Shown here piece after piece: positions 1-64,000 of a DNA stretch of 64,000 bases. Source of the stretch: Zobellia amurskyensis (lineage in GTDB: Bacteria; Bacteroidota; Bacteroidia; Flavobacteriales; Flavobacteriaceae); contig NZ_RCNR01000002.1 in the NCBI RefSeq assembly GCF_009725985.1, positions 62,001 through 126,000 on the forward strand. Direction: 5' to 3'. The position numbers and the translations under genes are program-made. Each line of letters starts with the position of its first letter. Position 1 is the first letter of the stretch. The notes under the pieces were generated by a model. It worked only from the letters and a program-made list of their open reading frames with translations, ran no database searches and was not told where the DNA came from.

Positions 1-306
1 ACCTTACTACCTTTTGATGTACATCATGATACACTGGAAAGTGTTAAGAAAACCAATAGACTATTGGTCATAGACGAAGATGTTCCTGGTGGTTGTTCCG
101 CTTATTTACTTAATGAAATCATTGAAAAGCAAGGGGCTTATGCTTATTTAGATTCAGCACCGCAAACTTTGAGTGCCCAAGCGCACAGACCAGCTTACGG
201 AACGGACGGTGATTATTTTTCAAAGCCAAATGCTGAAGATATTTTTGAAAAAGTATATACTATTATGAATGAATTAGATCCAGAAAACTTTCCAAAATTA
301 CGCTAA
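1..306 (+). CDS. C-terminal part of a 2-oxoacid dehydrogenase E1 / transketolase-type protein (partial at window start)
   Basis: The reading frame is open from base 1 and ends at TAA 304-306, so only about the last 101 residues are present. The tail resembles the C-terminal domain of thiamine-diphosphate 2-oxoacid dehydrogenase E1 beta or fused E1 proteins: a hydrophobic run ending LVIDEDVPGG, then a helix, then a conserved SAPQTLSAQAHRPAYGTDGD segment. By homology this domain would help bind lipoyl/E2 partners and complete the active site of a branched-chain or pyruvate-type dehydrogenase. Residues ahead of the TTG at 64 (LLPFDVHHDTLESVKKTNRL) continue in frame and fit the family, so TTG is not the true start. 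Which 2-oxoacid is used cannot be told from this fragment. Confidence 0.8.
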   Translation, partial: TLLPFDVHHDTLESVKKTNRLLVIDEDVPGGCSAYLLNEIIEKQGAYAYLDSAPQTLSAQAHRPAYGTDGDYFSKPNAEDIFEKVYTIMNELDPENFPKLR

Positions 307-450
307 TCGGTTCGTTATCAATACTGTTTATATATGGTGACTTCACTACATTGTAAATAGGTGTAGCGTTATGTTTTTATTTGTTGTAGATCTATTTTGG
401 AAGATTCACGAAAATGAATACTTTTATCATTAATGTAAATTTAAAAACAT

Positions 451-825
451 ATGTCTAATACACTTTTGAAAGATATCGGCTTGGCTCTATTACGTATTGC
501 AGCATCTGCTATGATGGCTGTTCACGGGTATGGAAAATTGCAAATGTTGATCAATGGTGTAGAGTTTGGCGACCCTATTGGGATTGGAGCAACACCCTCA
601 TTATTTCTGGCGGTATTGGCAGAACTTGTTTGTCCAATATTAATCATATTCGGTTTTAAGACCAGATTGGCCGCTATACCAACAGTTATTACCATGGCGG
701 TAGCTGCATTTCTTGTACATGGTGCAGACCCATTTCAGAAAAAAGAAATGGCTCTTCTTTACTTGGTTGTATTTGTTGCCATTATTCTTTTAGGCCCTGG
801 AAAATACAGCGTGGACAAAAGATAG
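451..825 (+). CDS. DoxX family membrane protein
   Basis: The 124-residue protein has four hydrophobic segments (about residues 8-28, 48-68, 72-92 and 100-117) and the DoxX pattern: LRIAASAMMAVHGYGKL in helix one and AELVCPILIIFGFKTRLAA between helices two and three. DoxX/SURF4-like proteins are small inner-membrane proteins whose biochemical role is poorly defined; some are linked to thiosulfate:quinone oxidation or redox stress. Nothing here indicates a quinone oxidoreductase partner. The start ATG 451 lies 144 bases after the preceding stop. The gene is convergent with the DNA polymerase III delta gene; the stop codons are separated by one base, and no hairpin terminator is visible between them. 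Confidence 0.85.
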   Translation: MSNTLLKDIGLALLRIAASAMMAVHGYGKLQMLINGVEFGDPIGIGATPSLFLAVLAELVCPILIIFGFKTRLAAIPTVITMAVAAFLVHGADPFQKKEMALLYLVVFVAIILLGPGKYSVDKR

Positions 826-826
826 T

Positions 827-1828
827 TTAGATAATCTTTACCAGTAGTTCTTTTAATAGGTCTGCCTGGGAATTAACATTGGCCCCTACCCCTTTTCCTT
901 TCAGATCCATTTCACGAAGAGCGGATATAATTCCGCTAACTTTTTTCATGGGATAGTTTCGCGCAGCTGTCTGAAACTCACCAACAAAATAAGGGTTGAT
1001 TCGTAAGGCGCTTGCAACACTCTTGGGCGAATGGTCTTTTAGCCCATGGTATTGTAAAAGTTGACTGAAGAATGAATGCAGTAAAGTTACCGTAAGAACA
1101 AAGGGATTATCTTTTGGATTCTGAGAGAAATAGTTAATAATACGAGTAGCTTTTAGCACGTCTCTCTCCCCTATTGCTTTTTTTAGCTCAAAATTATTAT
1201 AGTCTTTACTAATACCTATATGTGCTTCTATATCTGCCGGTGTAATCTCACTTTGCTTAGGTAGGACCAATTGCAATTTTTCCAGCTCGTTATTGATTCG
1301 ACTAAGGTCCGTCCCCAAATATTCAGTAAGTAATATGGCTGCTTTGTGCGAAATACTATAGCCTCTACCCTGCAAATTCTTTCTTATCCAATCAGAGACT
1401 TGGTTTTCATATAGCTTCTTGCTTTCAAAAAGTACTCCTGCTTTCTGAACGGCTTTATATAACTTCTTGCGTTTATCTAATTTTTTGTACTTGTAACATA
1501 CCACAAGGACCGTTGTAGTTTGTGGATTTTCAACATAAGGAGTTAAGTTTTCAATGGTACGGACTAGATGTTGGGCCTCCTTAACAATAACCACTTGGCG
1601 TTCGGACATCATAGGGTATCGTTTTGCGTTGGCCACGATATCGTCTATGCTGACATCTTTTCCATACAGAACCATTTGATTAAATCCTTTTTCTTCTTCC
1701 GCCAAGAGATTTTTTTCTATATAGGAAGCAATGGCATCAATATAATACGGCTCTTCCCCAAATAGAAAGTATATGGGTTTGATCGTTCCATTTTTAATAT
1801 CGCTAACTATTTGTTTTGCTTCATCCAT
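827..1828 (-). CDS. holA: DNA polymerase III subunit delta
   Basis: At 333 residues this has the size of HolA, the clamp-loader subunit that opens the sliding clamp. The N-terminus (IKPIYFLFGEEPYYIDAIASYI) is the typical HolA opening with the degenerate P-loop region, followed by the AAA+-like region with VVIVKEAQHL, a central DLSRINNELEKLQLVL helix and a C-terminal helical collar domain (NPYFVGEFQTAARNYP). It is read leftward from ATG 1826-1828. Its start is only 26 bases from the start of the divergent HsdR_N-like gene, so the two promoters must overlap or lie within the neighbours. Confidence 0.92.
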   Translation of the reverse strand: MDEAKQIVSDIKNGTIKPIYFLFGEEPYYIDAIASYIEKNLLAEEEKGFNQMVLYGKDVSIDDIVANAKRYPMMSERQVVIVKEAQHLVRTIENLTPYVENPQTTTVLVVCYKYKKLDKRKKLYKAVQKAGVLFESKKLYENQVSDWIRKNLQGRGYSISHKAAILLTEYLGTDLSRINNELEKLQLVLPKQSEITPADIEAHIGISKDYNNFELKKAIGERDVLKATRIINYFSQNPKDNPFVLTVTLLHSFFSQLLQYHGLKDHSPKSVASALRINPYFVGEFQTAARNYPMKKVSGIISALREMDLKGKGVGANVNSQADLLKELLVKII

Positions 1829-1854
1829 TCAAAAAAAATCATCAAATTTGCCAA

Positions 1855-2301
1855 ATGGCACCCCTTAATTTTCCGGAGTATAAATTCCGTTTCAAAAGTA
1901 GCGAAAATAACGTGCGTATTTTTGACTGTATACGCAAAAAATTTGTGGTTTTACAGCCCGAAGAATGGGTAAGACAACATGTAGTAAACTACTTGTTACA
2001 AGAAAAAAAATACCCCAAAAGTTTAGTAAACGTTGAGAAACAACTAGTTATAAACAATATCAAAAAAAGATATGATATTGTAGTGTTTAATTCTGACGGT
2101 AGTATTAACATTCTTATAGAGTGCAAGGCTCCGGAAATAAACATAGACCAAACCACATTTGACCAAATAGCGCGTTATAATCTTGAGTTGAAGGCTAATT
2201 ATTTGATGGTAACCAACGGACTGGACCATTTTTATTGTAAAATGGATTTTACATCAGAAAAATACGCGTTTCTAAGGGATATTCCTGATTTTAGCCGTTA
2301 A
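1855..2301 (+). CDS. HsdR_N-domain protein (type I restriction R N-terminal-like nuclease domain)
   Basis: The 148-residue product starting at ATG 1855 contains an HsdR_N-type PD-(D/E)xK nuclease fold: KRYDIVVFNSDGSINILIECKAPEINI gives the D...ExK signature (ECK), followed by a Q-IARYN-L helix as in type I restriction subunits. No helicase domain follows, so this is a stand-alone domain common in Bacteroidota rather than a working HsdR; no hsdM or hsdS is nearby. An earlier in-frame TTG (1816) would overlap the divergent holA start, so ATG 1855 is preferred. The next gene starts 12 bases after the stop, suggesting co-transcription with the glycosyltransferase. Its cellular role is unknown to me. 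Confidence 0.8.
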   Translation: MAPLNFPEYKFRFKSSENNVRIFDCIRKKFVVLQPEEWVRQHVVNYLLQEKKYPKSLVNVEKQLVINNIKKRYDIVVFNSDGSINILIECKAPEINIDQTTFDQIARYNLELKANYLMVTNGLDHFYCKMDFTSEKYAFLRDIPDFSR

Positions 2302-2313
2302 TTTGCCATCGTT

Positions 2314-3315
2314 TTGCGTATTGCTGTCGTCATATTAAACTGGAACGGAGAGGTGCTTCTTGAAAGATATCTACCTTCTGTTGTGCAACACTCCGGTGAC
2401 GCAGAAATCTACGTGGTCGATAATGCCTCAACAGACAATTCGGTAGGCTTTATCAAAGCCAACTATCCTACTGTCAAAATTGTGCAAAACCAAGAAAATG
2501 GTGGGTTTACTACAGGTTATAATACAGGACTAAAAAATATAGATGCAGATATTTACTGTCTACTAAACTCAGACGTAGAAGTAACGGAAAATTGGTTACC
2601 TCCTATCTTAAAAGTTTTTTCAGAAAATAAAGAAGCTGCAATCATACAACCCAAGATTTTAGACCTCATGCGTCCTGATTACTTTGAGTATGCTGGAGCT
2701 GCGGGAGGTTTTATAGACAAATTGGGATATCCTTTTTGTAGAGGACGTATTTTTCAAGAACTTGAAAAAGATAACGGCCAGTATGATGATGTCACAGAAA
2801 TTTTCTGGGCCACAGGAGCATGCATGTTTATTAGAAAAGATGTCTATTGGTCCGTAAACGGGTTTGATGAACATTATTTTGCCCATCAAGAAGAAGTTGA
2901 CTTATGTTGGAGAGCAAAAAATGAAGGGCACAAAGTGTTTTACGTAGGCACTTCCAAGGTTTTTCATTTGGGAGGATCTACCCTTAGTAACATGAACCCC
3001 AAGAAAACCTACTTAAATTTTAGAAATTCCCTTTTCTCAATTACGAAGAATCTACCTAGAAGAAAAGCATTGACCATTATTGGTCTTCGTTTATTACTAG
3101 ACGGAATTGCGGCTTTACGTTTTATCTTTCAATTTAAATTCAACCATTGCTTTGCAATTTTAAGAGCACATTTAAGCTTTTACAGACACTTTGGCAAGAT
3201 GTACAGAAGTAGGGAAAAAGCTAATTTTATCCCAAAGTATTACTACACGAAGTCTATTGTATGGCAGCATTTCGTACATCATATAAAGAAATTTAACGAT
3301 TTAGTAAAACATTAA
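2314..3315 (+). CDS. Family 2 glycosyltransferase
   Basis: The 333-residue protein has a GT2 (GT-A) fold: an N-terminal strand VVILNWNG, nucleotide-sugar binding at VVDNASTDNS, the DxD-equivalent NSDVEV near residues 90-95, and the acceptor region GACMFIRKDVYWSVNGFDEHYFAHQEEVDL that is typical of rhamnosyltransferase-like enzymes (ED/EVDLCWR motif). A C-terminal hydrophobic stretch (about 255-275) may attach it to the membrane. It probably transfers a sugar during cell-surface polysaccharide synthesis, but donor and acceptor cannot be told. The start is TTG 2314; no in-frame ATG precedes the first strand. It follows the HsdR_N-like gene closely. Confidence 0.87.
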   Translation: MRIAVVILNWNGEVLLERYLPSVVQHSGDAEIYVVDNASTDNSVGFIKANYPTVKIVQNQENGGFTTGYNTGLKNIDADIYCLLNSDVEVTENWLPPILKVFSENKEAAIIQPKILDLMRPDYFEYAGAAGGFIDKLGYPFCRGRIFQELEKDNGQYDDVTEIFWATGACMFIRKDVYWSVNGFDEHYFAHQEEVDLCWRAKNEGHKVFYVGTSKVFHLGGSTLSNMNPKKTYLNFRNSLFSITKNLPRRKALTIIGLRLLLDGIAALRFIFQFKFNHCFAILRAHLSFYRHFGKMYRSREKANFIPKYYYTKSIVWQHFVHHIKKFNDLVKH

Positions 3316-3348
3316 CTAATTTTACAAATGGTAAGTTTGGCGTTTATA

Positions 3349-3356
3349 TAATTTTG
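3349..3356 (+). promoter_or_regulatory. Candidate -7 box (TAATTTTG) for the OmpA-type lipoprotein gene
   Basis: The octamer fits the Bacteroidota -7 consensus TAnnTTTG and lies 62 bases before the ATG of the OmpA-like gene. No convincing TTTG -33 element is found 19-21 bases upstream, so this is a one-box call. Confidence 0.35.
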
Positions 3357-3418
3357 TCGCTTATTGAAGCTAGTAAACAAATCAAATAACAATCATTAAA
3401 TATTTAGTAACTCTCATT

Positions 3419-4273
3419 ATGAAAAAATTAATTTTAGGCTGTTTAGGGGTGACCTTGTTGTTGTCTTCGTGTGTATCACAAAAGAAATATTCGGATTTAG
3501 AATCTAAGCACAAGGAAGCGCAAGATTTATTGAATTCTGCAACGGTTAAATTGAACGATTGTTTAGAGGAAAAAGCCACTACTGGTTCTAGACTTAAAAC
3601 ATTACAAGACCAAAATGCATTTTTAAAAGCGAACAATCAGGAGTTGATAAACAACATGGGTAACTTAACTACCCTGACTTCAAAAGGAGCTGAAAACCTT
3701 GAGAAATCTTTGGAAAGCTTACAAGAGAAGGATCTTACTATTCGTAAGTTACAAGATGCCATCACTAGAAGAGATTCTGTGAACCTTTCTTTGGTTCAGA
3801 GCTTAAAAGGTGTTTTGGGTAACTTAGATGATGAGGACATCCAAATCAGTGTTGAAAAAGGTGTTGTTTTCGTTTCTATATCTGATAAATTATTGTTCAG
3901 CAGCGGTAGCTACAATGTTACTAGCAGAGCAAAAGAAATTCTTGGTAAAGTTGCACAAGTTGTAAACAACAAGCCGGATTTTGAATTTATGGTAGAAGGT
4001 CACACAGATAATGTACCTTACGGAAGACATGGTGTTCTGTTGGACAACTGGGATTTGAGCGTTAAGCGTGCTACTGCCGTTGTTAGAATTCTACAGAATG
4101 ATTACAATGTTGATCCTAAGCGTATGACTGCGGCTGGTAGATCAGAGTATGTTCCTGTTTCTACAACTGAAAAATCTAAAAACAGAAGAACACGTATTGT
4201 TGTACTTCCTAAAATTGATCAATTTTACAGTATGATCGAAGAAGGAATGAACGATCCTGCTATCAATAAATAA
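3419..4273 (+). CDS. OmpA family peptidoglycan-anchoring lipoprotein
   Basis: The 284-residue protein starts with a lipoprotein signal (MKKLILGCLGVTLLLSSC, lipobox LSSC with acylated Cys18). Residues about 22-125 are rich in charged and Leu heptads and should form a coiled coil. The OmpA_C domain runs from about 155 to 270, with LFSSGSYNVTSRAKEIL, VEGHTDNVPY, LSVKRATAVVRIL and AAGRSEYVPV, ending NRRTRIVVLPK. It probably sits in the outer membrane and grips peptidoglycan through the conserved Asp and Arg (TDN and NRRTR). Such OmpA-like lipoproteins are highly expressed in Bacteroidota. A strong hairpin terminator follows at 4299. Confidence 0.93.
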   Translation: MKKLILGCLGVTLLLSSCVSQKKYSDLESKHKEAQDLLNSATVKLNDCLEEKATTGSRLKTLQDQNAFLKANNQELINNMGNLTTLTSKGAENLEKSLESLQEKDLTIRKLQDAITRRDSVNLSLVQSLKGVLGNLDDEDIQISVEKGVVFVSISDKLLFSSGSYNVTSRAKEILGKVAQVVNNKPDFEFMVEGHTDNVPYGRHGVLLDNWDLSVKRATAVVRILQNDYNVDPKRMTAAGRSEYVPVSTTEKSKNRRTRIVVLPKIDQFYSMIEEGMNDPAINK

Positions 4274-4298
4274 GCAGTTACAATAGCATAAATAAAAA

Positions 4299-4327
4299 GC
4301 CGCAACTTTAAAGTTGCGGCTTTTTTT
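4299..4327 (+). terminator. Rho-independent terminator of the OmpA-like gene
   Basis: Two perfect 11-base arms (GCCGCAACTTT and AAAGTTGCGGC) abut each other and are followed by seven T bases at 4321-4327. It lies 25 bases after the OmpA-like stop codon. An A-tract on the 5' side means it may also serve the convergent Sua5/YciO gene. Confidence 0.9.
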
Positions 4328-4359
4328 ATGTCTAATTTTTTAAATTTCTAGAAGCTACC

Positions 4360-4980
4360 CTAAAAAATATCAATAGTTCCTTTACCTTCTCTTAATACCT
4401 CTGGCTCACCTTTTGAAAGATCTATAATTGTAGAAGCTACATTATCTCCATAACCGCCATCAATTACAATATCCACCAAGTTCTCCCACTTCTCAAAGAT
4501 CAGTTCTGGATCGGTGGTATATTCAAGTAAATCATCTTCATCACGAATAGAGGTCGAAACAATAGGATTACCAAGACCTTCTACAAGGGCTTTTGCAATA
4601 GCGTTGTCAGGAACCCTAATACCTACCGTCTTTTTCTTTTTAAAGTCTTTAGGAAGGTTGGTATTGCCCGGAAGGATAAAAGTATACGGTCCTGGTAAGG
4701 CACGTTTAAGTATTTTAAAGGTAGCTGTATCTATTTGGCGTACATAATCGGATAAATTGCTCAAATCAGCACAAATAAACGACCAGTTTGCCTTTGCCAA
4801 CTTTACACCTTTAATTCGCGCTATTTTTTCTAAAGCCCGAGAATTGGTAATATCACATCCAAGACCATACACCGTATCCGTAGGATAGATGACCAAACCT
4901 CCTTTTTGCAATACATCCACAACCCTTTTAATTTCCTTAGGGTTTGGGTTTTCCTCGTATATTCTTATAAATTCTGCCAT
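4360..4980 (-). CDS. L-threonylcarbamoyladenylate synthase family protein (Sua5/YciO/YrdC)
   Basis: The 206-residue protein is a single YrdC domain: VVDVLQKGGLVIYPTDTVYGLGCDI carries the KRxxD-type substrate pocket and PTDTVYGL signature, followed by IKGVKLAKANWSFIC and the GPYTFILPG segment. YrdC proteins condense threonine, bicarbonate and ATP into threonylcarbamoyl-AMP for the t6A37 modification of tRNA. It lacks the extra C-terminal Sua5 domain, so it is of the short TsaC/YciO size. Within this family YciO-type members (SxxD instead of strong KRxxD context) are weaker synthases, so this could be the YciO paralogue, not the main TsaC. Confidence 0.85.
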   Translation of the reverse strand: MAEFIRIYEENPNPKEIKRVVDVLQKGGLVIYPTDTVYGLGCDITNSRALEKIARIKGVKLAKANWSFICADLSNLSDYVRQIDTATFKILKRALPGPYTFILPGNTNLPKDFKKKKTVGIRVPDNAIAKALVEGLGNPIVSTSIRDEDDLLEYTTDPELIFEKWENLVDIVIDGGYGDNVASTIIDLSKGEPEVLREGKGTIDIF

Positions 4981-5166
4981 AGTCCACCACCTTTTATACC
5001 TGTCAAAATTAATACATTTTTTCTTATCGAATTTGCTAACCTACTTAGTATTAGCTCTATTCTTAAAAGGAGCTAATATATAGAGAACCATTGGTCGATT
5101 TATTCCAATAAAACGATTAAGTAATCGTTCAGGGATTTGATAGATAAACATCAAATAACATATTTT

Positions 5167-7071
5167 ATGAAAATTCCCTCCCTGTTTACCTTGTCTACGT
5201 GTTTTCTGTTAATCTTTGCTTCATGCTCCAAAGATTCCGAAGAAGTAGAAGAGGAAGTACAATCCAAAAGTGACGAAAAGGAAATACTTATTTTCAGCAT
5301 AGATCTAGATAATGAAAGCGTAGAGTTAGCCATTAATTCTACTGAGATAAATCATATGTTCTCCTATGATAAAGATTTGACCAGTTTGGCACCAACAATC
5401 ACTATCTCGGACAAAGCAACAATTTCACCAAAATCAGGTGTTACTCAAAATTTTTCTCAAGAGGTAATTTATACCGTTACTGCCGAAGATGGATCTAATA
5501 CAAAGTATAAGGTTAACTTGAGTGTAGAAGATGAAAACAAAAAGGTTACTTTTAGCTTTATAGGTTTACCCGAAGATGGCCCCAACGGTTATAAGCAGGT
5601 TAAATTACCGGAAACGGAAGCGGACTCTATAAACTTTCGTGTTCCGTATGTAAGTAAAATTCCAGCGTTAGAGCTTCAACTTAACCTGCCTGAGGGAGCG
5701 ACCAGCATACCGGAATCGAATAAAATTTTAGATTTTACCAGTCCAGTTACCTATGCTGTTACTTTCAACTCAGGTGATACAAAAAAATACATTGTATCTG
5801 TAGATAATAGTCTTGATCAAGTAAAATTACCCGTTTTTCAATTACAGCAGTTCATGAATATAGCTGCTGGGGAAACTTTTACGTTTAATGCATACCCTAC
5901 CAATCCTATTTTAGATAGTGTAAAGGTTAATTTGGTAAATAGTCATACTAAAGAACGTATACCTCTAACAGTTGAAAAGATTGAAGAAGTTGAATATAGA
6001 AAAAATGCTGTTACCGTTAGGCTACCAGAAAGTTATTTAAATGCGAGATACGAATTAGAGATTTTTATTGAACATGACAATAGTGATATTACGTTTGAGA
6101 GTCAAATGCTTTTTAATGGTGGATTACCTAGTTTTAATTACATAAACTTATTTGGCGAGCTGGATAAAGTTGTAAGTCGTCCCGGGGCGTATCTGTCAGG
6201 AATTATGTATTTAGACCATACCCGCATAAATGACTATACTTATAGCCTTAAAAAAGATGGTGTAGAATATGATATTCCCACCGTAAGCCACAGCGATTTT
6301 TATGCCAGATCTACTTTAACTTTGCCTGACTTAGACGGGTTAAATGCACCAAATGGTAATGACTATAAGTTTGTTATTAAAATAGATGGTGAATCCTATG
6401 AATATGATTTGGTGGATTATTGGGGAAAACCCGTGGCTGTTGTTACCGGAGGAAATCCTAAGAATACTTCCGTTAGTCAAAATGTTTTTACTAAAGGTGA
6501 TATGATAACAATCACCGGAGAAAATTTATACTTTGCCAATAACGGTGAAGATATTTATCGCGATTTATCCGAAATAATATTGTCATCTACCGAAAGTGGA
6601 AACAATTTGGTATATCGGTTACCTGTAGAATCTAGTAATGAAAACAGTTTGGTTCGCAACATTCCAGATGAAATTCAAAGTGGGGAATACAACATTAAAT
6701 TAAAAAATAATATTAAAAGTTTTAATCAGGACATTGATACTGGCATAGACATAACCATCTTACAACCTGGTTCTACCCACCCAACACTAGTTGTAACCGA
6801 AGCTGTTATAGGTGTAAAATCTGAAGAACCATTCTACAAACAAGCAAAAATAACTTTCAACCAAAATATTGATGGCGTTGAGATTGATGAAATCCTTTTT
6901 GTAGAGAATTCGTTAAGCGTGAAAAATTTCTTGACCTATCCTACTTCAGTAGTTACCGGTGTACTAGAAGATGATGATCTTAGTGAAATGAATCATAAGA
7001 GAGATGGTAAGGTACTAGTTACTGATAATGGGGTAACTTATGAGATTCCTTTCTCTGTGGTTTTTCAATAA
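5167..7071 (+). CDS. Large surface-type lipoprotein with DUF5018-like and IPT/TIG-like domains
   Basis: I start this at ATG 5167, giving a 634-residue protein whose signal (MKIPSLFTLSTCFLLIFASC) ends in a lipobox with a lipidated Cys. Residues about 40-120 resemble DUF5018-type modules of Bacteroidota (ATISPKSGVTQNFSQEVIY followed by TVTAEDGSNTKYKVNL). A second similar beta unit follows around 125-215. A region about 430-520 (VTKGDMITITGENLY-like pattern) resembles an IPT/TIG immunoglobulin-like fold. Acidic residues directly after the lipid Cys (SKDSEEVEEE) resemble the flavobacterial lipoprotein export signal, so exposure on the cell surface is likely. No enzymatic motif is seen. A shared terminator separates it from the convergent helicase gene. 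Confidence 0.7.
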   Translation: MKIPSLFTLSTCFLLIFASCSKDSEEVEEEVQSKSDEKEILIFSIDLDNESVELAINSTEINHMFSYDKDLTSLAPTITISDKATISPKSGVTQNFSQEVIYTVTAEDGSNTKYKVNLSVEDENKKVTFSFIGLPEDGPNGYKQVKLPETEADSINFRVPYVSKIPALELQLNLPEGATSIPESNKILDFTSPVTYAVTFNSGDTKKYIVSVDNSLDQVKLPVFQLQQFMNIAAGETFTFNAYPTNPILDSVKVNLVNSHTKERIPLTVEKIEEVEYRKNAVTVRLPESYLNARYELEIFIEHDNSDITFESQMLFNGGLPSFNYINLFGELDKVVSRPGAYLSGIMYLDHTRINDYTYSLKKDGVEYDIPTVSHSDFYARSTLTLPDLDGLNAPNGNDYKFVIKIDGESYEYDLVDYWGKPVAVVTGGNPKNTSVSQNVFTKGDMITITGENLYFANNGEDIYRDLSEIILSSTESGNNLVYRLPVESSNENSLVRNIPDEIQSGEYNIKLKNNIKSFNQDIDTGIDITILQPGSTHPTLVVTEAVIGVKSEEPFYKQAKITFNQNIDGVEIDEILFVENSLSVKNFLTYPTSVVTGVLEDDDLSEMNHKRDGKVLVTDNGVTYEIPFSVVFQ

Positions 7072-7118
7072 TAATACAATTGTAACCACTATTTCTAGTT
7101 TCAAAACTATAACAAACA

Positions 7119-7153
7119 ATAAAGCCCCTAAATTCATTTTCTTGGGGCTTTAT
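7119..7153. terminator. Bidirectional terminator between the lipoprotein and helicase genes
   Basis: The arms ATAAAGCCCC (7119-7128) and GGGGCTTTAT (7144-7153) pair perfectly around a 15-base loop. A/T-rich flanks on both sides can give U-tracts in both directions, suiting the two convergent genes. Confidence 0.8.
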
Positions 7154-7173
7154 TTATTATGAAAAAATAGTAT

Positions 7174-9501
7174 CTAACTGATTACTTCCAACTTTGCAAA
7201 CCGTAACAAGAGCTTTTTAATGTCTCCTTTAATGAACTGAATTTCTGCTTTTCGGTCATTCCCGACCCCTTCTATTTTTAGTACTTTACCACGGCCAAAA
7301 CGAGTGTGATTTATGATACTGCCCTCTGCTAAGTTCGGGTCAACAGAATTGGTATTACCAACAGGAACACCAAGTTCCGGTTTTAATTTCCTCAACTTTT
7401 TAAGCTGACCTTCGTTAGGTTTTTTAGTACTTGGCGGGGTTCCAATAATCGGTTTGTTTTGTCGTAACCTACTTTTATCAACTTCACCAAAAATATCATT
7501 GTCCACTAGAGGTTTATACCTATAGCCCGTGTCTATTGGGGTGAGGTTCTCTACATATTTTTCATCTATTTCCTCTAAAAACCGGCTAGGTTCGGCATCT
7601 ATCAATTTTCCCCATCGGTATCTATTTTGAGTGTACGTAAGATATGCCTGTTTCTCTGCACGGGTCAACGCCACATAAAACAACCTTCGCTCCTCCTCCA
7701 ATTCGCTTCGGGTGTTCATACTCATGCCGGAAGGGAATAAATCTTCCTCCATGCCCACAATATAAACATACGGGAACTCAAGCCCTTTTGCTAAGTGAAT
7801 GGTCATTAGAGCTACACGGTCATCATCACCCTTATCATTATCTAAATCCGTTGCTAAAGCCACATCTTCTAGAAATTCACTAATACTCCCCGTAGCATCG
7901 GCAATTTCTTTCTGTCCCTCAACAAAATCCTTGATACCGTTCAGAAGCTCCTCTATATTCTCCATCTTGCCAATTCCTTCTGGCGTACCATCTTTTTTGA
8001 ACTCTAAAAGCACACCGGATTTTTTAGCCACATGTTCAGCAAGGGTAAAAGCATCCGTAGTTTGGTTCATAACCTGAAAACTCTGGATCATAGTGGTAAA
8101 ATCCTGCAACTTCCGTTGGGTTCCAGCATTAATTTTCAGATTTATTTTATCTAGGTTCTGAATAACCTCAAAAATAGAACGGTTGTAATGGTTAGCAGCT
8201 ACCGTCAATTTATCTAGGGTAGTTTGACCTATACCTCTTGCCGGGAAATTAATAATACGTTTTAGCGCCTCTTCATCCTTAGGATTTATAATCAACCGTA
8301 AATAACTAAGTACGTCTTTTATCTCTTTCCGTTGATAGAAAGAAAGTCCGCCATAAATCCGGTAAGGAATATCACGTTTGCGTAACGCGTCCTCCATTGC
8401 ACGAGACTGCGAGTTGGTCCTATAAAGTATAGCAAATTGGCCGTTACCCAATTGTTCGTTCATTTTATGGTCCCAAATAGAACCCGCAACAAACCTACCT
8501 TCTTCAGCATCTGTAGTGCTACGATGTATTTTTATACTTGCGCCATCGTCGTTAGACGTCCAAACTACTTTCTCTAACTGTTCTTTGTTGTTCGCTATAA
8601 TCGAGTTGGCCGCGTTTACAATGTTTCTAGTTGATCTGTAATTCTGTTCCAGGCGGTACATACCCACATTGTCATAATCTTTCTGGAAATTCAAAATGTT
8701 ACTAATATTCGCCCCTCTAAAAGAATAAATACTCTGTGCATCATCACCCACAACACAAATGTTATGAAAGCGATCGGCAAGTGCTTTTACAATAAGATAT
8801 TGAGAGTGATTGGTATCTTGGTACTCATCAACCAAAATATACCTAAACCTGTTTTGGTATTTTGCTAAAACGTCAGGAAAACGATTTAGAAGTTCATTCG
8901 TACGTAGTAGAAGGTCATCAAAATCCATAGCACCCGCTTTAAAACAGCGATCCACATAGTTTTGGTATATCTCTCCCATTCTGGGCTTTTTAGCCATAGC
9001 ATCGGCCTCTACCAAATCGGAATCCTGAAGATAGGCTTTAACTGTAATCAAACTATTTTTAAAGGAAGAAATACGGTTTTGTACCTGTTTGTATTTGTAG
9101 ATATCCTTATCAAGACCCATCTCTTTAATAATGGAAGCCAACAAGCGTTGCGAGTCCTGTGTGTCGTAAATTGTAAAATTACTTGGAAAACCTAGTTTGT
9201 CCCCATCATAACGGAGCAATTTGGCAAAAACGGAATGAAACGTTCCCATCCAAAGATTTTTGGTCTCCGATCTACCGGCAATTTTGGCTATACGCTCTTT
9301 CATTTCACGTGCCGCCTTATTGGTAAAGGTAAGCGCCAATATATTAAAAGGGTCAACTCCTTGCTGCATTAAATAGGCAATCCTAAAGGTAAGCACCCTT
9401 GTTTTGCCGGATCCAGCTCCTGCAATAACCATTAACGGTCCATCTTTATGTAGAACGGGTGCTCTTTGGGCATCGTTCAATTCATCTATGAAATTCTTCA
9501 A
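7174..9501 (-). CDS. UvrD/PcrA-type superfamily 1 DNA helicase
   Basis: The 775-residue protein is a full SF1A 3'-5' helicase: Q-motif LNDAQRAPV, Walker A AGAGSGKTRVL, motif Ia LTFTNKAAREMKER, Walker B ILVDEYQDTN, motif III VVGDDAQSIYSFRGA, motif IV LEQNYRST, motif V DRVALMTIHLAKGLEFPYV and motif VI VALTRAEKQAYLTY. The C-terminal 60 residues (GSIINHTRFGRGKVLKIEG) form the Tudor-like domain of PcrA/UvrD that contacts RNA polymerase. It unwinds DNA in nucleotide excision repair, fitting with uvrA elsewhere in this window, and in replication-fork clearing. PcrA versus UvrD naming cannot be settled here. Confidence 0.95.
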   Translation of the reverse strand: MKNFIDELNDAQRAPVLHKDGPLMVIAGAGSGKTRVLTFRIAYLMQQGVDPFNILALTFTNKAAREMKERIAKIAGRSETKNLWMGTFHSVFAKLLRYDGDKLGFPSNFTIYDTQDSQRLLASIIKEMGLDKDIYKYKQVQNRISSFKNSLITVKAYLQDSDLVEADAMAKKPRMGEIYQNYVDRCFKAGAMDFDDLLLRTNELLNRFPDVLAKYQNRFRYILVDEYQDTNHSQYLIVKALADRFHNICVVGDDAQSIYSFRGANISNILNFQKDYDNVGMYRLEQNYRSTRNIVNAANSIIANNKEQLEKVVWTSNDDGASIKIHRSTTDAEEGRFVAGSIWDHKMNEQLGNGQFAILYRTNSQSRAMEDALRKRDIPYRIYGGLSFYQRKEIKDVLSYLRLIINPKDEEALKRIINFPARGIGQTTLDKLTVAANHYNRSIFEVIQNLDKINLKINAGTQRKLQDFTTMIQSFQVMNQTTDAFTLAEHVAKKSGVLLEFKKDGTPEGIGKMENIEELLNGIKDFVEGQKEIADATGSISEFLEDVALATDLDNDKGDDDRVALMTIHLAKGLEFPYVYIVGMEEDLFPSGMSMNTRSELEEERRLFYVALTRAEKQAYLTYTQNRYRWGKLIDAEPSRFLEEIDEKYVENLTPIDTGYRYKPLVDNDIFGEVDKSRLRQNKPIIGTPPSTKKPNEGQLKKLRKLKPELGVPVGNTNSVDPNLAEGSIINHTRFGRGKVLKIEGVGNDRKAEIQFIKGDIKKLLLRFAKLEVIS

Positions 9502-9611
9502 TTTACTAGGGTGTTTTTTAGAATCGTGAATTTAACCATAAATAGGCTTATCCTAAAATGATGTTGATTTCTTTTATAAACAGCAAGTACTATTTAGCAA
9601 TAAAATGAATA

Positions 9612-9642
9612 AAGACCACAAAAGTCATACTTATGTGGTCTT
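9612..9642 (-). terminator. Probable terminator downstream of ychF
   Basis: Nine-base arms AAGACCACA and TGTGGTCTT flank a 13-base loop, 75 bases beyond the ychF stop on the minus strand. The T-tract on the minus-strand side is interrupted (TATTCATTTTATT), so the call is moderate. Confidence 0.55.
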
Positions 9643-9717
9643 GAAGTTATTGTTTAGTAATGAATTTAATACATAACCTAAACCATCTTATTTTGGTGAT
9701 TAGATATGTAATGAAAG

Positions 9718-10812
9718 CTACACGTTAAATCTAAAGTGCATTACATCGCCATCCTTAACAATGTATTCTTTACCCTCCACACGCATTTTCCCGGCTTCTT
9801 TTACTTTTGCTTCACTTCCAAACTGCACATAGTCATTGTAAGCGATAACCTCTGCACGAATAAATCCTTTTTCAAAATCAGTATGAATAACACCAGCAGC
9901 TTGTGGAGCTGTTGCCCCAACTGGAATAGTCCATGCACGAACTTCCTTTACACCGGCGGTGAAATAGGTTTCCAAATTTAATAATCTGTAAGCACCACGA
10001 ATTAATTTGGCAGAACCGGGCTCATCCAAACCAAGGTCTTCTAAGAACATCTGACGCTCTTCATAAGTGTCTAGTTCAGTAATATCAGCCTCTGTACCAA
10101 CAGCCAAAACAATTACTTCTGCATTCTCCTGTGCAACAGCAGCTTTTACTTTTTCTACATATGCGTTGCCCGTAGCGGCCGCACCCTCATCTACATTGCA
10201 AACATACATTACCGGCTTATCCGTAATAAATTGTAGTGGCTTTACAAATTCTTCTCTATCGTCTTCAGATATAGTAACGGCACGAACAGAAGTCCCTGCT
10301 TCCAATCCTTCCTTTAACTTTAAAAGAACAGCTTCTTCTTTCTGAGCTTCTTTATTGCCGGTTTTAGCAGCACGTTTTACTTTGTCCAGCTTTTTTTCCA
10401 CTGTATCAAGGTCCTTTAACTGTAGTTCCATATCAATGGTTTCCTTGTCCCTAATTGGGTCTACAGAACCATCTACATGAACAATATTATCATCATCAAA
10501 ACAGCGCAATACATGTAAAATAGCATCAGTTTCACGAATATTTCCCAAAAACTGGTTTCCCAATCCTTCGCCTTTACTCGCCCCTTTTACTAAACCAGCT
10601 ATATCAACAATTTCAACCGTTGCAGGTAAGACACGTTCTGGGTCTACCAAAGCCTCTAGTTTTTGCAATCGAGAATCCGGAACATTTACTACTCCAATAT
10701 TTGGCTCTATCGTGCAAAAGGGAAAATTGGCACTTTGTGCCTTGGCGTTGGAAAGACAATTGAAAAGGGTTGATTTTCCTACATTTGGCAATCCTACAAT
10801 ACCTGCTTTCAT
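9718..10812 (-). CDS. ychF: Redox-regulated ATPase YchF (Obg-like P-loop NTPase)
   Basis: At 364 residues the length is that of YchF. The G1 motif is [13 protein letters not shown]3 region [20 protein letters not shown] and the coiled-coil insertion ([19 protein letters not shown]) follows, with a C-terminal TGS domain ([31 protein letters not shown]). YchF is an OLA1-type protein that binds ATP in preference to GTP, associates with ribosomes and takes part in oxidative-stress responses and translation control. A -7 box lies upstream at 10869-10876. Confidence 0.96.
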
Positions 10813-10868
10813 CTTGAAAATTGTAATTAAAGTTTGAATAAATTTAAAAGGTCCTCTAAAATAGGCTG

Positions 10869-10876
10869 CAAAGATA
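10869..10876 (-). promoter_or_regulatory. Candidate -7 box (TATCTTTG) for ychF
   Basis: On the minus strand the octamer TATCTTTG matches TAnnTTTG and sits 56 bases before the ychF ATG. No TTTG is found at the usual -33 distance; a TTTA lies 23 bases upstream. Confidence 0.4.
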
Positions 10877-11094
10877 ACTTTTTGAATTGGTATTTTTAAT
10901 AAAACTCCTTCTCTCGCTCACCTCTTATGTTTAGGTTGATTGATCACCAATATTTACCATTAAATAATATTTAAAAAAATAAGTGTAATGTTGCCACATA
11001 TTTAGAAAAATCATTCAATCGATGATTTTATTTCCTTAATTAACATAATTTTAATAATGATTGTATATATTTATGACCTGTCCGGATAAAGAAT

Positions 11095-11682
11095 ATGAGC
11101 ATTTCTTCAGAAAAACCTTTATGGCAATTATTTATTGAAGGTGATAAAAATGCCTTTTCTTCACTATTCAAAACCTACTATTCACAATTATATAATTATG
11201 GTATAAAAATCTCTTCGGACCAATTTGTGACTGAAGATTGCCTCCAAAGCTTTTTTTTGTACCTGCACAAAAATAGAAAGAATTTAGGCGAAGTTAATAA
11301 CGTAAAATCTTACTTATTTATATCGTTCAGAAGAGTTGTTCTAAAAAGCCTTAAAAAAGAACGCCAATTTAGCTCTTATGAAGAAACTATAGAGTCTAAT
11401 CAGTCATTTGGGTTTTCACCTGAGGAATTAAAAATAGAACAGGAAATAAGTAATACAAAGACCACTACCCTAGTAATTCTGCTTAACTCACTATCCGCAA
11501 GACAAAGGGAAGTAGTGTATTTAAAATATTACAGCGAACTATCTATTAAGGATACTGCAGAGGTTATGGATATCTCTTATCAAAGTGTACTAAATACGTT
11601 ACAAAAAGCCTTTTCAAAATTACGAAGCGAGATACTAGATCATGAAATTTCTGCTGTTTTACAAAAAACTTCAAAAAAATAG
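11095..11682 (+). CDS. ECF RNA polymerase sigma factor, FecI-like
   Basis: The 195-residue protein has region 2 (FSSLFKTYYSQLYNYGIKISSDQ, then EDCLQSFFLYLHKNR) and region 4 (LSARQREVVYLKYYSELSIKDTAEVMDISYQSVLNTLQKAF, a helix-turn-helix). It is followed 46 bases later by a FecR-type anti-sigma factor and then by a TonB receptor with an STN domain, the usual order of a FecI/FecR cell-surface signalling cassette in Bacteroidota. The sigma factor should drive transcription of the receptor gene on a signal relayed from outside. It is unrelated in detail to the two sigma paralogues at 53-55 kb. Confidence 0.93.
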   Translation: MSISSEKPLWQLFIEGDKNAFSSLFKTYYSQLYNYGIKISSDQFVTEDCLQSFFLYLHKNRKNLGEVNNVKSYLFISFRRVVLKSLKKERQFSSYEETIESNQSFGFSPEELKIEQEISNTKTTTLVILLNSLSARQREVVYLKYYSELSIKDTAEVMDISYQSVLNTLQKAFSKLRSEILDHEISAVLQKTSKK

Positions 11683-11728
11683 GGTATAAATAATATCATA
11701 TGGTCTCTTTATTAATGAAGACCATTTT

Positions 11729-12724
11729 ATGAGTAAAAAAGACCTTTCACTTTTAGAGATTTTAATTGACGATGCATCGTTTATAAATTGGGCCAAGAAC
11801 CAAAATCAAAACGACGTTGCATTCTGGAACCATTGGATTGAAAAACACCCGGATCAATTAGAAACTATTTTTAACGCCAAGGCTATAATTCTTGGTATTC
11901 AGTTTGATAAGACTACAATTTCCGACAATAAAATTGAAAGAGAACTTGACCTTGTGCTAGCTCAGATAGAGCCTGAAAAAAATATTTCCCAGAGTGAAAA
12001 CCCTATCACAAAAACAGCTAAGTATATAGTGATGGCCACTGCGCTTATACTCATTGTAACTTTTGGGTATAATTTTTTGCCTTTTAATTCTACTATAACA
12101 CATAAAACGGTATTTGGCGAAATCATTGATTTAAAATTACCGGATGGAACTTCAGTTGTTTTAAACGGAAATTCTCAAATCTCATATAATAAAAAAACTC
12201 CTCGTATTATAAATTTATCAGGTGAAGCCTATTTCAAGGTAAAGTCAATTCCATCTACCAAAGCAAAATTCTGGGTTAATACAAATGATTTAAAAGTAGA
12301 AGTCTTTGGAACTCAGTTTCATGTTAATACAAGAAACGACAAGACCGGTGTTCTTCTGGATGAAGGATCTATAGAGCTTTTACTTAGCAACGGTACAACA
12401 AAAAAAATGGTCCCTGGTGAGTTGGTATCGTATTCCAAGAATGATAAAGAAATAACCCATAATAAGGTAACACAAGAACTCTCATACTCTTTATGGCGTG
12501 AAGGAACTTATATTTTTAACAATACCTCTGTCTATGAGGTTATGCAAAATATAGAACATGCTTACGGAATGAAAACTGAATTCATTGATGAAGAACTAAA
12601 AAACCAGAAACTAACCGGGGGTATCCCTAATCAAAATCTCAAAATTTGTTTGTCAGCAATAGAAAAATCGACTGGGACTAGAATTGTCTTAAAAGACAAA
12701 AAACTACTAATGTTCAAAAACTAA
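11729..12724 (+). CDS. FecR-family anti-sigma factor
   Basis: The 331-residue protein has a cytoplasmic N-terminal part (about 1-90) with SFINWAKNQNQNDVAFWNHWI, one membrane helix at about 95-117 (KYIVMATALILIVTFGYNFL), then a periplasmic FecR domain (VFGEIIDLKLPDGTSVVLNGNSQISY ... LSGEAYFKV ... VEVFGTQFHVNTR) and a C-terminal DUF4974-like domain (LSYSLWREGTYIFNNTSVYEVMQNIE). It should bind the STN domain of the neighbouring receptor and hold or activate the preceding ECF sigma factor. It stops 11 bases before the receptor start region. Confidence 0.93.
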   Translation: MSKKDLSLLEILIDDASFINWAKNQNQNDVAFWNHWIEKHPDQLETIFNAKAIILGIQFDKTTISDNKIERELDLVLAQIEPEKNISQSENPITKTAKYIVMATALILIVTFGYNFLPFNSTITHKTVFGEIIDLKLPDGTSVVLNGNSQISYNKKTPRIINLSGEAYFKVKSIPSTKAKFWVNTNDLKVEVFGTQFHVNTRNDKTGVLLDEGSIELLLSNGTTKKMVPGELVSYSKNDKEITHNKVTQELSYSLWREGTYIFNNTSVYEVMQNIEHAYGMKTEFIDEELKNQKLTGGIPNQNLKICLSAIEKSTGTRIVLKDKKLLMFKN

Positions 12725-12744
12725 TTAAAATTTAAATGATTATT

Positions 12745-15700
12745 ATGAGAAAAACTATTTTGAAAACACTGTTAACTGTAACCCTAGCATTAGGTACTAT
12801 GCAGATTCAGGCATCAGACATTGACTTTACCATAGCAATGGAAAAGAATGTTGCTCTGTCGGATTTTCTTACAGACATAAGTAAAAAGCACAATGTGTAT
12901 TTTACTTATAACGCTAGTCTTATCTCAGGAGAGAATCTAGACCCTGAGGAGTATAGATATAGTAAACTCAATAAGATTATAAACAAACTTGAGAGTAAAA
13001 CAAGTTTTGACTTTGAGTATTTGGGAAATAACTATTATGTTGTTTACCATAAAAAAGCTAAAAAAGTTAAACTCAACAAGCTCTCCCTTAATAATTTAGG
13101 ATATAGCACAGTAGATGATTTATCCATTCTACAGCAATCAATAACCGGTAATATTAAGGATCAAGATGGTAATCCATTAGCTGGTGTTAACGTGGTTGAA
13201 AAAGGTACAACAAACGGGACTACATCAGATTTTGACGGTAATTACACTATTGATGCAGCAGAAGATGCAACTTTGGTTTTTAGCTATATCGGGTTTCCTA
13301 CCAAGGAAAAAAAGGTAGCGGGCAAATCTGTTGTTAATGTATCACTTAGCGAAGGCGTACAATTAGAGGAGTTTATTGTGGTGGGCTCAAGAACTGCTCC
13401 TAGAAGTAATACGGACACACCTTTACCAGTTGATGTTGTTGGTGTTAAGGAATTGACTTCTACGGGTCAAGCAACTTTTGATAAAGCTTTGCAATACAGA
13501 ATTCCATCATTTAATACGGTTCAAACACCGGTAAACGATGCAACTTCCCTATTAGACCCATATGAGATTCGTAACATGGGACCAAGTAGAACTTTGATCC
13601 TTATTAATGGTAAACGTAAAAACTTAAGTGCATTACTTTATACACAAACCTCTCCGGGACGTGGTGAAACAGGTGCAGATATTTCTGCCATACCTACAGA
13701 TGCAATCAAAAGGGTGGAAATCCTTAGAGATGGCGCCTCAGCACAATATGGTTCTGATGCAATTGCCGGTGTAATGAACATCATCTTAAAAGATTCACCT
13801 AATGAAGGTTCCGCTACGGTTCGTACTGGAATTACCTCAGAAGGTGATGGTGAGATGTTCGGCGTAGCTTTAAACAACGGTAGCTCAATTGCTGATGATA
13901 AAGGTTTTATAAACTACACAATTGATTTATCAAAAGTAAACCAAGCAAACCGTCCAGGTACAGTAAATGCAGATGGTGAATATGTAGATTTCGTTTACAG
14001 AAACCCCCTAGATCCTGAAAATTATGAAAACGGGCATAATGAGGCGAGCTTAATAGCTAGAAACGCAGCTGGTCTAAATTTGGTAAACAGCTTTTTAGCC
14101 GATACTCCAGATGCAGGTAACATTAATGGTTCACCAGAGACAGCAGCGGCTAAGTTTTCTGTGAATTTTGGGTATGATTTAAGTGATAACACAAAGTTAT
14201 ATGCTAACGCGGCTTACGTTTACAAAGCAGTAAATAGCTTTGCTAACTATAGAACCCCTTATTGGAGACAGGCCTCAGCTTTGTCGCCCTTAGATGTAGA
14301 CGGTTCAGACTATTCTAGTTATTTAAACGATTTTTTTCCAAATGGAAACAATGGAGCGTATGTAGGTTATGTACCCACTTTTGAAGGTCTGTTAAGCGAT
14401 TACAACGGTACAGTTGGTTTTAAATCAAATATTAACGATTGGAATATTGATGCTAGTTTTACTACTGGCGGAAACCTTCAAACCTATAAGGTAAATAATT
14501 CGCACAATGCAAATTTTGTTTACTCTCCCTCAGTTTTTCTAGATGCAAACGGAAATGGTTCTGTTGATGATGGTGAAATAACAGAAGGGTCTTCATTGTA
14601 TAGGGAAAATAGCCAGCAATCTTTTAATCCTGGAGGAACAAAGTTCACTCACAACGTTGGAAACATAGATATTTCTAGATTGTTATCCGATAAGATTAGT
14701 ATTGGTGTTGGTGCAGAGTTCAGAACAGAAACTTTTGAAATTATTGAAGGAGAATTAGCTTCTTATGATGGTGGTGGTGCCGATTCTTTTGCAGGTGCCT
14801 CTCCACAAAATTCAGGTAAATTCAATCGTTACAATATTGGTGGTTACTTAAGTTTAGATTATGACGTAACTGATGCTTTCTTGTTAAGTGGTACTATTAG
14901 AACAGAAAACTATTCGGATTTTGGTAATGCTTTTGTGTACAAATTCAGTACACGTTACAAAGTAGCTGATGCATTCACATTAAGAGGTTCTATTTCTTCT
15001 GGATTTAGAGCTCCTACCCTACACCAAATATATACCCAAAAAGCACAATATAGTTTTGTGCCAGGACAAGGTATTCAAGTTGGTGGTTTGATAAACAATG
15101 TTTCTACGCAAGCTAAATTATTAGGTATTGATCAATTAGATGCTGAAACTTCCACTAACTTTACAATAGGTTTTGGAGGTAAAATCGCAAATAAATTAAG
15201 CTATACCTTTGATTACTATAACATTGCTGTAAAAGATAGAATTGTTTTAGGAAATGAAATCGGACCTAGTGGTGATGCAACAAATCCATTGGATATACTG
15301 CTGACTAGTAATAATTTAAGCGATGTAAGTTTCTTTTCAAATGCCATAGACACCAAAACTTCAGGTGTAGATGTTGTTCTTGCATATAAAGGTGTACAGC
15401 TTGGTGCAGGCACCTTGGATTTAAACTTATCCGGAAACTACACAATTCAAAACGAGCTTGATGGCCCTGTTAAGGATATTGACTTAGTAGCAAATTCCGG
15501 ACAGTCTGTTGTTAATGGTACTCAAGAAGCTTTATTTTTTACTTCGCGTCCTGAAACAAAATGGATTTTTGGAATGAACTATAATATCAACAAATTCGGT
15601 TTCTCTTTGAATAATACTTATTTCGGAAAAACTAAATTTCAACAACAAGGTCTGGATGAGAATTTATTCACAGAGTTCACTCCTAAAGTTGTTACTGACT

Positions 15701-15954
15701 TGGGCATTAATTTTAATGCGACTGAAAAGTTTACGATTGCATTGAATGTAAACAACTTGTTTGATGTGTTGCCAGAATGGAGCTTTCAATCTAAAAACGC
15801 TGCAGGTAATGCTATCCTAGCCGATCCAGCGCAGGTTCAAAACCAATCTAATCTAATTACGTTTAACCAAAGATATTCTCAAATGACTTATGATGGATAC
15901 CATTTTAGTCAATTAGGAACTATGTTTAATTTATCGTTAAACTATAAATTCTAA
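12745..15954 (+). CDS. TonB-dependent outer-membrane receptor with STN signalling domain
   Basis: The protein of about 1069 residues starts with a signal peptide (MRKTILKTLLTVTLALGTMQIQA), then an STN domain (about residues 25-110), a carboxypeptidase-regulatory-like domain (about 128-205, ITGNIKDQDGNPLAGVNVVE) and a plug (about 210-350) that ends IKRVEILRDGASAQYGSDAI. A 22-strand barrel completes it with a C-terminal aromatic (NYKF). With the FecI/FecR genes before it, it both imports a ligand and signals its presence. No SusD gene follows, so a glycan substrate is less likely than an iron chelate or other nutrient, but the ligand is unknown. ATG 12736 is an alternative start three codons upstream. 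Confidence 0.93.
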   Translation: MRKTILKTLLTVTLALGTMQIQASDIDFTIAMEKNVALSDFLTDISKKHNVYFTYNASLISGENLDPEEYRYSKLNKIINKLESKTSFDFEYLGNNYYVVYHKKAKKVKLNKLSLNNLGYSTVDDLSILQQSITGNIKDQDGNPLAGVNVVEKGTTNGTTSDFDGNYTIDAAEDATLVFSYIGFPTKEKKVAGKSVVNVSLSEGVQLEEFIVVGSRTAPRSNTDTPLPVDVVGVKELTSTGQATFDKALQYRIPSFNTVQTPVNDATSLLDPYEIRNMGPSRTLILINGKRKNLSALLYTQTSPGRGETGADISAIPTDAIKRVEILRDGASAQYGSDAIAGVMNIILKDSPNEGSATVRTGITSEGDGEMFGVALNNGSSIADDKGFINYTIDLSKVNQANRPGTVNADGEYVDFVYRNPLDPENYENGHNEASLIARNAAGLNLVNSFLADTPDAGNINGSPETAAAKFSVNFGYDLSDNTKLYANAAYVYKAVNSFANYRTPYWRQASALSPLDVDGSDYSSYLNDFFPNGNNGAYVGYVPTFEGLLSDYNGTVGFKSNINDWNIDASFTTGGNLQTYKVNNSHNANFVYSPSVFLDANGNGSVDDGEITEGSSLYRENSQQSFNPGGTKFTHNVGNIDISRLLSDKISIGVGAEFRTETFEIIEGELASYDGGGADSFAGASPQNSGKFNRYNIGGYLSLDYDVTDAFLLSGTIRTENYSDFGNAFVYKFSTRYKVADAFTLRGSISSGFRAPTLHQIYTQKAQYSFVPGQGIQVGGLINNVSTQAKLLGIDQLDAETSTNFTIGFGGKIANKLSYTFDYYNIAVKDRIVLGNEIGPSGDATNPLDILLTSNNLSDVSFFSNAIDTKTSGVDVVLAYKGVQLGAGTLDLNLSGNYTIQNELDGPVKDIDLVANSGQSVVNGTQEALFFTSRPETKWIFGMNYNINKFGFSLNNTYFGKTKFQQQGLDENLFTEFTPKVVTDLGINFNATEKFTIALNVNNLFDVLPEWSFQSKNAAGNAILADPAQVQNQSNLITFNQRYSQMTYDGYHFSQLGTMFNLSLNYKF

Positions 15955-15987
15955 TTTTTTGAGTTTAAGTGTATTTTGTTTTAGCTT

Positions 15988-16016
15988 AAGCTGCCTCTCA
16001 CCGGGCAGCTTTTTTT
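15988..16016 (+). terminator. Terminator of the sigma/FecR/receptor cassette
   Basis: Arms AAGCTGCC (15988-15995) and GGCAGCTT (16004-16011) enclose an eight-base loop and run into a T-tract at 16010-16016. It lies 34 bases after the receptor stop. Confidence 0.88.
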
Positions 16017-16150
16017 ATGTGTTGATATAGGATTAAAGCTTTTAGTGAATTACGAGCCTTTATGAAGATCCGTTCATATGAATAGATACTGTAGCAAATA
16101 GATCTAACCAAATTTATATTTACAATCAGTGTCCCGATTAAAAACAAAAA

Positions 16151-16173
16151 AAACCTGGGCATTGCCCAGGTTT
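16151..16173 (-). terminator. Terminator of the ferredoxin gene
   Basis: Ten-base arms AAACCTGGGC and GCCCAGGTTT surround a three-base loop. On the minus strand the hairpin is followed by eight or more T bases, with the ferredoxin stop codon 38 bases upstream. Confidence 0.88.
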
Positions 16174-16210
16174 CTATTTATAAGGTTTAACTAAAAAATT
16201 ATTTCACCTA

Positions 16211-16564
16211 TTAACCGTCAGGGTGCATGAATTTTTGCTTGGCCAAAAGAGTTTCTTCAGACTCTACATGGTCATCATCCGGTACACAACAATCTACAGG
16301 GCATACCGCAGCACACTGTGGTTCTTCATGGAAGCCCATACATTCGGTACACTTATCAGGTGCAATATAGTATATCTCATCACTGATAGGCTCTTGAACT
16401 TCTTCTGCGTTCACAGCCTTACCGTCAGGAAGCACTACGTCACCTTCTAAAGAGGTACCATCATTATAGCGCCATTCGTCGGCTCCTTCATAAATTGCGG
16501 TATTCGGACATTCCGGTTCACAAGCTCCGCAATTAATACATTCATCCGTTATAACTATTGCCAT
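16211..16564 (-). CDS. 4Fe-4S dicluster ferredoxin
   Basis: From ATG 16562-16564 the protein has 117 residues. Two cysteine clusters are visible: [12 protein letters not shown] near residues 9-20, and [22 protein letters not shown] near 75-96, the patterns of two [4Fe-4S] cubanes as in bacterial 2[4Fe-4S] ferredoxins with an inserted acidic segment (about 25-70). It carries electrons at low potential in the cytoplasm; the partner is not shown by sequence. It is divergent from the LuxC-like acyl-CoA reductase, a neighbourhood conserved in many flavobacteria as far as I recall. A TTG three codons upstream is a less likely start. Confidence 0.93.
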
Positions 16565-16650
16565 AATATTCAATTTAAGCTGAACAGATCTAAAAGCTGT
16601 TCGTTATATTTTCATTTCGTAATCAAAAAGAAAAATCAATTCAGTATTCT

Positions 16651-16658
16651 TACTTTTG
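16651..16658 (+). promoter_or_regulatory. Candidate -7 box (TACTTTTG) for the acyl-CoA reductase gene
   Basis: The octamer fits TAnnTTTG and lies 37 bases before ATG 16696. No clear -33 box is seen 19-21 bases upstream. Confidence 0.4.
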
Positions 16659-16695
16659 CACAAAGGTACTTCGGAATACAATTTTGAACAAATAT

Positions 16696-17736
16696 ATGAA
16701 CGACCATCACAAAACTTTTATTGCATTTGTTAAACTGGGCCACTTTCTTAGAAAGTTTGTTACATTGGAAACACCAAATGACGAATGGTCTCAAAAATTA
16801 GATGATGCCATTACCTTGTCTAAACACAAAAATGGCTGGTTTACAAGAGAAAACGTTACCCATGCCCTTGAAAGTTGGGAAAAACTACTAACTGAAGAAA
16901 AACTATCTGCTTGGTTAGGGTCTTACGATTTGAGTAAGAACAAACCAAAAAAAGTGGCATTAATCATGGCCGGAAATATTCCGCTCGTTGGTTTTCATGA
17001 TTTTATGTCCATACTTTTAACCGGCAATAAAGTTTTTGCAAAATTATCCTCCAATGACAATGCACTTATCTTATTTTTAAAAGATTACCTTATTTCAATT
17101 GAACCTATATTTAAAGAGACCATTGAAATTTCCGACGGTAAAATGGAAGGCTTCGATGCTGTTATTGCAACTGGAAGCAACAACACTTCCCGCTATTTTG
17201 AACACTACTTTAGCAAAGTACCCAATATTATTAGAAAAAACAGAAATTCCATAGCGGTATTGACTGGCAACGAGTCAAAAGAACAATTGCAGGCTTTAGG
17301 CGAAGATATTTTTAGATATTATGGATTAGGATGCCGTAGTGTAAGCAAAGTTTTTGTTCCTAAGTCATATGATTTTGCGACACTTTTTGAAGCAGTCTAC
17401 TCTTACCACCCTATTGTTGATCTCGTAAAATATGCCAATAATTACGATTACAACAAGGCTGTTTATCTCATGTCCGAATTTAAAATACTGGATAATGGCT
17501 TTCTAATTCTCAAGGAGGATAAAAGTTATTCCTCGCCCATCGCCTCCCTGTTCTATGAGCGTTACGATGATTTAGATTCTTTAAAAGATCGACTTGCAAC
17601 AGATTCCGATCAGCTGCAGTGTATTGTTGGCGAGAATATTATTGAAGGTGAAATAGCTTTTGGAAAGACGCAACAACCCTCCCTAACCGACTATGCGGAT
17701 AATGTTGATACTGTTGACTTCCTGTTAAGAACCTAA
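16696..17736 (+). CDS. LuxC-like acyl-CoA reductase
   Basis: The protein (346 residues from ATG 16696) resembles the LuxC/acyl-CoA reductase family, a branch of the aldehyde dehydrogenase superfamily that reduces acyl-CoA or acyl-enzyme to aldehyde with NADPH. Visible marks are VALIMAGNIPLVGFHDFMSIL (nucleotide-binding strand-turn-helix), DAVIATGSNNTSRYFEHYF, and GLGCRSVSKVFVP, whose Cys is at the position of the catalytic thiol. No luxD, luxE, luxA or luxB gene is near, so bioluminescence is not implied; aldehyde or alkane/alcohol metabolism is possible. A TTG at 16684 is an alternative start, but the homologous segment begins with the ATG 16696 product. Confidence 0.82.
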   Translation: MNDHHKTFIAFVKLGHFLRKFVTLETPNDEWSQKLDDAITLSKHKNGWFTRENVTHALESWEKLLTEEKLSAWLGSYDLSKNKPKKVALIMAGNIPLVGFHDFMSILLTGNKVFAKLSSNDNALILFLKDYLISIEPIFKETIEISDGKMEGFDAVIATGSNNTSRYFEHYFSKVPNIIRKNRNSIAVLTGNESKEQLQALGEDIFRYYGLGCRSVSKVFVPKSYDFATLFEAVYSYHPIVDLVKYANNYDYNKAVYLMSEFKILDNGFLILKEDKSYSSPIASLFYERYDDLDSLKDRLATDSDQLQCIVGENIIEGEIAFGKTQQPSLTDYADNVDTVDFLLRT

Positions 17737-17810
17737 TAGAATTTTTGTAAATCTATAGCCATGTTTTCCCTTAAATTCAAGACCTTTATCTCTTAATTTT
17801 TATAAACCTT

Positions 17811-18875
17811 ATGAAAAAACATAATTTTAGTGCCGGCCCCTGTATACTGCCACAAGAAGTGCTATTAAGATCTTCTGAAGCCATAATGGATTTTAACGGT
17901 TCCGGTCTTTCCCTAATTGAGATTTCTCATAGGAGCAAAGACTTCGTAGACGTTATGGAAAAGGCTCGCAGTTTAGCTCTTGAACTTCTAGGTTTAGAAG
18001 GAAAAGGTTACTCGGCACTCTTTCTACACGGTGGCGCTAGTATGGAATTTTTAATGGTGGCCTATAATTTCTTGGAAACCAAAGCAGGATACCTAAACAC
18101 GGGAACTTGGAGCGAGAAAGCCATTAAGGAAGCTAAAATGTTTGGCGATGTTGTTGAAGTAGGCTCTTCAAAAGACGAAAATTTTAATTACATACCAAAA
18201 GGGTACTCAGTTGCCGAAGGACTAGATTACCTTCATCTGACCTCTAACAATACAATTTTCGGTACACAAATCAAGAAATTCCCAAAGACTAACGTGCCTT
18301 TGATATGCGATATGAGTTCTGACATTTTTTCTCGTCAACTAGATTTTTCACAATTCGATTTAATCTACGCTGGTGCACAAAAAAATATGGGCCCTGCAGG
18401 AGCAACACTGGTTGTAGTAAAAGACGATGTTCTAGGAAAAGTATCTAGAAAAATTCCTAGCATGTTAGATTATCAAGTACATATTTCAAAAGACAGCATG
18501 TTCAACACGCCACCTGTCTTTGCGGTTTATACTTCTATGTTGACTTTGGAATGGTTGAAGAATTTAGGAGGTATTGCTGCCATTGAAGAAATTAATGAAA
18601 AGAAAGCACGATTGCTTTATTCCGAAATTGATTTGAACCCTGTATTTACAGGATTTGCCAATAAGGAGGATCGCTCTAGCATGAACGCTACCTTTAACCT
18701 GGCAGATGAAAAACTAAAAGATACTTTTGATGCTCTTTGGAAAGACGCCGGTATTAACGGCCTTAATGGTCACCGCTCCGTTGGTGGATACCGAGCTTCT
18801 ATGTACAACGCTCTTTCCTTGGAAAGTGTAGGCGTTCTTGTAGATGTAATGAGTGAAATGGAAAGAAAAGGGTAA
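17811..18875 (+). CDS. serC: Phosphoserine aminotransferase
   Basis: The 354-residue protein is a class V aminotransferase. It opens with HNFSAGPCILPQEVL, has LFLHGGASMEFLMVAYNFL for cofactor and substrate contact, DMSSDIFSR, and the PLP-binding Lys in YAGAQKNMGPAGATLVVV. The end GLNGHRSVGGYRASMYNAL is the SerC signature that binds the substrate phosphate. It converts 3-phosphohydroxypyruvate and glutamate to phosphoserine in serine synthesis, and may act on the pyridoxal-phosphate precursor as well. The following gene encodes the matching dehydrogenase, so the two steps are adjacent. Confidence 0.95.
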   Translation: MKKHNFSAGPCILPQEVLLRSSEAIMDFNGSGLSLIEISHRSKDFVDVMEKARSLALELLGLEGKGYSALFLHGGASMEFLMVAYNFLETKAGYLNTGTWSEKAIKEAKMFGDVVEVGSSKDENFNYIPKGYSVAEGLDYLHLTSNNTIFGTQIKKFPKTNVPLICDMSSDIFSRQLDFSQFDLIYAGAQKNMGPAGATLVVVKDDVLGKVSRKIPSMLDYQVHISKDSMFNTPPVFAVYTSMLTLEWLKNLGGIAAIEEINEKKARLLYSEIDLNPVFTGFANKEDRSSMNATFNLADEKLKDTFDALWKDAGINGLNGHRSVGGYRASMYNALSLESVGVLVDVMSEMERKG

Positions 18876-18900
18876 GCCCAACCAGTCCATTAAAAATTTT

Positions 18901-18940
18901 AAATGCGTCCGCTAGCACATCGCTAACGGACGACATTTTA
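18901..18940 (+). terminator. Long imperfect hairpin between serC and the SerA-like gene
   Basis: CGTCCGCTAGC (18906-18916) pairs with GCTAACGGACG (18922-18932) with one mismatch, and flanking AAATG and CATTT extend the stem with a bulge. The downstream T-rich tract is short. It could be a partial terminator or attenuator that lowers read-through from serC into the dehydrogenase gene. Confidence 0.5.
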
Positions 18941-18976
18941 TTAGAAAGTATAGTACTAATAAAATTTCCGAATAGA

Positions 18977-19927
18977 ATGAAGATACTTGCAAATGACGGA
19001 ATTGCCCAATCGGGTATAAAAGCATTAGAGAACTCAGGTTTTGAAGTGCTTACCACTACAGTTGCCCAAGGACAGTTACAAAATTTCATAAACGAAAATG
19101 AAATAACCGGATTATTGGTAAGAAGTGCTACAGAGGTAAGAAAGGACCTTATTGACAACTGCCCTACCCTTAAGCTTATAGGTAGAGGTGGCGTTGGTAT
19201 GGATAATATTGATGTGGAGTATGCTCAGAAAAAAGGGCTGCATGTAATAAACACCCCAGAAGCTTCATCATCGTCCGTAGCCGAGCTTGTTTTTGCCCAT
19301 CTTTTTGGCGGTGTTCGGTATCTACACGATGCCAATAGAAATATGCCCCTTGAAGGTGATAGCAACTTCAAACAGTTGAAAAAATCATATGGATCAGGAA
19401 CCGAACTTCGTGGGAAGACTTTAGGTATTATTGGTTTTGGAAGAATTGGTCAAGCCACTGCAAAAATAGCCTTGGGCGTTGGCATGAAGGTTATTTTTCA
19501 CGACCCTAATCTAGATAAAGCTTCTATTGAAGTTCCTTTTTTTGATGGACGATCTATAACATTTGACTTTGAGTCGCAAACCAAAGAAACATTGGTTTCT
19601 TCATCAGATTTTATAACCCTTCACGTTCCTTCCCAAAAAAACTACGTATTAGGTAAAGAGGAGTTTGAAATGATGAAACCTGGTGTAGGTATCATTAATG
19701 CTGCCCGCGGAGGTGTTTTGGATGAAGTTGCACTTGTTGATGCCTTAGAAAACGGAAATGTCATTTTTGCCGGCCTTGATGTATATGAGTCAGAACCTAA
19801 CCCGGAAATAAGGATACTAATGCATCCAAATATTTCGTTGACACCACATATTGGTGCAGCAACAGGTGAGGCACAAAACCGTATAGGAACAGAATTGGCA
19901 GAACAAATCATTGCGCTTTTGAAATAA
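18977..19927 (+). CDS. serA: D-3-phosphoglycerate dehydrogenase-like D-2-hydroxyacid dehydrogenase
   Basis: The 316-residue protein has the D-isomer 2-hydroxyacid dehydrogenase fold. The NAD-binding motif is LGIIGFGRIGQATAKIALGVG with the acceptor Asp in VIFHDPN, and the catalytic triad is Arg in NAARGGVLDE, Glu in YESEPNPE and His in LTPHIGAATGEAQNR. The N-terminus (RSATEVRKDLIDNCPTLKLIGRGGVGMDNID) fits short SerA forms. It lacks the C-terminal ACT regulatory domain, so serine feedback control as in E. coli SerA is not expected. Position next to serC argues for phosphoglycerate as substrate, giving phosphohydroxypyruvate. Confidence 0.85.
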   Translation: MKILANDGIAQSGIKALENSGFEVLTTTVAQGQLQNFINENEITGLLVRSATEVRKDLIDNCPTLKLIGRGGVGMDNIDVEYAQKKGLHVINTPEASSSSVAELVFAHLFGGVRYLHDANRNMPLEGDSNFKQLKKSYGSGTELRGKTLGIIGFGRIGQATAKIALGVGMKVIFHDPNLDKASIEVPFFDGRSITFDFESQTKETLVSSSDFITLHVPSQKNYVLGKEEFEMMKPGVGIINAARGGVLDEVALVDALENGNVIFAGLDVYESEPNPEIRILMHPNISLTPHIGAATGEAQNRIGTELAEQIIALLK

Positions 19928-19950
19928 TCTTCCTATAAAATTACGAAAAG

Positions 19951-19984
19951 AACCTCGTTGAGCATGTAACCGTTCAACGAGGTT
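19951..19984 (+). terminator. Terminator after the SerA-like gene
   Basis: The arms AACCTCGTTGA and TCAACGAGGTT pair over 11 bases with a 12-base loop, followed by TTTTATGTTTT. It is 23 bases after the stop codon. Confidence 0.85.
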
Positions 19985-20191
19985 TTATGTTTTATAACTA
20001 TACCTAAACACGTGTATTATATTTAATCTAATAATCAATATAAATAAATATAAACACCTGATTATCATGGGTATATATGTCAAATAAATTATTTTTATTC
20101 ATAGTACTCTTAAAGCTCTTTTTTAAGAGCATTCCCTTTTTGACCAAATCTTTTTTGTAAATTGTTGTCCAATTATAAAACACTAAACATT

Positions 20192-20824
20192 ATGTCAGGA
20201 TTATTAGACCTACTAGGAAGCCCAATGGGCAAACAATTAATAAGTGGCGTTGCCAGCCAGACCGGTAATTCTACCGATCAAACAGGCAGCGTATTAAGTA
20301 TGGCCTTACCTATTTTAATGGGGGCTATGAAAAAAAATGCAGCTACACCAGAAGGTGCGCAAGGGTTAATGAGTGCACTATCAGGAAAGCATGACGGAGG
20401 TATCTTAGATAACCTTGGTGGACTTTTTAGTGGCGGTGTTGACCAATCTGTGATGGATGATGGAGCTGGAATATTAGGTCATGTTCTAGGCGGAAAACAG
20501 GCTACTGTAGAAAATGCATTAAGTCAAAAATCAGGAATGGACACAGGTTCTATTTCTACCATATTAAAAGTAGCGGCCCCTATTCTTTTAGGGTATTTAG
20601 GCAAACAAACAAAAGAACAGAATGTTAGCGACTCTAACGGAATCGGAAACCTTTTAGGTGGCCTTATGGGCGGCGGAGATTCTGGTAGCCAACAACAGTC
20701 TTTAATAGAATCCTTTTTGGATTCTGATGGTGACGGTAGTATTCTTGACGATGTAGCCTCTATGGCCCTTGGTGGCAATAAAGGTGGTATTGGCGGACTT
20801 CTAGGCGGTCTTTTTGGTAAATAA
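20192..20824 (+). CDS. DUF937 domain protein (YidB-like)
   Basis: From ATG 20192 the product has 210 residues. It is rich in Gly and Ala, and has the DUF937 pattern: an amphipathic N-terminal helix (LLDLLGSPMGKQLISGVASQTG), LSMALPILMGAMKKNA, and a repeat of this unit later (ISTILKVAAPILLGYLGKQT). A DSDGDGSILDD stretch near residue 178 looks like a calcium-binding loop, and a glycine-rich GLLGGLFG tail closes the protein. DUF937 proteins are of unknown function. There is no signal peptide, so it is probably cytoplasmic. An upstream TTG (20162) would add ten residues without family resemblance. Confidence 0.85.
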   Translation: MSGLLDLLGSPMGKQLISGVASQTGNSTDQTGSVLSMALPILMGAMKKNAATPEGAQGLMSALSGKHDGGILDNLGGLFSGGVDQSVMDDGAGILGHVLGGKQATVENALSQKSGMDTGSISTILKVAAPILLGYLGKQTKEQNVSDSNGIGNLLGGLMGGGDSGSQQQSLIESFLDSDGDGSILDDVASMALGGNKGGIGGLLGGLFGK

Positions 20825-20851
20825 ATCCAAAATTTAAAAAATATCATACTC

Positions 20852-20884
20852 AAGCCGCTTGTTGATTCGAGCGGCTTTTTTTTG
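20852..20884 (+). terminator. Terminator after the DUF937 gene
   Basis: Eight-base arms AAGCCGCT (20852-20859) and AGCGGCTT (20870-20877) enclose a ten-base loop and are followed by a run of T bases to 20883. Confidence 0.9.
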
Positions 20885-20917
20885 TAAATTGAAACAAGCC
20901 GTTTCAATAGATATAAT

Positions 20918-21376
20918 ATGAGAAGAATATATATAGCATTTAGCGTAATTGGTCTTTTTGTAATCTTGATAGCAAGTAGCTGTTCAAGCACTAAAGAAAC
21001 CGTTGCTATTTCTGATGATGAAAAAATGGCTTTTCGCCAAAAGGAAGGTGATACCGTCAAAATTGCGAGTGACGATACAGAATATGAAATTATAATTATT
21101 GAACCAGGATTCAATTTCTGGCTTCAAAGTGTAGCTAGGCCACGTAATTTCTACACACAATCCTATATGGAAAATAGGAACAATATATTTGTAACCAATT
21201 ACAATCAAAGGGTAATGCAACCCTTTCAATATGACCCTAACCTATATGAGCTGCAAATAAACTATAACCCTCATACGGACTATGGTTACGAGGTAAACTA
21301 CAAGCTCTATAATTACTTCATCTATTTTCAACGAAAATACAATCAACGCTTAGGTCCTTTTGTACCCCGTATATAA
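20918..21376 (+). CDS. DUF6146-like lipoprotein
   Basis: The 152-residue protein has a lipoprotein signal (RIYIAFSVIGLFVILIASSC) with the lipidated Cys at about position 22, then an acidic linker and a compact domain rich in aromatic residues (FNFWLQSVARPRNFYTQSYM ... YNPHTDYGYEVNYKLYNYFIYFQ). This matches a flavobacterial lipoprotein family I know as DUF6146; function is unknown. The next gene begins 30 bases downstream and is probably co-transcribed. Nothing in the sequence suggests an enzyme. Confidence 0.8.
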   Translation: MRRIYIAFSVIGLFVILIASSCSSTKETVAISDDEKMAFRQKEGDTVKIASDDTEYEIIIIEPGFNFWLQSVARPRNFYTQSYMENRNNIFVTNYNQRVMQPFQYDPNLYELQINYNPHTDYGYEVNYKLYNYFIYFQRKYNQRLGPFVPRI

Positions 21377-21406
21377 AAAGTATATTTGTCCAATTCAATA
21401 ATTATC

Positions 21407-21721
21407 ATGCAAAAATTAAAAGAGCGCTGGGCTGTTACCAGCAATTTTCAGTTAATCATCATTTTTGTCGTTTTCTCCATAACCGGATCCTCTTCTATAT
21501 ACGTGGCAAAGCCCTTTTTAAATTTAATCGGCCTAGAACAAGCTAATTTTTCAGATTCTTGGTGGGGAATCACACTATATTGGACATTACGAATTCTGCT
21601 AGTTTTCCCCTTTTATCAAGTGTTATTGATAATTTATGGCTGGTTATTTGGTCAATTTAAGTTCTTTTGGGCTTTTGAGAAAAATATGCTTAAAAGAATC
21701 GGGCTCGGTTTTTTATTTTAA
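21407..21721 (+). CDS. DUF6787-like integral membrane protein
   Basis: From ATG 21407 the product has 104 residues. Two membrane helices are evident (about 16-38, FQLIIIFVVFSITGSSSIYVA, and about 60-85, LYWTLRILLVFPFYQVLLIIYG), and the end is WLFGQFKFFWAFEKNMLKRIG, a conserved tail in this flavobacterial family (DUF6787 as I recall). It follows the DUF6146-like lipoprotein gene with 30 bases between them. Function is unknown. Confidence 0.75.
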   Translation: MQKLKERWAVTSNFQLIIIFVVFSITGSSSIYVAKPFLNLIGLEQANFSDSWWGITLYWTLRILLVFPFYQVLLIIYGWLFGQFKFFWAFEKNMLKRIGLGFLF

Positions 21722-21779
21722 ATGATTTTGTTAGGTCTTATTTAACATTCAGTTCTACTTCTTTTAGTATTTTAGCGCC

Positions 21780-22085
21780 GTGAAGAATTCAATATTTACA
21801 TATTTCTCTGTATTTATATTGTTTAGCCTTATTCTTATTAAGGTTACTTCTTTTCATGTCTACACCCATCAAGATGATTCGGCGGATACTATAGAAAAGT
21901 GCAGTATTTGCGATGTGGCCATACAAAATCAAAATTCTGAATTCACTTTTGCCTGTATCTTGGTTTTGATTCTTTTACCGCTTATCATTTACACAGGTAA
22001 GAAAGTTTCGTCTTTAGTTCTTGAGACATCTTCATTTTACTTGCCGTATGTCCATTTTGGCAGACCTCCTCCCTGCCAAGGTTAA
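21780..22085 (+). CDS. Small His/Cys membrane-associated protein upstream of a metal-type TonB receptor
   Basis: The 101-residue protein uses a GTG start at 21780. It has an N-terminal signal or membrane segment (IFTYFSVFILFSLILIKVTSF), a short stretch with HVYTHQDDSADTIEKCSICDV that holds two His and a CxxC pair, a second hydrophobic helix (FACILVLILLPLIIYTG) and an end LPYVHFGRPPPCQG. The His/CxxC segment could bind a metal ion. It is 71 bases upstream of the ZnuD-like receptor, and together with the lipoprotein after it looks like one transcription unit. Related small proteins precede similar receptors in other flavobacteria, as far as I recall. The role is inferred. Confidence 0.72.
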   Translation: MKNSIFTYFSVFILFSLILIKVTSFHVYTHQDDSADTIEKCSICDVAIQNQNSEFTFACILVLILLPLIIYTGKKVSSLVLETSSFYLPYVHFGRPPPCQG

Positions 22086-22156
22086 TACACCCTATCCTTA
22101 AAAAATAAATCGATTTATATTCTGAATCGATATCTTTTTCGTGCAAAACTTATATA

Positions 22157-24550
22157 ATGAAATATTATTTATATGTTTTTGCAATCTTTTGCAGTTCAGT
22201 TATTTATGCGCAAGATTGTAATTCAATATTACTAGGGGAAATAGTAGATTTCCATGACAACAGTCCGCTGAGTGATGCTACTATTACTATTACTGGAAAA
22301 AACATCTCCACAGTATCCAAAGAGAACGGGAAGTTCAATTTTAAAAATCTTTGCGATGGCGTGTTGGAATTAGAAATATCACATCCGGAATGTACTACCA
22401 AATTTGTGGTAGTTACCGTAAATGGCGATACTTATTCCGAGATTAGACTTGAACATCATTTAGAAGAACTAGAGGAAGTTAAAGTTGTAGGTAATGTTCC
22501 CAAAAACACAAATTCTGGGCAAGAAAACGCTCTTTCTCAAAAAGATTTGGAACGCAATAGTGGTAACAGCTTGGGTGATGCCTTAAAAAAGATTTCTGGG
22601 GTGTCTACCTTAAATACCGGAGGCAACATTGTTAAACCCGTAATCCAGGGGTTAAATGGAAGTAGAATCTTGATTCTGAACAATAATGTTAGAATGCAGG
22701 ATATGGAATGGGGAGAAGAACATGCCCCTAATGTAGATGTAAACGCAAACCAGAATATTAGTGTTATTAAAGGCGCTGCCGCAATTGAATATGGTGGTGA
22801 TGCTATTGGTGGGGTTATTGTTTTGGAGCCTTTGCCGGTAATTAGGACCGATTCTTTATTTGGCAAAACGCAACTAAATCTTTTCTCTAACGGTCGTGGT
22901 GGCAATATTACATCATCCATTACCAAGTCTTTTGATTCCGGTCTCTATATAAAAGCACAAGGTTCTTATAAGAGGTTGGGTGACCTAGAAGCTCCAGATT
23001 ACCTTTTATCTAATACAGGAATCAAGGAAAGTGGATTCTCTCTTAATATTGGAAAAAGAGATTTTGTACAGGGTTGGGAAGGTTATTACTCTTATTTTAA
23101 TTCTGAAATAGGAATATTAAGAGCTTCACATATTGGTAATATAGATGATTTGATTTTGTCTATAAACAATCAGACTCCTAGCATTGTAAATGATTTTACA
23201 TATAATATAGTCCAACCCAACCAAGAGGTAACCCACCATTTGGCGAAACTTAATTACTATAGAAGATTTGAGGGTTTCGGAAAATGGACCGTTCAATATG
23301 ATTTTCAAAAAAATAGAAGGTATGAATATGACATTCGTGTAGGAGATGATGTGGACAAAGCTTCCCTGGATCTTCAATTAACCACACATTCTGTTTTGTC
23401 TAATTTAAAGTTCGATGCAAAACAAGGTTTAGATATAAAGGCCGGGGTCATGGGTAGATTCCAATCCAATTTTGCAAATCCGGATACCGGGGTAAGAAGA
23501 TTAATTCCTGATTACGACAAATATGATTTTGGATTATTTGCTATTGGAAGCTATGAGCTTAATACCGATTGGACACTAGATGCAGGAGCGCGCTATGATT
23601 TTAGCAGAATTGACGCAAAGAAATTCTATAGGGAATCTCGTTGGGAAGAAAGAGGCTATAATATAGATTTTGCCGATATAGTGCTAGAAGATCTAGGAAC
23701 CCAATTGCTTACCAACCCTGTTTTTGATTACCACAATTTTTCAGGAACTGCTGGTTTTCACTATGAAATCAACGATAAGGATCATTTACGTTTTAATTAT
23801 GCTTTTTCGCAAAGAGCCCCTAACCCATCAGAACTGTTTAGTGACGGCTTGCACCACTCTGCTGCCCGTATAGAACTTGGTGATCTTAGGATAAAAAGTG
23901 AAGCGTCATCTAAACTATCTGCTTCTTTAGAGAGGAATACGAGCAAATGGGGGTACACCTTAGCACCGTACCTAAATAGCATTAATGATTTTATACTATT
24001 AGAGCCAACAGGAGTGGAATTTACCATAAGGGGAGCTTTTCCTGTATGGAGTTATCGTCAGACCAATGCTGTCTTATTGGGTGTTGATGCATCGGTATAC
24101 AATAATTGGTCATCTCATATAAGAACCGATCATAAGTTTGCTTGGGTAAAGGGAACTGACAAAGAAACAGACATTCCCTTGATAAATATACCTGCTGCCA
24201 ATTTTACGAATAGCATTACCTATACGAATCCTAAATGGAACAATTTCTTGGTAAGCTTAGAGAGCCAGTATGTGTTTGAACAAACGAGATATCCTCTTAA
24301 CATTGAGGTATTTTCACCACAGCAGCAAGAAAATGTGATTTTAGATATAAACACACCCCCAGATGCTTACCATCTATTGTCTTTAAATACGGAAGCATCC
24401 TTTACTCTTAAAAACACAAATGACTTAACTGTAGGCTTAAGTGCTGCCAACCTATTGAATACTAAGTATCGTGATTACTTAAATCGCCAGCGATATTTTG
24501 TAGACGACATGGGCAGAAATATAAGTCTTCGCCTAATTTTCAACTATTAA
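22157..24550 (+). CDS. ZnuD-like TonB-dependent receptor (probable metal uptake)
   Basis: The 797-residue protein has a signal peptide ending at about VIYAQ, a carboxypeptidase-regulatory-like domain (about 25-100), a plug and a barrel that ends SLRLIFNY. The plug contains VIQGLNGSRILILNNNVRMQDMEWGEEHAPNVDVN followed by ISVIKGAAAIEYGGDAIGG, close to the GLDGxRILVLNNGVRVQD region of ZnuD, the zinc receptor of Neisseria and related bacteria. Zinc or another metal is the likely cargo, but residues that bind it cannot be assigned here. It is flanked by a His/CxxC small protein and a lipoprotein, which supports a metal-uptake unit. Confidence 0.85.
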   Translation: MKYYLYVFAIFCSSVIYAQDCNSILLGEIVDFHDNSPLSDATITITGKNISTVSKENGKFNFKNLCDGVLELEISHPECTTKFVVVTVNGDTYSEIRLEHHLEELEEVKVVGNVPKNTNSGQENALSQKDLERNSGNSLGDALKKISGVSTLNTGGNIVKPVIQGLNGSRILILNNNVRMQDMEWGEEHAPNVDVNANQNISVIKGAAAIEYGGDAIGGVIVLEPLPVIRTDSLFGKTQLNLFSNGRGGNITSSITKSFDSGLYIKAQGSYKRLGDLEAPDYLLSNTGIKESGFSLNIGKRDFVQGWEGYYSYFNSEIGILRASHIGNIDDLILSINNQTPSIVNDFTYNIVQPNQEVTHHLAKLNYYRRFEGFGKWTVQYDFQKNRRYEYDIRVGDDVDKASLDLQLTTHSVLSNLKFDAKQGLDIKAGVMGRFQSNFANPDTGVRRLIPDYDKYDFGLFAIGSYELNTDWTLDAGARYDFSRIDAKKFYRESRWEERGYNIDFADIVLEDLGTQLLTNPVFDYHNFSGTAGFHYEINDKDHLRFNYAFSQRAPNPSELFSDGLHHSAARIELGDLRIKSEASSKLSASLERNTSKWGYTLAPYLNSINDFILLEPTGVEFTIRGAFPVWSYRQTNAVLLGVDASVYNNWSSHIRTDHKFAWVKGTDKETDIPLINIPAANFTNSITYTNPKWNNFLVSLESQYVFEQTRYPLNIEVFSPQQQENVILDINTPPDAYHLLSLNTEASFTLKNTNDLTVGLSAANLLNTKYRDYLNRQRYFVDDMGRNISLRLIFNY

Positions 24551-24577
24551 CACAATTTAAAGCAAAAAATGACAATT

Positions 24578-25135
24578 ATGAAAAGCAACAAAACGTTAAA
24601 AACAGTTCTAGCACTAAGTTTAATGGCATCAGTACTAACATCATGTTCTAGTGACGATAATGCGCCAGAAGCTGTAGATGAAGAAGAAGTAATTACAACA
24701 ATGAAGATTGCCCTTGTTGGTGAAGGTGGGGAAACTGCCTCTCTTCAATCTCAGGATTTAGACGGAGACGGACCAAATCCTCCTGTTATTACAGTTGATA
24801 ATTTATCAGCAAACACAACTTACACCGGTTCTATAGAAGTGTTGAACGAAACGGAAACACCTGCAGAAGATATCACCGTAGAAGTAAAAGAAGAATCTGA
24901 CGAACATCAGTTTTTCTTTACCGTAAGCGGATCTATCACATCAACATCTTATGGTGATACTGACGAAGACGGAAACCCTCTTGGCCTATCGTTTACACTA
25001 CTTACAGGTGATGCCGGCGAAGGAACCCTACAAATCACTTTACGTCATGAGCCTACAAAACCAAACGATGGCTCTTTAGTCGATGCCGGTGGAGAAACTG
25101 ATATTGCACAGACCTTTACTGTAACAGTAGAGTAA
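24578..25135 (+). CDS. Lipoprotein encoded next to the ZnuD-like receptor
   Basis: From ATG 24578 the product has 185 residues with a lipoprotein signal (LKTVLALSLMASVLTSC, Cys near residue 24) and acidic residues after it (SSDDNAPEAVDEEEV), like a surface-export signal of Bacteroidota. The mature part is all-beta in appearance, with LSANTTYTGSIEVLNETETP, EESDEHQFFFTVSGS and LRHEPTKPNDGS. The short acidic-His stretches (DEHQ, HEP) could bind a metal. Homologues next to such receptors are often listed as type 1 periplasmic binding fold proteins; I cannot confirm that fold. It starts 27 bases after the receptor stop. Confidence 0.75.
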   Translation: MKSNKTLKTVLALSLMASVLTSCSSDDNAPEAVDEEEVITTMKIALVGEGGETASLQSQDLDGDGPNPPVITVDNLSANTTYTGSIEVLNETETPAEDITVEVKEESDEHQFFFTVSGSITSTSYGDTDEDGNPLGLSFTLLTGDAGEGTLQITLRHEPTKPNDGSLVDAGGETDIAQTFTVTVE

Positions 25136-25156
25136 TCCTCGTATTTAATCGAATTT

Positions 25157-25186
25157 AAAAGCCCTTAGATCAATCTAAGGGCTTTT
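25157..25186. terminator. Terminator overlapping the 3' end of the convergent desaturase gene
   Basis: The arms AAAAGCCCTTAGAT and ATCTAAGGGCTTTT pair over 12-14 bases with a tiny loop, followed by TTTCTTTTTAT on the plus strand. The stop codon of the sterol-desaturase-like gene (25175-25177 on the minus strand) is inside the right arm, so the terminator of the plus-strand operon is also coding DNA of its neighbour. Confidence 0.85.
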
Positions 25187-26059
25187 CTTTTTATATCTAA
25201 ATCCATGAACCATTTGACCTAAAAAATTTTTAGGCATTTTGGTGTCTCCTTCATAACCTAACGGAACAAGACCGCTATCTTCCGGAATATAATCGGTTTT
25301 AAAAAGATAATCCCATATACTCAAGCTAATCCCATAATTCACCCCGTTCTTTTTACCTTCAGGAAGTTCATAAGCGTGATGGTATAAATGCATTACCGGA
25401 TTATTGAAAATATATTTTAATGGTCCCCAAGTTATTTTAATGTTGGCATGGTTTAAGTGACCGATGGCAATAGCGAAAAAATGTACAATGTAGGCCTGCT
25501 CAGGTTCAAATCCACCTAAAACCATAACACCAAATGTTTTAAGAGGCTTGTAAAAGATATTCTCCATCCAATGGTAGCGCATGTGTGCTGCAAAACCCAT
25601 TTCCTTTACACTGTGATGCACTTTATGAAACTCCCATAAAAAAGCGTACCTATGGAGTAACATATGGGTGAACCACTGTACAAAATCCAACAGCACAAAA
25701 AATACGAACAGTTGCAAAATGGATGGCCATTCCGATAGGTTTATAAGTGCTAAAGAATGTATGGATATATCAAACTCTAAAAACAACATTTCCAGACACT
25801 TATAAAATCCACTTATAGCGATTGTAAAAAGGAAAAAATTAAAAAAAATATAGAATGCATCCAACCAGAAATCTTTCCTAAAAACAGCTTGATTTTTACG
25901 CCATGGGAACACTATTTCCAAAATCCAAACTACTAGTGAAAGTAGAATAATTCCATAAAAATAATTGGTATACCACGGAACTTCAAACAACATGGATTTA
26001 TAGGTCCAACTTAGTGTCCCCATAAAAGAGTTCAGAAATGCATCAAGGTATTTTTCCAT
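25175..26059 (-). CDS. Sterol desaturase / fatty acid hydroxylase family membrane enzyme
   Basis: The 294-residue protein has several hydrophobic helices and the histidine clusters of membrane di-iron oxygenases: HMLLH (HxxxH), HKVHH (HxxHH), a distal HLNH, and HLYHH (HxxHH). These should coordinate two iron ions for oxygen-dependent hydroxylation or desaturation of a lipid; the actual substrate (hopanoid, fatty acid, carotenoid or ether lipid) is unknown. It follows the cytochrome c and molybdoenzyme genes on the same strand with a gap of 39 bases, so co-transcription is possible but a shared pathway is not evident. Confidence 0.88.
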   Translation of the reverse strand: MEKYLDAFLNSFMGTLSWTYKSMLFEVPWYTNYFYGIILLSLVVWILEIVFPWRKNQAVFRKDFWLDAFYIFFNFFLFTIAISGFYKCLEMLFLEFDISIHSLALINLSEWPSILQLFVFFVLLDFVQWFTHMLLHRYAFLWEFHKVHHSVKEMGFAAHMRYHWMENIFYKPLKTFGVMVLGGFEPEQAYIVHFFAIAIGHLNHANIKITWGPLKYIFNNPVMHLYHHAYELPEGKKNGVNYGISLSIWDYLFKTDYIPEDSGLVPLGYEGDTKMPKNFLGQMVHGFRYKKKSP

Positions 26060-26098
26060 TACTTAAGGGGTTACGCAATATATGTCGGTAAATGATAT

Positions 26099-26590
26099 TT
26101 AATCTTTCAACTCATACCAATCAATATCTGTCAGCACTTCCCTTCTGCCTTTCTTTTTAGGAGGGTAATTGGTAACGAGATAATTAATAATAACATCTTC
26201 ATTTTCTCCAAGGTCCCAGAGGTTTTGAGTTTCTTGCATCCATTTAATCGTAGTCTTCCACCTTTCTTTGTTCATCCGGTTCTGCATAACCAATTTAGCT
26301 GAATGACAATTGGTACAGTTTTGAACGGTTTCCATCATTCCCGGGGCTTCAATAAAACCGGTACGTACATGTATCCCGTTTTCCACTTTGTCATAATCGT
26401 CGTCTTCCTCCACGGGTACGGAAACCATTTCCGTATTTGGTTCTGTACTTTTAAAAGAAGATAAATCAGGGTCTACCATCAGGTATATCATAGCAACGGA
26501 AAAAAGCGCTACAATTACACAAGAAAGGACCAATATTCTATAGAACCCCTGAAACTCATGCTTCAGTTTGTCGTGATTTCCTTCTTTCAT
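26099..26590 (-). CDS. Monohaem cytochrome c partner of the sulfite-oxidase-type enzyme
   Basis: The 163-residue protein has one N-terminal membrane helix (about residues 17-38, YRILVLSCVIVALFSVAMIYLM), an acidic linker, and one haem-c site CTNCH at residues 92-96, with nearby Met residues (M102, M106) as candidate axial ligands. Its ATG directly follows the stop codon of the molybdoenzyme gene (26591/26590), which suggests translational coupling. By analogy with SorB of SorAB sulfite dehydrogenases it should take electrons from the molybdenum subunit in the periplasm, here tethered to the inner membrane. Confidence 0.87.
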   Translation of the reverse strand: MKEGNHDKLKHEFQGFYRILVLSCVIVALFSVAMIYLMVDPDLSSFKSTEPNTEMVSVPVEEDDDYDKVENGIHVRTGFIEAPGMMETVQNCTNCHSAKLVMQNRMNKERWKTTIKWMQETQNLWDLGENEDVIINYLVTNYPPKKKGRREVLTDIDWYELKD

Positions 26591-27811
26591 CTATGCAATT
26601 TTTACGGCTATTCTATGACATGCATTGTTTAAATAACCTTTAGGGTTCCAGCCGGGCAATAACATAGGTTGGGCAAATCCGTTGGAATCCGTAGCCTTGG
26701 CCCAAACCTCATAATAACCTTCTTGAGGAAAGTCTACTTCCGCAGAAAAATGCTGCCAGGCCAATCGGTTCACAGGCTTCTCTAGTTTACAGGTTTTCCA
26801 AGTGGAGCCAAAATCTATGGAATACTCCATTTTAGCTACTTCTAATTCACCCGCCCAGGCATGCCCTCTAATATTCAATTTTTTTCCTTTGGAAATAGTT
26901 GCCCCAGATTTTGGATAGGTAATGAGGGATTTTACGGGCATAGATTCTATGATGCACATATCTTCATCAGCCACTTTCTCACCAGGCGCTACAGGTTTAC
27001 AAGGCACTCTATAGGCCGTACCTGTCATCTTGGTGCCATCATGTACTATATTTCTAATACTGATACGTTGCAACCACTTGCCAGACACCGAAGCAGGCCA
27101 ACCCCCGGCGATTACACGAAGTGGATAACCATGAGTTAAAGGAATATCCTCACCGTTCATCTTAAACGCCAATATAGTTTCATCTTGAAGCGCCTTCGCC
27201 ATGGGTGCTCCTCTGGATATAGGTTCTTTTGAAGGATCTCTGCTCAAATGAATATCTGCAGCATGGTAACCAAAATAAACAGCATCATCTTTTATACCTA
27301 CATCCTCAAGAACATCTCTAAGCCTAACACCTGTCCAACTTGCACAATATACTGCACCAATTGTCCATTGGTTTCCTTTTGCAGGTGGATCAAACTCACT
27401 TCTACCATTACCACCACATTCCAATGTTAATTGATAGGTATGCTGTTTGAATTTTGATTTGAGCTCTTCTAAGGTATAGGTCTTTTTTTGTTTAACGGAT
27501 TCACCGTCTATAGTAAGTGTCCAATTTTTTACATCTATTTCTTCGGGTATGAGCCCGTTATTACGAACAAAAATATACTTGTTGGGTGTAACCCTATCAT
27601 CCAATAAATGAGCCTGAGCCTCCATGTTCCATGGTTTATCATTCAGAACAACCATGTCCTTATCCTTATTGAACATTTTAAAAGGGTCTGGATCCTGAAG
27701 AGCTAGTGGAATATAATTTGGTGACATTTTTGAGCCATACACAATATCAGCTCCAACAATACTCGCCAAAGATGCGAGTGCAGCTTTACCTATAAACTTT
27801 CTTCGTTGCAT
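26591..27811 (-). CDS. Sulfite-oxidase-type molybdopterin oxidoreductase (SorA-like)
   Basis: The 406-residue protein has a Tat signal (QRRKFIGKAALASLASIVGA, with the twin Arg at residues 3-4), a sulfite-oxidase Mo-pterin domain (about 55-290) and a dimerisation domain (about 300-406, YPKSGATISKGKKLNIRGHAW). Cys132 in LECGGNGRSEF is the expected Mo ligand, and GYPLRVIAGGW and KWLQRISI are family signatures. It probably oxidises sulfite to sulfate in the periplasm and passes electrons to the cytochrome c whose gene overlaps its stop. Other sulfite-oxidase-fold enzymes exist, so the substrate is inferred. A -7 box lies upstream at 27835-27842. Confidence 0.88.
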   Translation of the reverse strand: MQRRKFIGKAALASLASIVGADIVYGSKMSPNYIPLALQDPDPFKMFNKDKDMVVLNDKPWNMEAQAHLLDDRVTPNKYIFVRNNGLIPEEIDVKNWTLTIDGESVKQKKTYTLEELKSKFKQHTYQLTLECGGNGRSEFDPPAKGNQWTIGAVYCASWTGVRLRDVLEDVGIKDDAVYFGYHAADIHLSRDPSKEPISRGAPMAKALQDETILAFKMNGEDIPLTHGYPLRVIAGGWPASVSGKWLQRISIRNIVHDGTKMTGTAYRVPCKPVAPGEKVADEDMCIIESMPVKSLITYPKSGATISKGKKLNIRGHAWAGELEVAKMEYSIDFGSTWKTCKLEKPVNRLAWQHFSAEVDFPQEGYYEVWAKATDSNGFAQPMLLPGWNPKGYLNNACHRIAVKIA

Positions 27812-27834
27812 AAAATTCTGGTCTGGGTTTAACC

Positions 27835-27842
27835 CAAAGTTA
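27835..27842 (-). promoter_or_regulatory. Candidate -7 box (TAACTTTG) for the SorA-like gene
   Basis: On the minus strand TAACTTTG fits TAnnTTTG and lies 23 bases before the ATG of the molybdoenzyme gene. No TTTG at the usual upstream distance was found. Confidence 0.4.
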
Positions 27843-28023
27843 GAGATATTTAATGTACTCCTCTATGCTATTTTATGAATTTAGTTTTTTTTAAGGAATT
27901 AGTTGGTAGATTTCTAATAAAGGTTAAACAAAATAATAAAAACGATGTTACCCCCTTTAAACATCAGGGAAGACAGAGATTCACCATAAAACCTTCTTAA
28001 GCAATTAGAAATGAGAAGTGTAG

Positions 28024-28053
28024 AAAAAACCCTACTAATTCTATGGGTTTTTT
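28024..28053 (-). terminator. Probable terminator after the 101-residue membrane protein gene
   Basis: The arms AAAAAACCC and GGGTTTTTT enclose a 12-base loop, 52 bases beyond the stop of the gene at 28106-28411 (minus). Only three G:C pairs, but the T-tract on the minus strand is good. Confidence 0.55.
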
Positions 28054-28105
28054 AGATATTTACTTTTTTTAACCTAGGAAGGCAACATGGTATATTTAGG
28101 ATAAT

Positions 28106-28411
28106 TTAAACATTGACTTCTATAGTTTCTGCCTGCTTGGATTTTTTAAAAACATAGGTGTACAGCCACATTAAGGTAAAAGTGGGTATAACATCTAATC
28201 CAGGAATAATTTCTTCTAAAAATGTAACAAGACCTGCACCCTGCCCTATTTTGCCTTTATACATACGGGTCATAAGCCAACCGGCTAATGGCGCCCAAAC
28301 AATATCCGAGAACTCACCAATAAACGGAATAGCAAAAGAAAGCATACCTATACCATCAAAAAGAAGGCTTAGGAGGAGTTTTTTATATTTATCGTCTTTA
28401 TTTTTGGACAT
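28106..28411 (-). CDS. Small conserved membrane protein of unknown function
   Basis: The 101-residue protein has a charged N-terminus (SKNKDDKYKK) and two or three hydrophobic helices (about 11-32, LLLSLLFDGIGMLSFAIPFIG; 35-50; and 75-90, TFTLMWLYTYVF) separated by GKIGQGAGLVTFLEEIIPGLDVIP. Similar proteins are widespread in flavobacteria, but I do not know a function. It stands alone between the SorA-like gene and folE, with a terminator-like hairpin behind it. Confidence 0.7.
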   Translation of the reverse strand: MSKNKDDKYKKLLLSLLFDGIGMLSFAIPFIGEFSDIVWAPLAGWLMTRMYKGKIGQGAGLVTFLEEIIPGLDVIPTFTLMWLYTYVFKKSKQAETIEVNV

Positions 28412-28513
28412 AATGAAAAGTATTTATTCTTATCACTAAAAGCAATAAGGATGCCAAAAAATATTAAAATAAGAAGGATTTCTCTAAGAGATAATACAAT
28501 TGAATAAAAGCTG

Positions 28514-29113
28514 TTAAGACAAATCTGAGCTAATCAACTTTAAAAATTCGTTTCTAGTTTCTTGTTTTTCAAACTGCCCTCTAAATCCAGACGTTGTAGT
28601 AACAGAATTCTGCTTTTGAACCCCACGCATCATCATACACATATGCGATGCTTCAATAACCACGGCTACACCTTTTGGTTTCAATGTGTTATTGATGCAT
28701 TCCAAGATATCATGGGTTAAACGCTCCTGCACTTGTAAACGACGAGCAAAAACATCTACCACACGAGGAATTTTACTTAACCCAACAATATGTCCGTTTG
28801 GAATATAAGCCACATGCGCCTTACCAAAAAAAGGCAACATATGATGTTCACAAAGTGAATACAATTCTATATCCTTAATGATAACCATATCATCATAATC
28901 TTCCTTAAACATGGCACCTTTAAGTATTTCTACAGCATCTTGTTGGTAACCTTGCGTAAGAAACAACATAGCTTTGGCCGCTCTCTCCGGAGTTTTCACT
29001 AGTCCTTCACGCGTTACATCCTCCCCTATTCCATCAATAATTTTTGAAAATCGGTCTTTAACTTCCGTTGTAATTTCCAAATTGTATTCTTCAAAATTTT
29101 TATAGGGTGCCAT
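28514..29113 (-). CDS. folE: GTP cyclohydrolase I
   Basis: The 199-residue protein is FolE, which makes 7,8-dihydroneopterin triphosphate from GTP for folate and other pterins. Zinc ligands are visible in [19 protein letters not shown] (Cys and His) and in [15 protein letters not shown] (Cys). [23 protein letters not shown] is the catalytic/oligomer signature. The length is slightly under the E. coli enzyme (222). Its transcript would start near 29150, where a -7 box is found. Confidence 0.96.
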
Positions 29114-29151
29114 AAAGCTATCTTGTTTATTGTAAGGGTAAAAATAGTAAA

Positions 29152-29183
29152 CAAAAGTACAGTTTTCTATACCAATGCGCCAA
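29152..29183 (-). promoter_or_regulatory. Candidate promoter of folE (-33 TTG, -7 TACTTTTG)
   Basis: On the minus strand TACTTTTG (29152-29159) fits TAnnTTTG, and a TTG (29181-29183) lies 21 bases upstream, close to the usual 19-21 spacing. The ATG of folE is 39 bases downstream. Confidence 0.5.
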
Positions 29184-29317
29184 TTTAATCTTTTTGACCT
29201 AAAAAATGGTTTCTCCCACTATCTGTCCGTAAACATCAATTTTCATTACTTTTACAACTCACAAATTTTCGAATTAGTTTTTTTAATAAAAATCTTGCGG
29301 ATTAAGAATCGACATAT

Positions 29318-30010
29318 ATGATCAAAGCCACTAATATTAAGAAGTTTTACGGTGATTTAGAGGTGCTGAAGGGTGTTGACCTCCATATTAAAAAAGGCGA
29401 GGTCATTTCAATCGTGGGGGCTTCCGGAGCTGGAAAAACAACTTTGTTACAAATATTAGGCACGTTAGATGTACAGTCTAATCCATCTGACAGTAACCTT
29501 CTAATTAATGATACTGAAGTAACACAGCTGTCCGATAAAAACTTGGCCAGATTCAGAAATGAGCATATTGGTTTTATTTTTCAGTTTCACCAGTTGTTAC
29601 CAGAATTCACGGCACTTGAAAATGTATGCATTCCTGCATTTATTAAAAATACCCCCAAGGCGCAAGCCGAAACAAAGGCCAAGAAACTATTGGACTTCTT
29701 AGGGCTATCTGCTCGTTATAACCACAAGCCAAGTGAGCTTTCCGGGGGAGAACAACAGCGTGTAGCCGTAGCTAGAGCTCTTGTAAACGACCCTTCTATT
29801 ATTTTTGCCGATGAGCCTAGTGGAAATTTGGATTCCGAAAGTGCCGACAATCTTCACAAACTGTTTTTTGAACTGCGGGACGAATTTGGGCAAACCTTTG
29901 TAATTGTTACCCACAATGAACAATTGGCGGATATGGCCGATCGTAAATTAACGATGGTAGATGGGTTAATTGTGAATAAAGAGATAGTTCTGGACACTCC
30001 TGAGCTCTAA
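29318..30010 (+). CDS. LolD/MacB-type ABC transporter ATPase
   Basis: The 230-residue protein is a stand-alone ABC ATPase: Walker [14 protein letters not shown]-loop in [21 protein letters not shown], signature [15 protein letters not shown], Walker [17 protein letters not shown] and the switch His in [31 protein letters not shown] and GNLDS are typical of the LolD/FtsE/MacB branch. LolD drives release of lipoproteins from the inner membrane toward the outer membrane with permeases LolC/E, but no permease gene is next to it, so its partner must be elsewhere. It is followed 25 bases later by the TIGR02757 gene. Confidence 0.9.
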
Positions 30011-30035
30011 AAGCACTTATTTATAACCATACGGA

Positions 30036-30800
30036 ATGAACCGCACCGAACTAAAGCAATTTTTGGACGCCAAGGTATTGGAATATGAACACCCAAAATT
30101 CTTAGAGACGGACCCAATCCAGATTCCACATAAATTCTCTCGTAAAGAAGATATTGAAATCAGTGCTTTTCTTACGGCTACCATTGCTTGGGGCAATAGA
30201 AAGAGCATTATTAACAATGCAAATAAGTTAATGGATCTTATGGGCAATTCGCCATACGATTATGTCCTGGAATATACTAAGGATAACAATGAAGAGTTAT
30301 CTGCTTTCGTACACCGCACTTTTAATGGTGAAGACCTTGGCTATTTTATTAAAAGTCTACAGAACATCTACTTGAATCATGGTGGTTTAGAAGCCGTTTT
30401 TGCTAAGCATGCGACAGGAGAAAACATGCAAACTGCTATTTCAGGATTTAAGAAGGTGTTTTTTGAGCTTTCACACCCATCACGCACACAGAAGCACGTA
30501 AGTGACCCCTTAAAAGGTTCTGCTGCGAAACGTATAAATATGTTCTTGCGATGGATGGTTCGTTCAAACGCCACTTCCGTAGATTTCGGTATCTGGACTA
30601 GCATTAATCCGAGTCAATTATCTTGTCCACTTGATGTACATTCAGGAAATGTAGGAAGAAAATTGAAACTCCTTACAAGAAAACAGAACGATGCCAAAGC
30701 TTTGGCCGAGTTAGACAAAAATCTACGGAAATTAGACCCTAATGACCCTGTAAAATATGATTTTGCCCTTTTTGGACTGGGTGTTTTTGAAAAATTTTAA
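30036..30800 (+). CDS. TIGR02757 family protein
   Basis: The 254-residue protein matches a Bacteroidota/Epsilon family (TIGR02757) of unknown function: PKFLETDPIQIPHKFSRKEDIEISAFLTATIAWGNRKSII at the start, then a HhH-like helical protein with SAAKRINMFLRWMVRSN and PLDVHSGNVGRKLKLLTRKQND. The latter segments resemble helix-hairpin-helix DNA glycosylases, so a DNA- or RNA-related role is possible. It follows the LolD-like gene on the same strand. It ends close to the convergent AraC gene (21 bases between stops), with no clear terminator. Confidence 0.85.
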   Translation: MNRTELKQFLDAKVLEYEHPKFLETDPIQIPHKFSRKEDIEISAFLTATIAWGNRKSIINNANKLMDLMGNSPYDYVLEYTKDNNEELSAFVHRTFNGEDLGYFIKSLQNIYLNHGGLEAVFAKHATGENMQTAISGFKKVFFELSHPSRTQKHVSDPLKGSAAKRINMFLRWMVRSNATSVDFGIWTSINPSQLSCPLDVHSGNVGRKLKLLTRKQNDAKALAELDKNLRKLDPNDPVKYDFALFGLGVFEKF

Positions 30801-30821
30801 GCTATCATAAGCATTGCTGTA

Positions 30822-31697
30822 TCACTGATATCGCTTCTTAAACTCCAAAGGAGTTACTTGGGTCTTTGCCTTAAATACTCGTGAGAAATATGCGTAATCT
30901 TCGTAACCTAACGAATCCGCAACATAAGCTAATGAATTTTCAGAGTGTACCATGAGTCGCTTTGCTTCCAGCAGAATACGTTCTGTAATTAATTCCGTTG
31001 TTGTTTTCCCAAGGGTACTCTTCGTTACCCGGTTTAAGTGTTTTGTAGTGATATTCAGTTTATCTGCATAAAAATTCGCCTTCTTTTCGGTTCTATAGAA
31101 TAGCTCTATAATATGTTCCAAATCAGAAAGTATCTTCAAATAAGTAGATGATACTGTTTTTTCTGTTTCATCAAAAGAGGCGTACATTCTACTTAAGTCT
31201 ATATATACCAAATTGATAATACTAACTAATTTCTGTTTTTTATAAACGGTATCTACATGATATTCTTCATTAATTTCATTAAACCGAGATGCAATTTTCT
31301 GAAGTTCTACAGGAGATAGATTAAGGTATGGCGGATTCTTATACGAGTAATAAAAAGGAAATTGGTTCAATTTAATATCAGAAATACTCAATTCAAAAAA
31401 GGATTGAGTGTGGAAGAAAATATACCCTTCGGCTTGGGTATTGAATTTCCAGCTATGAGTTTGCCCCGGTTTAAGGAAGAACAAGCTTCCTTCTTTTATC
31501 GAGTATGAACTAAAATCTATCTCATGGGTACCGCTTCCTTTTGTAAATAAGACACAAAGGAAAAAATCATGTTTATGAGGTCTATGCACAATTGCTTCAT
31601 TCTTCTTTAAATGAGCGGCTAAATCGTTACTATAAAATTCAACCAAAGCATTTTCTCCTTTGAATTGCTCAATATGTAAAACTGGCACAATTTGCAT
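30822..31697 (-). CDS. AraC family transcriptional regulator
   Basis: The 291-residue protein has a cupin-like sensor domain (about 20-150; HRPHKHDFFLCVLFTKGSGTHEIDF and GSLFFLKPGQTHSW) and a C-terminal AraC DNA-binding domain with two helix-turn-helix units (ADKLNITTKHLNRVTKSTLGKTTTELITER and SLAYVADSLGYEDYAYFSRVFKAKTQVTPLEFK). It is divergent from a DUF983 gene, which is a candidate target. A -7 box is at 31723-31730. The inducer is unknown. Confidence 0.9.
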   Translation of the reverse strand: MQIVPVLHIEQFKGENALVEFYSNDLAAHLKKNEAIVHRPHKHDFFLCVLFTKGSGTHEIDFSSYSIKEGSLFFLKPGQTHSWKFNTQAEGYIFFHTQSFFELSISDIKLNQFPFYYSYKNPPYLNLSPVELQKIASRFNEINEEYHVDTVYKKQKLVSIINLVYIDLSRMYASFDETEKTVSSTYLKILSDLEHIIELFYRTEKKANFYADKLNITTKHLNRVTKSTLGKTTTELITERILLEAKRLMVHSENSLAYVADSLGYEDYAYFSRVFKAKTQVTPLEFKKRYQ

Positions 31698-31722
31698 AAA
31701 ACCTAATTATGTCCTAAAAGTA

Positions 31723-31730
31723 CAAAAGTA
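31723..31730 (-). promoter_or_regulatory. Candidate -7 box (TACTTTTG) for the AraC regulator gene
   Basis: On the minus strand TACTTTTG fits TAnnTTTG, 25 bases upstream of the regulator ATG, inside the divergent intergenic region. No -33 box seen. Confidence 0.4.
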
Positions 31731-31863
31731 TGCGATAAACATATATGAGTAAAATCCTTAAGACCCTTTAAATTTGTATATCCGTAGAACAAATAGTAAT
31801 TCATGTAGAATTAATATAAGTTCTAAAAATGCAATGTTTTACGAACTAAATAAAAAGGAGCAT

Positions 31864-32259
31864 ATGAAACTTTTAAAAGGCACTAAAGTTTACAGCATAT
31901 TTACAGGCACTTGCCCGGTTTGTCAGGAGGAAAGCATGTATTTAGAGTCTAACCCATACAAACTCTCCAGAACTTTAAAAATGGAGGAACGTTGTGGACA
32001 TTGCCATACGAAATATAAAATAGAGCCGTCATTCTTTTATGGAGCAATGTATGTTAGTTATCCGGTAGGCCTTTTTTTTGCTAGTGTTGCTTTGTTTTTC
32101 TGTTTCTTTGTCCTCAACATGAGTCTCTTAACAACGTTTCTGATTATCGTAATAGAAATGATATTGGTCTTACCTATAGTGCTACGTTTATCTAGAAATA
32201 TATGGATCAATTTTTTTATGCATTATGGGCAACATCTTAAAACCAAACAACGCGTTTAA
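31864..32259 (+). CDS. DUF983 family membrane protein with two CxxC zinc-type motifs
   Basis: From ATG 31864 the product has 131 residues. It begins KLLKGTKVYSIFTGTCPVCQEESMY and has a second cysteine pair in ERCGHCHTKYKIEPSFFYGAMYVSY, so CPVC and CGHC could bind one zinc ion. Two membrane helices follow (about 62-83 and 88-108, LLTTFLIIVIEMILVLPIVL). DUF983 proteins have no defined function. An AGGAG stretch 3 bases before the ATG supports this start, though spacing is short; in-frame ATG 31834 and TTG 31774 give longer products. It is divergent from the AraC regulator. Confidence 0.78.
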   Translation: MKLLKGTKVYSIFTGTCPVCQEESMYLESNPYKLSRTLKMEERCGHCHTKYKIEPSFFYGAMYVSYPVGLFFASVALFFCFFVLNMSLLTTFLIIVIEMILVLPIVLRLSRNIWINFFMHYGQHLKTKQRV

Positions 32260-32275
32260 TATTGTAAAAACTAGC

Positions 32276-32842
32276 TTACATAGCTATTAGATTATCTAAT
32301 ATTTTTCTAAATTTTTGAGCATTCCAATCAGTCGACCCTGTTTCTTTAACAATGATTATTCCATCCTTATCTATAACAAAATTAGTAGGTATGCTTCTTT
32401 CGTAAAGTGGATCAGGAGCTTTGATTTTTGGAATGTATACCGGTAGACTATATTGTTTTTTATCTAAAAATTGTTTTACTACAGAAGGCTCTTCATTAGT
32501 TAAGAGTACAAAGTTCACCGACCCCCCATAATCATTATACAATTTTTGAATACTTGGCATTTCTGCAATGCAAGGCGGACACCATGTTGCCCAATAACTA
32601 ATGAAGGTTACCTTGTTTTTCCCTATTTCCAAAGAGGTATTTACACCATCTAAAGTTGCTACATGATAATCAAAGGGTTCTAGGGTCCTTTGGTCTTCTT
32701 CACTAAGAGCTGACGGTGAAAAGAACTGCATTTTTAGACTATTCAACGCCACCTGGATAGGTTTTCTTGTCTGTGGTATAATCAGTAACAATACGAAAAC
32801 CAATAGCAGGCCATCACTAATGTTAAACTTTCTTTTTTTCAT
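32276..32842 (-). CDS. TlpA-like thiol-disulfide oxidoreductase
   Basis: From ATG 32840-32842 the product has 188 residues. A membrane helix (DGLLLVFVLLLIIPQ) near the N-terminus anchors a thioredoxin-fold domain in the periplasm, with the WCPPC active site in ISYWATWCPPCIAEMPSI and the cis-Pro in RSIPTNFVIDKDG. It probably acts as a membrane-tethered reductase, for instance in cytochrome c maturation or protein disulfide reduction, but no such genes are adjacent. An upstream GTG (32872) would add ten residues. Its stop is 16 bases from the convergent DUF983 stop. Confidence 0.88.
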   Translation of the reverse strand: MKKRKFNISDGLLLVFVLLLIIPQTRKPIQVALNSLKMQFFSPSALSEEDQRTLEPFDYHVATLDGVNTSLEIGKNKVTFISYWATWCPPCIAEMPSIQKLYNDYGGSVNFVLLTNEEPSVVKQFLDKKQYSLPVYIPKIKAPDPLYERSIPTNFVIDKDGIIIVKETGSTDWNAQKFRKILDNLIAM

Positions 32843-33031
32843 TAGCAGCAATTTACTTAAATCATGCCACACTAATACTTTTAAGTGCTTCTAAAAATCC
32901 TATAAAATCATTTTATGAATACCTGACATCCTTGAAGCAAAATTGTCCGTACATTATTTGAAATCTCGTGTGATTAATGAAATATTAATTTCATTAATTG
33001 ACCCAAATTAGGTAACATTCAAATTTTAAAA

Positions 33032-34078
33032 ATGAGATACTTTATACAATTGTATATATTTTTTACACTGATTATTTTAATTATTAGTTGTTCTTCAAAT
33101 GAAATTAAAAACATTACCGAGCCTGTCCAAGAAATAAAAGACACTGTTTCTATAGATAAAGAAGATATTAAAGAAGAGAATGCAATACCTACAGAGACTA
33201 TTGACACTACCACTACAGTAGAAAGCGAAGAAGACATATCGAATGAAAAACCTATGGATAGTACTCTTGTAGAGAAAAAAATACAAATTGTTCTTTTGGC
33301 CGGACAGTCAAATATGAGTGGGCATGGAAATTACGACATCCTCGATGACCAAACTAAAGACCGAATCACAAACGCTTCAGAGACGGTTTTCTTAAGTAAC
33401 TATAGAGATAAGGCTCCCATAGCCCTAAGCTACTACGATTATACGGGAAATAATTATAGTTTTAAAAACCACTTTGGTCCTGAACTTTTAGCGGGAGCGA
33501 CTTTAGCAGAAAAATATCCTGAAAGGGAATTTTTATTTATTAAGCTTGCGATGGGAGGCACATCATTATACGGTGCTTGGAACGCGAATTGGTCTGCCGA
33601 ACAGGCTGCTGAGATAGAGAATGAAGTTATTAGGCAGAGACCTTTGTATAGTTGGCATTTGGAGCATATAAAAGCCAACCTGTCAGCTCTGGAAGAGCAG
33701 CAAAAATCCTATGAAATTATTGGTCTTCTTTGGTTCCAAGGTGAACATGACAGCTTACGGGAAGCAGCGGCGAATAGCTATTTAGAAAACTTGACTGCTT
33801 TAGTAAATGCATACAGAAACGATGTTAGTGTGCAAAAGATGCCGGTAGTAATTGGTCAAATTAATTCTACCTACGGTGTTGACGGTGGGGCTGCAAGAAT
33901 AAGGAAAGCCATGGTAGATTATGTTTCATCGGATAAACATTCAAAGTTAATATATACCAAGGAAGGTCCCAATTGGGACGATTATCCTAAACACGAGGAT
34001 AATATTCACTATAATGCCGAAGGCCTCAAAAGTCTTGGTGAAAAATTTGGACAGAAACTTATTGAATTAATAGAGTAG
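33032..34078 (+). CDS. SGNH/CE6-like carbohydrate esterase lipoprotein
   Basis: The 348-residue protein has a lipoprotein signal (LYIFFTLIILIISC, lipidated Cys20), an acidic Glu/Thr-rich linker (about 24-82) and an esterase domain of the sialate O-acetylesterase / carbohydrate esterase 6 family. Ser93 in LLAGQSNMSGHGN is the nucleophile; GLLWFQGEHD is the middle block; the Asp-His pair is in DNIHYNAEG near residue 330. It probably removes acetyl groups from a polysaccharide on the cell surface. It stands alone, between a thioredoxin gene and a small protein gene; no other glycan genes adjoin. Confidence 0.85.
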   Translation: MRYFIQLYIFFTLIILIISCSSNEIKNITEPVQEIKDTVSIDKEDIKEENAIPTETIDTTTTVESEEDISNEKPMDSTLVEKKIQIVLLAGQSNMSGHGNYDILDDQTKDRITNASETVFLSNYRDKAPIALSYYDYTGNNYSFKNHFGPELLAGATLAEKYPEREFLFIKLAMGGTSLYGAWNANWSAEQAAEIENEVIRQRPLYSWHLEHIKANLSALEEQQKSYEIIGLLWFQGEHDSLREAAANSYLENLTALVNAYRNDVSVQKMPVVIGQINSTYGVDGGAARIRKAMVDYVSSDKHSKLIYTKEGPNWDDYPKHEDNIHYNAEGLKSLGEKFGQKLIELIE

Positions 34079-34098
34079 CTTTAGTTATTAAAGGAAAA

Positions 34099-34455
34099 TT
34101 ACTGAGCCTCGCTAAATTTCTTAAACTGCTTATATATCCATTGTTTCTCTTTAAGAGAAAACTCTTTGTTCTCAAACCAATCGTGAGCTGCTATTTTTTC
34201 ATTTTCAATTTGTGCACTTCTAATGGCCTCAATAGATACTAAATGCCAATGCACCCCTTTTTGGCGATTGACCGAATAACCAATACTCTCTGTTATGTAC
34301 GATATTTTAGGGCGATTAATCAGCTTTACGCCATTCCTTAAAACAGCTAAAGTTTTGGTGAGCTTAACGACTTCCGAAAAGGAATACCGCACAAAATCGT
34401 TAAAACCTTCTTGCTTAGTGTTATATAGTTTGTCGCCTATTTTGAGTTCTTCCAT
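34099..34455 (-). CDS. Conserved hypothetical protein, 118 residues
   Basis: The protein has no signal peptide or membrane helix. It begins MEELKIGDKLYNTKQEGFN and contains YSFSEVVKLTKTLAVLRNGVKLINRPK, which may be an SH3/beta-barrel type domain, followed by a helical tail (FSLKEKQWIYKQFKKFSEAQ). I do not recognise a family. It converges with the esterase gene with 20 bases between the stops. Confidence 0.6.
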   Translation of the reverse strand: MEELKIGDKLYNTKQEGFNDFVRYSFSEVVKLTKTLAVLRNGVKLINRPKISYITESIGYSVNRQKGVHWHLVSIEAIRSAQIENEKIAAHDWFENKEFSLKEKQWIYKQFKKFSEAQ

Positions 34456-34614
34456 GGTCTAAAAAGCAAGTAAAATTAATGGCTTCAAATGGTTTCTAAA
34501 GAATTATACCATCAGAAATTATTAACAAATTCCTGTTTTACTAGATAGTAGACTGACCTTTAAGGCTCAACATTATATTACCAAAACTATCTCTACAAAG
34601 GATTACAAATAAAA

Positions 34615-34649
34615 AAAGGATGCGAACAGCAAATAGGTCCACATCCTTT
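34615..34649 (-). terminator. Terminator of the siderophore-type receptor gene
   Basis: Arms AAAGGATG and CATCCTTT pair perfectly around a 19-base loop; the minus strand continues into a T-tract (TTTTTTTATTTG). It is 81 bases after the receptor stop. Confidence 0.75.
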
Positions 34650-34729
34650 CTCATTACAACATATAAAAAACAGGTTAAGCCATTTTAGAAATTTTAATTT
34701 TGCTTTTGGGGCTATGTTCAGATTAGACT

Positions 34730-37111
34730 TTAAAAATTATAAGTAAGTACTCCGTAAAAACTTCTAGGATCTGTCTGATTAATATATCGTGTACGATAAG
34801 CGTTATAACCAATTTCATCGAAAATATTATTCAACAATACACGTACACCCCAATTTTGGTTAAATTGGTATGCTGCTTGGGCATTTACAAGGGTATATGC
34901 TTCAACATCAAAAGGCTCTTGAAAAGGAACAATTCCTTCATGTGTTACAGGACCAGCACTCCAGTTATTTATAGGACGCTCACCCGTATAGTATGCTCCT
35001 GCTCCAACCGAAAGCCCTTTTAAATTGTTTTTGAACGAGTAGTTTCCATAAACGTTAAAGGTATGTTTGGGGGTGTTCAAAGGTGCTGAACCGTAAACGT
35101 AAGATGTGTGTTCTTTGTACTGTGCATCAATATAAGAGTAACCAGTAATCACTTCAAAATTATCAAGAATACGACCTGTAAGTTCTACCTCTACCCCTTG
35201 GCGTTGGTCGTTACCACCTTTTTCATAAAAACCTGTAGCTACCCAGTTTTCGTCATACACAGGAAGGTTCATATCTCTGTTATTAATTTTAAAATAGGTA
35301 AGATTAAATCGCAATCTGCTATCTAGCCAATTGGTCTTTATTCCCGCTTCAAGTTGATCGTAACGCTCATTGCCAAGCTCTGTTCCGTCTGCACTTAACC
35401 TAGTGCCATTTCTAGGGTATGAACTATTCGTATAGGAAGCAAAGACATTAAGGTTTTCTAATGGAGAAATGATAATACCACCAAGTGGATTAAAAGCATC
35501 GCTATCTGTGATTTCTGTCTCAGTGCTGGTTTCCGTAGTACTGTAACGGAAGCCCAAGAAGGACTTCAACCAAGAATTAAAAGTAATTACATCTTGCGCT
35601 ACAAGACCGATTGATCTAGATTCTGAACCTCCCGTTGTATCTCCTGTCAATTCAATAGTAGTAGGTGTACTATTTGAAATCGTACCAAAAACATCTAAGG
35701 TATCTACAACGGCAGCGCTATTACTAAACGTACTAAATGTTGTTTTTCTATAATCCACTCCTACTTGAAAAGTATGACTGATACCACCTGTTTTTACTTC
35801 GTCTCCAATAAGGTCAATTTGTAAAACACTGTTCTTATCGTCTCTTGTAGACGTAGCGTAACCCCTCTTTCTCAGGTTATAAATAGGATTTCCGTCTACG
35901 TCGTTAACAACACCACCAATACTGGCATTCTTAACATCAAGATCTAATTTAGAGGCGAAATAAGCTGCATTTACACTTAACTTATCGTTAATTTTTTTCT
36001 TGAAACGTGCTGAGTAAGTGGAATTTTGAGTAAGGTATTTATCCTCTTTATAACCCAAAAACTGCTCATGTGGTAAATCATAGATAGAATTGGTGTCATC
36101 TGCACTCAAGTTAACGGTACCTGGGTCTGGAGTTCTACTATCGTCAAAATAATCCATTTCAAGAGTTAAGGTCGTACCCTCATCAATTCGCCATTCAAAA
36201 GACGGGTTGATGTAAAAACGTTGTGAGGAAACACTGGCCCGGTAACTATCTGCTCTTTCTAAAGCTCCGTTAATACGGAACGCTGTATTTTTCTTGTCGT
36301 TTAAAGGACCGTAGACATCAAAAGTAGGTCTTGCTTGTCCAAAACTTCCTCCACGTAAAGAGGCAGAGCCTCCGTACTGATATTTAGGGGTTTTAGTTAC
36401 AATATTGATAACCCCACCTGGGCTGCCCAAATCTGTGGCTACACCTTGAGTAATGGAAGCCGCACCCTTTAAAACTTGAATATTATCTACACCTTGCATA
36501 TCCGTTAAAATACCTTGCCCTCTAAAATCGGAGTGCACACGCACGCCATTTTTAAGAATAGGAATACCCCTAAACCCACGGGAAGACATACTTTCACTTC
36601 GGTTTCCGTAAGTGGCAAATGAATATACACCAGGTACGTTTTTGGTTGCATCGGCAATGGTTAGGTTTCCTTGGTTCTCGATTACCTTTTCTGAGATTAC
36701 CGAAATACTTTGTATTTGCTCATAGGTAGCTAATGGTAAGCGAGTTAACGCCTCTATTTTATCTGGATGTTCATAACGTGAACCAAACACTTCTACTTCG
36801 TCTAGTTCCGAATCCATTCGGACGATAAAGTTGAGTGTTGCATCGGCGCCTGACACAGTCACTTTTTTCTTAATCGACTTAAATCCGACTGCGCTTACAC
36901 GAAGTTCATAAGACCCACTTGATACGCCCGTAATCTTATATTCGCCGTTTTCATTGGCGGCGGCACCATTTTTTGCTTTTACAATAGCTACATGGGCGTA
37001 GGCAACTGCTTCACCATCTGTTGATGTTACTTTTCCATTAATAGAATAGTTTTGCTCTTGGGCATATCCAAAACACAGACTAAAAAGAATTAATAGTAAT
37101 GTTGGTTTCAT
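34730..37111 (-). CDS. TonB-dependent siderophore-type receptor
   Basis: The 793-residue protein has a signal peptide (KPTLLLILFSLCFGYAQ), a carboxypeptidase-regulatory-like domain (about 22-100, INGKVTSTDGEAVAYAHVAIV), a plug with QSISVISEKVIENQGNLTIADATKNVPGVY and IQVLKGAASITQGVATDLGSPGG, and a barrel that ends in YGVLTYNF. The plug pattern is that of FhuA/FepA-type TonB siderophore receptors. It probably imports a ferric siderophore; no siderophore biosynthesis genes are present. A well-spaced promoter is visible (37153-37184) with a terminator behind, so it is a single-gene transcript, probably under iron control though no Fur-type box was identified. Confidence 0.9.
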   Translation of the reverse strand: MKPTLLLILFSLCFGYAQEQNYSINGKVTSTDGEAVAYAHVAIVKAKNGAAANENGEYKITGVSSGSYELRVSAVGFKSIKKKVTVSGADATLNFIVRMDSELDEVEVFGSRYEHPDKIEALTRLPLATYEQIQSISVISEKVIENQGNLTIADATKNVPGVYSFATYGNRSESMSSRGFRGIPILKNGVRVHSDFRGQGILTDMQGVDNIQVLKGAASITQGVATDLGSPGGVINIVTKTPKYQYGGSASLRGGSFGQARPTFDVYGPLNDKKNTAFRINGALERADSYRASVSSQRFYINPSFEWRIDEGTTLTLEMDYFDDSRTPDPGTVNLSADDTNSIYDLPHEQFLGYKEDKYLTQNSTYSARFKKKINDKLSVNAAYFASKLDLDVKNASIGGVVNDVDGNPIYNLRKRGYATSTRDDKNSVLQIDLIGDEVKTGGISHTFQVGVDYRKTTFSTFSNSAAVVDTLDVFGTISNSTPTTIELTGDTTGGSESRSIGLVAQDVITFNSWLKSFLGFRYSTTETSTETEITDSDAFNPLGGIIISPLENLNVFASYTNSSYPRNGTRLSADGTELGNERYDQLEAGIKTNWLDSRLRFNLTYFKINNRDMNLPVYDENWVATGFYEKGGNDQRQGVEVELTGRILDNFEVITGYSYIDAQYKEHTSYVYGSAPLNTPKHTFNVYGNYSFKNNLKGLSVGAGAYYTGERPINNWSAGPVTHEGIVPFQEPFDVEAYTLVNAQAAYQFNQNWGVRVLLNNIFDEIGYNAYRTRYINQTDPRSFYGVLTYNF

Positions 37112-37152
37112 TGCATTTTATTTAGAATTATTATAAATAGTTTATTTGAGCG

Positions 37153-37184
37153 CAAATGTATACCCCAACACACAAGTGAACAAA
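37153..37184 (-). promoter_or_regulatory. Promoter of the siderophore-type receptor: -33 TTTG, -7 TACATTTG
   Basis: On the minus strand TTTG (37181-37184) is followed 20 bases later by TACATTTG (37153-37160), an almost ideal Bacteroidota promoter (TTTG-N19-21-TAnnTTTG). The ATG is 41 bases downstream. Confidence 0.75.
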
Positions 37185-37283
37185 TTTATTTGTAATTAAT
37201 CTAAATAAGAATAATTAACGCCTTGATTAAGAAGTTTTAATGAGCGAAATTTTAACATTTACTCATCACTATGCCACAAAAAA

Positions 37284-37307
37284 AACCACTATCAAAAGAC
37301 AGTGGTT
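37284..37307 (-). terminator. Terminator of the sugar isomerase-like gene
   Basis: Arms AACCACT and AGTGGTT flank a ten-base loop, and the minus strand then has a run of eight T bases. The gene's stop is 21 bases upstream. Confidence 0.8.
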
Positions 37308-37328
37308 CTATAATTAAAGATTATTTTT

Positions 37329-38186
37329 TTAGTTAAAGCCAAACTTTTTCAACCCTTTACGACTTACTTCAATAGCCTCTAACGGTGTCATTTTAAAGGT
37401 TTTGTCCTGCTCTACCATATAATATTTCATTCCAGATAATTTTTTCTGTTCTAGAATGCGTCCAAAATCAATGCTACCAGTACCTACAGGCGCAAACCAC
37501 CCATCTTCGTTCATGTCTTTAACATGCCAGATTTTAAATCTTTTCGGATGTTTTTTGAAGTAAGCCACGGGATCCGCGCCTGCCTTTGTTACCCAAAATA
37601 AATCCATTTGAAAATTCACCAATTTAGGATTGCAGTTTTCTAAAAGATAATCGATTACTACTACTCCATTTTCATCAGCTTTAAATTCAAAATCATGGTT
37701 GTGATAAAGCAATTTTAATCCTGCTTTTTTGCACTTTGCACCAAGTTTATCAAGAATATTGGCTAAATTTTCTGCGCCACCGGTCATGCCCATTTTCATT
37801 CCTTCTTCCTCAAACGTAAAAAGTCCCATTGGGGGAATAGGAATAACAAAATATTTAAAACCCGCAGCTTTTACATCTGCTATCATAGCATCTGCATTCT
37901 CAAGAGTTACTGTTGCTTGGTGACTACTAATAGGTTTTAATCCTAATTCTTTCAGGGTATTCTTGAATTCCAATGGGGTCATTCCATAAAATTTTCCGTC
38001 ATTATAACCTGCAGCTTCAAGGTATTTATAGCCTGCATCTGCCACAGCTTGTAAAGTAGCTCTTGGTTCCGAGGCCATATCATCCCTTAGCGTGTACAAG
38101 GCCAGTCCCCCGTAATTATCTTGGGCATTAATACAGAAGCTTGTTCCCATTAAAAGACAGACAAGCAATACTTTAATTTTTTTCAT
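37329..38186 (-). CDS. Secreted sugar phosphate isomerase/epimerase-like TIM-barrel protein
   Basis: The 285-residue protein has a signal peptide (KKIKVLLVCLLMGTSFCINAQ) and an AP endonuclease family 2 (xylose isomerase-like) TIM barrel: GYKYLEAAGYNDGKFYG, LKPISSHQATV, LLYHNHDFEF and LVNFQMDLFWVTKAGADPV, with metal-ligand Glu/His/Asp candidates in YHNHDFE, QMDLFW and HVKDMNEDG. Exported members of this family are common in Bacteroidota and probably act on sugars or inositols in the periplasm. Substrate unknown. It is oriented like the receptor gene but with its own terminator. Confidence 0.87.
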   Translation of the reverse strand: MKKIKVLLVCLLMGTSFCINAQDNYGGLALYTLRDDMASEPRATLQAVADAGYKYLEAAGYNDGKFYGMTPLEFKNTLKELGLKPISSHQATVTLENADAMIADVKAAGFKYFVIPIPPMGLFTFEEEGMKMGMTGGAENLANILDKLGAKCKKAGLKLLYHNHDFEFKADENGVVVIDYLLENCNPKLVNFQMDLFWVTKAGADPVAYFKKHPKRFKIWHVKDMNEDGWFAPVGTGSIDFGRILEQKKLSGMKYYMVEQDKTFKMTPLEAIEVSRKGLKKFGFN

Positions 38187-38361
38187 GAGTATTTTGAGTT
38201 TAGTGAAGAACGCTAAGATACTATATCTTCATAAATGCGATTTGACCCATGATCATAAAAAAATACAACATCAAACTTTAAAACACAGTACTTTTAAATC
38301 TATGCGTATCATTTTCTAAAGAACCTCAAAAAATGTAGTTTTAAACTCTAAACCAATCCGT

Positions 38362-38757
38362 ATGCAGTGCCCTTGTAACTCACTTAAGAACTACAATGAT
38401 TGTTGTGAAAAAGCACATAGTGATATAAATAGCGTAAAAACCGCTGAAGCTCTTATGCGTTCCAGATACAGCGCCTTTGTATTGGCCAATATAGATTACT
38501 TACAAAAAAGTCATCACACTACCACCCGACCAAATAAACGAGAAAAACGTGAAATTGAGGCTTGGGCCAAGGCTGTTGATTGGATAAAATTAGAAATTTT
38601 AAACACCATAAACGGAACCCAAGAAGATACAACAGGGACTGTAGAGTTCAAGGCTTTTTATATGGAAAACGGTCAAATGGGCGTTATTTATGAAAATTCA
38701 AATTTTAAAAAGGAAAATGGTTTATGGATGTATGTTGATGGAGTCCATAAACGCTAA
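38362..38757 (+). CDS. YchJ family SEC-C motif protein
   Basis: The 131-residue protein starts with a zinc-binding SEC-C-type cluster (QCPCNSLKNYNDCC) and then has the YchJ core: AEALMRSRYSAFVLANIDYLQKSHH and AWAKAVDWIKLEIL, with FKAFYMENGQMGVIYENSNFKKENGLWMYVDG near the end. E. coli YchJ is of unknown function. The start ATG is 18 bases after an A/T-rich tract. It is followed by an AraC gene on the same strand, 66 bases away. Confidence 0.9.
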   Translation: MQCPCNSLKNYNDCCEKAHSDINSVKTAEALMRSRYSAFVLANIDYLQKSHHTTTRPNKREKREIEAWAKAVDWIKLEILNTINGTQEDTTGTVEFKAFYMENGQMGVIYENSNFKKENGLWMYVDGVHKR

Positions 38758-38823
38758 ATCATTATTTAGAAAAGTGTACGCATTGTTAATAGAAACACTG
38801 TTGGAAAAGCTTCAGTAATAAAA

Positions 38824-39633
38824 ATGGAAAATAAATATCAAAAAACTACAGACCAAAGAATTGGCGTTCCCAAGGAATTTGAAGCTGTTTTCTCCCATTT
38901 TTATAGTTCTAAAAACGCTTCGGATAAAGATATTTCAAAAACTTTGCTGCCTAATTTTCAAATAATAATGGTTTTTAGTTTTGGTTCTTCGGTTAGTTTT
39001 AGCACTAATCATCAAGGCCAAATTTCTATTGAAAAATGTATGGTTCTTGGCCCTATTAAACAGGCGTTAACTTATACGTTGCCCGTGGGTTCTGAAATAT
39101 TCGTGGCCCATTTTAAAGATGATGCGTTTTACCGTTTCTTTGGTAAAATAATTATATCCGATCAGTTTCCGGTACATCCGGGTAATCTAGTAAGCGACAA
39201 TTGTTTTACCAACCTGTGGCAACTAATGAACGGAACACCTTCAAGTAACCGAGTAGCTTTGTTGCTTGATTTTTGCAGACCCTATTTAAAAGGTAGCGAA
39301 GAGGAATTTCAAAAATTCATAGACTTTACAAATGAAAACTCCGCTGTAAGCCCAATTAAGAGTATAGCCCGGGACACCCACAAAAGTGAAAGAACCATTC
39401 AAATAAATCATAAAAAATATTTAGGTTATTCCGCAAAGGAAAAAAGCCGGTACCAAAGGTTCATAAAGGTGTTACAATTACTCCAAAATACCCCAGTAAA
39501 ACCAAATTGGCATGATATTATTGATATCTGTAGTTATTATGACCAAAGTCAACTTATTCATGATTTCAAACACTTTACAGGTTTGACTCCAAATCAATAT
39601 TTAAAATTTCAACAAGCCATTTGCAGAGGTTAA
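38824..39633 (+). CDS. AraC family transcriptional regulator (DUF6597-like sensor)
   Basis: The 269-residue protein has an N-terminal all-beta domain (about 10-135; IMVFSFGSSVSFSTNHQG, GPIKQALTYTLPVGSEIFVAHF) like the DUF6597 sensor, and a C-terminal AraC domain ending in SYYDQSQLIHDFKHFTGLTPNQYLKF. The first helix-turn-helix (ARDTHKSERTIQINHKKYLG) is also visible. The NAD(P)H oxidoreductase gene follows 77 bases later on the same strand with its own -7 box, so it is a likely target of this regulator. The inducer is unknown. Confidence 0.85.
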   Translation: MENKYQKTTDQRIGVPKEFEAVFSHFYSSKNASDKDISKTLLPNFQIIMVFSFGSSVSFSTNHQGQISIEKCMVLGPIKQALTYTLPVGSEIFVAHFKDDAFYRFFGKIIISDQFPVHPGNLVSDNCFTNLWQLMNGTPSSNRVALLLDFCRPYLKGSEEEFQKFIDFTNENSAVSPIKSIARDTHKSERTIQINHKKYLGYSAKEKSRYQRFIKVLQLLQNTPVKPNWHDIIDICSYYDQSQLIHDFKHFTGLTPNQYLKFQQAICRG

Positions 39634-39676
39634 TCTTCATTTCGTTTTCTTACAATTCTACAGTATTATAGCTTGT

Positions 39677-39684
39677 TACATTTG
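39677..39684 (+). promoter_or_regulatory. Candidate -7 box (TACATTTG) for the NAD(P)H oxidoreductase gene
   Basis: The octamer fits TAnnTTTG and is 26 bases before the ATG. No -33 TTTG is present at the usual distance, which would fit a promoter that needs the neighbouring AraC-type activator (inference). Confidence 0.4.
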
Positions 39685-39710
39685 CTTCGTTAACACTTAA
39701 TACCATAAAA

Positions 39711-40322
39711 ATGAAGCATCTTATTATTTACGCTCACCCCAATGAAACCAGTCTAAACCATTATTTAAAAACTAAAGTAGAACAACTTTTAAAGGATAAC
39801 AAACATGAGGTACGTACAAGAAATCTTTACGAACTTCAATTCCAGCCTGTTTTAACTCTTGATGATATGGGTGGACAACGAAAAGGACTAATAGCTGCAG
39901 ATGTAAAATTAGAGCAAGACCACATCTCATGGGCGGATAGTATAACATTCATTTACCCCATTTGGTGGACAGGAATGCCCGCCATTATGAAAGGCTATAT
40001 TGATCGTGTTTTCAGTTATGGATTTGCTTACAGGTATGACCAGGGTATTCAAAAAGGATTGCTAAAAGGTAAATCTGCATTTATAATAAACACTCACGGA
40101 AAATCAGAAGAAGAATATAAGCAAATAGGGATGGATAAGGCATTATCTTTAACTTCGGATAAAGGTGTTTATACATACTGTGGACTGGATGTAATAGCTC
40201 ATTTTTTTATTGACCAGGCAGACCGAGCAATGCCAGAAACCATAAATAAGTGGACTTTTAAAATTGAAAAATCGTATACGAAGTATATGCTAACATATGA
40301 TAAAACTAGTTCTATCACATAA
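39711..40322 (+). CDS. Flavodoxin-fold NAD(P)H-dependent oxidoreductase (KefF/MdaB-like)
   Basis: The 203-residue protein has the flavodoxin-like fold: HLIIYAHPNETSLNHYLK (phosphate-binding loop), ADSITFIYPIWWTGMPAIMKGYIDRVFSYGFAY, the standard NQO/KefF signature, and KSAFIINTHGKS. It should use FMN or FAD to reduce quinones or other electrophiles in the cytoplasm. It sits downstream of an AraC regulator, which suggests induction by a stress compound. Its stop is convergent with the sulfatase stop, 104 bases away, with no clear hairpin. Confidence 0.9.
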   Translation: MKHLIIYAHPNETSLNHYLKTKVEQLLKDNKHEVRTRNLYELQFQPVLTLDDMGGQRKGLIAADVKLEQDHISWADSITFIYPIWWTGMPAIMKGYIDRVFSYGFAYRYDQGIQKGLLKGKSAFIINTHGKSEEEYKQIGMDKALSLTSDKGVYTYCGLDVIAHFFIDQADRAMPETINKWTFKIEKSYTKYMLTYDKTSSIT

Positions 40323-40426
40323 ATAGTTTTAACTAAATATACTTAACAAGAAAATTTCCTTTAACGTTTGAAATCAAATTCTAATTTGTAGATAAACGTC
40401 CTTTGTTCATCCAAAGATCAAAGAAC

Positions 40427-41968
40427 TTATTCATGCATTATCAATTCTAATAATTCACCATTTTTTTCTGGGTAAAGGGCTTTCTTTTTGTTCATTTCAA
40501 CAGCTAATATTTGCATCATTTTTTTTAGTTGCCCAGGGTTTTCGTCAGCCATATTATTGGTTTCAAATGGATCTTGCTTTAGGTTGAACAATTCATATCT
40601 TAAATCATTGTTTATTTGATAGTGATAAATGATTTTCCAATCGGATTGAACAAGGCTAGTAAAATAATTGGAACGATGATTTCCATGGGGAAAATGATTC
40701 AGGAACAACTCGTTTCTTAATTCACTTTTACTACCCGTTAACTGACTTTCAAGATTAAAACCATCCGTAATTAAGTCTGATGGTAAACCCACATTAGCTA
40801 CTTGACATAGTGTAGGGAAAATATCTAGAATTGAAGCTAGTTGTTCTTGGGTAGCATTACGCGCAATAGGTAACTTAAGTTGGGAGGATACGTTCTTTTT
40901 GGGCGTGACCCACGATGCAATAAAAGGTACACGCATACCGCCTTCCCAATGATTCCCTTTTTTACCTTTTAAGGGAGATGAACTGCTATAATCGTTTTCA
41001 ATTGGTAATGGGGCATCGGAACCATTGTCTCCTAAAAAGAAAACAAGCGTATTTTCCCCCAACCCCAAATCCTCAACATGTTGTAATATATCGCCCAAAG
41101 ACTTGTCAATGCCTTCTATTAATGTAGCATAAGCCTGTACCTTATCGGACATTCCAGAGTCTTTATAATTTGCAGCAAAACGAGGGTCTGAATAAAAAGG
41201 TGCATGTACAGCATAATGCGCCATGTTTAGAAAAAACGGCTTCCCCTCTTCTTTAGCCTTGGATATGGCCAAGTTTGCTTCCAGGGTTAATGCCTCTGTT
41301 AGAAATATGTCTTGGCCGTGGTATTTCTCCAAACCAGGTACAGCTCTAGCTTTATAACCACCTGTATGTCCAAAACTTTCCGTACCAAGATAGCTTCCTG
41401 GCTGCCCTATTGAACTGCCGGCAATATTTACATCAAAACCTAAATTCAATGGATCTTCTCCTTCACTGTTGTAAGGTCCAAAATGAGCTTTCCCAACGTG
41501 AATGGTCTTATATCCGGAATTTTGTAAAATTCGTGGAAGTGTAAGCGATTCTTTCTCCAATCCCTTCCAGTTCCAGTTAGTTGGCCCAAACTCAGAGCGA
41601 TTATTTTCTTCAGATTTAATCCAATTGGTTACCCCGTGTCTAGCAGAATTCTGCCCTGTTAAAATAGATGTTCTCGAAGGAGAGCAAACGGAATGCGCAT
41701 AGAAATTTGAAAAACGAATGCCTTGTTCCGCAAGCTTCTCCATATGGGGTGTTCTATAAAAATCATTTAACGGATACTTTACAGGTTTTCCATTACTGTC
41801 AAGTAAAAATGGAACCGAACTATCCATAAGCCCCATATCATCTACCAAAAAAACAATTATGTTGGGCGAGGTATTTTCTTTTGTTTGCCCATAACTGGCT
41901 GTTACACAAATTAAAATTAGCCATGTAAAAATTGAAAGTTTTAAATCTAATTTGATAGTGTTCCTCAA
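40427..41968 (-). CDS. Formylglycine-dependent sulfatase (S1 family)
   Basis: The 513-residue protein has a signal peptide (LSIFTWLILICVTASYGQ) and a type I sulfatase domain. Cys95 in CSPSRTSILTGQ is the residue converted to formylglycine; the metal-site Asp pair is in VFLVDDMG at about 43-44; GKAHFG and FFLGDNGSDAP are the later sulfatase motifs. It should remove sulfate esters from sulfated polysaccharides (as in marine algae) in the periplasm or outside. The anaerobic or aerobic maturase gene is not in the window. It stands alone with no SusC/D neighbours, so the exact glycan is unknown. Confidence 0.92.
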   Translation of the reverse strand: MRNTIKLDLKLSIFTWLILICVTASYGQTKENTSPNIIVFLVDDMGLMDSSVPFLLDSNGKPVKYPLNDFYRTPHMEKLAEQGIRFSNFYAHSVCSPSRTSILTGQNSARHGVTNWIKSEENNRSEFGPTNWNWKGLEKESLTLPRILQNSGYKTIHVGKAHFGPYNSEGEDPLNLGFDVNIAGSSIGQPGSYLGTESFGHTGGYKARAVPGLEKYHGQDIFLTEALTLEANLAISKAKEEGKPFFLNMAHYAVHAPFYSDPRFAANYKDSGMSDKVQAYATLIEGIDKSLGDILQHVEDLGLGENTLVFFLGDNGSDAPLPIENDYSSSSPLKGKKGNHWEGGMRVPFIASWVTPKKNVSSQLKLPIARNATQEQLASILDIFPTLCQVANVGLPSDLITDGFNLESQLTGSKSELRNELFLNHFPHGNHRSNYFTSLVQSDWKIIYHYQINNDLRYELFNLKQDPFETNNMADENPGQLKKMMQILAVEMNKKKALYPEKNGELLELIMHE

Positions 41969-42094
41969 AATTTCTGGATATTAATATATGCGTTAATAGA
42001 AAACCTAAATATATAGGATAAATGATATGTAAGGAAATTTTAAATTCGATAAAGGAAAAACAGTAGCCCTTGATTTTAAAAGAAAAAACAACCT

Positions 42095-42184
42095 ATGCTT
42101 TCATACGAACCTACAGAATATTTCAGTAAATACAATGAGGCCATACCAGAAGATTCACCTTATTTACGCGCGGTTTTTAAATAG
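42095..42184 (+). pseudogene. 29-codon open frame, possible gene remnant or micro-protein
   Basis: ATG 42095 to TAG 42182-42184 reads MLSYEPTEYFSKYNE then AIPEDSPYLRAVFK. The composition (Pro, Glu, Tyr, Leu; a helix-forming pattern) looks like a real protein N-terminus, in contrast to the random AT-rich flanks. No continuation in other frames after the stop was seen over the next 60 bases. It could be a gene start left by deletion or a functional short peptide; I cannot identify a parent family. Confidence 0.3.
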
Positions 42185-42312
42185 CCTGACAAATTTAATG
42201 TCTTAGAATCGTTCCCTTTTTAATAAAATTTTGTAATTTAAAATTGAAATTGCAATTATATAGCTTAGGTAGGTCTTATTCTTGTTAAAGTATTGATAAT
42301 CTAGGTGCGATA

Positions 42313-42344
42313 TTTGCTATTTTTTTTTCGTTTAGTTATTTTCG
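42313..42344 (+). promoter_or_regulatory. Promoter-like pair (TTTG, TATTTTCG) upstream of the 75-residue protein gene
   Basis: TTTG at 42313-42316 and TATTTTCG at 42337-42344 are 20 bases apart, matching TTTG-N19-21-TAnnTTTG with one mismatch. The ATG is 24 bases downstream. Confidence 0.5.
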
Positions 42345-42368
42345 CAAAAGTTGAAACGTAATATATTT

Positions 42369-42596
42369 ATGGACATTTTAAAAGAAGCTACAATTTTTGA
42401 AACTACCAAAATGAGTCACATGAGTACCAGTGATAGGGTAACAGCTTCAAGAGAAGCAAAAAGACTTATTTTAGAAATCAACGAAATTTACAAAAAAACG
42501 CAGGATAGTGATTTAATGGATATAATGAAGCGGTTAACCGCTAAGAAAAAGAGAATTGATATCCGATTAAAAGGAAGACCTGATTCAGGACTTTAA
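42369..42596 (+). CDS. Small conserved hypothetical protein, 75 residues
   Basis: From ATG 42369 the product (MDILKEATIFETTKMSHMST...) is helical and basic at its end (MKRLTAKKKRIDIRLKGRP), with no signal peptide or membrane segment. A TTG six codons upstream gives a longer version. Promoter-like boxes precede it and a hairpin follows. It looks like a small flavobacterial protein of unknown function, perhaps DNA- or RNA-binding given the basic C-terminus (inference only). Confidence 0.65.
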   Translation: MDILKEATIFETTKMSHMSTSDRVTASREAKRLILEINEIYKKTQDSDLMDIMKRLTAKKKRIDIRLKGRPDSGL

Positions 42597-42653
42597 TGTT
42601 CCGAGTATAATAGGTTGAACATTTTAAAAGAGCCTTTGGTATCTTGATAAAAT

Positions 42654-42684
42654 ATGCCCACTACAAATACCTTGTAGTGGGCAT
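42654..42684 (+). terminator. 13-base perfect hairpin downstream of the small protein gene
   Basis: Arms ATGCCCACTACAA (42654-42666) and TTGTAGTGGGCAT (42672-42684) enclose a five-base loop, 57 bases after the stop. The 3' flank is TAAAAATATCCC with no T-run, so it is stem-only, not a textbook terminator. Confidence 0.45.
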
Positions 42685-42991
42685 TAAAAATATCCCAAGA
42701 ATATCATTGAGCTCATTTGTTATGCGTTATTATTTCTTTTTTAGATTTTAAAACAACCCCTTTTTTAGAAGTAAATAATTACTTCCAAATTTACTTATCT
42801 TTCTTAATAGATTTAAAGCTGTTTCACACAAGGAGGCCGGAAGCTAGATTGTCTTGTGTACTTCCTATTTGTGATTATCAAAACGACTCTAAAATTCACT
42901 CACTTTTAAGAGCGCCACAAATTGTATGCGCTAATTTAACCGTGTCAAATGTTGACGGGATGTAAATTCTAAATAAAAAGCCTTAAAAAGC

Positions 42992-43024
42992 AAAACCCCG
43001 TAAACTAAAGTTTACGGGGTTTTT
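42992..43024 (-). terminator. Terminator of the tRNA-Ser gene
   Basis: The arms AAAACCCCGTAAACT and AGTTTACGGGGTTTT pair along 13-15 bases and T-tracts lie on both sides. It is just past the 3' end of the tRNA on the minus strand. Confidence 0.88.
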
Positions 43025-43027
43025 ATG

Positions 43028-43112
43028 CGGAGAAAGAGGGATTCGAACCCCCGGAGGTGTGACCCTCAACAGTTTTCAAGACTGCCGCATTCGACCACTC
43101 TGCCATTTCTCC
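43028..43112 (-). tRNA. tRNA-Ser (anticodon TGA)
   Basis: On the minus strand the acceptor arms GGAGAAA and TTTCTCC pair and a discriminator G follows. The anticodon stem-loop CAGT-CTTGAAA-ACTG gives TGA. A class II long variable arm (TTGAGGGTCACACCTCC) and a T arm GGGGG-TTCGAAT-CCCTC are visible, with AGAGTGGTCGAATGCGGCAG as the D arm. CCA is not encoded. Confidence 0.97.
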
Positions 43113-43148
43113 TTGAGTGCCTCATCAGGTATTCCCTGAATGCGGGTG

Positions 43149-43179
43149 CAAATATAGTAACCTTTTTCTAGTCTATAAA
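43149..43179 (-). promoter_or_regulatory. Promoter-like pair for tRNA-Ser (TTTA, TATATTTG)
   Basis: On the minus strand TATATTTG (43149-43156) is preceded at 19 bases by TTTA (43176-43179), close to the Bacteroidota consensus. The tRNA 5' end is 36 bases downstream, leaving a short leader. Confidence 0.5.
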
Positions 43180-43244
43180 ATGTTTTGTTATTTTTTATTC
43201 GTTTCTAATTAAAAATAGAGTCCATTTTTGCTAAATTGCCCCCT

Positions 43245-44252
43245 ATGCAACAGCCCCTTATTAGTGTTCTTATCCCTTTTAAAAATACTGAAGCTTTTCT
43301 AAATCAATGTCTTGACTCCATTTTAGAACAAGAATATAAGAATTGGGAAGTACTTGCTATAAATGACAAAAGTTCAGACGGGAGTCGCAATTTGGTAAAT
43401 TCCTATGCTAAAAACGACCTTCGTATACAGCTCTTTGATAATGAGGGAGATGGGATCATAGAAGCTATGCGAACTGCTTATAAACATAGTAAAGGGCAAT
43501 TCATTACTCGCATGGATTCTGATGATATTATGGCCGCTGAAAAGCTAAAAATCATGGCAGAATCACTTTTGAAAAGTGGAAAAGGCCATTTGGCAGTTGG
43601 GCAAGTTCGTTATTTTTCTCACCGCGGTATAAGTAATGGTTACGCGCGCTATGAAAAATGGCTTAACCATTTAACCGAAACTGGGAACAACTATTCTGAA
43701 ATCTATAAAGAGTGCGTTATCCCCTCTCCTTGCTGGATGGTTTTTAAAGATGATTTAGACCGCTGCGGCGGTTTTAAGCCAAATTTGTACCCTGAAGACT
43801 ACGACCTTACTTTTCGTTTTTATGAAAATGGACTTAAATGCATACCGTGTAACAAAATCTTACATTTATGGCGAGATTATGATACTAGGACCTCTAGAAC
43901 CAGTGAACATTATGCCCAGAACTATTTTCTAGGAATTAAGCTTAGATATTTCTTGAAATTGAATTACAATCCCAGCCGCCCTCTAACCGTATGGGGAGCT
44001 GGAGCTAAAGGAAAAGAAATTGTAAAGGCATTACAGGAACAGAATATTGATTTTTATTGGGTGTGCGACAATCCCAGAAAAATTGGAAAGCATATCTATG
44101 ATAAAGAAATGTTTCATTTTAGTAAACTCAAAGAACTCTCCAACGCTCAAAGTATCATTAGTGTAGCCAACGCAGATGCACAGGTTCATATTAAAAAGTT
44201 CTTTTCAGGTATCAATCATAAACCAATGAAAGACTATTTCTTTTTTTGCTAA
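43245..44252 (+). CDS. Family 2 glycosyltransferase with a C-terminal nucleotide-sugar-type domain
   Basis: From ATG 43245 the product has 335 residues. The GT-A domain is clear: ISVLIPFKNTEAFLNQCLDSILEQEYKNWEVLAINDKSSDGS, FITRMDSDDIM (DxD) and a pyrophosphate/acceptor region with GGFKPNLYPEDYDLTFRF. The last 80 residues start with PLTVWGAGAKGKEIVKALQ, a Rossmann-like GAGxxG segment, so the enzyme may be a fusion. It probably works on surface glycan. A TTG three codons upstream (43236) is less likely as a start. Spacing to the next gene is about 110 bases. Confidence 0.85.
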   Translation: MQQPLISVLIPFKNTEAFLNQCLDSILEQEYKNWEVLAINDKSSDGSRNLVNSYAKNDLRIQLFDNEGDGIIEAMRTAYKHSKGQFITRMDSDDIMAAEKLKIMAESLLKSGKGHLAVGQVRYFSHRGISNGYARYEKWLNHLTETGNNYSEIYKECVIPSPCWMVFKDDLDRCGGFKPNLYPEDYDLTFRFYENGLKCIPCNKILHLWRDYDTRTSRTSEHYAQNYFLGIKLRYFLKLNYNPSRPLTVWGAGAKGKEIVKALQEQNIDFYWVCDNPRKIGKHIYDKEMFHFSKLKELSNAQSIISVANADAQVHIKKFFSGINHKPMKDYFFFC

Positions 44253-44363
44253 AAACTGAATATCAGGTTTTATACCTCCATTTGAGAAATCAGATAAAAT
44301 AACTTTTTAGCTACGGTAGCAATAAAGCTTGAAATGTCTATCTTTGGTAACTCAATTCAGGAA

Positions 44364-46286
44364 ATGCAGTTTAAATATCCAGAACTCTTTTGGGCCCTTT
44401 TTCTTCTCCTGATTCCCATTTTTATTCATTTATTCCAATTACGTCGTTTTAAGAAAACACCATTTACGAACGTCAAGTTCCTAAAGAAGGTGGTTTCAGA
44501 ATCAAGACAAAGTAATACTTTAAAAAAATGGCTGCTTCTACTTACTAGAATGCTGCTGCTTGCCGCTTTTATATTTGCTTTTGCCCAACCGTTTTTCGCA
44601 GAGAAATCAGCTTTGAAACAAAAGGAAAATGTTATCTATTTAGATGACTCCTTTAGCATGCAATTGAAAGAGGAAGGAACTACCCTTTTAGAAAACGCAA
44701 TTCAAGAATTAATTAAGAACCTGCCCAAAACAGAACTTTTTTCCCTGTTTACAAATACAAAAACATTTAGGAACACTACTTTACAGGATATACAAAATGA
44801 GCTACTTGCTTTAAAAGCCAGTAATAAGTCTCTAGAGCTTAATGAAATTTACCTTAAAGGGAAAACTCTTTTTTCCTCGAACAATTCTTCGGAAAAAAAC
44901 CTGATAGTACTTTCTGATTTTCAACAATCAATGTCCAGTCCTCAAATAGACAGTTTACAGGGTGTTCGTGTGCATTGGGTGGCCCTGCGCGCAGATGAAG
45001 CGAAAAATATAGCTATTGATTCCGCTTATATTGCGACTGAAAGTTCAGAAAACCTGAATCTTACGGTAAGCCTTTCCGGTTCTGGTAACATAGAAAGTAC
45101 GCCAGTTTCGTTATTTAATGGCGAGAAGCTTACAGCCAAAACATCGGCATCTTTCAACGATTTAAAAAAGGCAACGGCAAGTTTCTCAATTCCTAAAAAC
45201 GAACCTTTTGATGGTAGAATTGAAATAATGGATTCGGGACTGGCATATGACAATCTACTTTATTTTACCATTACCGAAAAAGAGAAAATAAAAGTGCTAG
45301 TTATAGGTGATGCCCAAAACAGCTTTCTCAGCAGAATTTTCACAAAAGAAGAATTCAACCTCACCGAAACTGAATTAAAAAACCTGAATTACAGTAATTT
45401 AGCAACACGACATTTCATTATTTTAAATAGTTTAAAACAAATTCCTTCGTCATTAACTACTAGTTTAAAAGCATTTACGGATAATGGTGGTCATTTAGCA
45501 ATTATTCCATCTGCCAATGTTGATTTAGATTCTTATAATTTACTGACCAGTAATTACGCCTCTACCACTCTTTTACAAAGCGTGCGAGATGAAAGAGAGA
45601 TAATAGATATTTCGTTTGCGCACCCACTGTATCAAAATGTATTCGAAAAAAATGTAACCAATTTTCAGTATCCTAAAGTTTCAGAATTTTATACTCTAAA
45701 GACAGGTGCTCCGGCGGCATTAACATTTCAGGGTAACGAACCGTTTTTGGTGGGCAGTAAGTCATTCTTTTTATTTACTTCATCTTTATCTGCAGAGCAT
45801 TCAAACTTTATCAATTCGCCGTTAATAGTACCTACCTTCTATAATATGGCAGCAGGAAGTTTAAAATTACCTCCTTTATATTCCGTTTTAGGGGAGTCGG
45901 TTTCTGTAGACGTATCCACATCGTTAGCTCAGGACGATATTCTTAAGCTGAAAAGAGGTGATTATGAGTTTATTCCGCAACAACAATCGCTCAGCAATAA
46001 AGTTTCACTTTTCTTCAATGAGAGCTTGCAGGAAGACGGTAGTTATGAAATTAGACAAAATGAAAAAACATTAAAAAACATCAGCTTTAACTATAATAGA
46101 AACGAAAGCAACCTCTCGTATTTAAATATTCAGGAACAAGAAATGGTATCTACGTCATCCTCCATATCATCTTTGTTCAAAACCATTGAAAAAGACAGTA
46201 CCGTAACGGAGCTTTGGAAATGGTTTGTTATTTTAGCGTTGGTGTTGCTGTTTATTGAAGTCCTTATTCAAAAATATCTTAAATGA
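44364..46286 (+). CDS. BatA-domain/VWA-type membrane protein
   Basis: From ATG 44364 the product has 640 residues. It starts with the BatA N-terminal double membrane segment (FKYPELFWALFLLLIPIFIHLFQLRRFKKTPFTNVKFL, then LLLLTRMLLLAAFIFAFAQPF) and ends with a third helix (LWKWFVILALVLLFIEVLIQKYL). Between them lies a VWA-like region (NVIYLDDSFSMQ, a degenerate MIDAS DxSxS) and a DUF4159/class I glutamine-amidotransferase-like part. Such proteins sit near the aerotolerance (Bat) system in other Bacteroidota, but no bat operon is here. Its stop overlaps the next start by four bases (ATGA), so it is translationally coupled to the dihydroorotase-like gene. Confidence 0.85.
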   Translation: MQFKYPELFWALFLLLIPIFIHLFQLRRFKKTPFTNVKFLKKVVSESRQSNTLKKWLLLLTRMLLLAAFIFAFAQPFFAEKSALKQKENVIYLDDSFSMQLKEEGTTLLENAIQELIKNLPKTELFSLFTNTKTFRNTTLQDIQNELLALKASNKSLELNEIYLKGKTLFSSNNSSEKNLIVLSDFQQSMSSPQIDSLQGVRVHWVALRADEAKNIAIDSAYIATESSENLNLTVSLSGSGNIESTPVSLFNGEKLTAKTSASFNDLKKATASFSIPKNEPFDGRIEIMDSGLAYDNLLYFTITEKEKIKVLVIGDAQNSFLSRIFTKEEFNLTETELKNLNYSNLATRHFIILNSLKQIPSSLTTSLKAFTDNGGHLAIIPSANVDLDSYNLLTSNYASTTLLQSVRDEREIIDISFAHPLYQNVFEKNVTNFQYPKVSEFYTLKTGAPAALTFQGNEPFLVGSKSFFLFTSSLSAEHSNFINSPLIVPTFYNMAAGSLKLPPLYSVLGESVSVDVSTSLAQDDILKLKRGDYEFIPQQQSLSNKVSLFFNESLQEDGSYEIRQNEKTLKNISFNYNRNESNLSYLNIQEQEMVSTSSSISSLFKTIEKDSTVTELWKWFVILALVLLFIEVLIQKYLK

Positions 46287-47542
46287 ACATTCTCTTAAAA
46301 TCGGCAAAAATAATTGATAAGCATAACGAATCACTTCATTTAAAGACTCGTGACATTCTTATTAAAGATGGTATAATTTCCAAAATTGCTGCCAAAATAG
46401 AGCCTGAAAGTAAAACTCAGGTAGTCAAACATAAAAATTTACACGTATCCATCGGGTGGTTTGATAGTAGCGTTTCTTTTGGTGAACCAGGTTATGAGGA
46501 ACGGGAAACGATTGAAAATGGATTGCGCACCGCAGCCCTTAGCGGATTTACGGATGTAGTCCTTAACCCAAATGCTCACCCATGCCCTGACAGTAGTTCG
46601 GACATTGTGTATCTTAAAAATGCCGCAGTAGGCCAACCAACCAACCTCTACCCTCTTGGAACTTTGACTATGAAGGCAGATGGCAATGATTTGGCCGAAT
46701 TGTATGATATGAGAAATGCTGGGGCAGTTGGTTTTTACGATTATAAACTACCAATGATCAATGCCAATCTTTTAAAGGTTGCTTTGCAGTATGTACAGAA
46801 CTTTGATGGTTTAGTTTATTCTTTTCCATTGGATACTAAAATTGCCGGAAAAGGTATTGTAAATGAAGGCGAGATATCTACAAAATTAGGGTTAAAAGGC
46901 GTTCCTACCTTAGCGGAAGAGCTTCAGGTGGTTAGAGACCTTTTTATTTTAGAGTATACGGGAGGAAAATTACATATTCCTACCATTTCAACAGCAAACT
47001 CTGTAAAGCTAATTGCAGACGCCAAGAAAAAAGGACTGAACGTAAGTTGTAGTGTTGCTATTCATAATTTAGTTTACACGGATTCTGTTTTAGATGAGTT
47101 TGATTCTATATTCAAGGTAATGCCACCTTTACGTACAAAAGCTGATGCCAAGGCACTTTTAAAAGGTTTGAAAGATGGTGTTGTGGATTTTGTTACTAGT
47201 GACCACACCCCTATGAACATTGAAGAAAAACGTGTTGAGTTTGATAATGCATCCTATGGCACCATAGGACTTGAAACTGCTTTTGGGAGCCTTAATCAAC
47301 TTTTAGATATTGAAACGGTAATAGATTTACTTTCCAAAGGACGAGAAAGATATGGCTTAGAATCACCTATTTTAAAAGAAAAGCAAGCTGCTTGTCTAAC
47401 CCTTTTCAATCCTGATGAAACGTTTATATTTAATGAAGAACATATTACATCAACCTCAAAAAACAGTATGTTTATTGGTGCTGAAATGAAAGGTAGTGTA
47501 TATGGAACAATCAACAACGGAAATTACACATCAAACAACTAA
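46283..47542 (+). CDS. Dihydroorotase homologue lacking metal ligands (probable non-catalytic PyrC-like protein)
   Basis: The 419-residue protein is of the amidohydrolase family and matches dihydroorotase over its length: GWFDSSVSFGEPGYEERETI at residues 59-78, VVLNPNAHP, and the late metal-Asp block TSDHTP (Asp307). The HxH that follows Asp61 in active enzymes is replaced by Ser63-Val-Ser65, and the pair of His in LHxxH becomes H231-x-x-Thr234. It may have lost zinc and catalysis, as in PyrC-like subunits that only assemble with aspartate transcarbamoylase. It overlaps the upstream gene by four bases. Confidence 0.82.
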   Translation: MNILLKSAKIIDKHNESLHLKTRDILIKDGIISKIAAKIEPESKTQVVKHKNLHVSIGWFDSSVSFGEPGYEERETIENGLRTAALSGFTDVVLNPNAHPCPDSSSDIVYLKNAAVGQPTNLYPLGTLTMKADGNDLAELYDMRNAGAVGFYDYKLPMINANLLKVALQYVQNFDGLVYSFPLDTKIAGKGIVNEGEISTKLGLKGVPTLAEELQVVRDLFILEYTGGKLHIPTISTANSVKLIADAKKKGLNVSCSVAIHNLVYTDSVLDEFDSIFKVMPPLRTKADAKALLKGLKDGVVDFVTSDHTPMNIEEKRVEFDNASYGTIGLETAFGSLNQLLDIETVIDLLSKGRERYGLESPILKEKQAACLTLFNPDETFIFNEEHITSTSKNSMFIGAEMKGSVYGTINNGNYTSNN

Positions 47543-47879
47543 TAAAAGCATTAATACAGACCAAATGAACGAAAATATGATTGAAGAGGGGAAAACCATG
47601 GCTATTATCAGTTACATAACCTTAATAGGTACATTGGCCGCTTACTTTATGAATAGAAAGAAAGGTAATGAATTTGCTGCTTTTCATATTGGGCAAGCGC
47701 TTAGGGCATGGATTACCGGAATAGTTGTAACGTTTATTGCTTCTCTATTAATTATGTTTACGGGCATAGGTATCTTTAGCTATTTTCAATATGTTGGTTT
47801 AATTCTTGCAATTATTGGTGCCATAAACGCTATGAACGGAAAGATCGAGAAAATACCATTTGTAGGTAATATAGGTTAA
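47502..47879 (+). CDS. DUF4870-like membrane protein, first of two paralogues
   Basis: From ATG 47502 the product has 125 residues. It overlaps the preceding dihydroorotase-like gene by 41 bases. A polar N-terminus (EQSTTEITHQTTNK) precedes the conserved block EEGKTMAIISYITLIGTLAAYFMNRKKGNEFAAFHIGQALRAW, then hydrophobic helices (ITGIVVTFIASLLIMFTGIG and YVGLILAIIGAINAM). ATG 47565 is an alternative start that would avoid the overlap. This block recurs in the next gene. DUF4870-like (Tic20-related) proteins are of unknown function. Confidence 0.75.
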   Translation: MEQSTTEITHQTTNKSINTDQMNENMIEEGKTMAIISYITLIGTLAAYFMNRKKGNEFAAFHIGQALRAWITGIVVTFIASLLIMFTGIGIFSYFQYVGLILAIIGAINAMNGKIEKIPFVGNIG

Positions 47880-47900
47880 AGTGCATATAAAAATATTAAA

Positions 47901-47931
47901 AAAAGAGACCGTAAACATGGTCTCTTTTTTT
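47901..47931 (+). terminator. Terminator after the first DUF4870-like gene
   Basis: Arms AAAAGAGACC (47901-47910) and GGTCTCTTTT (47919-47928) flank an eight-base loop, followed by T bases to 47932. The T-tract runs into the -33 box of the next gene. Confidence 0.88.
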
Positions 47932-47961
47932 TGTGCAAGACTATCGCTTAGATTAACTTTG
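47930..47961 (+). promoter_or_regulatory. Promoter of the second DUF4870-like gene, overlapping the upstream terminator T-tract
   Basis: TTTG (47930-47933) and TAACTTTG (47954-47961) are 20 bases apart, close to the Bacteroidota consensus TTTG-N19-21-TAnnTTTG. The ATG at 47967 starts only five bases after the -7 box, so the mRNA would be leaderless or nearly so. Confidence 0.65.
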
Positions 47962-47966
47962 TCAGC

Positions 47967-48287
47967 ATGAACACAGTAAAGGAAGGAAAAACCACGGCTT
48001 TAACGGCTTATTTCACTATCGTAGGTTCACTTATTGCCATAAGCATGAACTCCGAAAGTAAGAATGAATTCGCTCGGTTCCATATTCGGCAGGCACTGGG
48101 ATTGCATTTATTCTTTTTAGGGTTCGCCATATTTTTAAGTCAATGGTTTAATGAATATGCATGGTACGGCCTATACATTTGTTATTTTGCTTTATGGTGG
48201 TATGGCTTTATTGGCGCTTTAAAAGAAACAAAGCAGTCTGTTCCGCTTGTTGGTAATTTTTTTCAAAAATGGCTTAAATTTATTTAA
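47967..48287 (+). CDS. DUF4870-like membrane protein, second paralogue
   Basis: The 106-residue protein repeats the pattern of its neighbour: VKEGKTTALTAYFTIVGSLIAISMNSESKNEFARFHIRQALGL versus EEGKTMAIISYITLIGTLAAYFMNRKKGNEFAAFHIGQALRAW. A helix LFFLGFAIFLSQWF and a later hydrophobic segment with YGFIGALKETKQSVPLVGNFF complete it. The two genes are probably a local duplication. It ends overlapping the next start by one base (TAATG), so the esterase gene is translated with it. Confidence 0.78.
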   Translation: MNTVKEGKTTALTAYFTIVGSLIAISMNSESKNEFARFHIRQALGLHLFFLGFAIFLSQWFNEYAWYGLYICYFALWWYGFIGALKETKQSVPLVGNFFQKWLKFI

Positions 48288-48946
48288 TGACTACAGCTCC
48301 CCTATCTTTAGAACATATAATTAGACCTTCCACAATAAAAGAAGGTAAAGCCCCTGTTCTTTTTATGTTTCATGGTTATGGCAGCAATGAAGAAGATTTA
48401 TTTTCTTTTGCTCCTGAACTACCTGAAGAACTTTGTGTAATTTCCGTTCGTGCTCCCTACCCTATGGAACCCTGTGGAAATGCATGGTATGCCATTAACT
48501 TTGATGCTCAACAGGGCAAATGGAGTGATGACGAACAAGCAAAAGAATCTAGAGATAAAATAATTTCGTTCATAGACGAAGCCTGCACTACCTATGGATT
48601 AGATGCTGAGCGCGTAACTATTTTAGGATTTAGCCAAGGCACCATATTAAGTTATGCCGTAGCGCTTTCCTATCCTGAGAAAATTAAAAATGTAATTGCC
48701 TTAAGTGGGTATATTAACGAGGCAATTCTAAAGGAAGGATATGAAAATAAGGATCACTCCACTATAGCTATATATGCTTCTCACGGTCAAGTAGACCAAG
48801 TTATACCTCCGGAATGGGCACAAAGGGCGCCCTTATTTCTTGAGAACTTGAATATTGACCATGTTTACGAAGAATTTCCTGTAGGCCATGGTGTTGCCCC
48901 ACAAAATTTCTATTCCTTCAAAAAATGGTTAGAAAGTAAAATTTAA
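48287..48946 (+). CDS. Alpha/beta hydrolase, carboxylesterase/phospholipase type
   Basis: The 219-residue protein is of the YpfH/carboxylesterase family. The oxyanion region is FMFHGYGSNEEDLFSFAPELP, nucleophile Ser in GFSQGT, Asp in SHGQVDQVIPP, and His in PVGHGVAPQNF. It is cytoplasmic, with no signal peptide. Its start overlaps the DUF4870-like stop by one base, so the genes form a unit. It converges with a hypothetical gene with no base between the two stop codons. Confidence 0.9.
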   Translation: MTTAPLSLEHIIRPSTIKEGKAPVLFMFHGYGSNEEDLFSFAPELPEELCVISVRAPYPMEPCGNAWYAINFDAQQGKWSDDEQAKESRDKIISFIDEACTTYGLDAERVTILGFSQGTILSYAVALSYPEKIKNVIALSGYINEAILKEGYENKDHSTIAIYASHGQVDQVIPPEWAQRAPLFLENLNIDHVYEEFPVGHGVAPQNFYSFKKWLESKI

Positions 48947-49441
48947 TTACTGGCTTCTAGTATACAATAGATGGTCAAGCAATGTAAAATCTACACCTAA
49001 ATCATCTTTAAGCTCATATTTAATAAGAAGCTCTCCCCAGTATTTTCCATCGGAGAAATCGGTTAAAATCCATTTGTGGTTTAATACCTTTATTTTGTTT
49101 ATTTTAAAGTCGTTTTCCATGCCTTCATAAGGCACTAACGGATTATCACCTTTGCTTTCATTGGTTTCAAGTAGCTTGTCGGCAATATACCTAGCGGGAT
49201 CTTTAAGTTCCAAGTGGTCATAGTACGCTAAAGCATCATCATTGTTTTCTAATGAGAAATATTGCATTTCCATTACCTTCAACTGTGTGTTCTGAACCGA
49301 ATCCTGTAACTTCTCTATTTGTGTTTCCAACTTAGCAATACGCTCATCTTTTACATTTGCCATCTTACCATTACTCACAAAAAGATAGAGACATATAAGT
49401 GATACAAAGATTAATAGATAAAAAACTATTCTACTTTTCAT
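48947..49441 (-). CDS. Hypothetical membrane-anchored protein with coiled coil
   Basis: The 164-residue protein has an N-terminal membrane helix (RIVFYLLIFVSLICLYLFV), a coiled-coil stretch (KDERIAKLETQIEKLQDSVQNTQLKVMEMQ) and a soluble C-terminal domain (PARYIADKLLETNESKGDN ... LNHKWILTDFSDGKYWGELLIKYELKDD). It is not a family I recognise. The stop abuts the stop of the convergent esterase gene. The MBL-fold gene is 20 bases upstream on the same strand, so the two are probably co-transcribed. Confidence 0.72.
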   Translation of the reverse strand: MKSRIVFYLLIFVSLICLYLFVSNGKMANVKDERIAKLETQIEKLQDSVQNTQLKVMEMQYFSLENNDDALAYYDHLELKDPARYIADKLLETNESKGDNPLVPYEGMENDFKINKIKVLNHKWILTDFSDGKYWGELLIKYELKDDLGVDFTLLDHLLYTRSQ

Positions 49442-49461
49442 AAACGAATGTGATTTGTACT

Positions 49462-50238
49462 TTAAACTGTTATGGTTAGATTATCGTATGCCAAGTGTAC
49501 ATTTTCTGGCAAATTTTTATCAACTTCCTCGTGAAAACCTAGCATATGGCTAATATGTGTGAGGTAAGCGGTTTCGGGTTTGACTTCTTCAATAAAAGCC
49601 AAAGCTTCCTTTAAATTAAAATGTGAATGGTGTGGCTCGTCCCGCAGAGCGTTAATTACTAGTACTTTTGAGTTTTTTACTTTCTCAGTTTCTTCCGGTG
49701 TAATGGTTTTTACATCCGTTAAATACGTGAAATCTTTAATTCTAAAACCTAATACTTTAATGCGGTTGTGACTCGCTTCAATGGGAATTATCTTTACACC
49801 CCCTATGGTAAACGGATGGTCTTTGTCAATAAGATTCACGGCTACAGCTGGCGCACCAGGGTATCTATTTTCATCGGCAAAAATATAATCGAAACGTCTT
49901 TTAAGTGAATCTGCTACACGTTTATGTGCATAAACAGGCACATCGCCCTGTCTAAAAAAATAGGGTCTAATATCGTCTAAGCCGGCAGTATGATCAGAAT
50001 GTTCGTGCGTAAATAAGATTCCGTCCAATTTCAGCACTTCGTTCGTAAGCATCTGTTGTCTAAAATCAGGGCCACAATCAATAACATAATTATAATCCTT
50101 CCATGAAACCAGAGCAGAAACTCTAAGTCTTTTATCTCTTGGGTCAATACTCTTGCAAACCGGGTGATTACTGCCTATTACTGGGATTCCTTGAGAAGTG
50201 CCCGTACCCAAAAATGTAATTTTTAACGCATTGCTCAT
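49462..50238 (-). CDS. MBL-fold metallo-hydrolase (PhnP-like)
   Basis: The 258-residue protein starts KITFLGTGTSQGIPVIGSNHPVC, the beginning of PhnP-type phosphodiesterases, and carries HEHSDHTAGLDDIRPYF (HxHxDH), plus a later His in HNRIKVLGFRI and EASHNR, and HISHMLG. It should bind two metal ions and act on cyclic phosphodiesters or other small substrates in the cytoplasm. It is divergent from a large gene of unknown function; 77 bases separate the starts. Confidence 0.87.
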   Translation of the reverse strand: MSNALKITFLGTGTSQGIPVIGSNHPVCKSIDPRDKRLRVSALVSWKDYNYVIDCGPDFRQQMLTNEVLKLDGILFTHEHSDHTAGLDDIRPYFFRQGDVPVYAHKRVADSLKRRFDYIFADENRYPGAPAVAVNLIDKDHPFTIGGVKIIPIEASHNRIKVLGFRIKDFTYLTDVKTITPEETEKVKNSKVLVINALRDEPHHSHFNLKEALAFIEEVKPETAYLTHISHMLGFHEEVDKNLPENVHLAYDNLTITV

Positions 50239-50288
50239 GTAGAGTCAAATTTATAACTAAAAAATTTAATAGATAACCCGAACTTGTT

Positions 50289-50296
50289 AACTTTGT
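50289..50296 (+). promoter_or_regulatory. Candidate -7 box (TAACTTTG) for the 487-residue protein gene
   Basis: TAACTTTG fits TAnnTTTG and is 19 bases before the ATG. A TTTA (50265-50268) lies 20 bases upstream as a weak -33 element. Confidence 0.5.
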
Positions 50297-50315
50297 TAAA
50301 AGCAAAATAGACCAA

Positions 50316-51779
50316 ATGGCTTCAGTTTTAAAACGAGACACTGTATTTGAGAATATCCCATCTATCAAAGCTAAAACTTTGAGGATCAACCTAAACCCAG
50401 ACATTTACGGAACGTTTTCGGAGATTGGTGCTGGGCAAGAAACTGCACGGCATTTCTTTCGCTCTGGGGGCGCCTCAGGCACCATTGCCAAAGCGATGAG
50501 TGCTTATGACAAGGATTTTAGCGATGCTATTTACGGCATAGAAGATGACGGACGTTATGTGACACAATCACGACTAAAAAAGATGCTTTCTCATGAAATG
50601 ACGCTGATGGAGGAGCGTATTAGCCGAGAAACACATCCAGACCGACTTTTCTTTTCCTATGCCAACACAGTGGCAACTATAGATTTTTCTAAACGATTTA
50701 AAGGCCACGGTTGGGTAGGCATCCGTTTCCAACTAGATCCTAACCAGAAAGAATTAGACGAAATCATCCTTCATATTCGATTCAAGCAGAACGAAGCCCG
50801 TTTACAACAAGAAACCTTAGGTATTCTTGGGGTTAACTTGATTTATGGTGCTTTTTATAAGTACCACAAGCCAAGAAAAATGTTGAAATATCTTTATGAT
50901 CACATAGATAAGGATACGGTAGAGATTGACATGGTGAATTTTTCTGGACCAAATTTTAAAGATGTTGACAACAGATTAATGAGTCTTCAGCTCATCCGAA
51001 ACGACATGACCGATGCGGTAATGTTCGGCCCTGACGGGAATAATTTTTTGCCAGCTTCTGCCTTGTATAAAAAGAATATTTTGGCTTTACGCGGAAGTTT
51101 TAGACCGGTTACCAAAGTAAATATGGATATGTTTCATAAATCTTATGACATTTTCATTCGGGATCCTGCAGTTGACCAAGAAAATACCATGGTTATTTTT
51201 GAAATAACCCTTTCTAACTTAAAGGCTTCCGGTGAAATAGATGAACAAGATTTCATGGATCGAGCAGAACTGCTTTGCGCTCTTGGTCATAACGTAATGA
51301 TATCTAAGTTTCAGGAATATTTTAAACTTGTAGAATACTTTAACAGATATACCAAGGCCAAAATTGGTCTTACTATGGGGGTTAACAACCTGGTAGACAT
51401 CTTTGATGAGAAATACTACAGGCATCTGTCTGGAGGTATTTTGGAAGCCTTTGGAAAGCTATTCTTTAAAGAATTGCAGGTTTACTTATATCCTATGAAA
51501 AATGCTGAAACCGGTCAAATAATGACTAGTAACAACATTAAAGTACACCCAAGAATGAAAGAGCTTTACAAGTTCTTTAAGTACAACGGTAAAGTAATGG
51601 ACATTATAGATTACGATCCTGAAATCATGCATATTTTCTCAAGAGATGTTCTTAAGAAACTCATTAATAATGAAGAAGGTTGGGAAGAAATGCTTCCTAA
51701 AGGTATACCTCAAATTATTAAGGATGAAAGCCTGTTTACCAGAAAGTTACTGAAATCTAAAGAAGATAAAGTAGAATAG
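50316..51779 (+). CDS. Conserved protein of unknown function, 487 residues
   Basis: The protein has no signal peptide and no membrane helix. It opens RDTVFENIPSIKAKTLRINLNPDIYGTFSEIGAGQETARHFFRSGGASGTIAKAMSAYDKDFSD in two blocks that are strongly conserved-looking. IVHPRMKELYKFFKYNGKVMDI marks the end region. Homologues in Bacteroidota are, as far as I recall, listed under inconsistent names, including nicotinate-nucleotide adenylyltransferase and TonB receptor; I see no nucleotidyltransferase (HxGH) motif and no barrel, so neither name is supported. A terminator follows at 51785. Function unknown. Confidence 0.72.
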   Translation: MASVLKRDTVFENIPSIKAKTLRINLNPDIYGTFSEIGAGQETARHFFRSGGASGTIAKAMSAYDKDFSDAIYGIEDDGRYVTQSRLKKMLSHEMTLMEERISRETHPDRLFFSYANTVATIDFSKRFKGHGWVGIRFQLDPNQKELDEIILHIRFKQNEARLQQETLGILGVNLIYGAFYKYHKPRKMLKYLYDHIDKDTVEIDMVNFSGPNFKDVDNRLMSLQLIRNDMTDAVMFGPDGNNFLPASALYKKNILALRGSFRPVTKVNMDMFHKSYDIFIRDPAVDQENTMVIFEITLSNLKASGEIDEQDFMDRAELLCALGHNVMISKFQEYFKLVEYFNRYTKAKIGLTMGVNNLVDIFDEKYYRHLSGGILEAFGKLFFKELQVYLYPMKNAETGQIMTSNNIKVHPRMKELYKFFKYNGKVMDIIDYDPEIMHIFSRDVLKKLINNEEGWEEMLPKGIPQIIKDESLFTRKLLKSKEDKVE

Positions 51780-51784
51780 TAATA

Positions 51785-51808
51785 AAAAAGGGGCTTAGGC
51801 CCCTTTTT
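51785..51808 (+). terminator. Terminator after the 487-residue protein gene
   Basis: The arms AAAAAGGGGC and GCCCCTTTTT pair over ten bases with a four-base loop, six bases after the stop codon, with T bases following. Could also serve the convergent peroxiredoxin gene. Confidence 0.9.
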
Positions 51809-51846
51809 ATTTTTAAATTATGTTTGATGATATTGTGCTATGATAT

Positions 51847-52302
51847 TTAATCATCAAGTAGCTGAGCCGCATGATCTTTGGTTTTCACCTTATCTATTAC
51901 CTTAGTCACAATGGCGTTACCATCAACAACAAAAGTTTTTCTATGAATACCGTCGTACTCGCGACCCATAAATTTTTTCGGGCCCCAAACACCAAACGTA
52001 TTAATTACCGTATGGTCCTCATCCGCCAATAAAGGAAAAGGGAAATTATACTTATTTCTGAAATTACCTTGGCGTTTTTCTGAATCTGCACTTACACCCA
52101 ATAACTCATACCCCTGTGCTTGTAGTTCTTCATAATTATCGCGCAAGTTACATGCTTCTGCCGTACATCCAGGAGTGCTTGCTTTTGGGTAAAAAAAGAC
52201 AACTAGTTTCTTATCTTTAAAATCTGACAATTTAATTGTATTACCATCTTGGTCTTTCGCTGAAAAATCGGGTACTTTGTCCCCTACTTGTAATGTGTTC
52301 AT
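51847..52302 (-). CDS. bcp: Thioredoxin-dependent thiol peroxidase (Bcp-type peroxiredoxin)
   Basis: The 151-residue protein is a Bcp/PrxQ peroxiredoxin: peroxidatic Cys46 in PKASTPGCTAEACNLRD, with the resolving Cys51 five residues later, and YPKASTPGC is the family signature. It should reduce hydroperoxides in the cytoplasm with thioredoxin. Length matches E. coli Bcp (156). It is divergent from the endonuclease III gene, with starts 50 bases apart. Confidence 0.94.
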   Translation of the reverse strand: MNTLQVGDKVPDFSAKDQDGNTIKLSDFKDKKLVVFFYPKASTPGCTAEACNLRDNYEELQAQGYELLGVSADSEKRQGNFRNKYNFPFPLLADEDHTVINTFGVWGPKKFMGREYDGIHRKTFVVDGNAIVTKVIDKVKTKDHAAQLLDD

Positions 52303-52352
52303 AGCATTTCTTTATTATGTGTTTCTATTTTCATTGCTAAAATTAGACAAAA

Positions 52353-53015
52353 ATGACAAAAGCGGAAAAGGTTGATTTTACTATTAAAACCCTAAGGGAA
52401 ATTTATCCATCTATACCTGTACCCTTGGACCATAAAGATCCGTATACATTATTAATTGCCGTATTATTATCAGCACAAAGTACGGATGTTCGGGTAAATA
52501 AAATTACCCCGTTTTTATTTGAAAGAGCCGATAATCCTTATGATATGGTAAAACTATCAATAGATGAGATTCGGGAAATTATAAAACCGGTTGGACTTTC
52601 GCCAATGAAATCAAAAGGAATTCACGGACTTTCCAAAATGTTGATAGAAAAATATGATGGTGTGGTTCCTCAAGAAATAGAACTTTTAGAGGAATTTCCT
52701 GCTGTGGGCCATAAAACGGCCAGTGTTGTGGTTTCGCAAGCTTTTGGTATTCCTGCCTTTCCCGTAGATACCCATATTCATAGGTTAATGTACCGCTGGG
52801 GTTTTACTAACGGAAAAAATGTAGTGCAAACAGAAAAAGATGCTAAGCGCCTATTTCCAAAAGAAATTTGGAATGATCTACATCTTCAGATTATTTGGTA
52901 CGGCCGAGAATATTCACCTGCCAGAGGATGGAATTTAGATAATGATATCATAACCAAAACCATTGGCCGAAAAACAGTAATCGACAATTATTACAACGCA
53001 AAAAAGACCCGCTAA
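52353..53015 (+). CDS. nth: Endonuclease III homologue without an iron-sulfur cluster
   Basis: The 220-residue protein has the HhH-GPD fold: LLIAVLLSAQSTDVRVNKITPFLF, the hairpin LLEEFPAVGHKTASVVVSQAFG with the catalytic Lys (GHK), and VDTHIHRLMYRWG with the catalytic Asp. It should cut DNA at oxidised pyrimidines. The C-terminal region YGREYSPARGWNLDNDIITKTIGRKT takes the place of the [4Fe-4S] loop, but no Cys occurs in the entire protein, so the cluster is absent. The end overlaps the terminator of the convergent 47-codon gene. Confidence 0.9.
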   Translation: MTKAEKVDFTIKTLREIYPSIPVPLDHKDPYTLLIAVLLSAQSTDVRVNKITPFLFERADNPYDMVKLSIDEIREIIKPVGLSPMKSKGIHGLSKMLIEKYDGVVPQEIELLEEFPAVGHKTASVVVSQAFGIPAFPVDTHIHRLMYRWGFTNGKNVVQTEKDAKRLFPKEIWNDLHLQIIWYGREYSPARGWNLDNDIITKTIGRKTVIDNYYNAKKTR

Positions 53016-53030
53016 GTTAAATCGGGCCTT
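53004..53030 (-). terminator. Terminator of the first sigma/47-residue module, overlapping the nth stop
   Basis: On the minus strand the arms AAGGCCCG and CGGGTCTT pair (one G:U) with an 11-base loop and continue into TTTTTTGC. It lies six bases after the stop of the 47-codon gene and spans the stop codon of nth (53013-53015). Confidence 0.72.
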
Positions 53031-53036
53031 AATACT

Positions 53037-53180
53037 TTAGTTCAAGCTATTCTCAAATTGAAAATTCTTGTACTCAACAATGTGAAATTGCTTTGAAAAA
53101 CTAAGCAAAAAGTTGATAGTTTCTGTTGTTGCTTGTATAGCTGCACCTCTTTCAAGGTTCTCAGAGTAAATTTTTTCCAT
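53037..53180 (-). CDS. 47-residue conserved protein A, downstream of sigma factor A
   Basis: ATG 53178-53180 to TAA 53037-53039 reads 47 residues beginning MEKIYSENLERG, with FLLSFSK at 24-30 and ending QFENSLN. A paralogue of identical length is found at 54251-54394 next to sigma factor B: both share MxKIY at the start, FLLxxSK at 24-30, IxE at 34-36 and QFExxLN at 41-47 (18 of 47 identical by hand alignment). Such conservation of length and pattern supports real translation. It has no membrane segment and no Cys. It starts 71 bases after the sigma A stop, so it shares the sigma transcript. Function unknown; a regulator of the sigma factor is one guess. Confidence 0.7.
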   Translation of the reverse strand: MEKIYSENLERGAAIQATTETINFLLSFSKQFHIVEYKNFQFENSLN

Positions 53181-53251
53181 AATAGTTGTATAGTTATACA
53201 AAGGATAACGCAAGTAGAATGGAAATATTGTTATTAATTAATAGTGATCTA

Positions 53252-53833
53252 TTAATTCGTTAATACTATGTTATGTTTATCTATGATTTTTCTTAGGTTG
53301 ATCAAGGCGTAACGCATTCTACCTAAGGCTGTATTGATGCTTACTCCTGTGTTTTCAGAAATTTCCTTAAAGCTCATATCTTTATAGATACGCATTACCA
53401 AAACTTCTTTTTGATCGTCTGGCAATTCCTCGATCAGGTGCTTTAAATCTGATGTAATTTGATCTTTAATAATCTGCTTTTCAGCATTTAACTTGTCATC
53501 CCCTATTACAGAAAAGATATTAAAGTCATCACTACCTTCAAACATTGGCATTCTTTTGTTCTTTCTGAAGTGATCAATAATTAAATTGTGTGCTATACGC
53601 ATTACCCATGGTAAAAATTTACCTTCTTCACTATAAGAACCTCTTTTTAAAGTTTTAATCACTTTAATAAAAGTATCTTGAAAGATATCTTCAGTAACGT
53701 CTCTATCTAGAACCTTTGAGTAAATGAAACTAGAAATTCTTTGGTTGTGACGTTTGATTAAAACTTCAAGCGCTTTTTCATCTCCGCTGATATAATCTCT
53801 TACTAATACTGAATCTTCGATTTGTGAGCTCAT
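53252..53833 (-). CDS. ECF RNA polymerase sigma factor A (duplicated)
   Basis: The 193-residue protein has region 2 (HNQRISSFIYSKVLDRDVTEDIFQDTFIKVI), with GKFLPWVMRIAHNLIIDHFRK, and region 4 (LPDDQKEVLVMRIYKDMSFKEISENTGVSINTALGRMRYALINLRKII). It is a close paralogue of the gene at 54469-55050: same length, identical C-terminal 35 residues apart from a few changes, and about three quarters identical overall by eye. No FecR-type anti-sigma gene is adjacent. It may direct a stress regulon. Both copies keep the reading frame intact and the helix-turn-helix, so both are likely active. Confidence 0.92.
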   Translation of the reverse strand: MSSQIEDSVLVRDYISGDEKALEVLIKRHNQRISSFIYSKVLDRDVTEDIFQDTFIKVIKTLKRGSYSEEGKFLPWVMRIAHNLIIDHFRKNKRMPMFEGSDDFNIFSVIGDDKLNAEKQIIKDQITSDLKHLIEELPDDQKEVLVMRIYKDMSFKEISENTGVSINTALGRMRYALINLRKIIDKHNIVLTN

Positions 53834-54250
53834 GGTGTAGGGTTTTTAGTTTTTTTGGATTTGAGACTTTCTTTAGAAAGGCTGCCGTTATTTAGTTGCT
53901 TTTGAGTACTGTTATTATCCTTTGGTGGATGACCTTGTTGTTAATTATGATATAAAACTAGAGAATAGAGGCCTCTAGAAAAAAACATTGTTGTAAAACC
54001 GCCTTTTTTTGATGTGAAAACCTACTTTTCTATTTTTCTGCAAAATAAAATGCAATGAAGTGCGTTAACCACGGAAAATCAGCCTTCTGAAGAATGTCAT
54101 AGAAGTGCTATTTATATAAGGTTCTTTTTTACAAATAGGATATAACATATAGTGTGTACTATAAAGACAGTAATTAAACTTGGTTATTTCCTACAAAAAA
54201 GCCCCGATAATTCTCATTACCAGGGCTATATATATTTTAAAGAACTATTA
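53834..54250. other. 417-base gap between the two sigma modules
   Basis: It holds the promoter region and leader of sigma A and, near its right end, the terminator of module B (54200-54227). A palindrome AGAGGCCTCT is at 53966-53975. No open frame of support is seen. No clear TAnnTTTG box was found for sigma A. Confidence 0.5.
54200..54227 (-). terminator. Terminator of the second sigma/47-residue module, with a GNRA-type loop
   Basis: On the minus strand the arms AGCCCTGGTAAT and ATTATCGGGGCT pair over 12 positions (two G:U) around the tetraloop GAGA, followed by TTTTTTG. It lies 23 bases after the stop of the 47-codon gene B. Confidence 0.82.
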
Positions 54251-54394
54251 CTAGTTCAAATTCGATTCAAATTGTAGGCCATTAACTTCCGTTATCTCTA
54301 ACGCTTTGGAATAATCCAATAGAAACCTCACTGTTGAAGGTTTTGCTTTAGCCAATCTACATTTGTCCGATTCTGTAGCGTAAATTTTTCCCAT
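54251..54394 (-). CDS. 47-residue conserved protein B, downstream of sigma factor B
   Basis: ATG 54392-54394 to TAG 54251-54253 gives 47 residues that begin MGKIYATESDKC and end QFESNLN, with TVRFLLDYSKALEI in the centre. Its paralogue A has the same length and the same distance from its sigma gene (74 here, 71 there). One Cys at residue 12. No membrane helix. The FLLDYSK pattern recalls short flavobacterial proteins I have seen without a named function. It is the second gene of the sigma B transcript, ended by the hairpin at 54200-54227. Confidence 0.7.
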   Translation of the reverse strand: MGKIYATESDKCRLAKAKPSTVRFLLDYSKALEITEVNGLQFESNLN

Positions 54395-54468
54395 ATCTAT
54401 TTTAGTATTGTTTCCATATGATAACGCTACTAATATAGATATAATAAATAGACACGACCTACCGCTGA

Positions 54469-55050
54469 TTAATTCGTTAAAACAATATTATGCTGCTCTA
54501 TGATCTTTCTAAGGTTGATTAATGCATAACGCATTCTTCCCAAAGCGGTGTTTATACTTACTCCTGTATTTTCAGAAATTTCTTTGAAGCTCATATCCTT
54601 ATATATACGCATAATCAAAACCTCTCTTTGGTCCGCAGGCAATTCGGCAACAAGAACTTCCAGGTCACAATCTATCTGGTCTTTTATGAGTTGGCGCTCC
54701 GCATTAAGTTTATCATCACCGATCAATGAAAATATATCAAAACTATCCGCCCCTTCAAACATAGGCATACGACTACTTTTTCTAAAATGGTCAATAATTA
54801 GGTTGTGCGCAATACGCATTACCCAAGGCAAAAACTTTCCCTCTTCGTTATAAGCACCACGCCGTAATGTTTTAATTACCTTAATAAAGGTATCTTGAAA
54901 AATGTCTTCTGTAATATCTCGGTTATTTACTTTAGAATAAATAAAACTACTAAGCCGCTGGTTGTGCTTTGCAATTAATATTTCCAATGCCTTTTCATCA
55001 CCGGAAACGTAGTTCTTAATAAGAAGGGAATCTTCTGTCAATATATCCAT
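54469..55050 (-). CDS. ECF RNA polymerase sigma factor B (duplicated)
   Basis: The 193-residue protein is a near twin of sigma A at 53252-53833. Region 2 reads HNQRLSSFIYSKVNNRDITEDIFQDTFIKVI, and EEGKFLPWVMRIAHNLIIDHF is identical in both. Region 4 ends INLRKIIEQHNIVLTN. It lies just downstream of the divergent uvrA promoter region. A -7 box at 55170-55177 gives a long leader (about 120 bases). The N-terminal ten residues and region 2/3 linker (GADSFDIFSLIGDDKLNAERQ) are the main differences from copy A. Confidence 0.92.
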   Translation of the reverse strand: MDILTEDSLLIKNYVSGDEKALEILIAKHNQRLSSFIYSKVNNRDITEDIFQDTFIKVIKTLRRGAYNEEGKFLPWVMRIAHNLIIDHFRKSSRMPMFEGADSFDIFSLIGDDKLNAERQLIKDQIDCDLEVLVAELPADQREVLIMRIYKDMSFKEISENTGVSINTALGRMRYALINLRKIIEQHNIVLTN

Positions 55051-55169
55051 AACAATTACTTTAATAGTTAAAACGAGACGCCCTCCCCTTGGAAAGGTCT
55101 AGTAGATAATGTTTTAATCTTTTTAAAAGTAATTTTTTGCTATAGGCGTGTTAACATTTTATTAGGCCT

Positions 55170-55177
55170 CAAATATA
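55170..55177 (-). promoter_or_regulatory. Candidate -7 box (TATATTTG) for sigma factor B
   Basis: On the minus strand TATATTTG fits TAnnTTTG; the ATG lies 119 bases downstream, implying a long leader. No -33 TTTG at the usual distance. Confidence 0.4.
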
Positions 55178-55270
55178 GATAAAATTAAATGACTTTAGAA
55201 AATTTCTAACGTCATGCACACATTTTTTAATGCTAACCATACAATTTTAGCTATTGAATTCTTCATATTG

Positions 55271-55278
55271 TATCTTTG
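55271..55278 (+). promoter_or_regulatory. Candidate -7 box (TATCTTTG) for uvrA
   Basis: TATCTTTG fits TAnnTTTG and is 17 bases before ATG 55296. A weak TTTA (55246-55249) lies 21 bases upstream. Confidence 0.5.
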
Positions 55279-55295
55279 CAGGCTTAGATAAAAAC

Positions 55296-58073
55296 ATGGT
55301 GGAAATAGCAGATGTAAATCCTAAACACAACATTATAATTAAAGGTGCAAAACTGCATAATTTAAAGAATATTGATGTTGTAATACCCCGAAACAAACTA
55401 GTGGTCATAACCGGTCTTTCAGGTTCAGGAAAGTCTAGTTTAGCTTTTGACACCTTGTATGCCGAAGGCCAAAGACGTTATGTTGAAAGTCTTTCCTCAT
55501 ACGCCAGACAGTTCCTTGGCAAACTGGATAAACCAAAGGTGGATTATATAAAAGGTATAGCCCCTGCCATTGCTATTGAACAAAAGGTGAATTCTACAAA
55601 CCCACGGTCTACCGTAGGTACCACTACCGAAATTTATGATTATCTAAAATTATTGTATGCTCGTATAGGGCGTACCATCTCCCCTATTTCTGGCCGTGAA
55701 GTAAAAAAAGATACGGTTACGGATGTGGTGGAACACGTAAAAAAATACGAAGAGGGAACAAAGCTACTATTATTGGCCCCTATTGTTATTGATGAAAAAA
55801 GAGAGACTTTAAAATCTCTTCAGTTACTTTCTAAACAAGGGTATGCCCGAATAAAGTATAATGGCGAAGTACTGCGTATAGATAATGTACCCGAAGATAT
55901 TGGAAGAAATTTTGATTTGGTCGTTGATAGGATTATAGTAAAAGACGATGAGGATTTTTATAATCGTTTGGCCAACGCTGTGGACACCGCTTTTTTTGAA
56001 GGGAAAGGAGAATGTGCCATTGAAGAGCTGTCCACAAAAGAGCAAACACCTTTTAGCAATAAGTTTGAACTAGACGGCGTCACTTTCTTAGAACCTAATG
56101 TACATTTATTCAGCTTTAACAATCCTTATGGGGCATGTCCAAAATGTGAAGGTTACGGAGATGTGATTGGTATAGATGAAGACCTGGTTATTCCAAATAC
56201 CGCTCTATCCGTATATGAGAATGCGGTTTTTCCATGGCGAGGAGAGAGTATGGGCTGGTACAGGGACCAACTTGTAAATTCGGCATATAAATTCGATTTT
56301 CCAATTCATAAACCATGGTTTGAGTTATCCGAGGAACAAAAGCAACTGGTCTGGCAAGGTAACGACCACTTTATTGGGTTGAACAAGTTTTTTGAGCAAT
56401 TAGAAGAAAAGAGCTATAAAATCCAGAACAGGGTCATGCTTTCCCGCTACAGGGGAAAAACCAGATGTAATGTTTGTCAAGGAAAGCGATTACGAAAAGA
56501 AACCGATTATATTAAAGTAGGAGGAAAAAACATTTCTGACCTAGTTGAATTACCTATTCGTAGATTGATTCCGTTTTTTGAGGAATTGGTTTTAGATGCA
56601 ACTGACGAAAAGATTGCTTCTCGGCTTTTAAAGGAAATTAGTGCCAGATTAGGTTTTCTCCATAAAGTTGGATTGAGTTACCTGACCATCAACAGAAAAT
56701 CTAATACGCTTTCTGGCGGTGAGAGTCAGCGTATCAATTTAGCCACTTCATTAGGCAGTAGCCTTGTGGGAAGTATGTATATTTTGGATGAACCCAGTAT
56801 AGGACTACATCCAAAAGACACAGAGAACTTGGTTGATGTTCTATTGTCCTTAAGGGACCTTGGTAACACCGTTATTGTTGTTGAACACGATGAAGACATC
56901 ATGAAAGCTGCAGATGTGGTTATAGATATTGGCCCCGAAGCTGGCACGCATGGTGGTGAAGTCGTTGCCTACGGAACACTGGATGAAGTTCTAAAATCCA
57001 CATCGTTGACGGCCAGTTACCTTAATGGCACAGAAGAAATAGCCGTTCCAAGCAAAAGAAGAACCTCTACCGATTATATTACAATAAAAGGGGCACGTGA
57101 AAATAATCTAAAGAATATAGATGTAACCTTTCCGCTTAATATGCTTACCGTTATTACGGGTGTTTCTGGTAGTGGTAAAAGTACTTTAGTCAAAAAACTC
57201 CTGTATCCTATTATTCTGAAAGAAGTAGGCGGATATGGAGAAAAGGCTGGTCAGTATACTAAAGTAGAGGGTAAGTACAAGACTATAAAACATGTTGAGT
57301 TTGTAGACCAGAATCCAATAGGCCGATCTTCACGCTCTAACCCTGTTACGTACATTAAGGCTTACGATGATATTAGAAACCTTTTCGCCTCCCAAAAACT
57401 AAGCAAAATAAGAGCTTATCAGGCCAAACATTTCTCCTTTAATGTAGATGGAGGCCGATGCGAAAAATGTAAGGGTGAAGGTGAGATTACCGTAGAAATG
57501 CAATTTATGGCAGATGTTCACTTAACGTGTGATACCTGTGGCGGAAAGCGTTTTAAAAAGGAAGTATTAGAAGTTAAATTTGAAGATGCCAGTATTGATG
57601 ACGTTTTAAATATGACTATTGACGACGCTATTGCATTCTTTGAAGAGCATAAGCAAACTAAGATTGTCAATAAATTGAAGCCTTTACAAGATGTAGGCTT
57701 AGGTTATGTAACCTTAGGTCAATCCTCTTCTACTCTGTCTGGTGGGGAAGCGCAGCGTATAAAACTGGCTTCTTTTTTGGTGAAGGGTACTACAAAAGAT
57801 AAAGCACTATTTATCTTTGATGAGCCTACTACCGGTTTGCACTTTCATGATATCAAAAAACTTTTAAAATCTTTTGATGCCTTAATTTCCAAAGGACATT
57901 CCGTTATTGTTATTGAGCACAATATTGAATTGATCAAGTGTGCGGATTATATTATTGACCTTGGTCCTGAAGGTGGTGAAGGAGGTGGACATCTTTTAGC
58001 AGAAGGTACACCAGAAGAAATTAGTAAGAGCAAAACTTCTTTTACGGCCAAATACTTAAAAGAAAAATTATAG
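55296..58073 (+). CDS. uvrA: Excinuclease ABC subunit UvrA
   Basis: From ATG 55296 the protein has 925 residues, typical of UvrA. Two ABC ATPase halves are visible: Walker [23 protein letters not shown] and [15 protein letters not shown]; signatures [18 protein letters not shown] and [14 protein letters not shown]; zinc modules CPKCEGYGD...CNVCQGKRL and CEKCKGEGE...CDTCGGKRF. It finds damaged DNA in nucleotide excision repair, together with UvrB and UvrC (not in the window). A TTG 14 codons upstream (55254) overlaps the promoter, so ATG 55296 is chosen. Confidence 0.97.
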
Positions 58074-58102
58074 TAAAACCTCAAGAAATTAAGTACAGAA
58101 CT

Positions 58103-58138
58103 AAAGACCATATTTCCTTAAAAGGAGGTATGGTCTTT
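58103..58138 (+). terminator. Terminator of uvrA
   Basis: AAAGACCATA (58103-58112) pairs with TATGGTCTTT (58129-58138); the inner bases TTCCTT and AAGGAG can extend the stem. T bases follow on the right. Confidence 0.85.
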
Positions 58139-58256
58139 TATTTTATAATAACTTTTCCTTCTGCTCAAGCAATAGATGAAAATATATAAATAATTGACTA
58201 TCATGTAGTTATTGTGTTTTTTATTTTTTTGGCACGTTGTTTGTTTATTACAACTC

Positions 58257-58276
58257 GAATGTGAATAATTACATTC
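58257..58276 (+). promoter_or_regulatory. Inverted repeat GAATGT-N8-ACATTC before the Arg/Ser/Thr-rich protein gene
   Basis: GAATGT (58257-58262) and ACATTC (58271-58276) are spaced eight bases apart, 21 bases before the ATG. It could be an operator or a 5' leader hairpin. Confidence 0.35.
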
Positions 58277-58297
58277 AAGAATTTAAAACCTTATATT

Positions 58298-59482
58298 ATG
58301 AGAAACTTACTACTCTTTTTTTCGGCCCTTGTTTTAAGCACCTCTGGTGTTATGGCCACAAGTACAGTAGAAGATAAGGTTGCAGAACGCAATGCTTATA
58401 GAAATAACGACTCTTTTATTTTTGTCGAAAATGGCATTACGTTTTCGGTATATCCAGATGGTGAATTTGATTTTTATATAGACAGCCGTGTAACTGGTCG
58501 TAGGAATGGGGTAACCTTTAATTCAGGATATGACTATAGTCCATATGCCCAATACGATGATTATGGTGCTGTAATCCAAGTAGAGAACGTTCCTATTTAT
58601 TATGATTATTATGGACGTGTTACCCAAGTAGGTGACGTAGACATTAGCTACAACAACAATCGGGTACGTAGTGTTGGTGGAATGTATGTATACTACAACC
58701 AAAGAGGTTTTTACGATTACCACACAGGTTATATTAACGCCTATAACAGACGTTACGTATACAGACCTTTTCACGCATTTTTTGCTAGACCTGTAATTGG
58801 TTTTAGTTTAGTGTTCAATAGACCTTACAGAAGGTTTTATAGCCCTATACGTTATACTTACTACAATCCATATAGATATAACACAAGAAGGGCATACGCC
58901 AAAATAGGAAAAACACATAAGTATAATAAAGTAAGAAGCAATAGGTCTAGAATCTATAAAAACGATAGAAGGGTAGCTGTTAGAAGCAATACTTCAAGAA
59001 ATAACAGATCTGTCTCTAAGAGAAGTTACGCCACTACTCGTACAAATAGAGCTGTTGCAAGTCGTGATAATTCTGCAAGAAGAACGGTATCTAGAACTAA
59101 TGCTACACGTTCAGGTAATTCTAACGGAAAAATCACCAACCGAAGCACCACCGTAAAATCAAGAACGACCGCTCCTTCTAGAAATAGATCGGTTACCCAA
59201 AGGTCTACTACGGTACGAAAGCCTACAAGCAATACAGTTACAAAAAGAACCGTAACTAGATCGCCACGTAGCACTACGGTAAAAAGAAGTACAACGACTT
59301 ATAAAAGTCCACAGAATAACAGGAGCACAAATAGAACCGTAAGAAAAGCTCCTGCACAAAATAGAAGTAGCGTTAGCACAAGAAGTTCTTCTAGAAGTTC
59401 AGTTAGCAAAGCTCCTTCTAGAAGCAGTAGAAGCAATACATCCTCTAGAGCAACGTCAACAAAAAGTTCTAGAAGATATTAA
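58298..59482 (+). CDS. Secreted Tyr-rich / Arg-Ser-Thr-rich basic protein
   Basis: The 394-residue protein has a signal peptide (RNLLLFFSALVLSTSGVMA). Residues about 35-170 have an aromatic, Tyr/Gly-rich beta-like region (YDYSPYAQYDDYGAVIQVE, VPIYYDYYGRVTQVGDVDISYNNNRVR), perhaps with short repeats of a DYYG(R/A)V-type unit. The rest (about 190-394) is low complexity with Arg, Ser, Thr and Asn (e.g. RTTAPSRNRSVTQRSTTVRK), lacking hydrophobic core, and is strongly basic. It may be disordered and bind polyanions such as DNA, LPS or matrix polysaccharide. No family name is known to me. It has its own terminator. Confidence 0.75.
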   Translation: MRNLLLFFSALVLSTSGVMATSTVEDKVAERNAYRNNDSFIFVENGITFSVYPDGEFDFYIDSRVTGRRNGVTFNSGYDYSPYAQYDDYGAVIQVENVPIYYDYYGRVTQVGDVDISYNNNRVRSVGGMYVYYNQRGFYDYHTGYINAYNRRYVYRPFHAFFARPVIGFSLVFNRPYRRFYSPIRYTYYNPYRYNTRRAYAKIGKTHKYNKVRSNRSRIYKNDRRVAVRSNTSRNNRSVSKRSYATTRTNRAVASRDNSARRTVSRTNATRSGNSNGKITNRSTTVKSRTTAPSRNRSVTQRSTTVRKPTSNTVTKRTVTRSPRSTTVKRSTTTYKSPQNNRSTNRTVRKAPAQNRSSVSTRSSSRSSVSKAPSRSSRSNTSSRATSTKSSRRY

Positions 59483-59510
59483 GATTAGTTTTTAGGTTGG
59501 TTAGTTGTTG

Positions 59511-59545
59511 CCCCCGCAGTAGATTTATTTACTGTGGGGGTTTTT
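59511..59545 (+). terminator. Terminator after the Arg/Ser/Thr-rich protein gene
   Basis: CCCCCGCAGTA (59511-59521) and TACTGTGGGGG (59530-59540) pair over 11 positions with one G:U, followed by TTTTT. It is 29 bases after the stop. Confidence 0.9.
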
Positions 59546-59561
59546 CTTTGTAACAATAAAA

Positions 59562-61865
59562 CTACGCCACCTTGGTTACAGTTACTTTTATAGATTTACT
59601 AATTGGAGTTTTACTTTTATCAGCATATTGATCAAAAGGAACCAAAACATTGGTCTCAGGATAATAGGCAGCTAAATCTCCGGATGGGATATTATAAGGA
59701 ATAACCAAAAACTTATTAGCTGTACGTACTATTCCATTATAAGTGCTGGTAATATTGATAACGTCTTTTTTCTTAAGGCCTTGTTTCTCCATATCCTCGG
59801 GATTCATAAACAACACCCGTCTTTCATTGTAAATTCCACGGTATCTATCATCCATACCATAAATAGTGGTATTAAACTGATCATGAGACCTTATAGTCAT
59901 CAACATGAACTCTTCTGGTTTCAGATTATGTTCTGGTAATGGATTTACGGTTAATTGTGCCCTACCATTGGGCAGCATACTAAAATCCAAGTCGCGAACA
60001 TTATTTGGCAAATAATATCCTATACCTTTAGACCTTTCTTTAGTATTGTCAAACCCTTTAACTACATTATCTATACTCTCTCTAATGAGCTCATAATTCT
60101 CACCCATCTCTTTCCAATTAACAGAATGGTTACCCCCAAAAAACGTATGTGCTAATTCTGCAATAAGTTCTGGTTCACTCTTAATATTATCGGAAGTCGG
60201 TTTTAGAAGTCCACGAGATTGTCTTACACGGCCCATACTATCTTCCATGGTCTGATAGCGCAACGTACCATCTTTCATGTCTTTTTCAGAACGACCAAAA
60301 GTGGGTAAAATCAGTGCTGTTTTTCCAGTAACCAAATGAGAGCGGTTCAACTTTGTACTTACTTGAACGGTAAGTTCACAATTTTGTAAAGCTTGGGCCG
60401 TGTACATAGTATCTGAGGCTGCCATTAAAAAATTTCCTCCTAAGCAAATAAATACTTTACCTTTTTCATCATGCATCGCCTTAATAGCTCCAACTACATC
60501 AACACCTTCTTTATCCGGTGCCGTAAATCCTAAATATTTTTCAATGCGTGCGTTAAGTTCTTTATTTACAAAATGCATAATACCCACAGAACGATCACCT
60601 TGTACATTACTATGGCCACGAACGGGACATGTTCCTGCATTAGGTTTACCCAAAGAACCTTTTAACAAAAGTAAATTTAGGTATTCACATATGGTAGCCA
60701 CTCCATTTTTATGCTGAGTCAACCCCATGGCCCAACAGACAACAATATTACTGCTCGTTGCCAAAAGGGCCACTGTTTCATTTACTTTTTCTTCGCTTAC
60801 CCCACTTAAAGCCAATAACGATTCTTCGTCATAATTCTTAAAATCTGAAATTAGGGCATCATAACCATCTACATATTTGACCATGAAATCATGATCAAAA
60901 ACCTTTTGTCCTTTTTCATCAAGGGCCGCAAGTCTCTTTAATATAAGCTTCATCAAAGCTATATCTTGATTTATACGAACTTGCAGGTGTATGTCCGTCA
61001 AGTCTTCACCACTACCAAATAAACCGTTTAAATGCTGTGGGTTTTTGAAGTTGACAAGGCCCGATTCTTCTAGTGGATTTATGCTAATTACTTTTCCCCC
61101 ATTCTTTTTACATTTCTCTAAAGCCGAAAGCATTCTTGGGTGATTCGTACCAGGGTTTTGACCGGCAACAATAACCACATCTGCACCATATAAATCTTCA
61201 AGTTTTACAGATCCTTTTCCAATACCCAAAGTTTCGGAGAGTGCCACACCACTTGATTCATGGCACATATTTGAGCAATCCGGCATATTGTTAGTACCTA
61301 AAGCGCGAGCAAACATACCATATAAATATGCTGCCTCGTTACTTGAGCGGCCGGATGTATAAAAAATGGCGTCGTCCGGAGAGTTCAATTTGTGTAATTC
61401 TATTGAGATAAGTTCATATGACTCTTCCCAAGAGATAGGCTCATAATGAACACTGCCCGGTCTAAGAACAACCGGTTCGGTTATTCTACCAAATTTATTG
61501 AGTTGATATTCTGTTAGCTTGGAAAGTTCCTCAACGGAATATTTCTTAAAGAAATTACGACCAATTTTATCTGTGGTAGCCTCATCAGCAACAGCTTTTG
61601 CTCCGTTTTCACAATATTCCGCAATAGACGATGGCTGTTCTGGATTTGGCCAAGCACAACTGGGGCAATCAAACCCATCTTCTTGATTAAGCTCTAAGAA
61701 AGCACGCATAGAGCGCACAATACCCATTTCCTTAAATCCGTGACGTAGTGCTTCTGTAACTCCTAATTTTCCTGCGGCATATTTAACTGGCTCTGTAATT
61801 TTAATATTGGAAAAATCCTCGGAACCTATAACTGTAACATTTCTTTGAAAGTCTTTATTGGACAT
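59562..61865 (-). CDS. YdeP-type FdhF-like molybdopterin oxidoreductase
   Basis: From ATG 61863-61865 the protein has 767 residues and matches the FdhF/YdeP family (molybdopterin-dependent, formate-dehydrogenase alpha-like, of poorly known substrate). CPSCAWPNPEQPSSIAEYCENGAKA marks the family N-terminus. CSNMCHESSGVALSETLG and the Mo-cofactor binding blocks VIVAGQNPGTNHPRML, FICLGGNFLMAASDTMY and the C-terminal MTIRSHDQFNTTIYGMDDRYRGI are present. No Sec codon is seen. The usual N-terminal 4-Cys [4Fe-4S] box is reduced to CxxC plus a third Cys. It lies 15 bases after the DUF7009-like gene. Confidence 0.9.
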   Translation of the reverse strand: MSNKDFQRNVTVIGSEDFSNIKITEPVKYAAGKLGVTEALRHGFKEMGIVRSMRAFLELNQEDGFDCPSCAWPNPEQPSSIAEYCENGAKAVADEATTDKIGRNFFKKYSVEELSKLTEYQLNKFGRITEPVVLRPGSVHYEPISWEESYELISIELHKLNSPDDAIFYTSGRSSNEAAYLYGMFARALGTNNMPDCSNMCHESSGVALSETLGIGKGSVKLEDLYGADVVIVAGQNPGTNHPRMLSALEKCKKNGGKVISINPLEESGLVNFKNPQHLNGLFGSGEDLTDIHLQVRINQDIALMKLILKRLAALDEKGQKVFDHDFMVKYVDGYDALISDFKNYDEESLLALSGVSEEKVNETVALLATSSNIVVCWAMGLTQHKNGVATICEYLNLLLLKGSLGKPNAGTCPVRGHSNVQGDRSVGIMHFVNKELNARIEKYLGFTAPDKEGVDVVGAIKAMHDEKGKVFICLGGNFLMAASDTMYTAQALQNCELTVQVSTKLNRSHLVTGKTALILPTFGRSEKDMKDGTLRYQTMEDSMGRVRQSRGLLKPTSDNIKSEPELIAELAHTFFGGNHSVNWKEMGENYELIRESIDNVVKGFDNTKERSKGIGYYLPNNVRDLDFSMLPNGRAQLTVNPLPEHNLKPEEFMLMTIRSHDQFNTTIYGMDDRYRGIYNERRVLFMNPEDMEKQGLKKKDVINITSTYNGIVRTANKFLVIPYNIPSGDLAAYYPETNVLVPFDQYADKSKTPISKSIKVTVTKVA

Positions 61866-61880
61866 ACTTAACTTCAATTT

Positions 61881-62249
61881 CTAGTGTTGTAATTTCGGAT
61901 TTGAATAATTATCAGTTTCATCTTCTCCCCTATCTTCTAAGCAAGTAAAATCTTTTTCAACCAAAAGTGATAAAGTCTTACCGTCTTCAAGGGAAACCAA
62001 ATTACTAAATCCAACTTTTTTGCTATCCTCCCAGCCATCAATGGTGTCTAATGGTAATATCAAAGTGATTTTATCATTCTCAAAACTCGCCGTTAGGGTG
62101 GGTTCATCTGCCTTAGCACTTAGGGCATACGTAAACGTTTTATTTAAAAAATGAGTTTCTTCTTGTACATAACCAGTTTTACAAAGCTGAGACACTTCAG
62201 TTTTTGTAATGCGCATGCGTATAGAGTTACCTTTTATCCGTATTTTCAT
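61881..62249 (-). CDS. DUF7009-like protein adjacent to the YdeP-type molybdoenzyme
   Basis: The 122-residue protein begins MKIRIKGNSIRMRITKTEV, like DUF7009 proteins, and ends TCLEDRGEDETDNYSNPK with an acidic tail. It has an all-beta pattern without a signal peptide. It is 15 bases upstream of the molybdoenzyme gene, so it is likely co-expressed. It could be a chaperone or assembly factor for that enzyme, but this is inferred from position only. Confidence 0.72.
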   Translation of the reverse strand: MKIRIKGNSIRMRITKTEVSQLCKTGYVQEETHFLNKTFTYALSAKADEPTLTASFENDKITLILPLDTIDGWEDSKKVGFSNLVSLEDGKTLSLLVEKDFTCLEDRGEDETDNYSNPKLQH

Positions 62250-62303
62250 TTGAGGTAAATATTAAGATTGACTAGTAGAAATAGCCCGGAAATTTAATTA
62301 GTG

Positions 62304-63098
62304 TTAAATATACAAGTCAATATTGAAACAACGCGAAATATTTTTCCTTTCTTGCGTTTTACCCATGGCTCTGTTCTCTTCATATAACAAAATACCCTCG
62401 GATGTTGATATTTTAAAATAAACTCCGGGTCCGGGAATGGAAGAGATTGGTGTTTCAATACTTATAAGAGGAGAAAGATATGTTTGCTTATAATCTATAC
62501 TTTTATAATCTATTCTGAACCGGCCCTTGCTATCTGAAAGTGCGCTTCCTAAAAAATCGTCTTTAATCCAATCTACATCCATTGCAGAAACTAACACCCC
62601 TTCTACAGGTATTTTTCTGTCTTCAATAGATTTTACACTTCCCACAATCGTCCAAATATCAAATTGCTTCCTTACCTGACTCCAGAATTGAAGACTAAAA
62701 CTGTAATTCCAACTGTACTCTTTAGTTTCGTTATTACTTCTCCATACCGGCATCAATCTCTTTGCCGTGAAATGGATGGGCTTAAATTTCTGTTTTGAGG
62801 GTTGCTTATCCTTTATAACTAAATCTATTTCAATCTCACCTTCCTTGTAAGAATCACATATATCAATCAAAAAATTTCCTTCAGAATCAGTATAACCCGT
62901 ACCAAGAAGATTTTTGGATTTATATTCAATAGCAGCTTTAGACAGCACGTGAAGTTCATTCTTATAATCGTGAGCTACTTTAATATCGCTCGTAACTTTA
63001 TAGATATTGACCTGTACTTTATCCAAGGTTTCATAGAGGTCTAAGTATAGACAAGCTCTTAGATTACCTTTGACTGTGTACCCCATTTCATTTAGCAT
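62304..63098 (-). CDS. Hypothetical protein with two transthyretin-like repeats
   Basis: The 264-residue protein has two similar beta modules: VKGNLRACLYLD...GTGYTDSEGNFLIDI (about 9-80) and VGSVKSIEDRKIPVEGVLVSAMDVDWIKDDF...GSALSDSKGRFRIDY (about 150-215), resembling transthyretin-like/CarboxypepD_reg-like folds. There is no signal peptide at the chosen ATG (63096-63098); an ATG four codons later is also possible. No enzyme motif. It is 54 bases before the DUF7009-like gene and may or may not be in the same unit. Confidence 0.65.
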   Translation of the reverse strand: MLNEMGYTVKGNLRACLYLDLYETLDKVQVNIYKVTSDIKVAHDYKNELHVLSKAAIEYKSKNLLGTGYTDSEGNFLIDICDSYKEGEIEIDLVIKDKQPSKQKFKPIHFTAKRLMPVWRSNNETKEYSWNYSFSLQFWSQVRKQFDIWTIVGSVKSIEDRKIPVEGVLVSAMDVDWIKDDFLGSALSDSKGRFRIDYKSIDYKQTYLSPLISIETPISSIPGPGVYFKISTSEGILLYEENRAMGKTQERKNISRCFNIDLYI

Positions 63099-63193
63099 TA
63101 AAGATGATAAAATAAAAATTATAGCCTATTCAGTAGTAGGCTAGTACGTATAACTGGGGGCTATTGTTAATGAATCCGAGTGTTAAGATATAG

Positions 63194-64000
63194 TTATTGT
63201 CCTTTCTTTCCAAATACTTTTAATAGCACTTGAAAAACATCTTCTGAAATCCTGAACTTGTATAGAACCCCAATATAAAGCAGGGCTATGCCTAAACTTT
63301 TGATTATTATGTTTACTATAGGATGAAATGACAATTGTAAAAAGTAAAATATAAAAATTGTTATGATTAACAATACTGAAACCTGAACCGTTTCTCTAGT
63401 GAAAGGCAACATATTGAATTTCATCTTAACATAAATCAACTTTACGGTGTTGTAAATAAAGAAAGCCGAAAAACTAGCAATAGCCGCACCATCCAAACCA
63501 TATGCGGGTATTAACCAGATATTTAAAAATACGGTTACAATTGCTAAAAATATACCCATGTACAAGACAGCTCTATAATAATCGGAATTGTACAAAATGG
63601 AATTATTATTACCCAATAAGGCATCGTACAATTTGGCCAGACCCAACCAAACAAAAATTACATAACCATTGCGGTAAGCATCTGGCAATAATTCATATAA
63701 ATCGTTTAAATTGAGGAAAATGAGCACAAACAAAAGACCTGATATAATGTATAAGGTCAAAGAGCTTTTTTGATAAAGTCTGTTAAGACCCACTAAATCC
63801 TTCTTATTCAGGAGTTCCGCCGTAAGTGGATATGTAATTTGGTGCATAGACCGTGAAGGAACAGCAATAACCAGAGCTATAAAACTTGCTACACTATAAT
63901 AGGCAACATTTTCTATTTTAATAAATTGATTGATCATCACCTTATCAATCTCCAATAAGACGATGGCAACGGACCCTCCTAAAATTATCAGTGCACTATA
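63194..64000 (-). CDS. Oligosaccharide flippase (Wzx/MATE-like), C-terminal part (cut by the window end)
   Basis: The frame is open through the window end; the 15 codons beyond the TTG at 63953-63955 (YSALIILGGSVAIVL) continue the hydrophobic helices, so the start lies outside. The visible part has at least five membrane helices (e.g. VAYYSVASFIALVIAVPSRS, LYIISGLLFVLIFLNL, GYVIFVWLGLAKLYDALLG, AVLYMGIFLAIVTVFLNIWL, VSVLLIITIFIFYFLQL). The pattern fits polysaccharide biosynthesis flippases. It would move lipid-linked oligosaccharides over the inner membrane. No glycan-synthesis genes are in view beyond the edge. Confidence 0.8.
   Translation of the reverse strand, partial: YSALIILGGSVAIVLLEIDKVMINQFIKIENVAYYSVASFIALVIAVPSRSMHQITYPLTAELLNKKDLVGLNRLYQKSSLTLYIISGLLFVLIFLNLNDLYELLPDAYRNGYVIFVWLGLAKLYDALLGNNNSILYNSDYYRAVLYMGIFLAIVTVFLNIWLIPAYGLDGAAIASFSAFFIYNTVKLIYVKMKFNMLPFTRETVQVSVLLIITIFIFYFLQLSFHPIVNIIIKSLGIALLYIGVLYKFRISEDVFQVLLKVFGKKGQ

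What the first reader, a model, noticed from the sequence alone, without database searches (positions are those of the whole stretch)
53037..55050. Tandem duplication of an ECF sigma factor plus 47-residue micro-protein module
Two 193-residue ECF sigma genes, about three quarters identical by eye, lie in tandem on the minus strand and each is followed by a 47-codon gene. Offsets between the copies match: sigma stops are 1217 bases apart and the short-gene stops 1214 bases apart. Seen directly: equal lengths, equal spacing (71 and 74 bases) and a separate hairpin terminator for each. This argues for a duplicated functional unit where the small protein is kept with its sigma factor. I do not know a described system of this form.
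Basis: partly seen in the sequence, partly recalled or inferred. Interest (0 to 1): 0.78.

Follow-up and report, generated by a model that had tools for sequence, protein, structure and literature searches.

The report
Shrunken anti-sigma-like microprotein beside sigma factor
A 47-residue protein unknown to the family libraries searched sits right behind one particular sigma factor gene in the flavobacteria examined, looks like the surviving tail of a longer anti-sigma-like protein, and in Zobellia and its relatives the pair has been duplicated as a unit.

Summary
Two 193-codon ECF sigma genes lie in tandem, each followed by a 47-codon ORF. The ORF is a real, selected protein gene: in Flavobacteriaceae it lies directly behind 137 of 137 inspected sigma copies (119 of 149 sampled genomes; 135 at E<1e-3), and 130 of 130 copies in 78 named loci (overlapping sets); pN/pS is 0.13. 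Pfam and NCBIfam have no match. Deeper in the class the same place holds a 76-90-residue protein; 88-residue forms link it to the micro by profile comparison (93% probability) and to the 76-79-residue forms (98.9%). The micro matches their last 38 residues, so it looks like an anti-sigma-like factor reduced to its fourth helix and a hairpin. The sigma-micro spacer holds a promoter-like motif CAATA-N13-16-CGTT in 69 of 69 B copies and 89 of 109 single copies, but 0 of 69 A copies, which mostly carry GGTCG: complementary divergence after an old duplication. Best explanation: a feedback regulator binding sigma domain 2. Binding and sigma dependence are inferred: the predicted complex failed, covariation is modest, and the motif has no genome-wide excess.

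The parts
54469..55050 (-). ECF sigma factor gene, copy A (193 aa)
   Evidence: Pfam Sigma70_r2 and Sigma70_r4_2 above cut-off
54455..54460 (-). AGGTCG element of the A spacer
   Evidence: read; GGTCG in 39 of 52 named and 13 of 17 unnamed A spacers, shuffled expectation 1.14 and 0.4
54421..54426 (-). CGTTAT element of the A spacer, without CAATA at the usual distance
   Evidence: read; CGTT in 51 of 52 named A spacers, CAATA-N13-16-CGTT in 0 of 52
54251..54394 (-). microprotein gene A (47 aa)
54200..54227 (-). intrinsic terminator-like hairpin after microprotein A
53252..53833 (-). ECF sigma factor gene, copy B (193 aa)
53205..53231 (-). promoter-like motif ACAATA-N15-CGTTAT in the B spacer
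   Evidence: exact match (G000:C2:115205-115231); ACAATA-like plus CGTT conserved in 93 of 117 spacers against 0.63 after shuffling
53037..53180 (-). microprotein gene B (47 aa)
53004..53030 (-). terminator-like hairpin after microprotein B, overlapping the 3' end of nth
   Evidence: z -1.91
55254..58073 (+). uvrA, divergent neighbour (conserved context)
   Evidence: uvrA upstream in 114 of 117 family copies and 41 of 60 loci of other families
52353..53015 (+). nth (endonuclease III), convergent neighbour (conserved context)
   Evidence: nth downstream in 113 of 117 family copies and 19 of 60 loci of other families

Best explanation
The 47-residue proteins are real proteins derived from a 76-90-residue anti-sigma-like protein encoded behind this conserved ECF sigma, reduced in Flavobacteriales to its last helix (PxxETIxFLLxYSKAL) plus a C-terminal hairpin ending in Asn. 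Shown: gene reality; tight linkage; homology of the micro to the C-terminal 38 residues of the 88-residue forms and of those to the 76-79-residue forms; a conserved promoter-like motif in the spacer; duplication of the unit with complementary divergence of the spacers. Inferred: that the long form is a class I anti-sigma factor (helices 1-3, linker, helix 4); that the kept helix binds region 2.1/2.2 of its sigma, where helix 4 of class I anti-sigma factors binds and blocks core polymerase; that the sigma drives its own partner from the spacer motif. Each unit would then be a small negative-feedback loop, and A and B two such loops with different switches.
For: Linkage 137/137 in the family and 130/130 in named loci. 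pN/pS 0.13 over 44 close, overlapping pairs, sigma 0.03. Profile comparisons: micro vs 88-residue forms 92.9% probability, aligned to residues 51-88; 88-residue vs 76-79-residue forms 98.9%, E 1.9e-17 (BLASTP 33% over 76, E 6e-12). One 88-residue form matches NCBIfam 'putative anti-sigmaE protein' weakly, E 0.026, residues 9-50. Micro model: helix 19-31, strands 32-37 and 40-45, pLDDT 91 and 89 in blocks 21-30 and 31-40; couplings 23-27, 31-45, 33-44, 36-41 agree with it. Helix 4 of class I anti-sigma factors binds sigma regions 2.1/2.2 (PMC7406223, passages); the top 200 sigma-micro couplings hit the 2.1 contact positions I took from its table 15 times against 7.3 expected, and window 18-47 ranks first of 164. 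Spacer motif 93/117 against 0.63 shuffled and 0/117 in a matched stretch behind the micro.
Against: The predicted sigma-spacer-micro read-through chain is poor (pLDDT 66.6, pTM 0.35), so no complex is shown. Covariation is modest: permuting micros within tight clusters still puts 11.3 +/- 2.0 of the top 30 in 18-47 against 13 observed (10 permutations), the window was chosen after seeing the list, and overall sigma2 is not over-represented in the top 50 (26 against 24.6). The micro lacks helices 1-3, half of the known interface, so it may not inhibit. Direct comparison of the micro with the 76-79-residue forms is weak (33%), and the 90-residue form L290 is not hit by the micro profile. The motif is not enriched genome-wide (49 hits with up to one mismatch against 43 for the reversed control) and is rare upstream of the sigma (4 of 117), so sigma dependence is unproven. 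The B/single spacers fold slightly better than shuffles (mean z -1.14). No significant Pfam, NCBIfam or solved-structure match for micro or long form.
Confidence: 0.5

Rival explanations
1. The microprotein binds its sigma but helps it: a chaperone, co-sigma, stabiliser or proteolytic adaptor that kept the last-helix contact of a former anti-sigma factor and changed its sense.
For: The presumed inhibitory helices 1-3 are gone while the last helix is under purifying selection; no terminator-like hairpin in any of 130 named spacers, so both can be on one transcript.
Against: No activity data either way; that small ECF neighbours are mostly inhibitors is general knowledge, not from a call.
Confidence: 0.25
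2. The microprotein is an output of the sigma, not its regulator: a sigma-induced small effector with another target, kept beside the sigma because the sigma switches it on.
For: It has its own conserved promoter-like motif, and no wider excess of that motif was found.
Against: Homology to the anti-sigma-like long form at the same locus and constant linkage to this one sigma point to the sigma as partner.
Confidence: 0.17
3. The transcript is a regulatory RNA and the ORF is incidental. A flavobacterial transcriptome paper lists a putative regulatory RNA, Rfp11, under a CGT-box promoter (PMC9723704), which might be this gene.
For: A short transcript from spacer motif to terminator is expected; Rfp11 is listed among SM6 promoters and said to be conserved in other species with strong predicted structure.
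Against: pN/pS 0.13; ATG start and Asn end in 130 of 130 named copies; protein-like couplings; micro coding stretch folds little better than shuffles (mean z -0.56 over 43); best Rfam scores 21.6 and 10.5 against gathering 56 and 47.
Confidence: 0.03

Closest known systems
Class I anti-sigma factors (ASDI domain; PMC7406223, passages)
   Same: Encoded directly behind an ECF sigma; the long forms show a pattern that I read as helices 1-3, linker and helix 4; the kept helix would sit where helix 4 binds sigma domain 2.
   Different: The micro lacks helices 1-3, has by inspection no zinc motif and no membrane or sensor part, and is 47 residues; inhibition is untested.
SigP of the PorXY pathway for type IX secretion in Porphyromonas gingivalis (PMC4800418 and PMC8265659, passages, outlines and one methods section)
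   Same: SigP is also a 193-residue Bacteroidetes ECF sigma; a hypothetical gene, PGN_0273, is numbered next to it and rises 4.22-fold with sigP (2.75-fold) in a ppGpp-null mutant (PMC6994654, passages).
   Different: Orthology could not be settled: no P. gingivalis sequence was reached, and a peptide that I deduced from two published primers does not align clearly with this family. No clear motif enrichment upstream of gldN.
SM6 promoters of Flavobacterium psychrophilum (PMC9723704, passages and section 15 part 1)
   Same: A CGT box in the -10 region, ascribed there to ECF sigma factors.
   Different: The SM6 logo is a figure and could not be read, so identity of the two motifs is not shown.

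Membership tests
ECF sigma factor (sigma-70 family) | Sigma70 regions 2 and 4 | tested here: met
   PF04542 and PF08281 above cut-off in both copies; TIGR02937 above cut-off
Class I anti-sigma factor | Encoded next to the cognate ECF sigma | tested here: met
   directly downstream in 137 of 137 inspected family copies; that this sigma is the cognate one is inferred
Class I anti-sigma factor | Three-helix bundle (helices 1-3) | tested here: not met
   absent from the micros, whose model has one helix and which match only residues 51-88 of the 88-residue forms; in the longer forms present as a sequence pattern only
Class I anti-sigma factor | Helix 4 that contacts sigma domain 2 | tested here: inconclusive
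   helix present; covariation modest; complex prediction failed
Class I anti-sigma factor | Binds and inhibits the sigma factor | not testable with these tools
   needs bench work
SigP (PorXY-linked ECF sigma) | Orthology to PGN_0274/PG0162 and control of type IX secretion genes | tested here: inconclusive
   primer-derived peptide unclear; primer pattern in 0 of 396 genomes of the unnamed order of G296; gldN upstream: 1 of 30 with at least 5 of 6 letters against 0.53 expected, 8 of 30 with at least 4 against 3.15
Structured regulatory RNA | Known Rfam family or clearly better folding than shuffles | tested here: not met
   no match near gathering score; micro coding stretch mean z -0.56, B/single spacer -1.14, A spacer -0.42

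The most novel reading that the evidence does not exclude
A whole anti-sigma factor has been worn down in flavobacterial evolution to a single sigma-binding helix with a hairpin tail, one of the smallest protein regulators of a sigma factor (size ranking recalled, not searched), and the unit was then duplicated so that the two copies split the ancestral switch elements (B kept CAATA-CGTT, A kept AGGTCG), giving two insulated feedback loops in Zobellia, Maribacter and relatives.
Probability: 0.35. Interest if true: 0.75.

Novelty: new variant of a known kind. Interest (0 to 1): 0.62.

Why it matters
This ECF sigma is kept across the class, often beside uvrA, yet the small protein behind it has no entry in the family libraries searched. 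If it is the regulator, it shows how little of an anti-sigma factor is needed, gives a natural minimal peptide to dissect sigma inhibition, and offers a clear case of a duplicated sigma loop diverging by complementary loss of control elements. It also warns that a conserved gene of about 47 codons is easily missed or filed as a regulatory RNA.

Tried and rejected
Wider regulon: in the own genome the strict motif has two exact hits (spacer B and C45:22114) and no excess over the reversed control at one mismatch. In 149 genomes 113 have an exact match; many of the listed rows are either the micro spacer or a recurring string ending GA(T/A)GAAGCGTTAT, which I read as coding. The list was cut and I made no full tally, so a small regulon is not excluded.

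Type IX secretion: upstream of gldN in 30 loci of 41 genomes hit: at least 5 of 6 letters in 1 against 0.53 expected, 6 of 6 in 1 against 0.04, at least 4 in 8 against 3.15. Not convincing, not zero. One search was a first pass with nine loci in the wrong orientation.

SigP orthology: left open. The order searched is unnamed; its genome sizes suggest that it is not that of Porphyromonas (inference).

Complex structure: read-through chain, low confidence. Fold search of the micro model: best E 3.3. Solved structures: best E 0.3 for the micro and 0.49 for nine long forms. RNA reading. Sigma positions that differ between A and B are spread over both domains.

Circularity: the micro profile was trained on hits from the same 117 copies; named loci, the 20 extra genomes and other families were scored with it afterwards.

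Literature: ten searches listed no paper that describes this protein as far as titles and abstract starts show. Ten papers were opened: passages of PMC4800418, PMC7712824, PMC5607195, PMC7323717, PMC10951265, PMC8265659, PMC6994654, PMC4324044, PMC9723704 and PMC7406223; also outlines of PMC4800418 and PMC8265659, section 12 of PMC8265659, section 15 part 1 of PMC9723704. No supplement was read.

Full report
What is there. On the minus strand between nth (52353-53015, +) and uvrA (55254-58073, +) lie sigma A (54469-55050), micro A (54251-54394), sigma B (53252-53833) and micro B (53037-53180). The stated lengths, spacings and offsets are right. The sigmas match Sigma70 regions 2 and 4 above cut-off and share 82% of 188 aligned residues. 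The 47-residue products match no Pfam or NCBIfam family at E up to 1. Sigma A is 98% identical to that of Zobellia russellii (L160).

Is the short ORF a gene? Among 149 sampled Flavobacteriaceae genomes a single-sequence search finds the micro in 134 at E<=1 (weak rows there are not evidence alone) and the sigma in 144 at 1e-35. I fetched 99 loci (a stray piece left out) and added the window: 100 loci of 99 genomes, 117 sigma copies. A profile finds an ORF of 45-51 codons starting 44-154 bases behind the sigma stop, same strand, in 116 of 117 at E<1e-3; the last (L057) gives 2.1e-3. The profile was trained on these hits. Twenty further genomes, among them G052, G089, G099 and G139 without a hit, gave 20 of 20 (19 at E<1e-3, one 3.7e-3). 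So 137 of 137 copies in 119 of 149 genomes; the other 30 genomes were not inspected at the locus. In 78 named loci, the best of 567 relatives and so biased to near kin, 130 of 130 sigma copies have it; all 130 start with ATG and end in Asn. Named and unnamed sets share some species. Over 44 close, overlapping pairs pN/pS is 0.13 for the micro and 0.03 for the sigma. A terminator-like hairpin follows 116 of 130 named micros; none lies in the 130 spacers.

How wide, and from what? In other families of the order the micro profile finds it behind the sigma in 26 of 31 fetched loci at E<1e-3, in other orders of the class in 5 of 29. Genome tallies: order 85 of 148 (sigma 117 of 148), phylum 36 of 247 (sigma 118 of 247). 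Nine deeper loci carry a longer ORF at the same place: 88 residues (L271, L272), 90 (L290), 79 (L264), 76-77 (L247, L261, L248, L252, L265); in the last six of these its start overlaps the sigma end. Three more (L257, L263, L245) show the C-terminal motif without a clear long start. Profile comparison joins the 88-residue to the 76-79-residue forms over residues 1-73 (98.9%) and the micro to residues 51-88 of the 88-residue forms (92.9%); micro against the 76-79-residue forms directly is weak (33%), and L290 is placed by alignment only. I read the shared N-terminal part (TFTPxDLxRYxYxE...ALxxDxxL) as helices 1-3 of a class I anti-sigma domain and the PSxxTIxxILxYS part as helix 4; support from a library is weak (NCBIfam anti-sigmaE, E 0.026; no Pfam family). 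In 12 loci of two families (f18, f19) the sigma is kept but I recognised no small protein. uvrA flanks the sigma in 114 of 117 family copies and 41 of 60 other loci, so the loci are positional orthologues. In four small-genome relatives the micro ends soon after the helix (L388, L389, L391, L392).

The spacer. Typically ACAATA, 15 bases, CGTTAT, with CGTT mostly 28-38 bases before the micro start. At least five of six letters of ACAATA 13-16 bases before CGTT occur in 93 of 117 spacers against 0.63 expected from shuffles, in 0 of 117 matched stretches behind the micro and in 4 of 117 stretches upstream of the sigma. This has the form of an ECF promoter (a -10 CGT box is ascribed to ECF sigmas in PMC9723704). 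With CAATA-N13-16-CGTT: B copies 52 of 52 named and 17 of 17 unnamed, single copies 26 of 26 and 63 of 83, A copies 0 of 52 and 0 of 17. With the looser five-of-six rule 11 of 52 and 3 of 17 A copies pass, none of the named ones at the 15-base distance. GGTCG: A 39 of 52 and 13 of 17, B 2 of 52 and 1 of 17, single 5 of 26 and 3 of 83. A few single copies carry both elements. Some named 'single' copies lie near contig ends and may have lost a neighbour. The pattern fits complementary loss after duplication.

The duplication. Tandem pairs occur in 17 of 100 family loci and 52 of 78 named loci; one further genome (G106) has two copies on separate contigs. In a tree of 71 of the 117 sigmas all pairs fall in one clade (SH-aLRT 98). 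A and B mostly group with their own kind but not cleanly: nine label changes for three labels against 29.5 after shuffling, three A copies among B, one B among A, many weak forks. One old duplication with later loss or conversion is the simplest reading.

Mechanism. The micro alone is modelled as a helix (19-31) and two strands (32-37, 40-45), mean pLDDT 78.9, pTM 0.43; couplings 23-27, 31-45, 33-44 and 36-41 agree, though both rest on related alignments. PMC7406223 (passages) places helix 4 of class I anti-sigma factors on sigma regions 2.1/2.2, where core polymerase binds. In 253 distinct sigma-micro pairs of 263 assembled (effective number 121) seven 2.1 contact positions are hit 15 times in the top 200 couplings against 7.3 expected; sigma2 as a whole is not over-represented in the top 50 (26 against 24.6). 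Residues 18-47, a window chosen after seeing the list, hold 13 of the top 30, against 6.3 +/- 1.8 when micros are permuted within broad clusters and 11.3 +/- 2.0 within tight ones (10 permutations each). This is suggestive only. The read-through fold gave no usable complex.

Limits. That this sigma uses the spacer motif is inferred; the motif has no genome-wide excess in the own genome. SigP orthology is open and a role in type IX secretion is not supported here.

Noticed in passing
G000:C45:22114-22140 and many listed rows: A recurring exact match ACAATAC...GA(T/A)GAAGCGTTAT across genomes looks like a conserved coding string, not a promoter; it inflates motif counts.
   Followed up: partly
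L361, L366, L367, L384, L386 (upstream of gldN): Some genera have a CGTT box with an AT-rich -35-like stretch between gldM and gldN; weak over 30 loci but in line with the SM6 promoter listed at gldN in F. psychrophilum.
   Followed up: partly
L238, behind the sigma stop: In one genome of family f17 a 552-residue ORF that looks like a transposase (by eye) sits where the small protein would be expected.
   Followed up: no
P. gingivalis PGN_0273/PGN_0274 (table in PMC6994654): A hypothetical gene numbered next to sigP rises 4.22-fold while sigP rises 2.75-fold in a ppGpp-null mutant; it could be the counterpart of the small protein.
   Followed up: no
window 53004-53030 and 53015: The terminator-like hairpin of micro B overlaps the 3' end of the convergent nth gene.
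   Followed up: no
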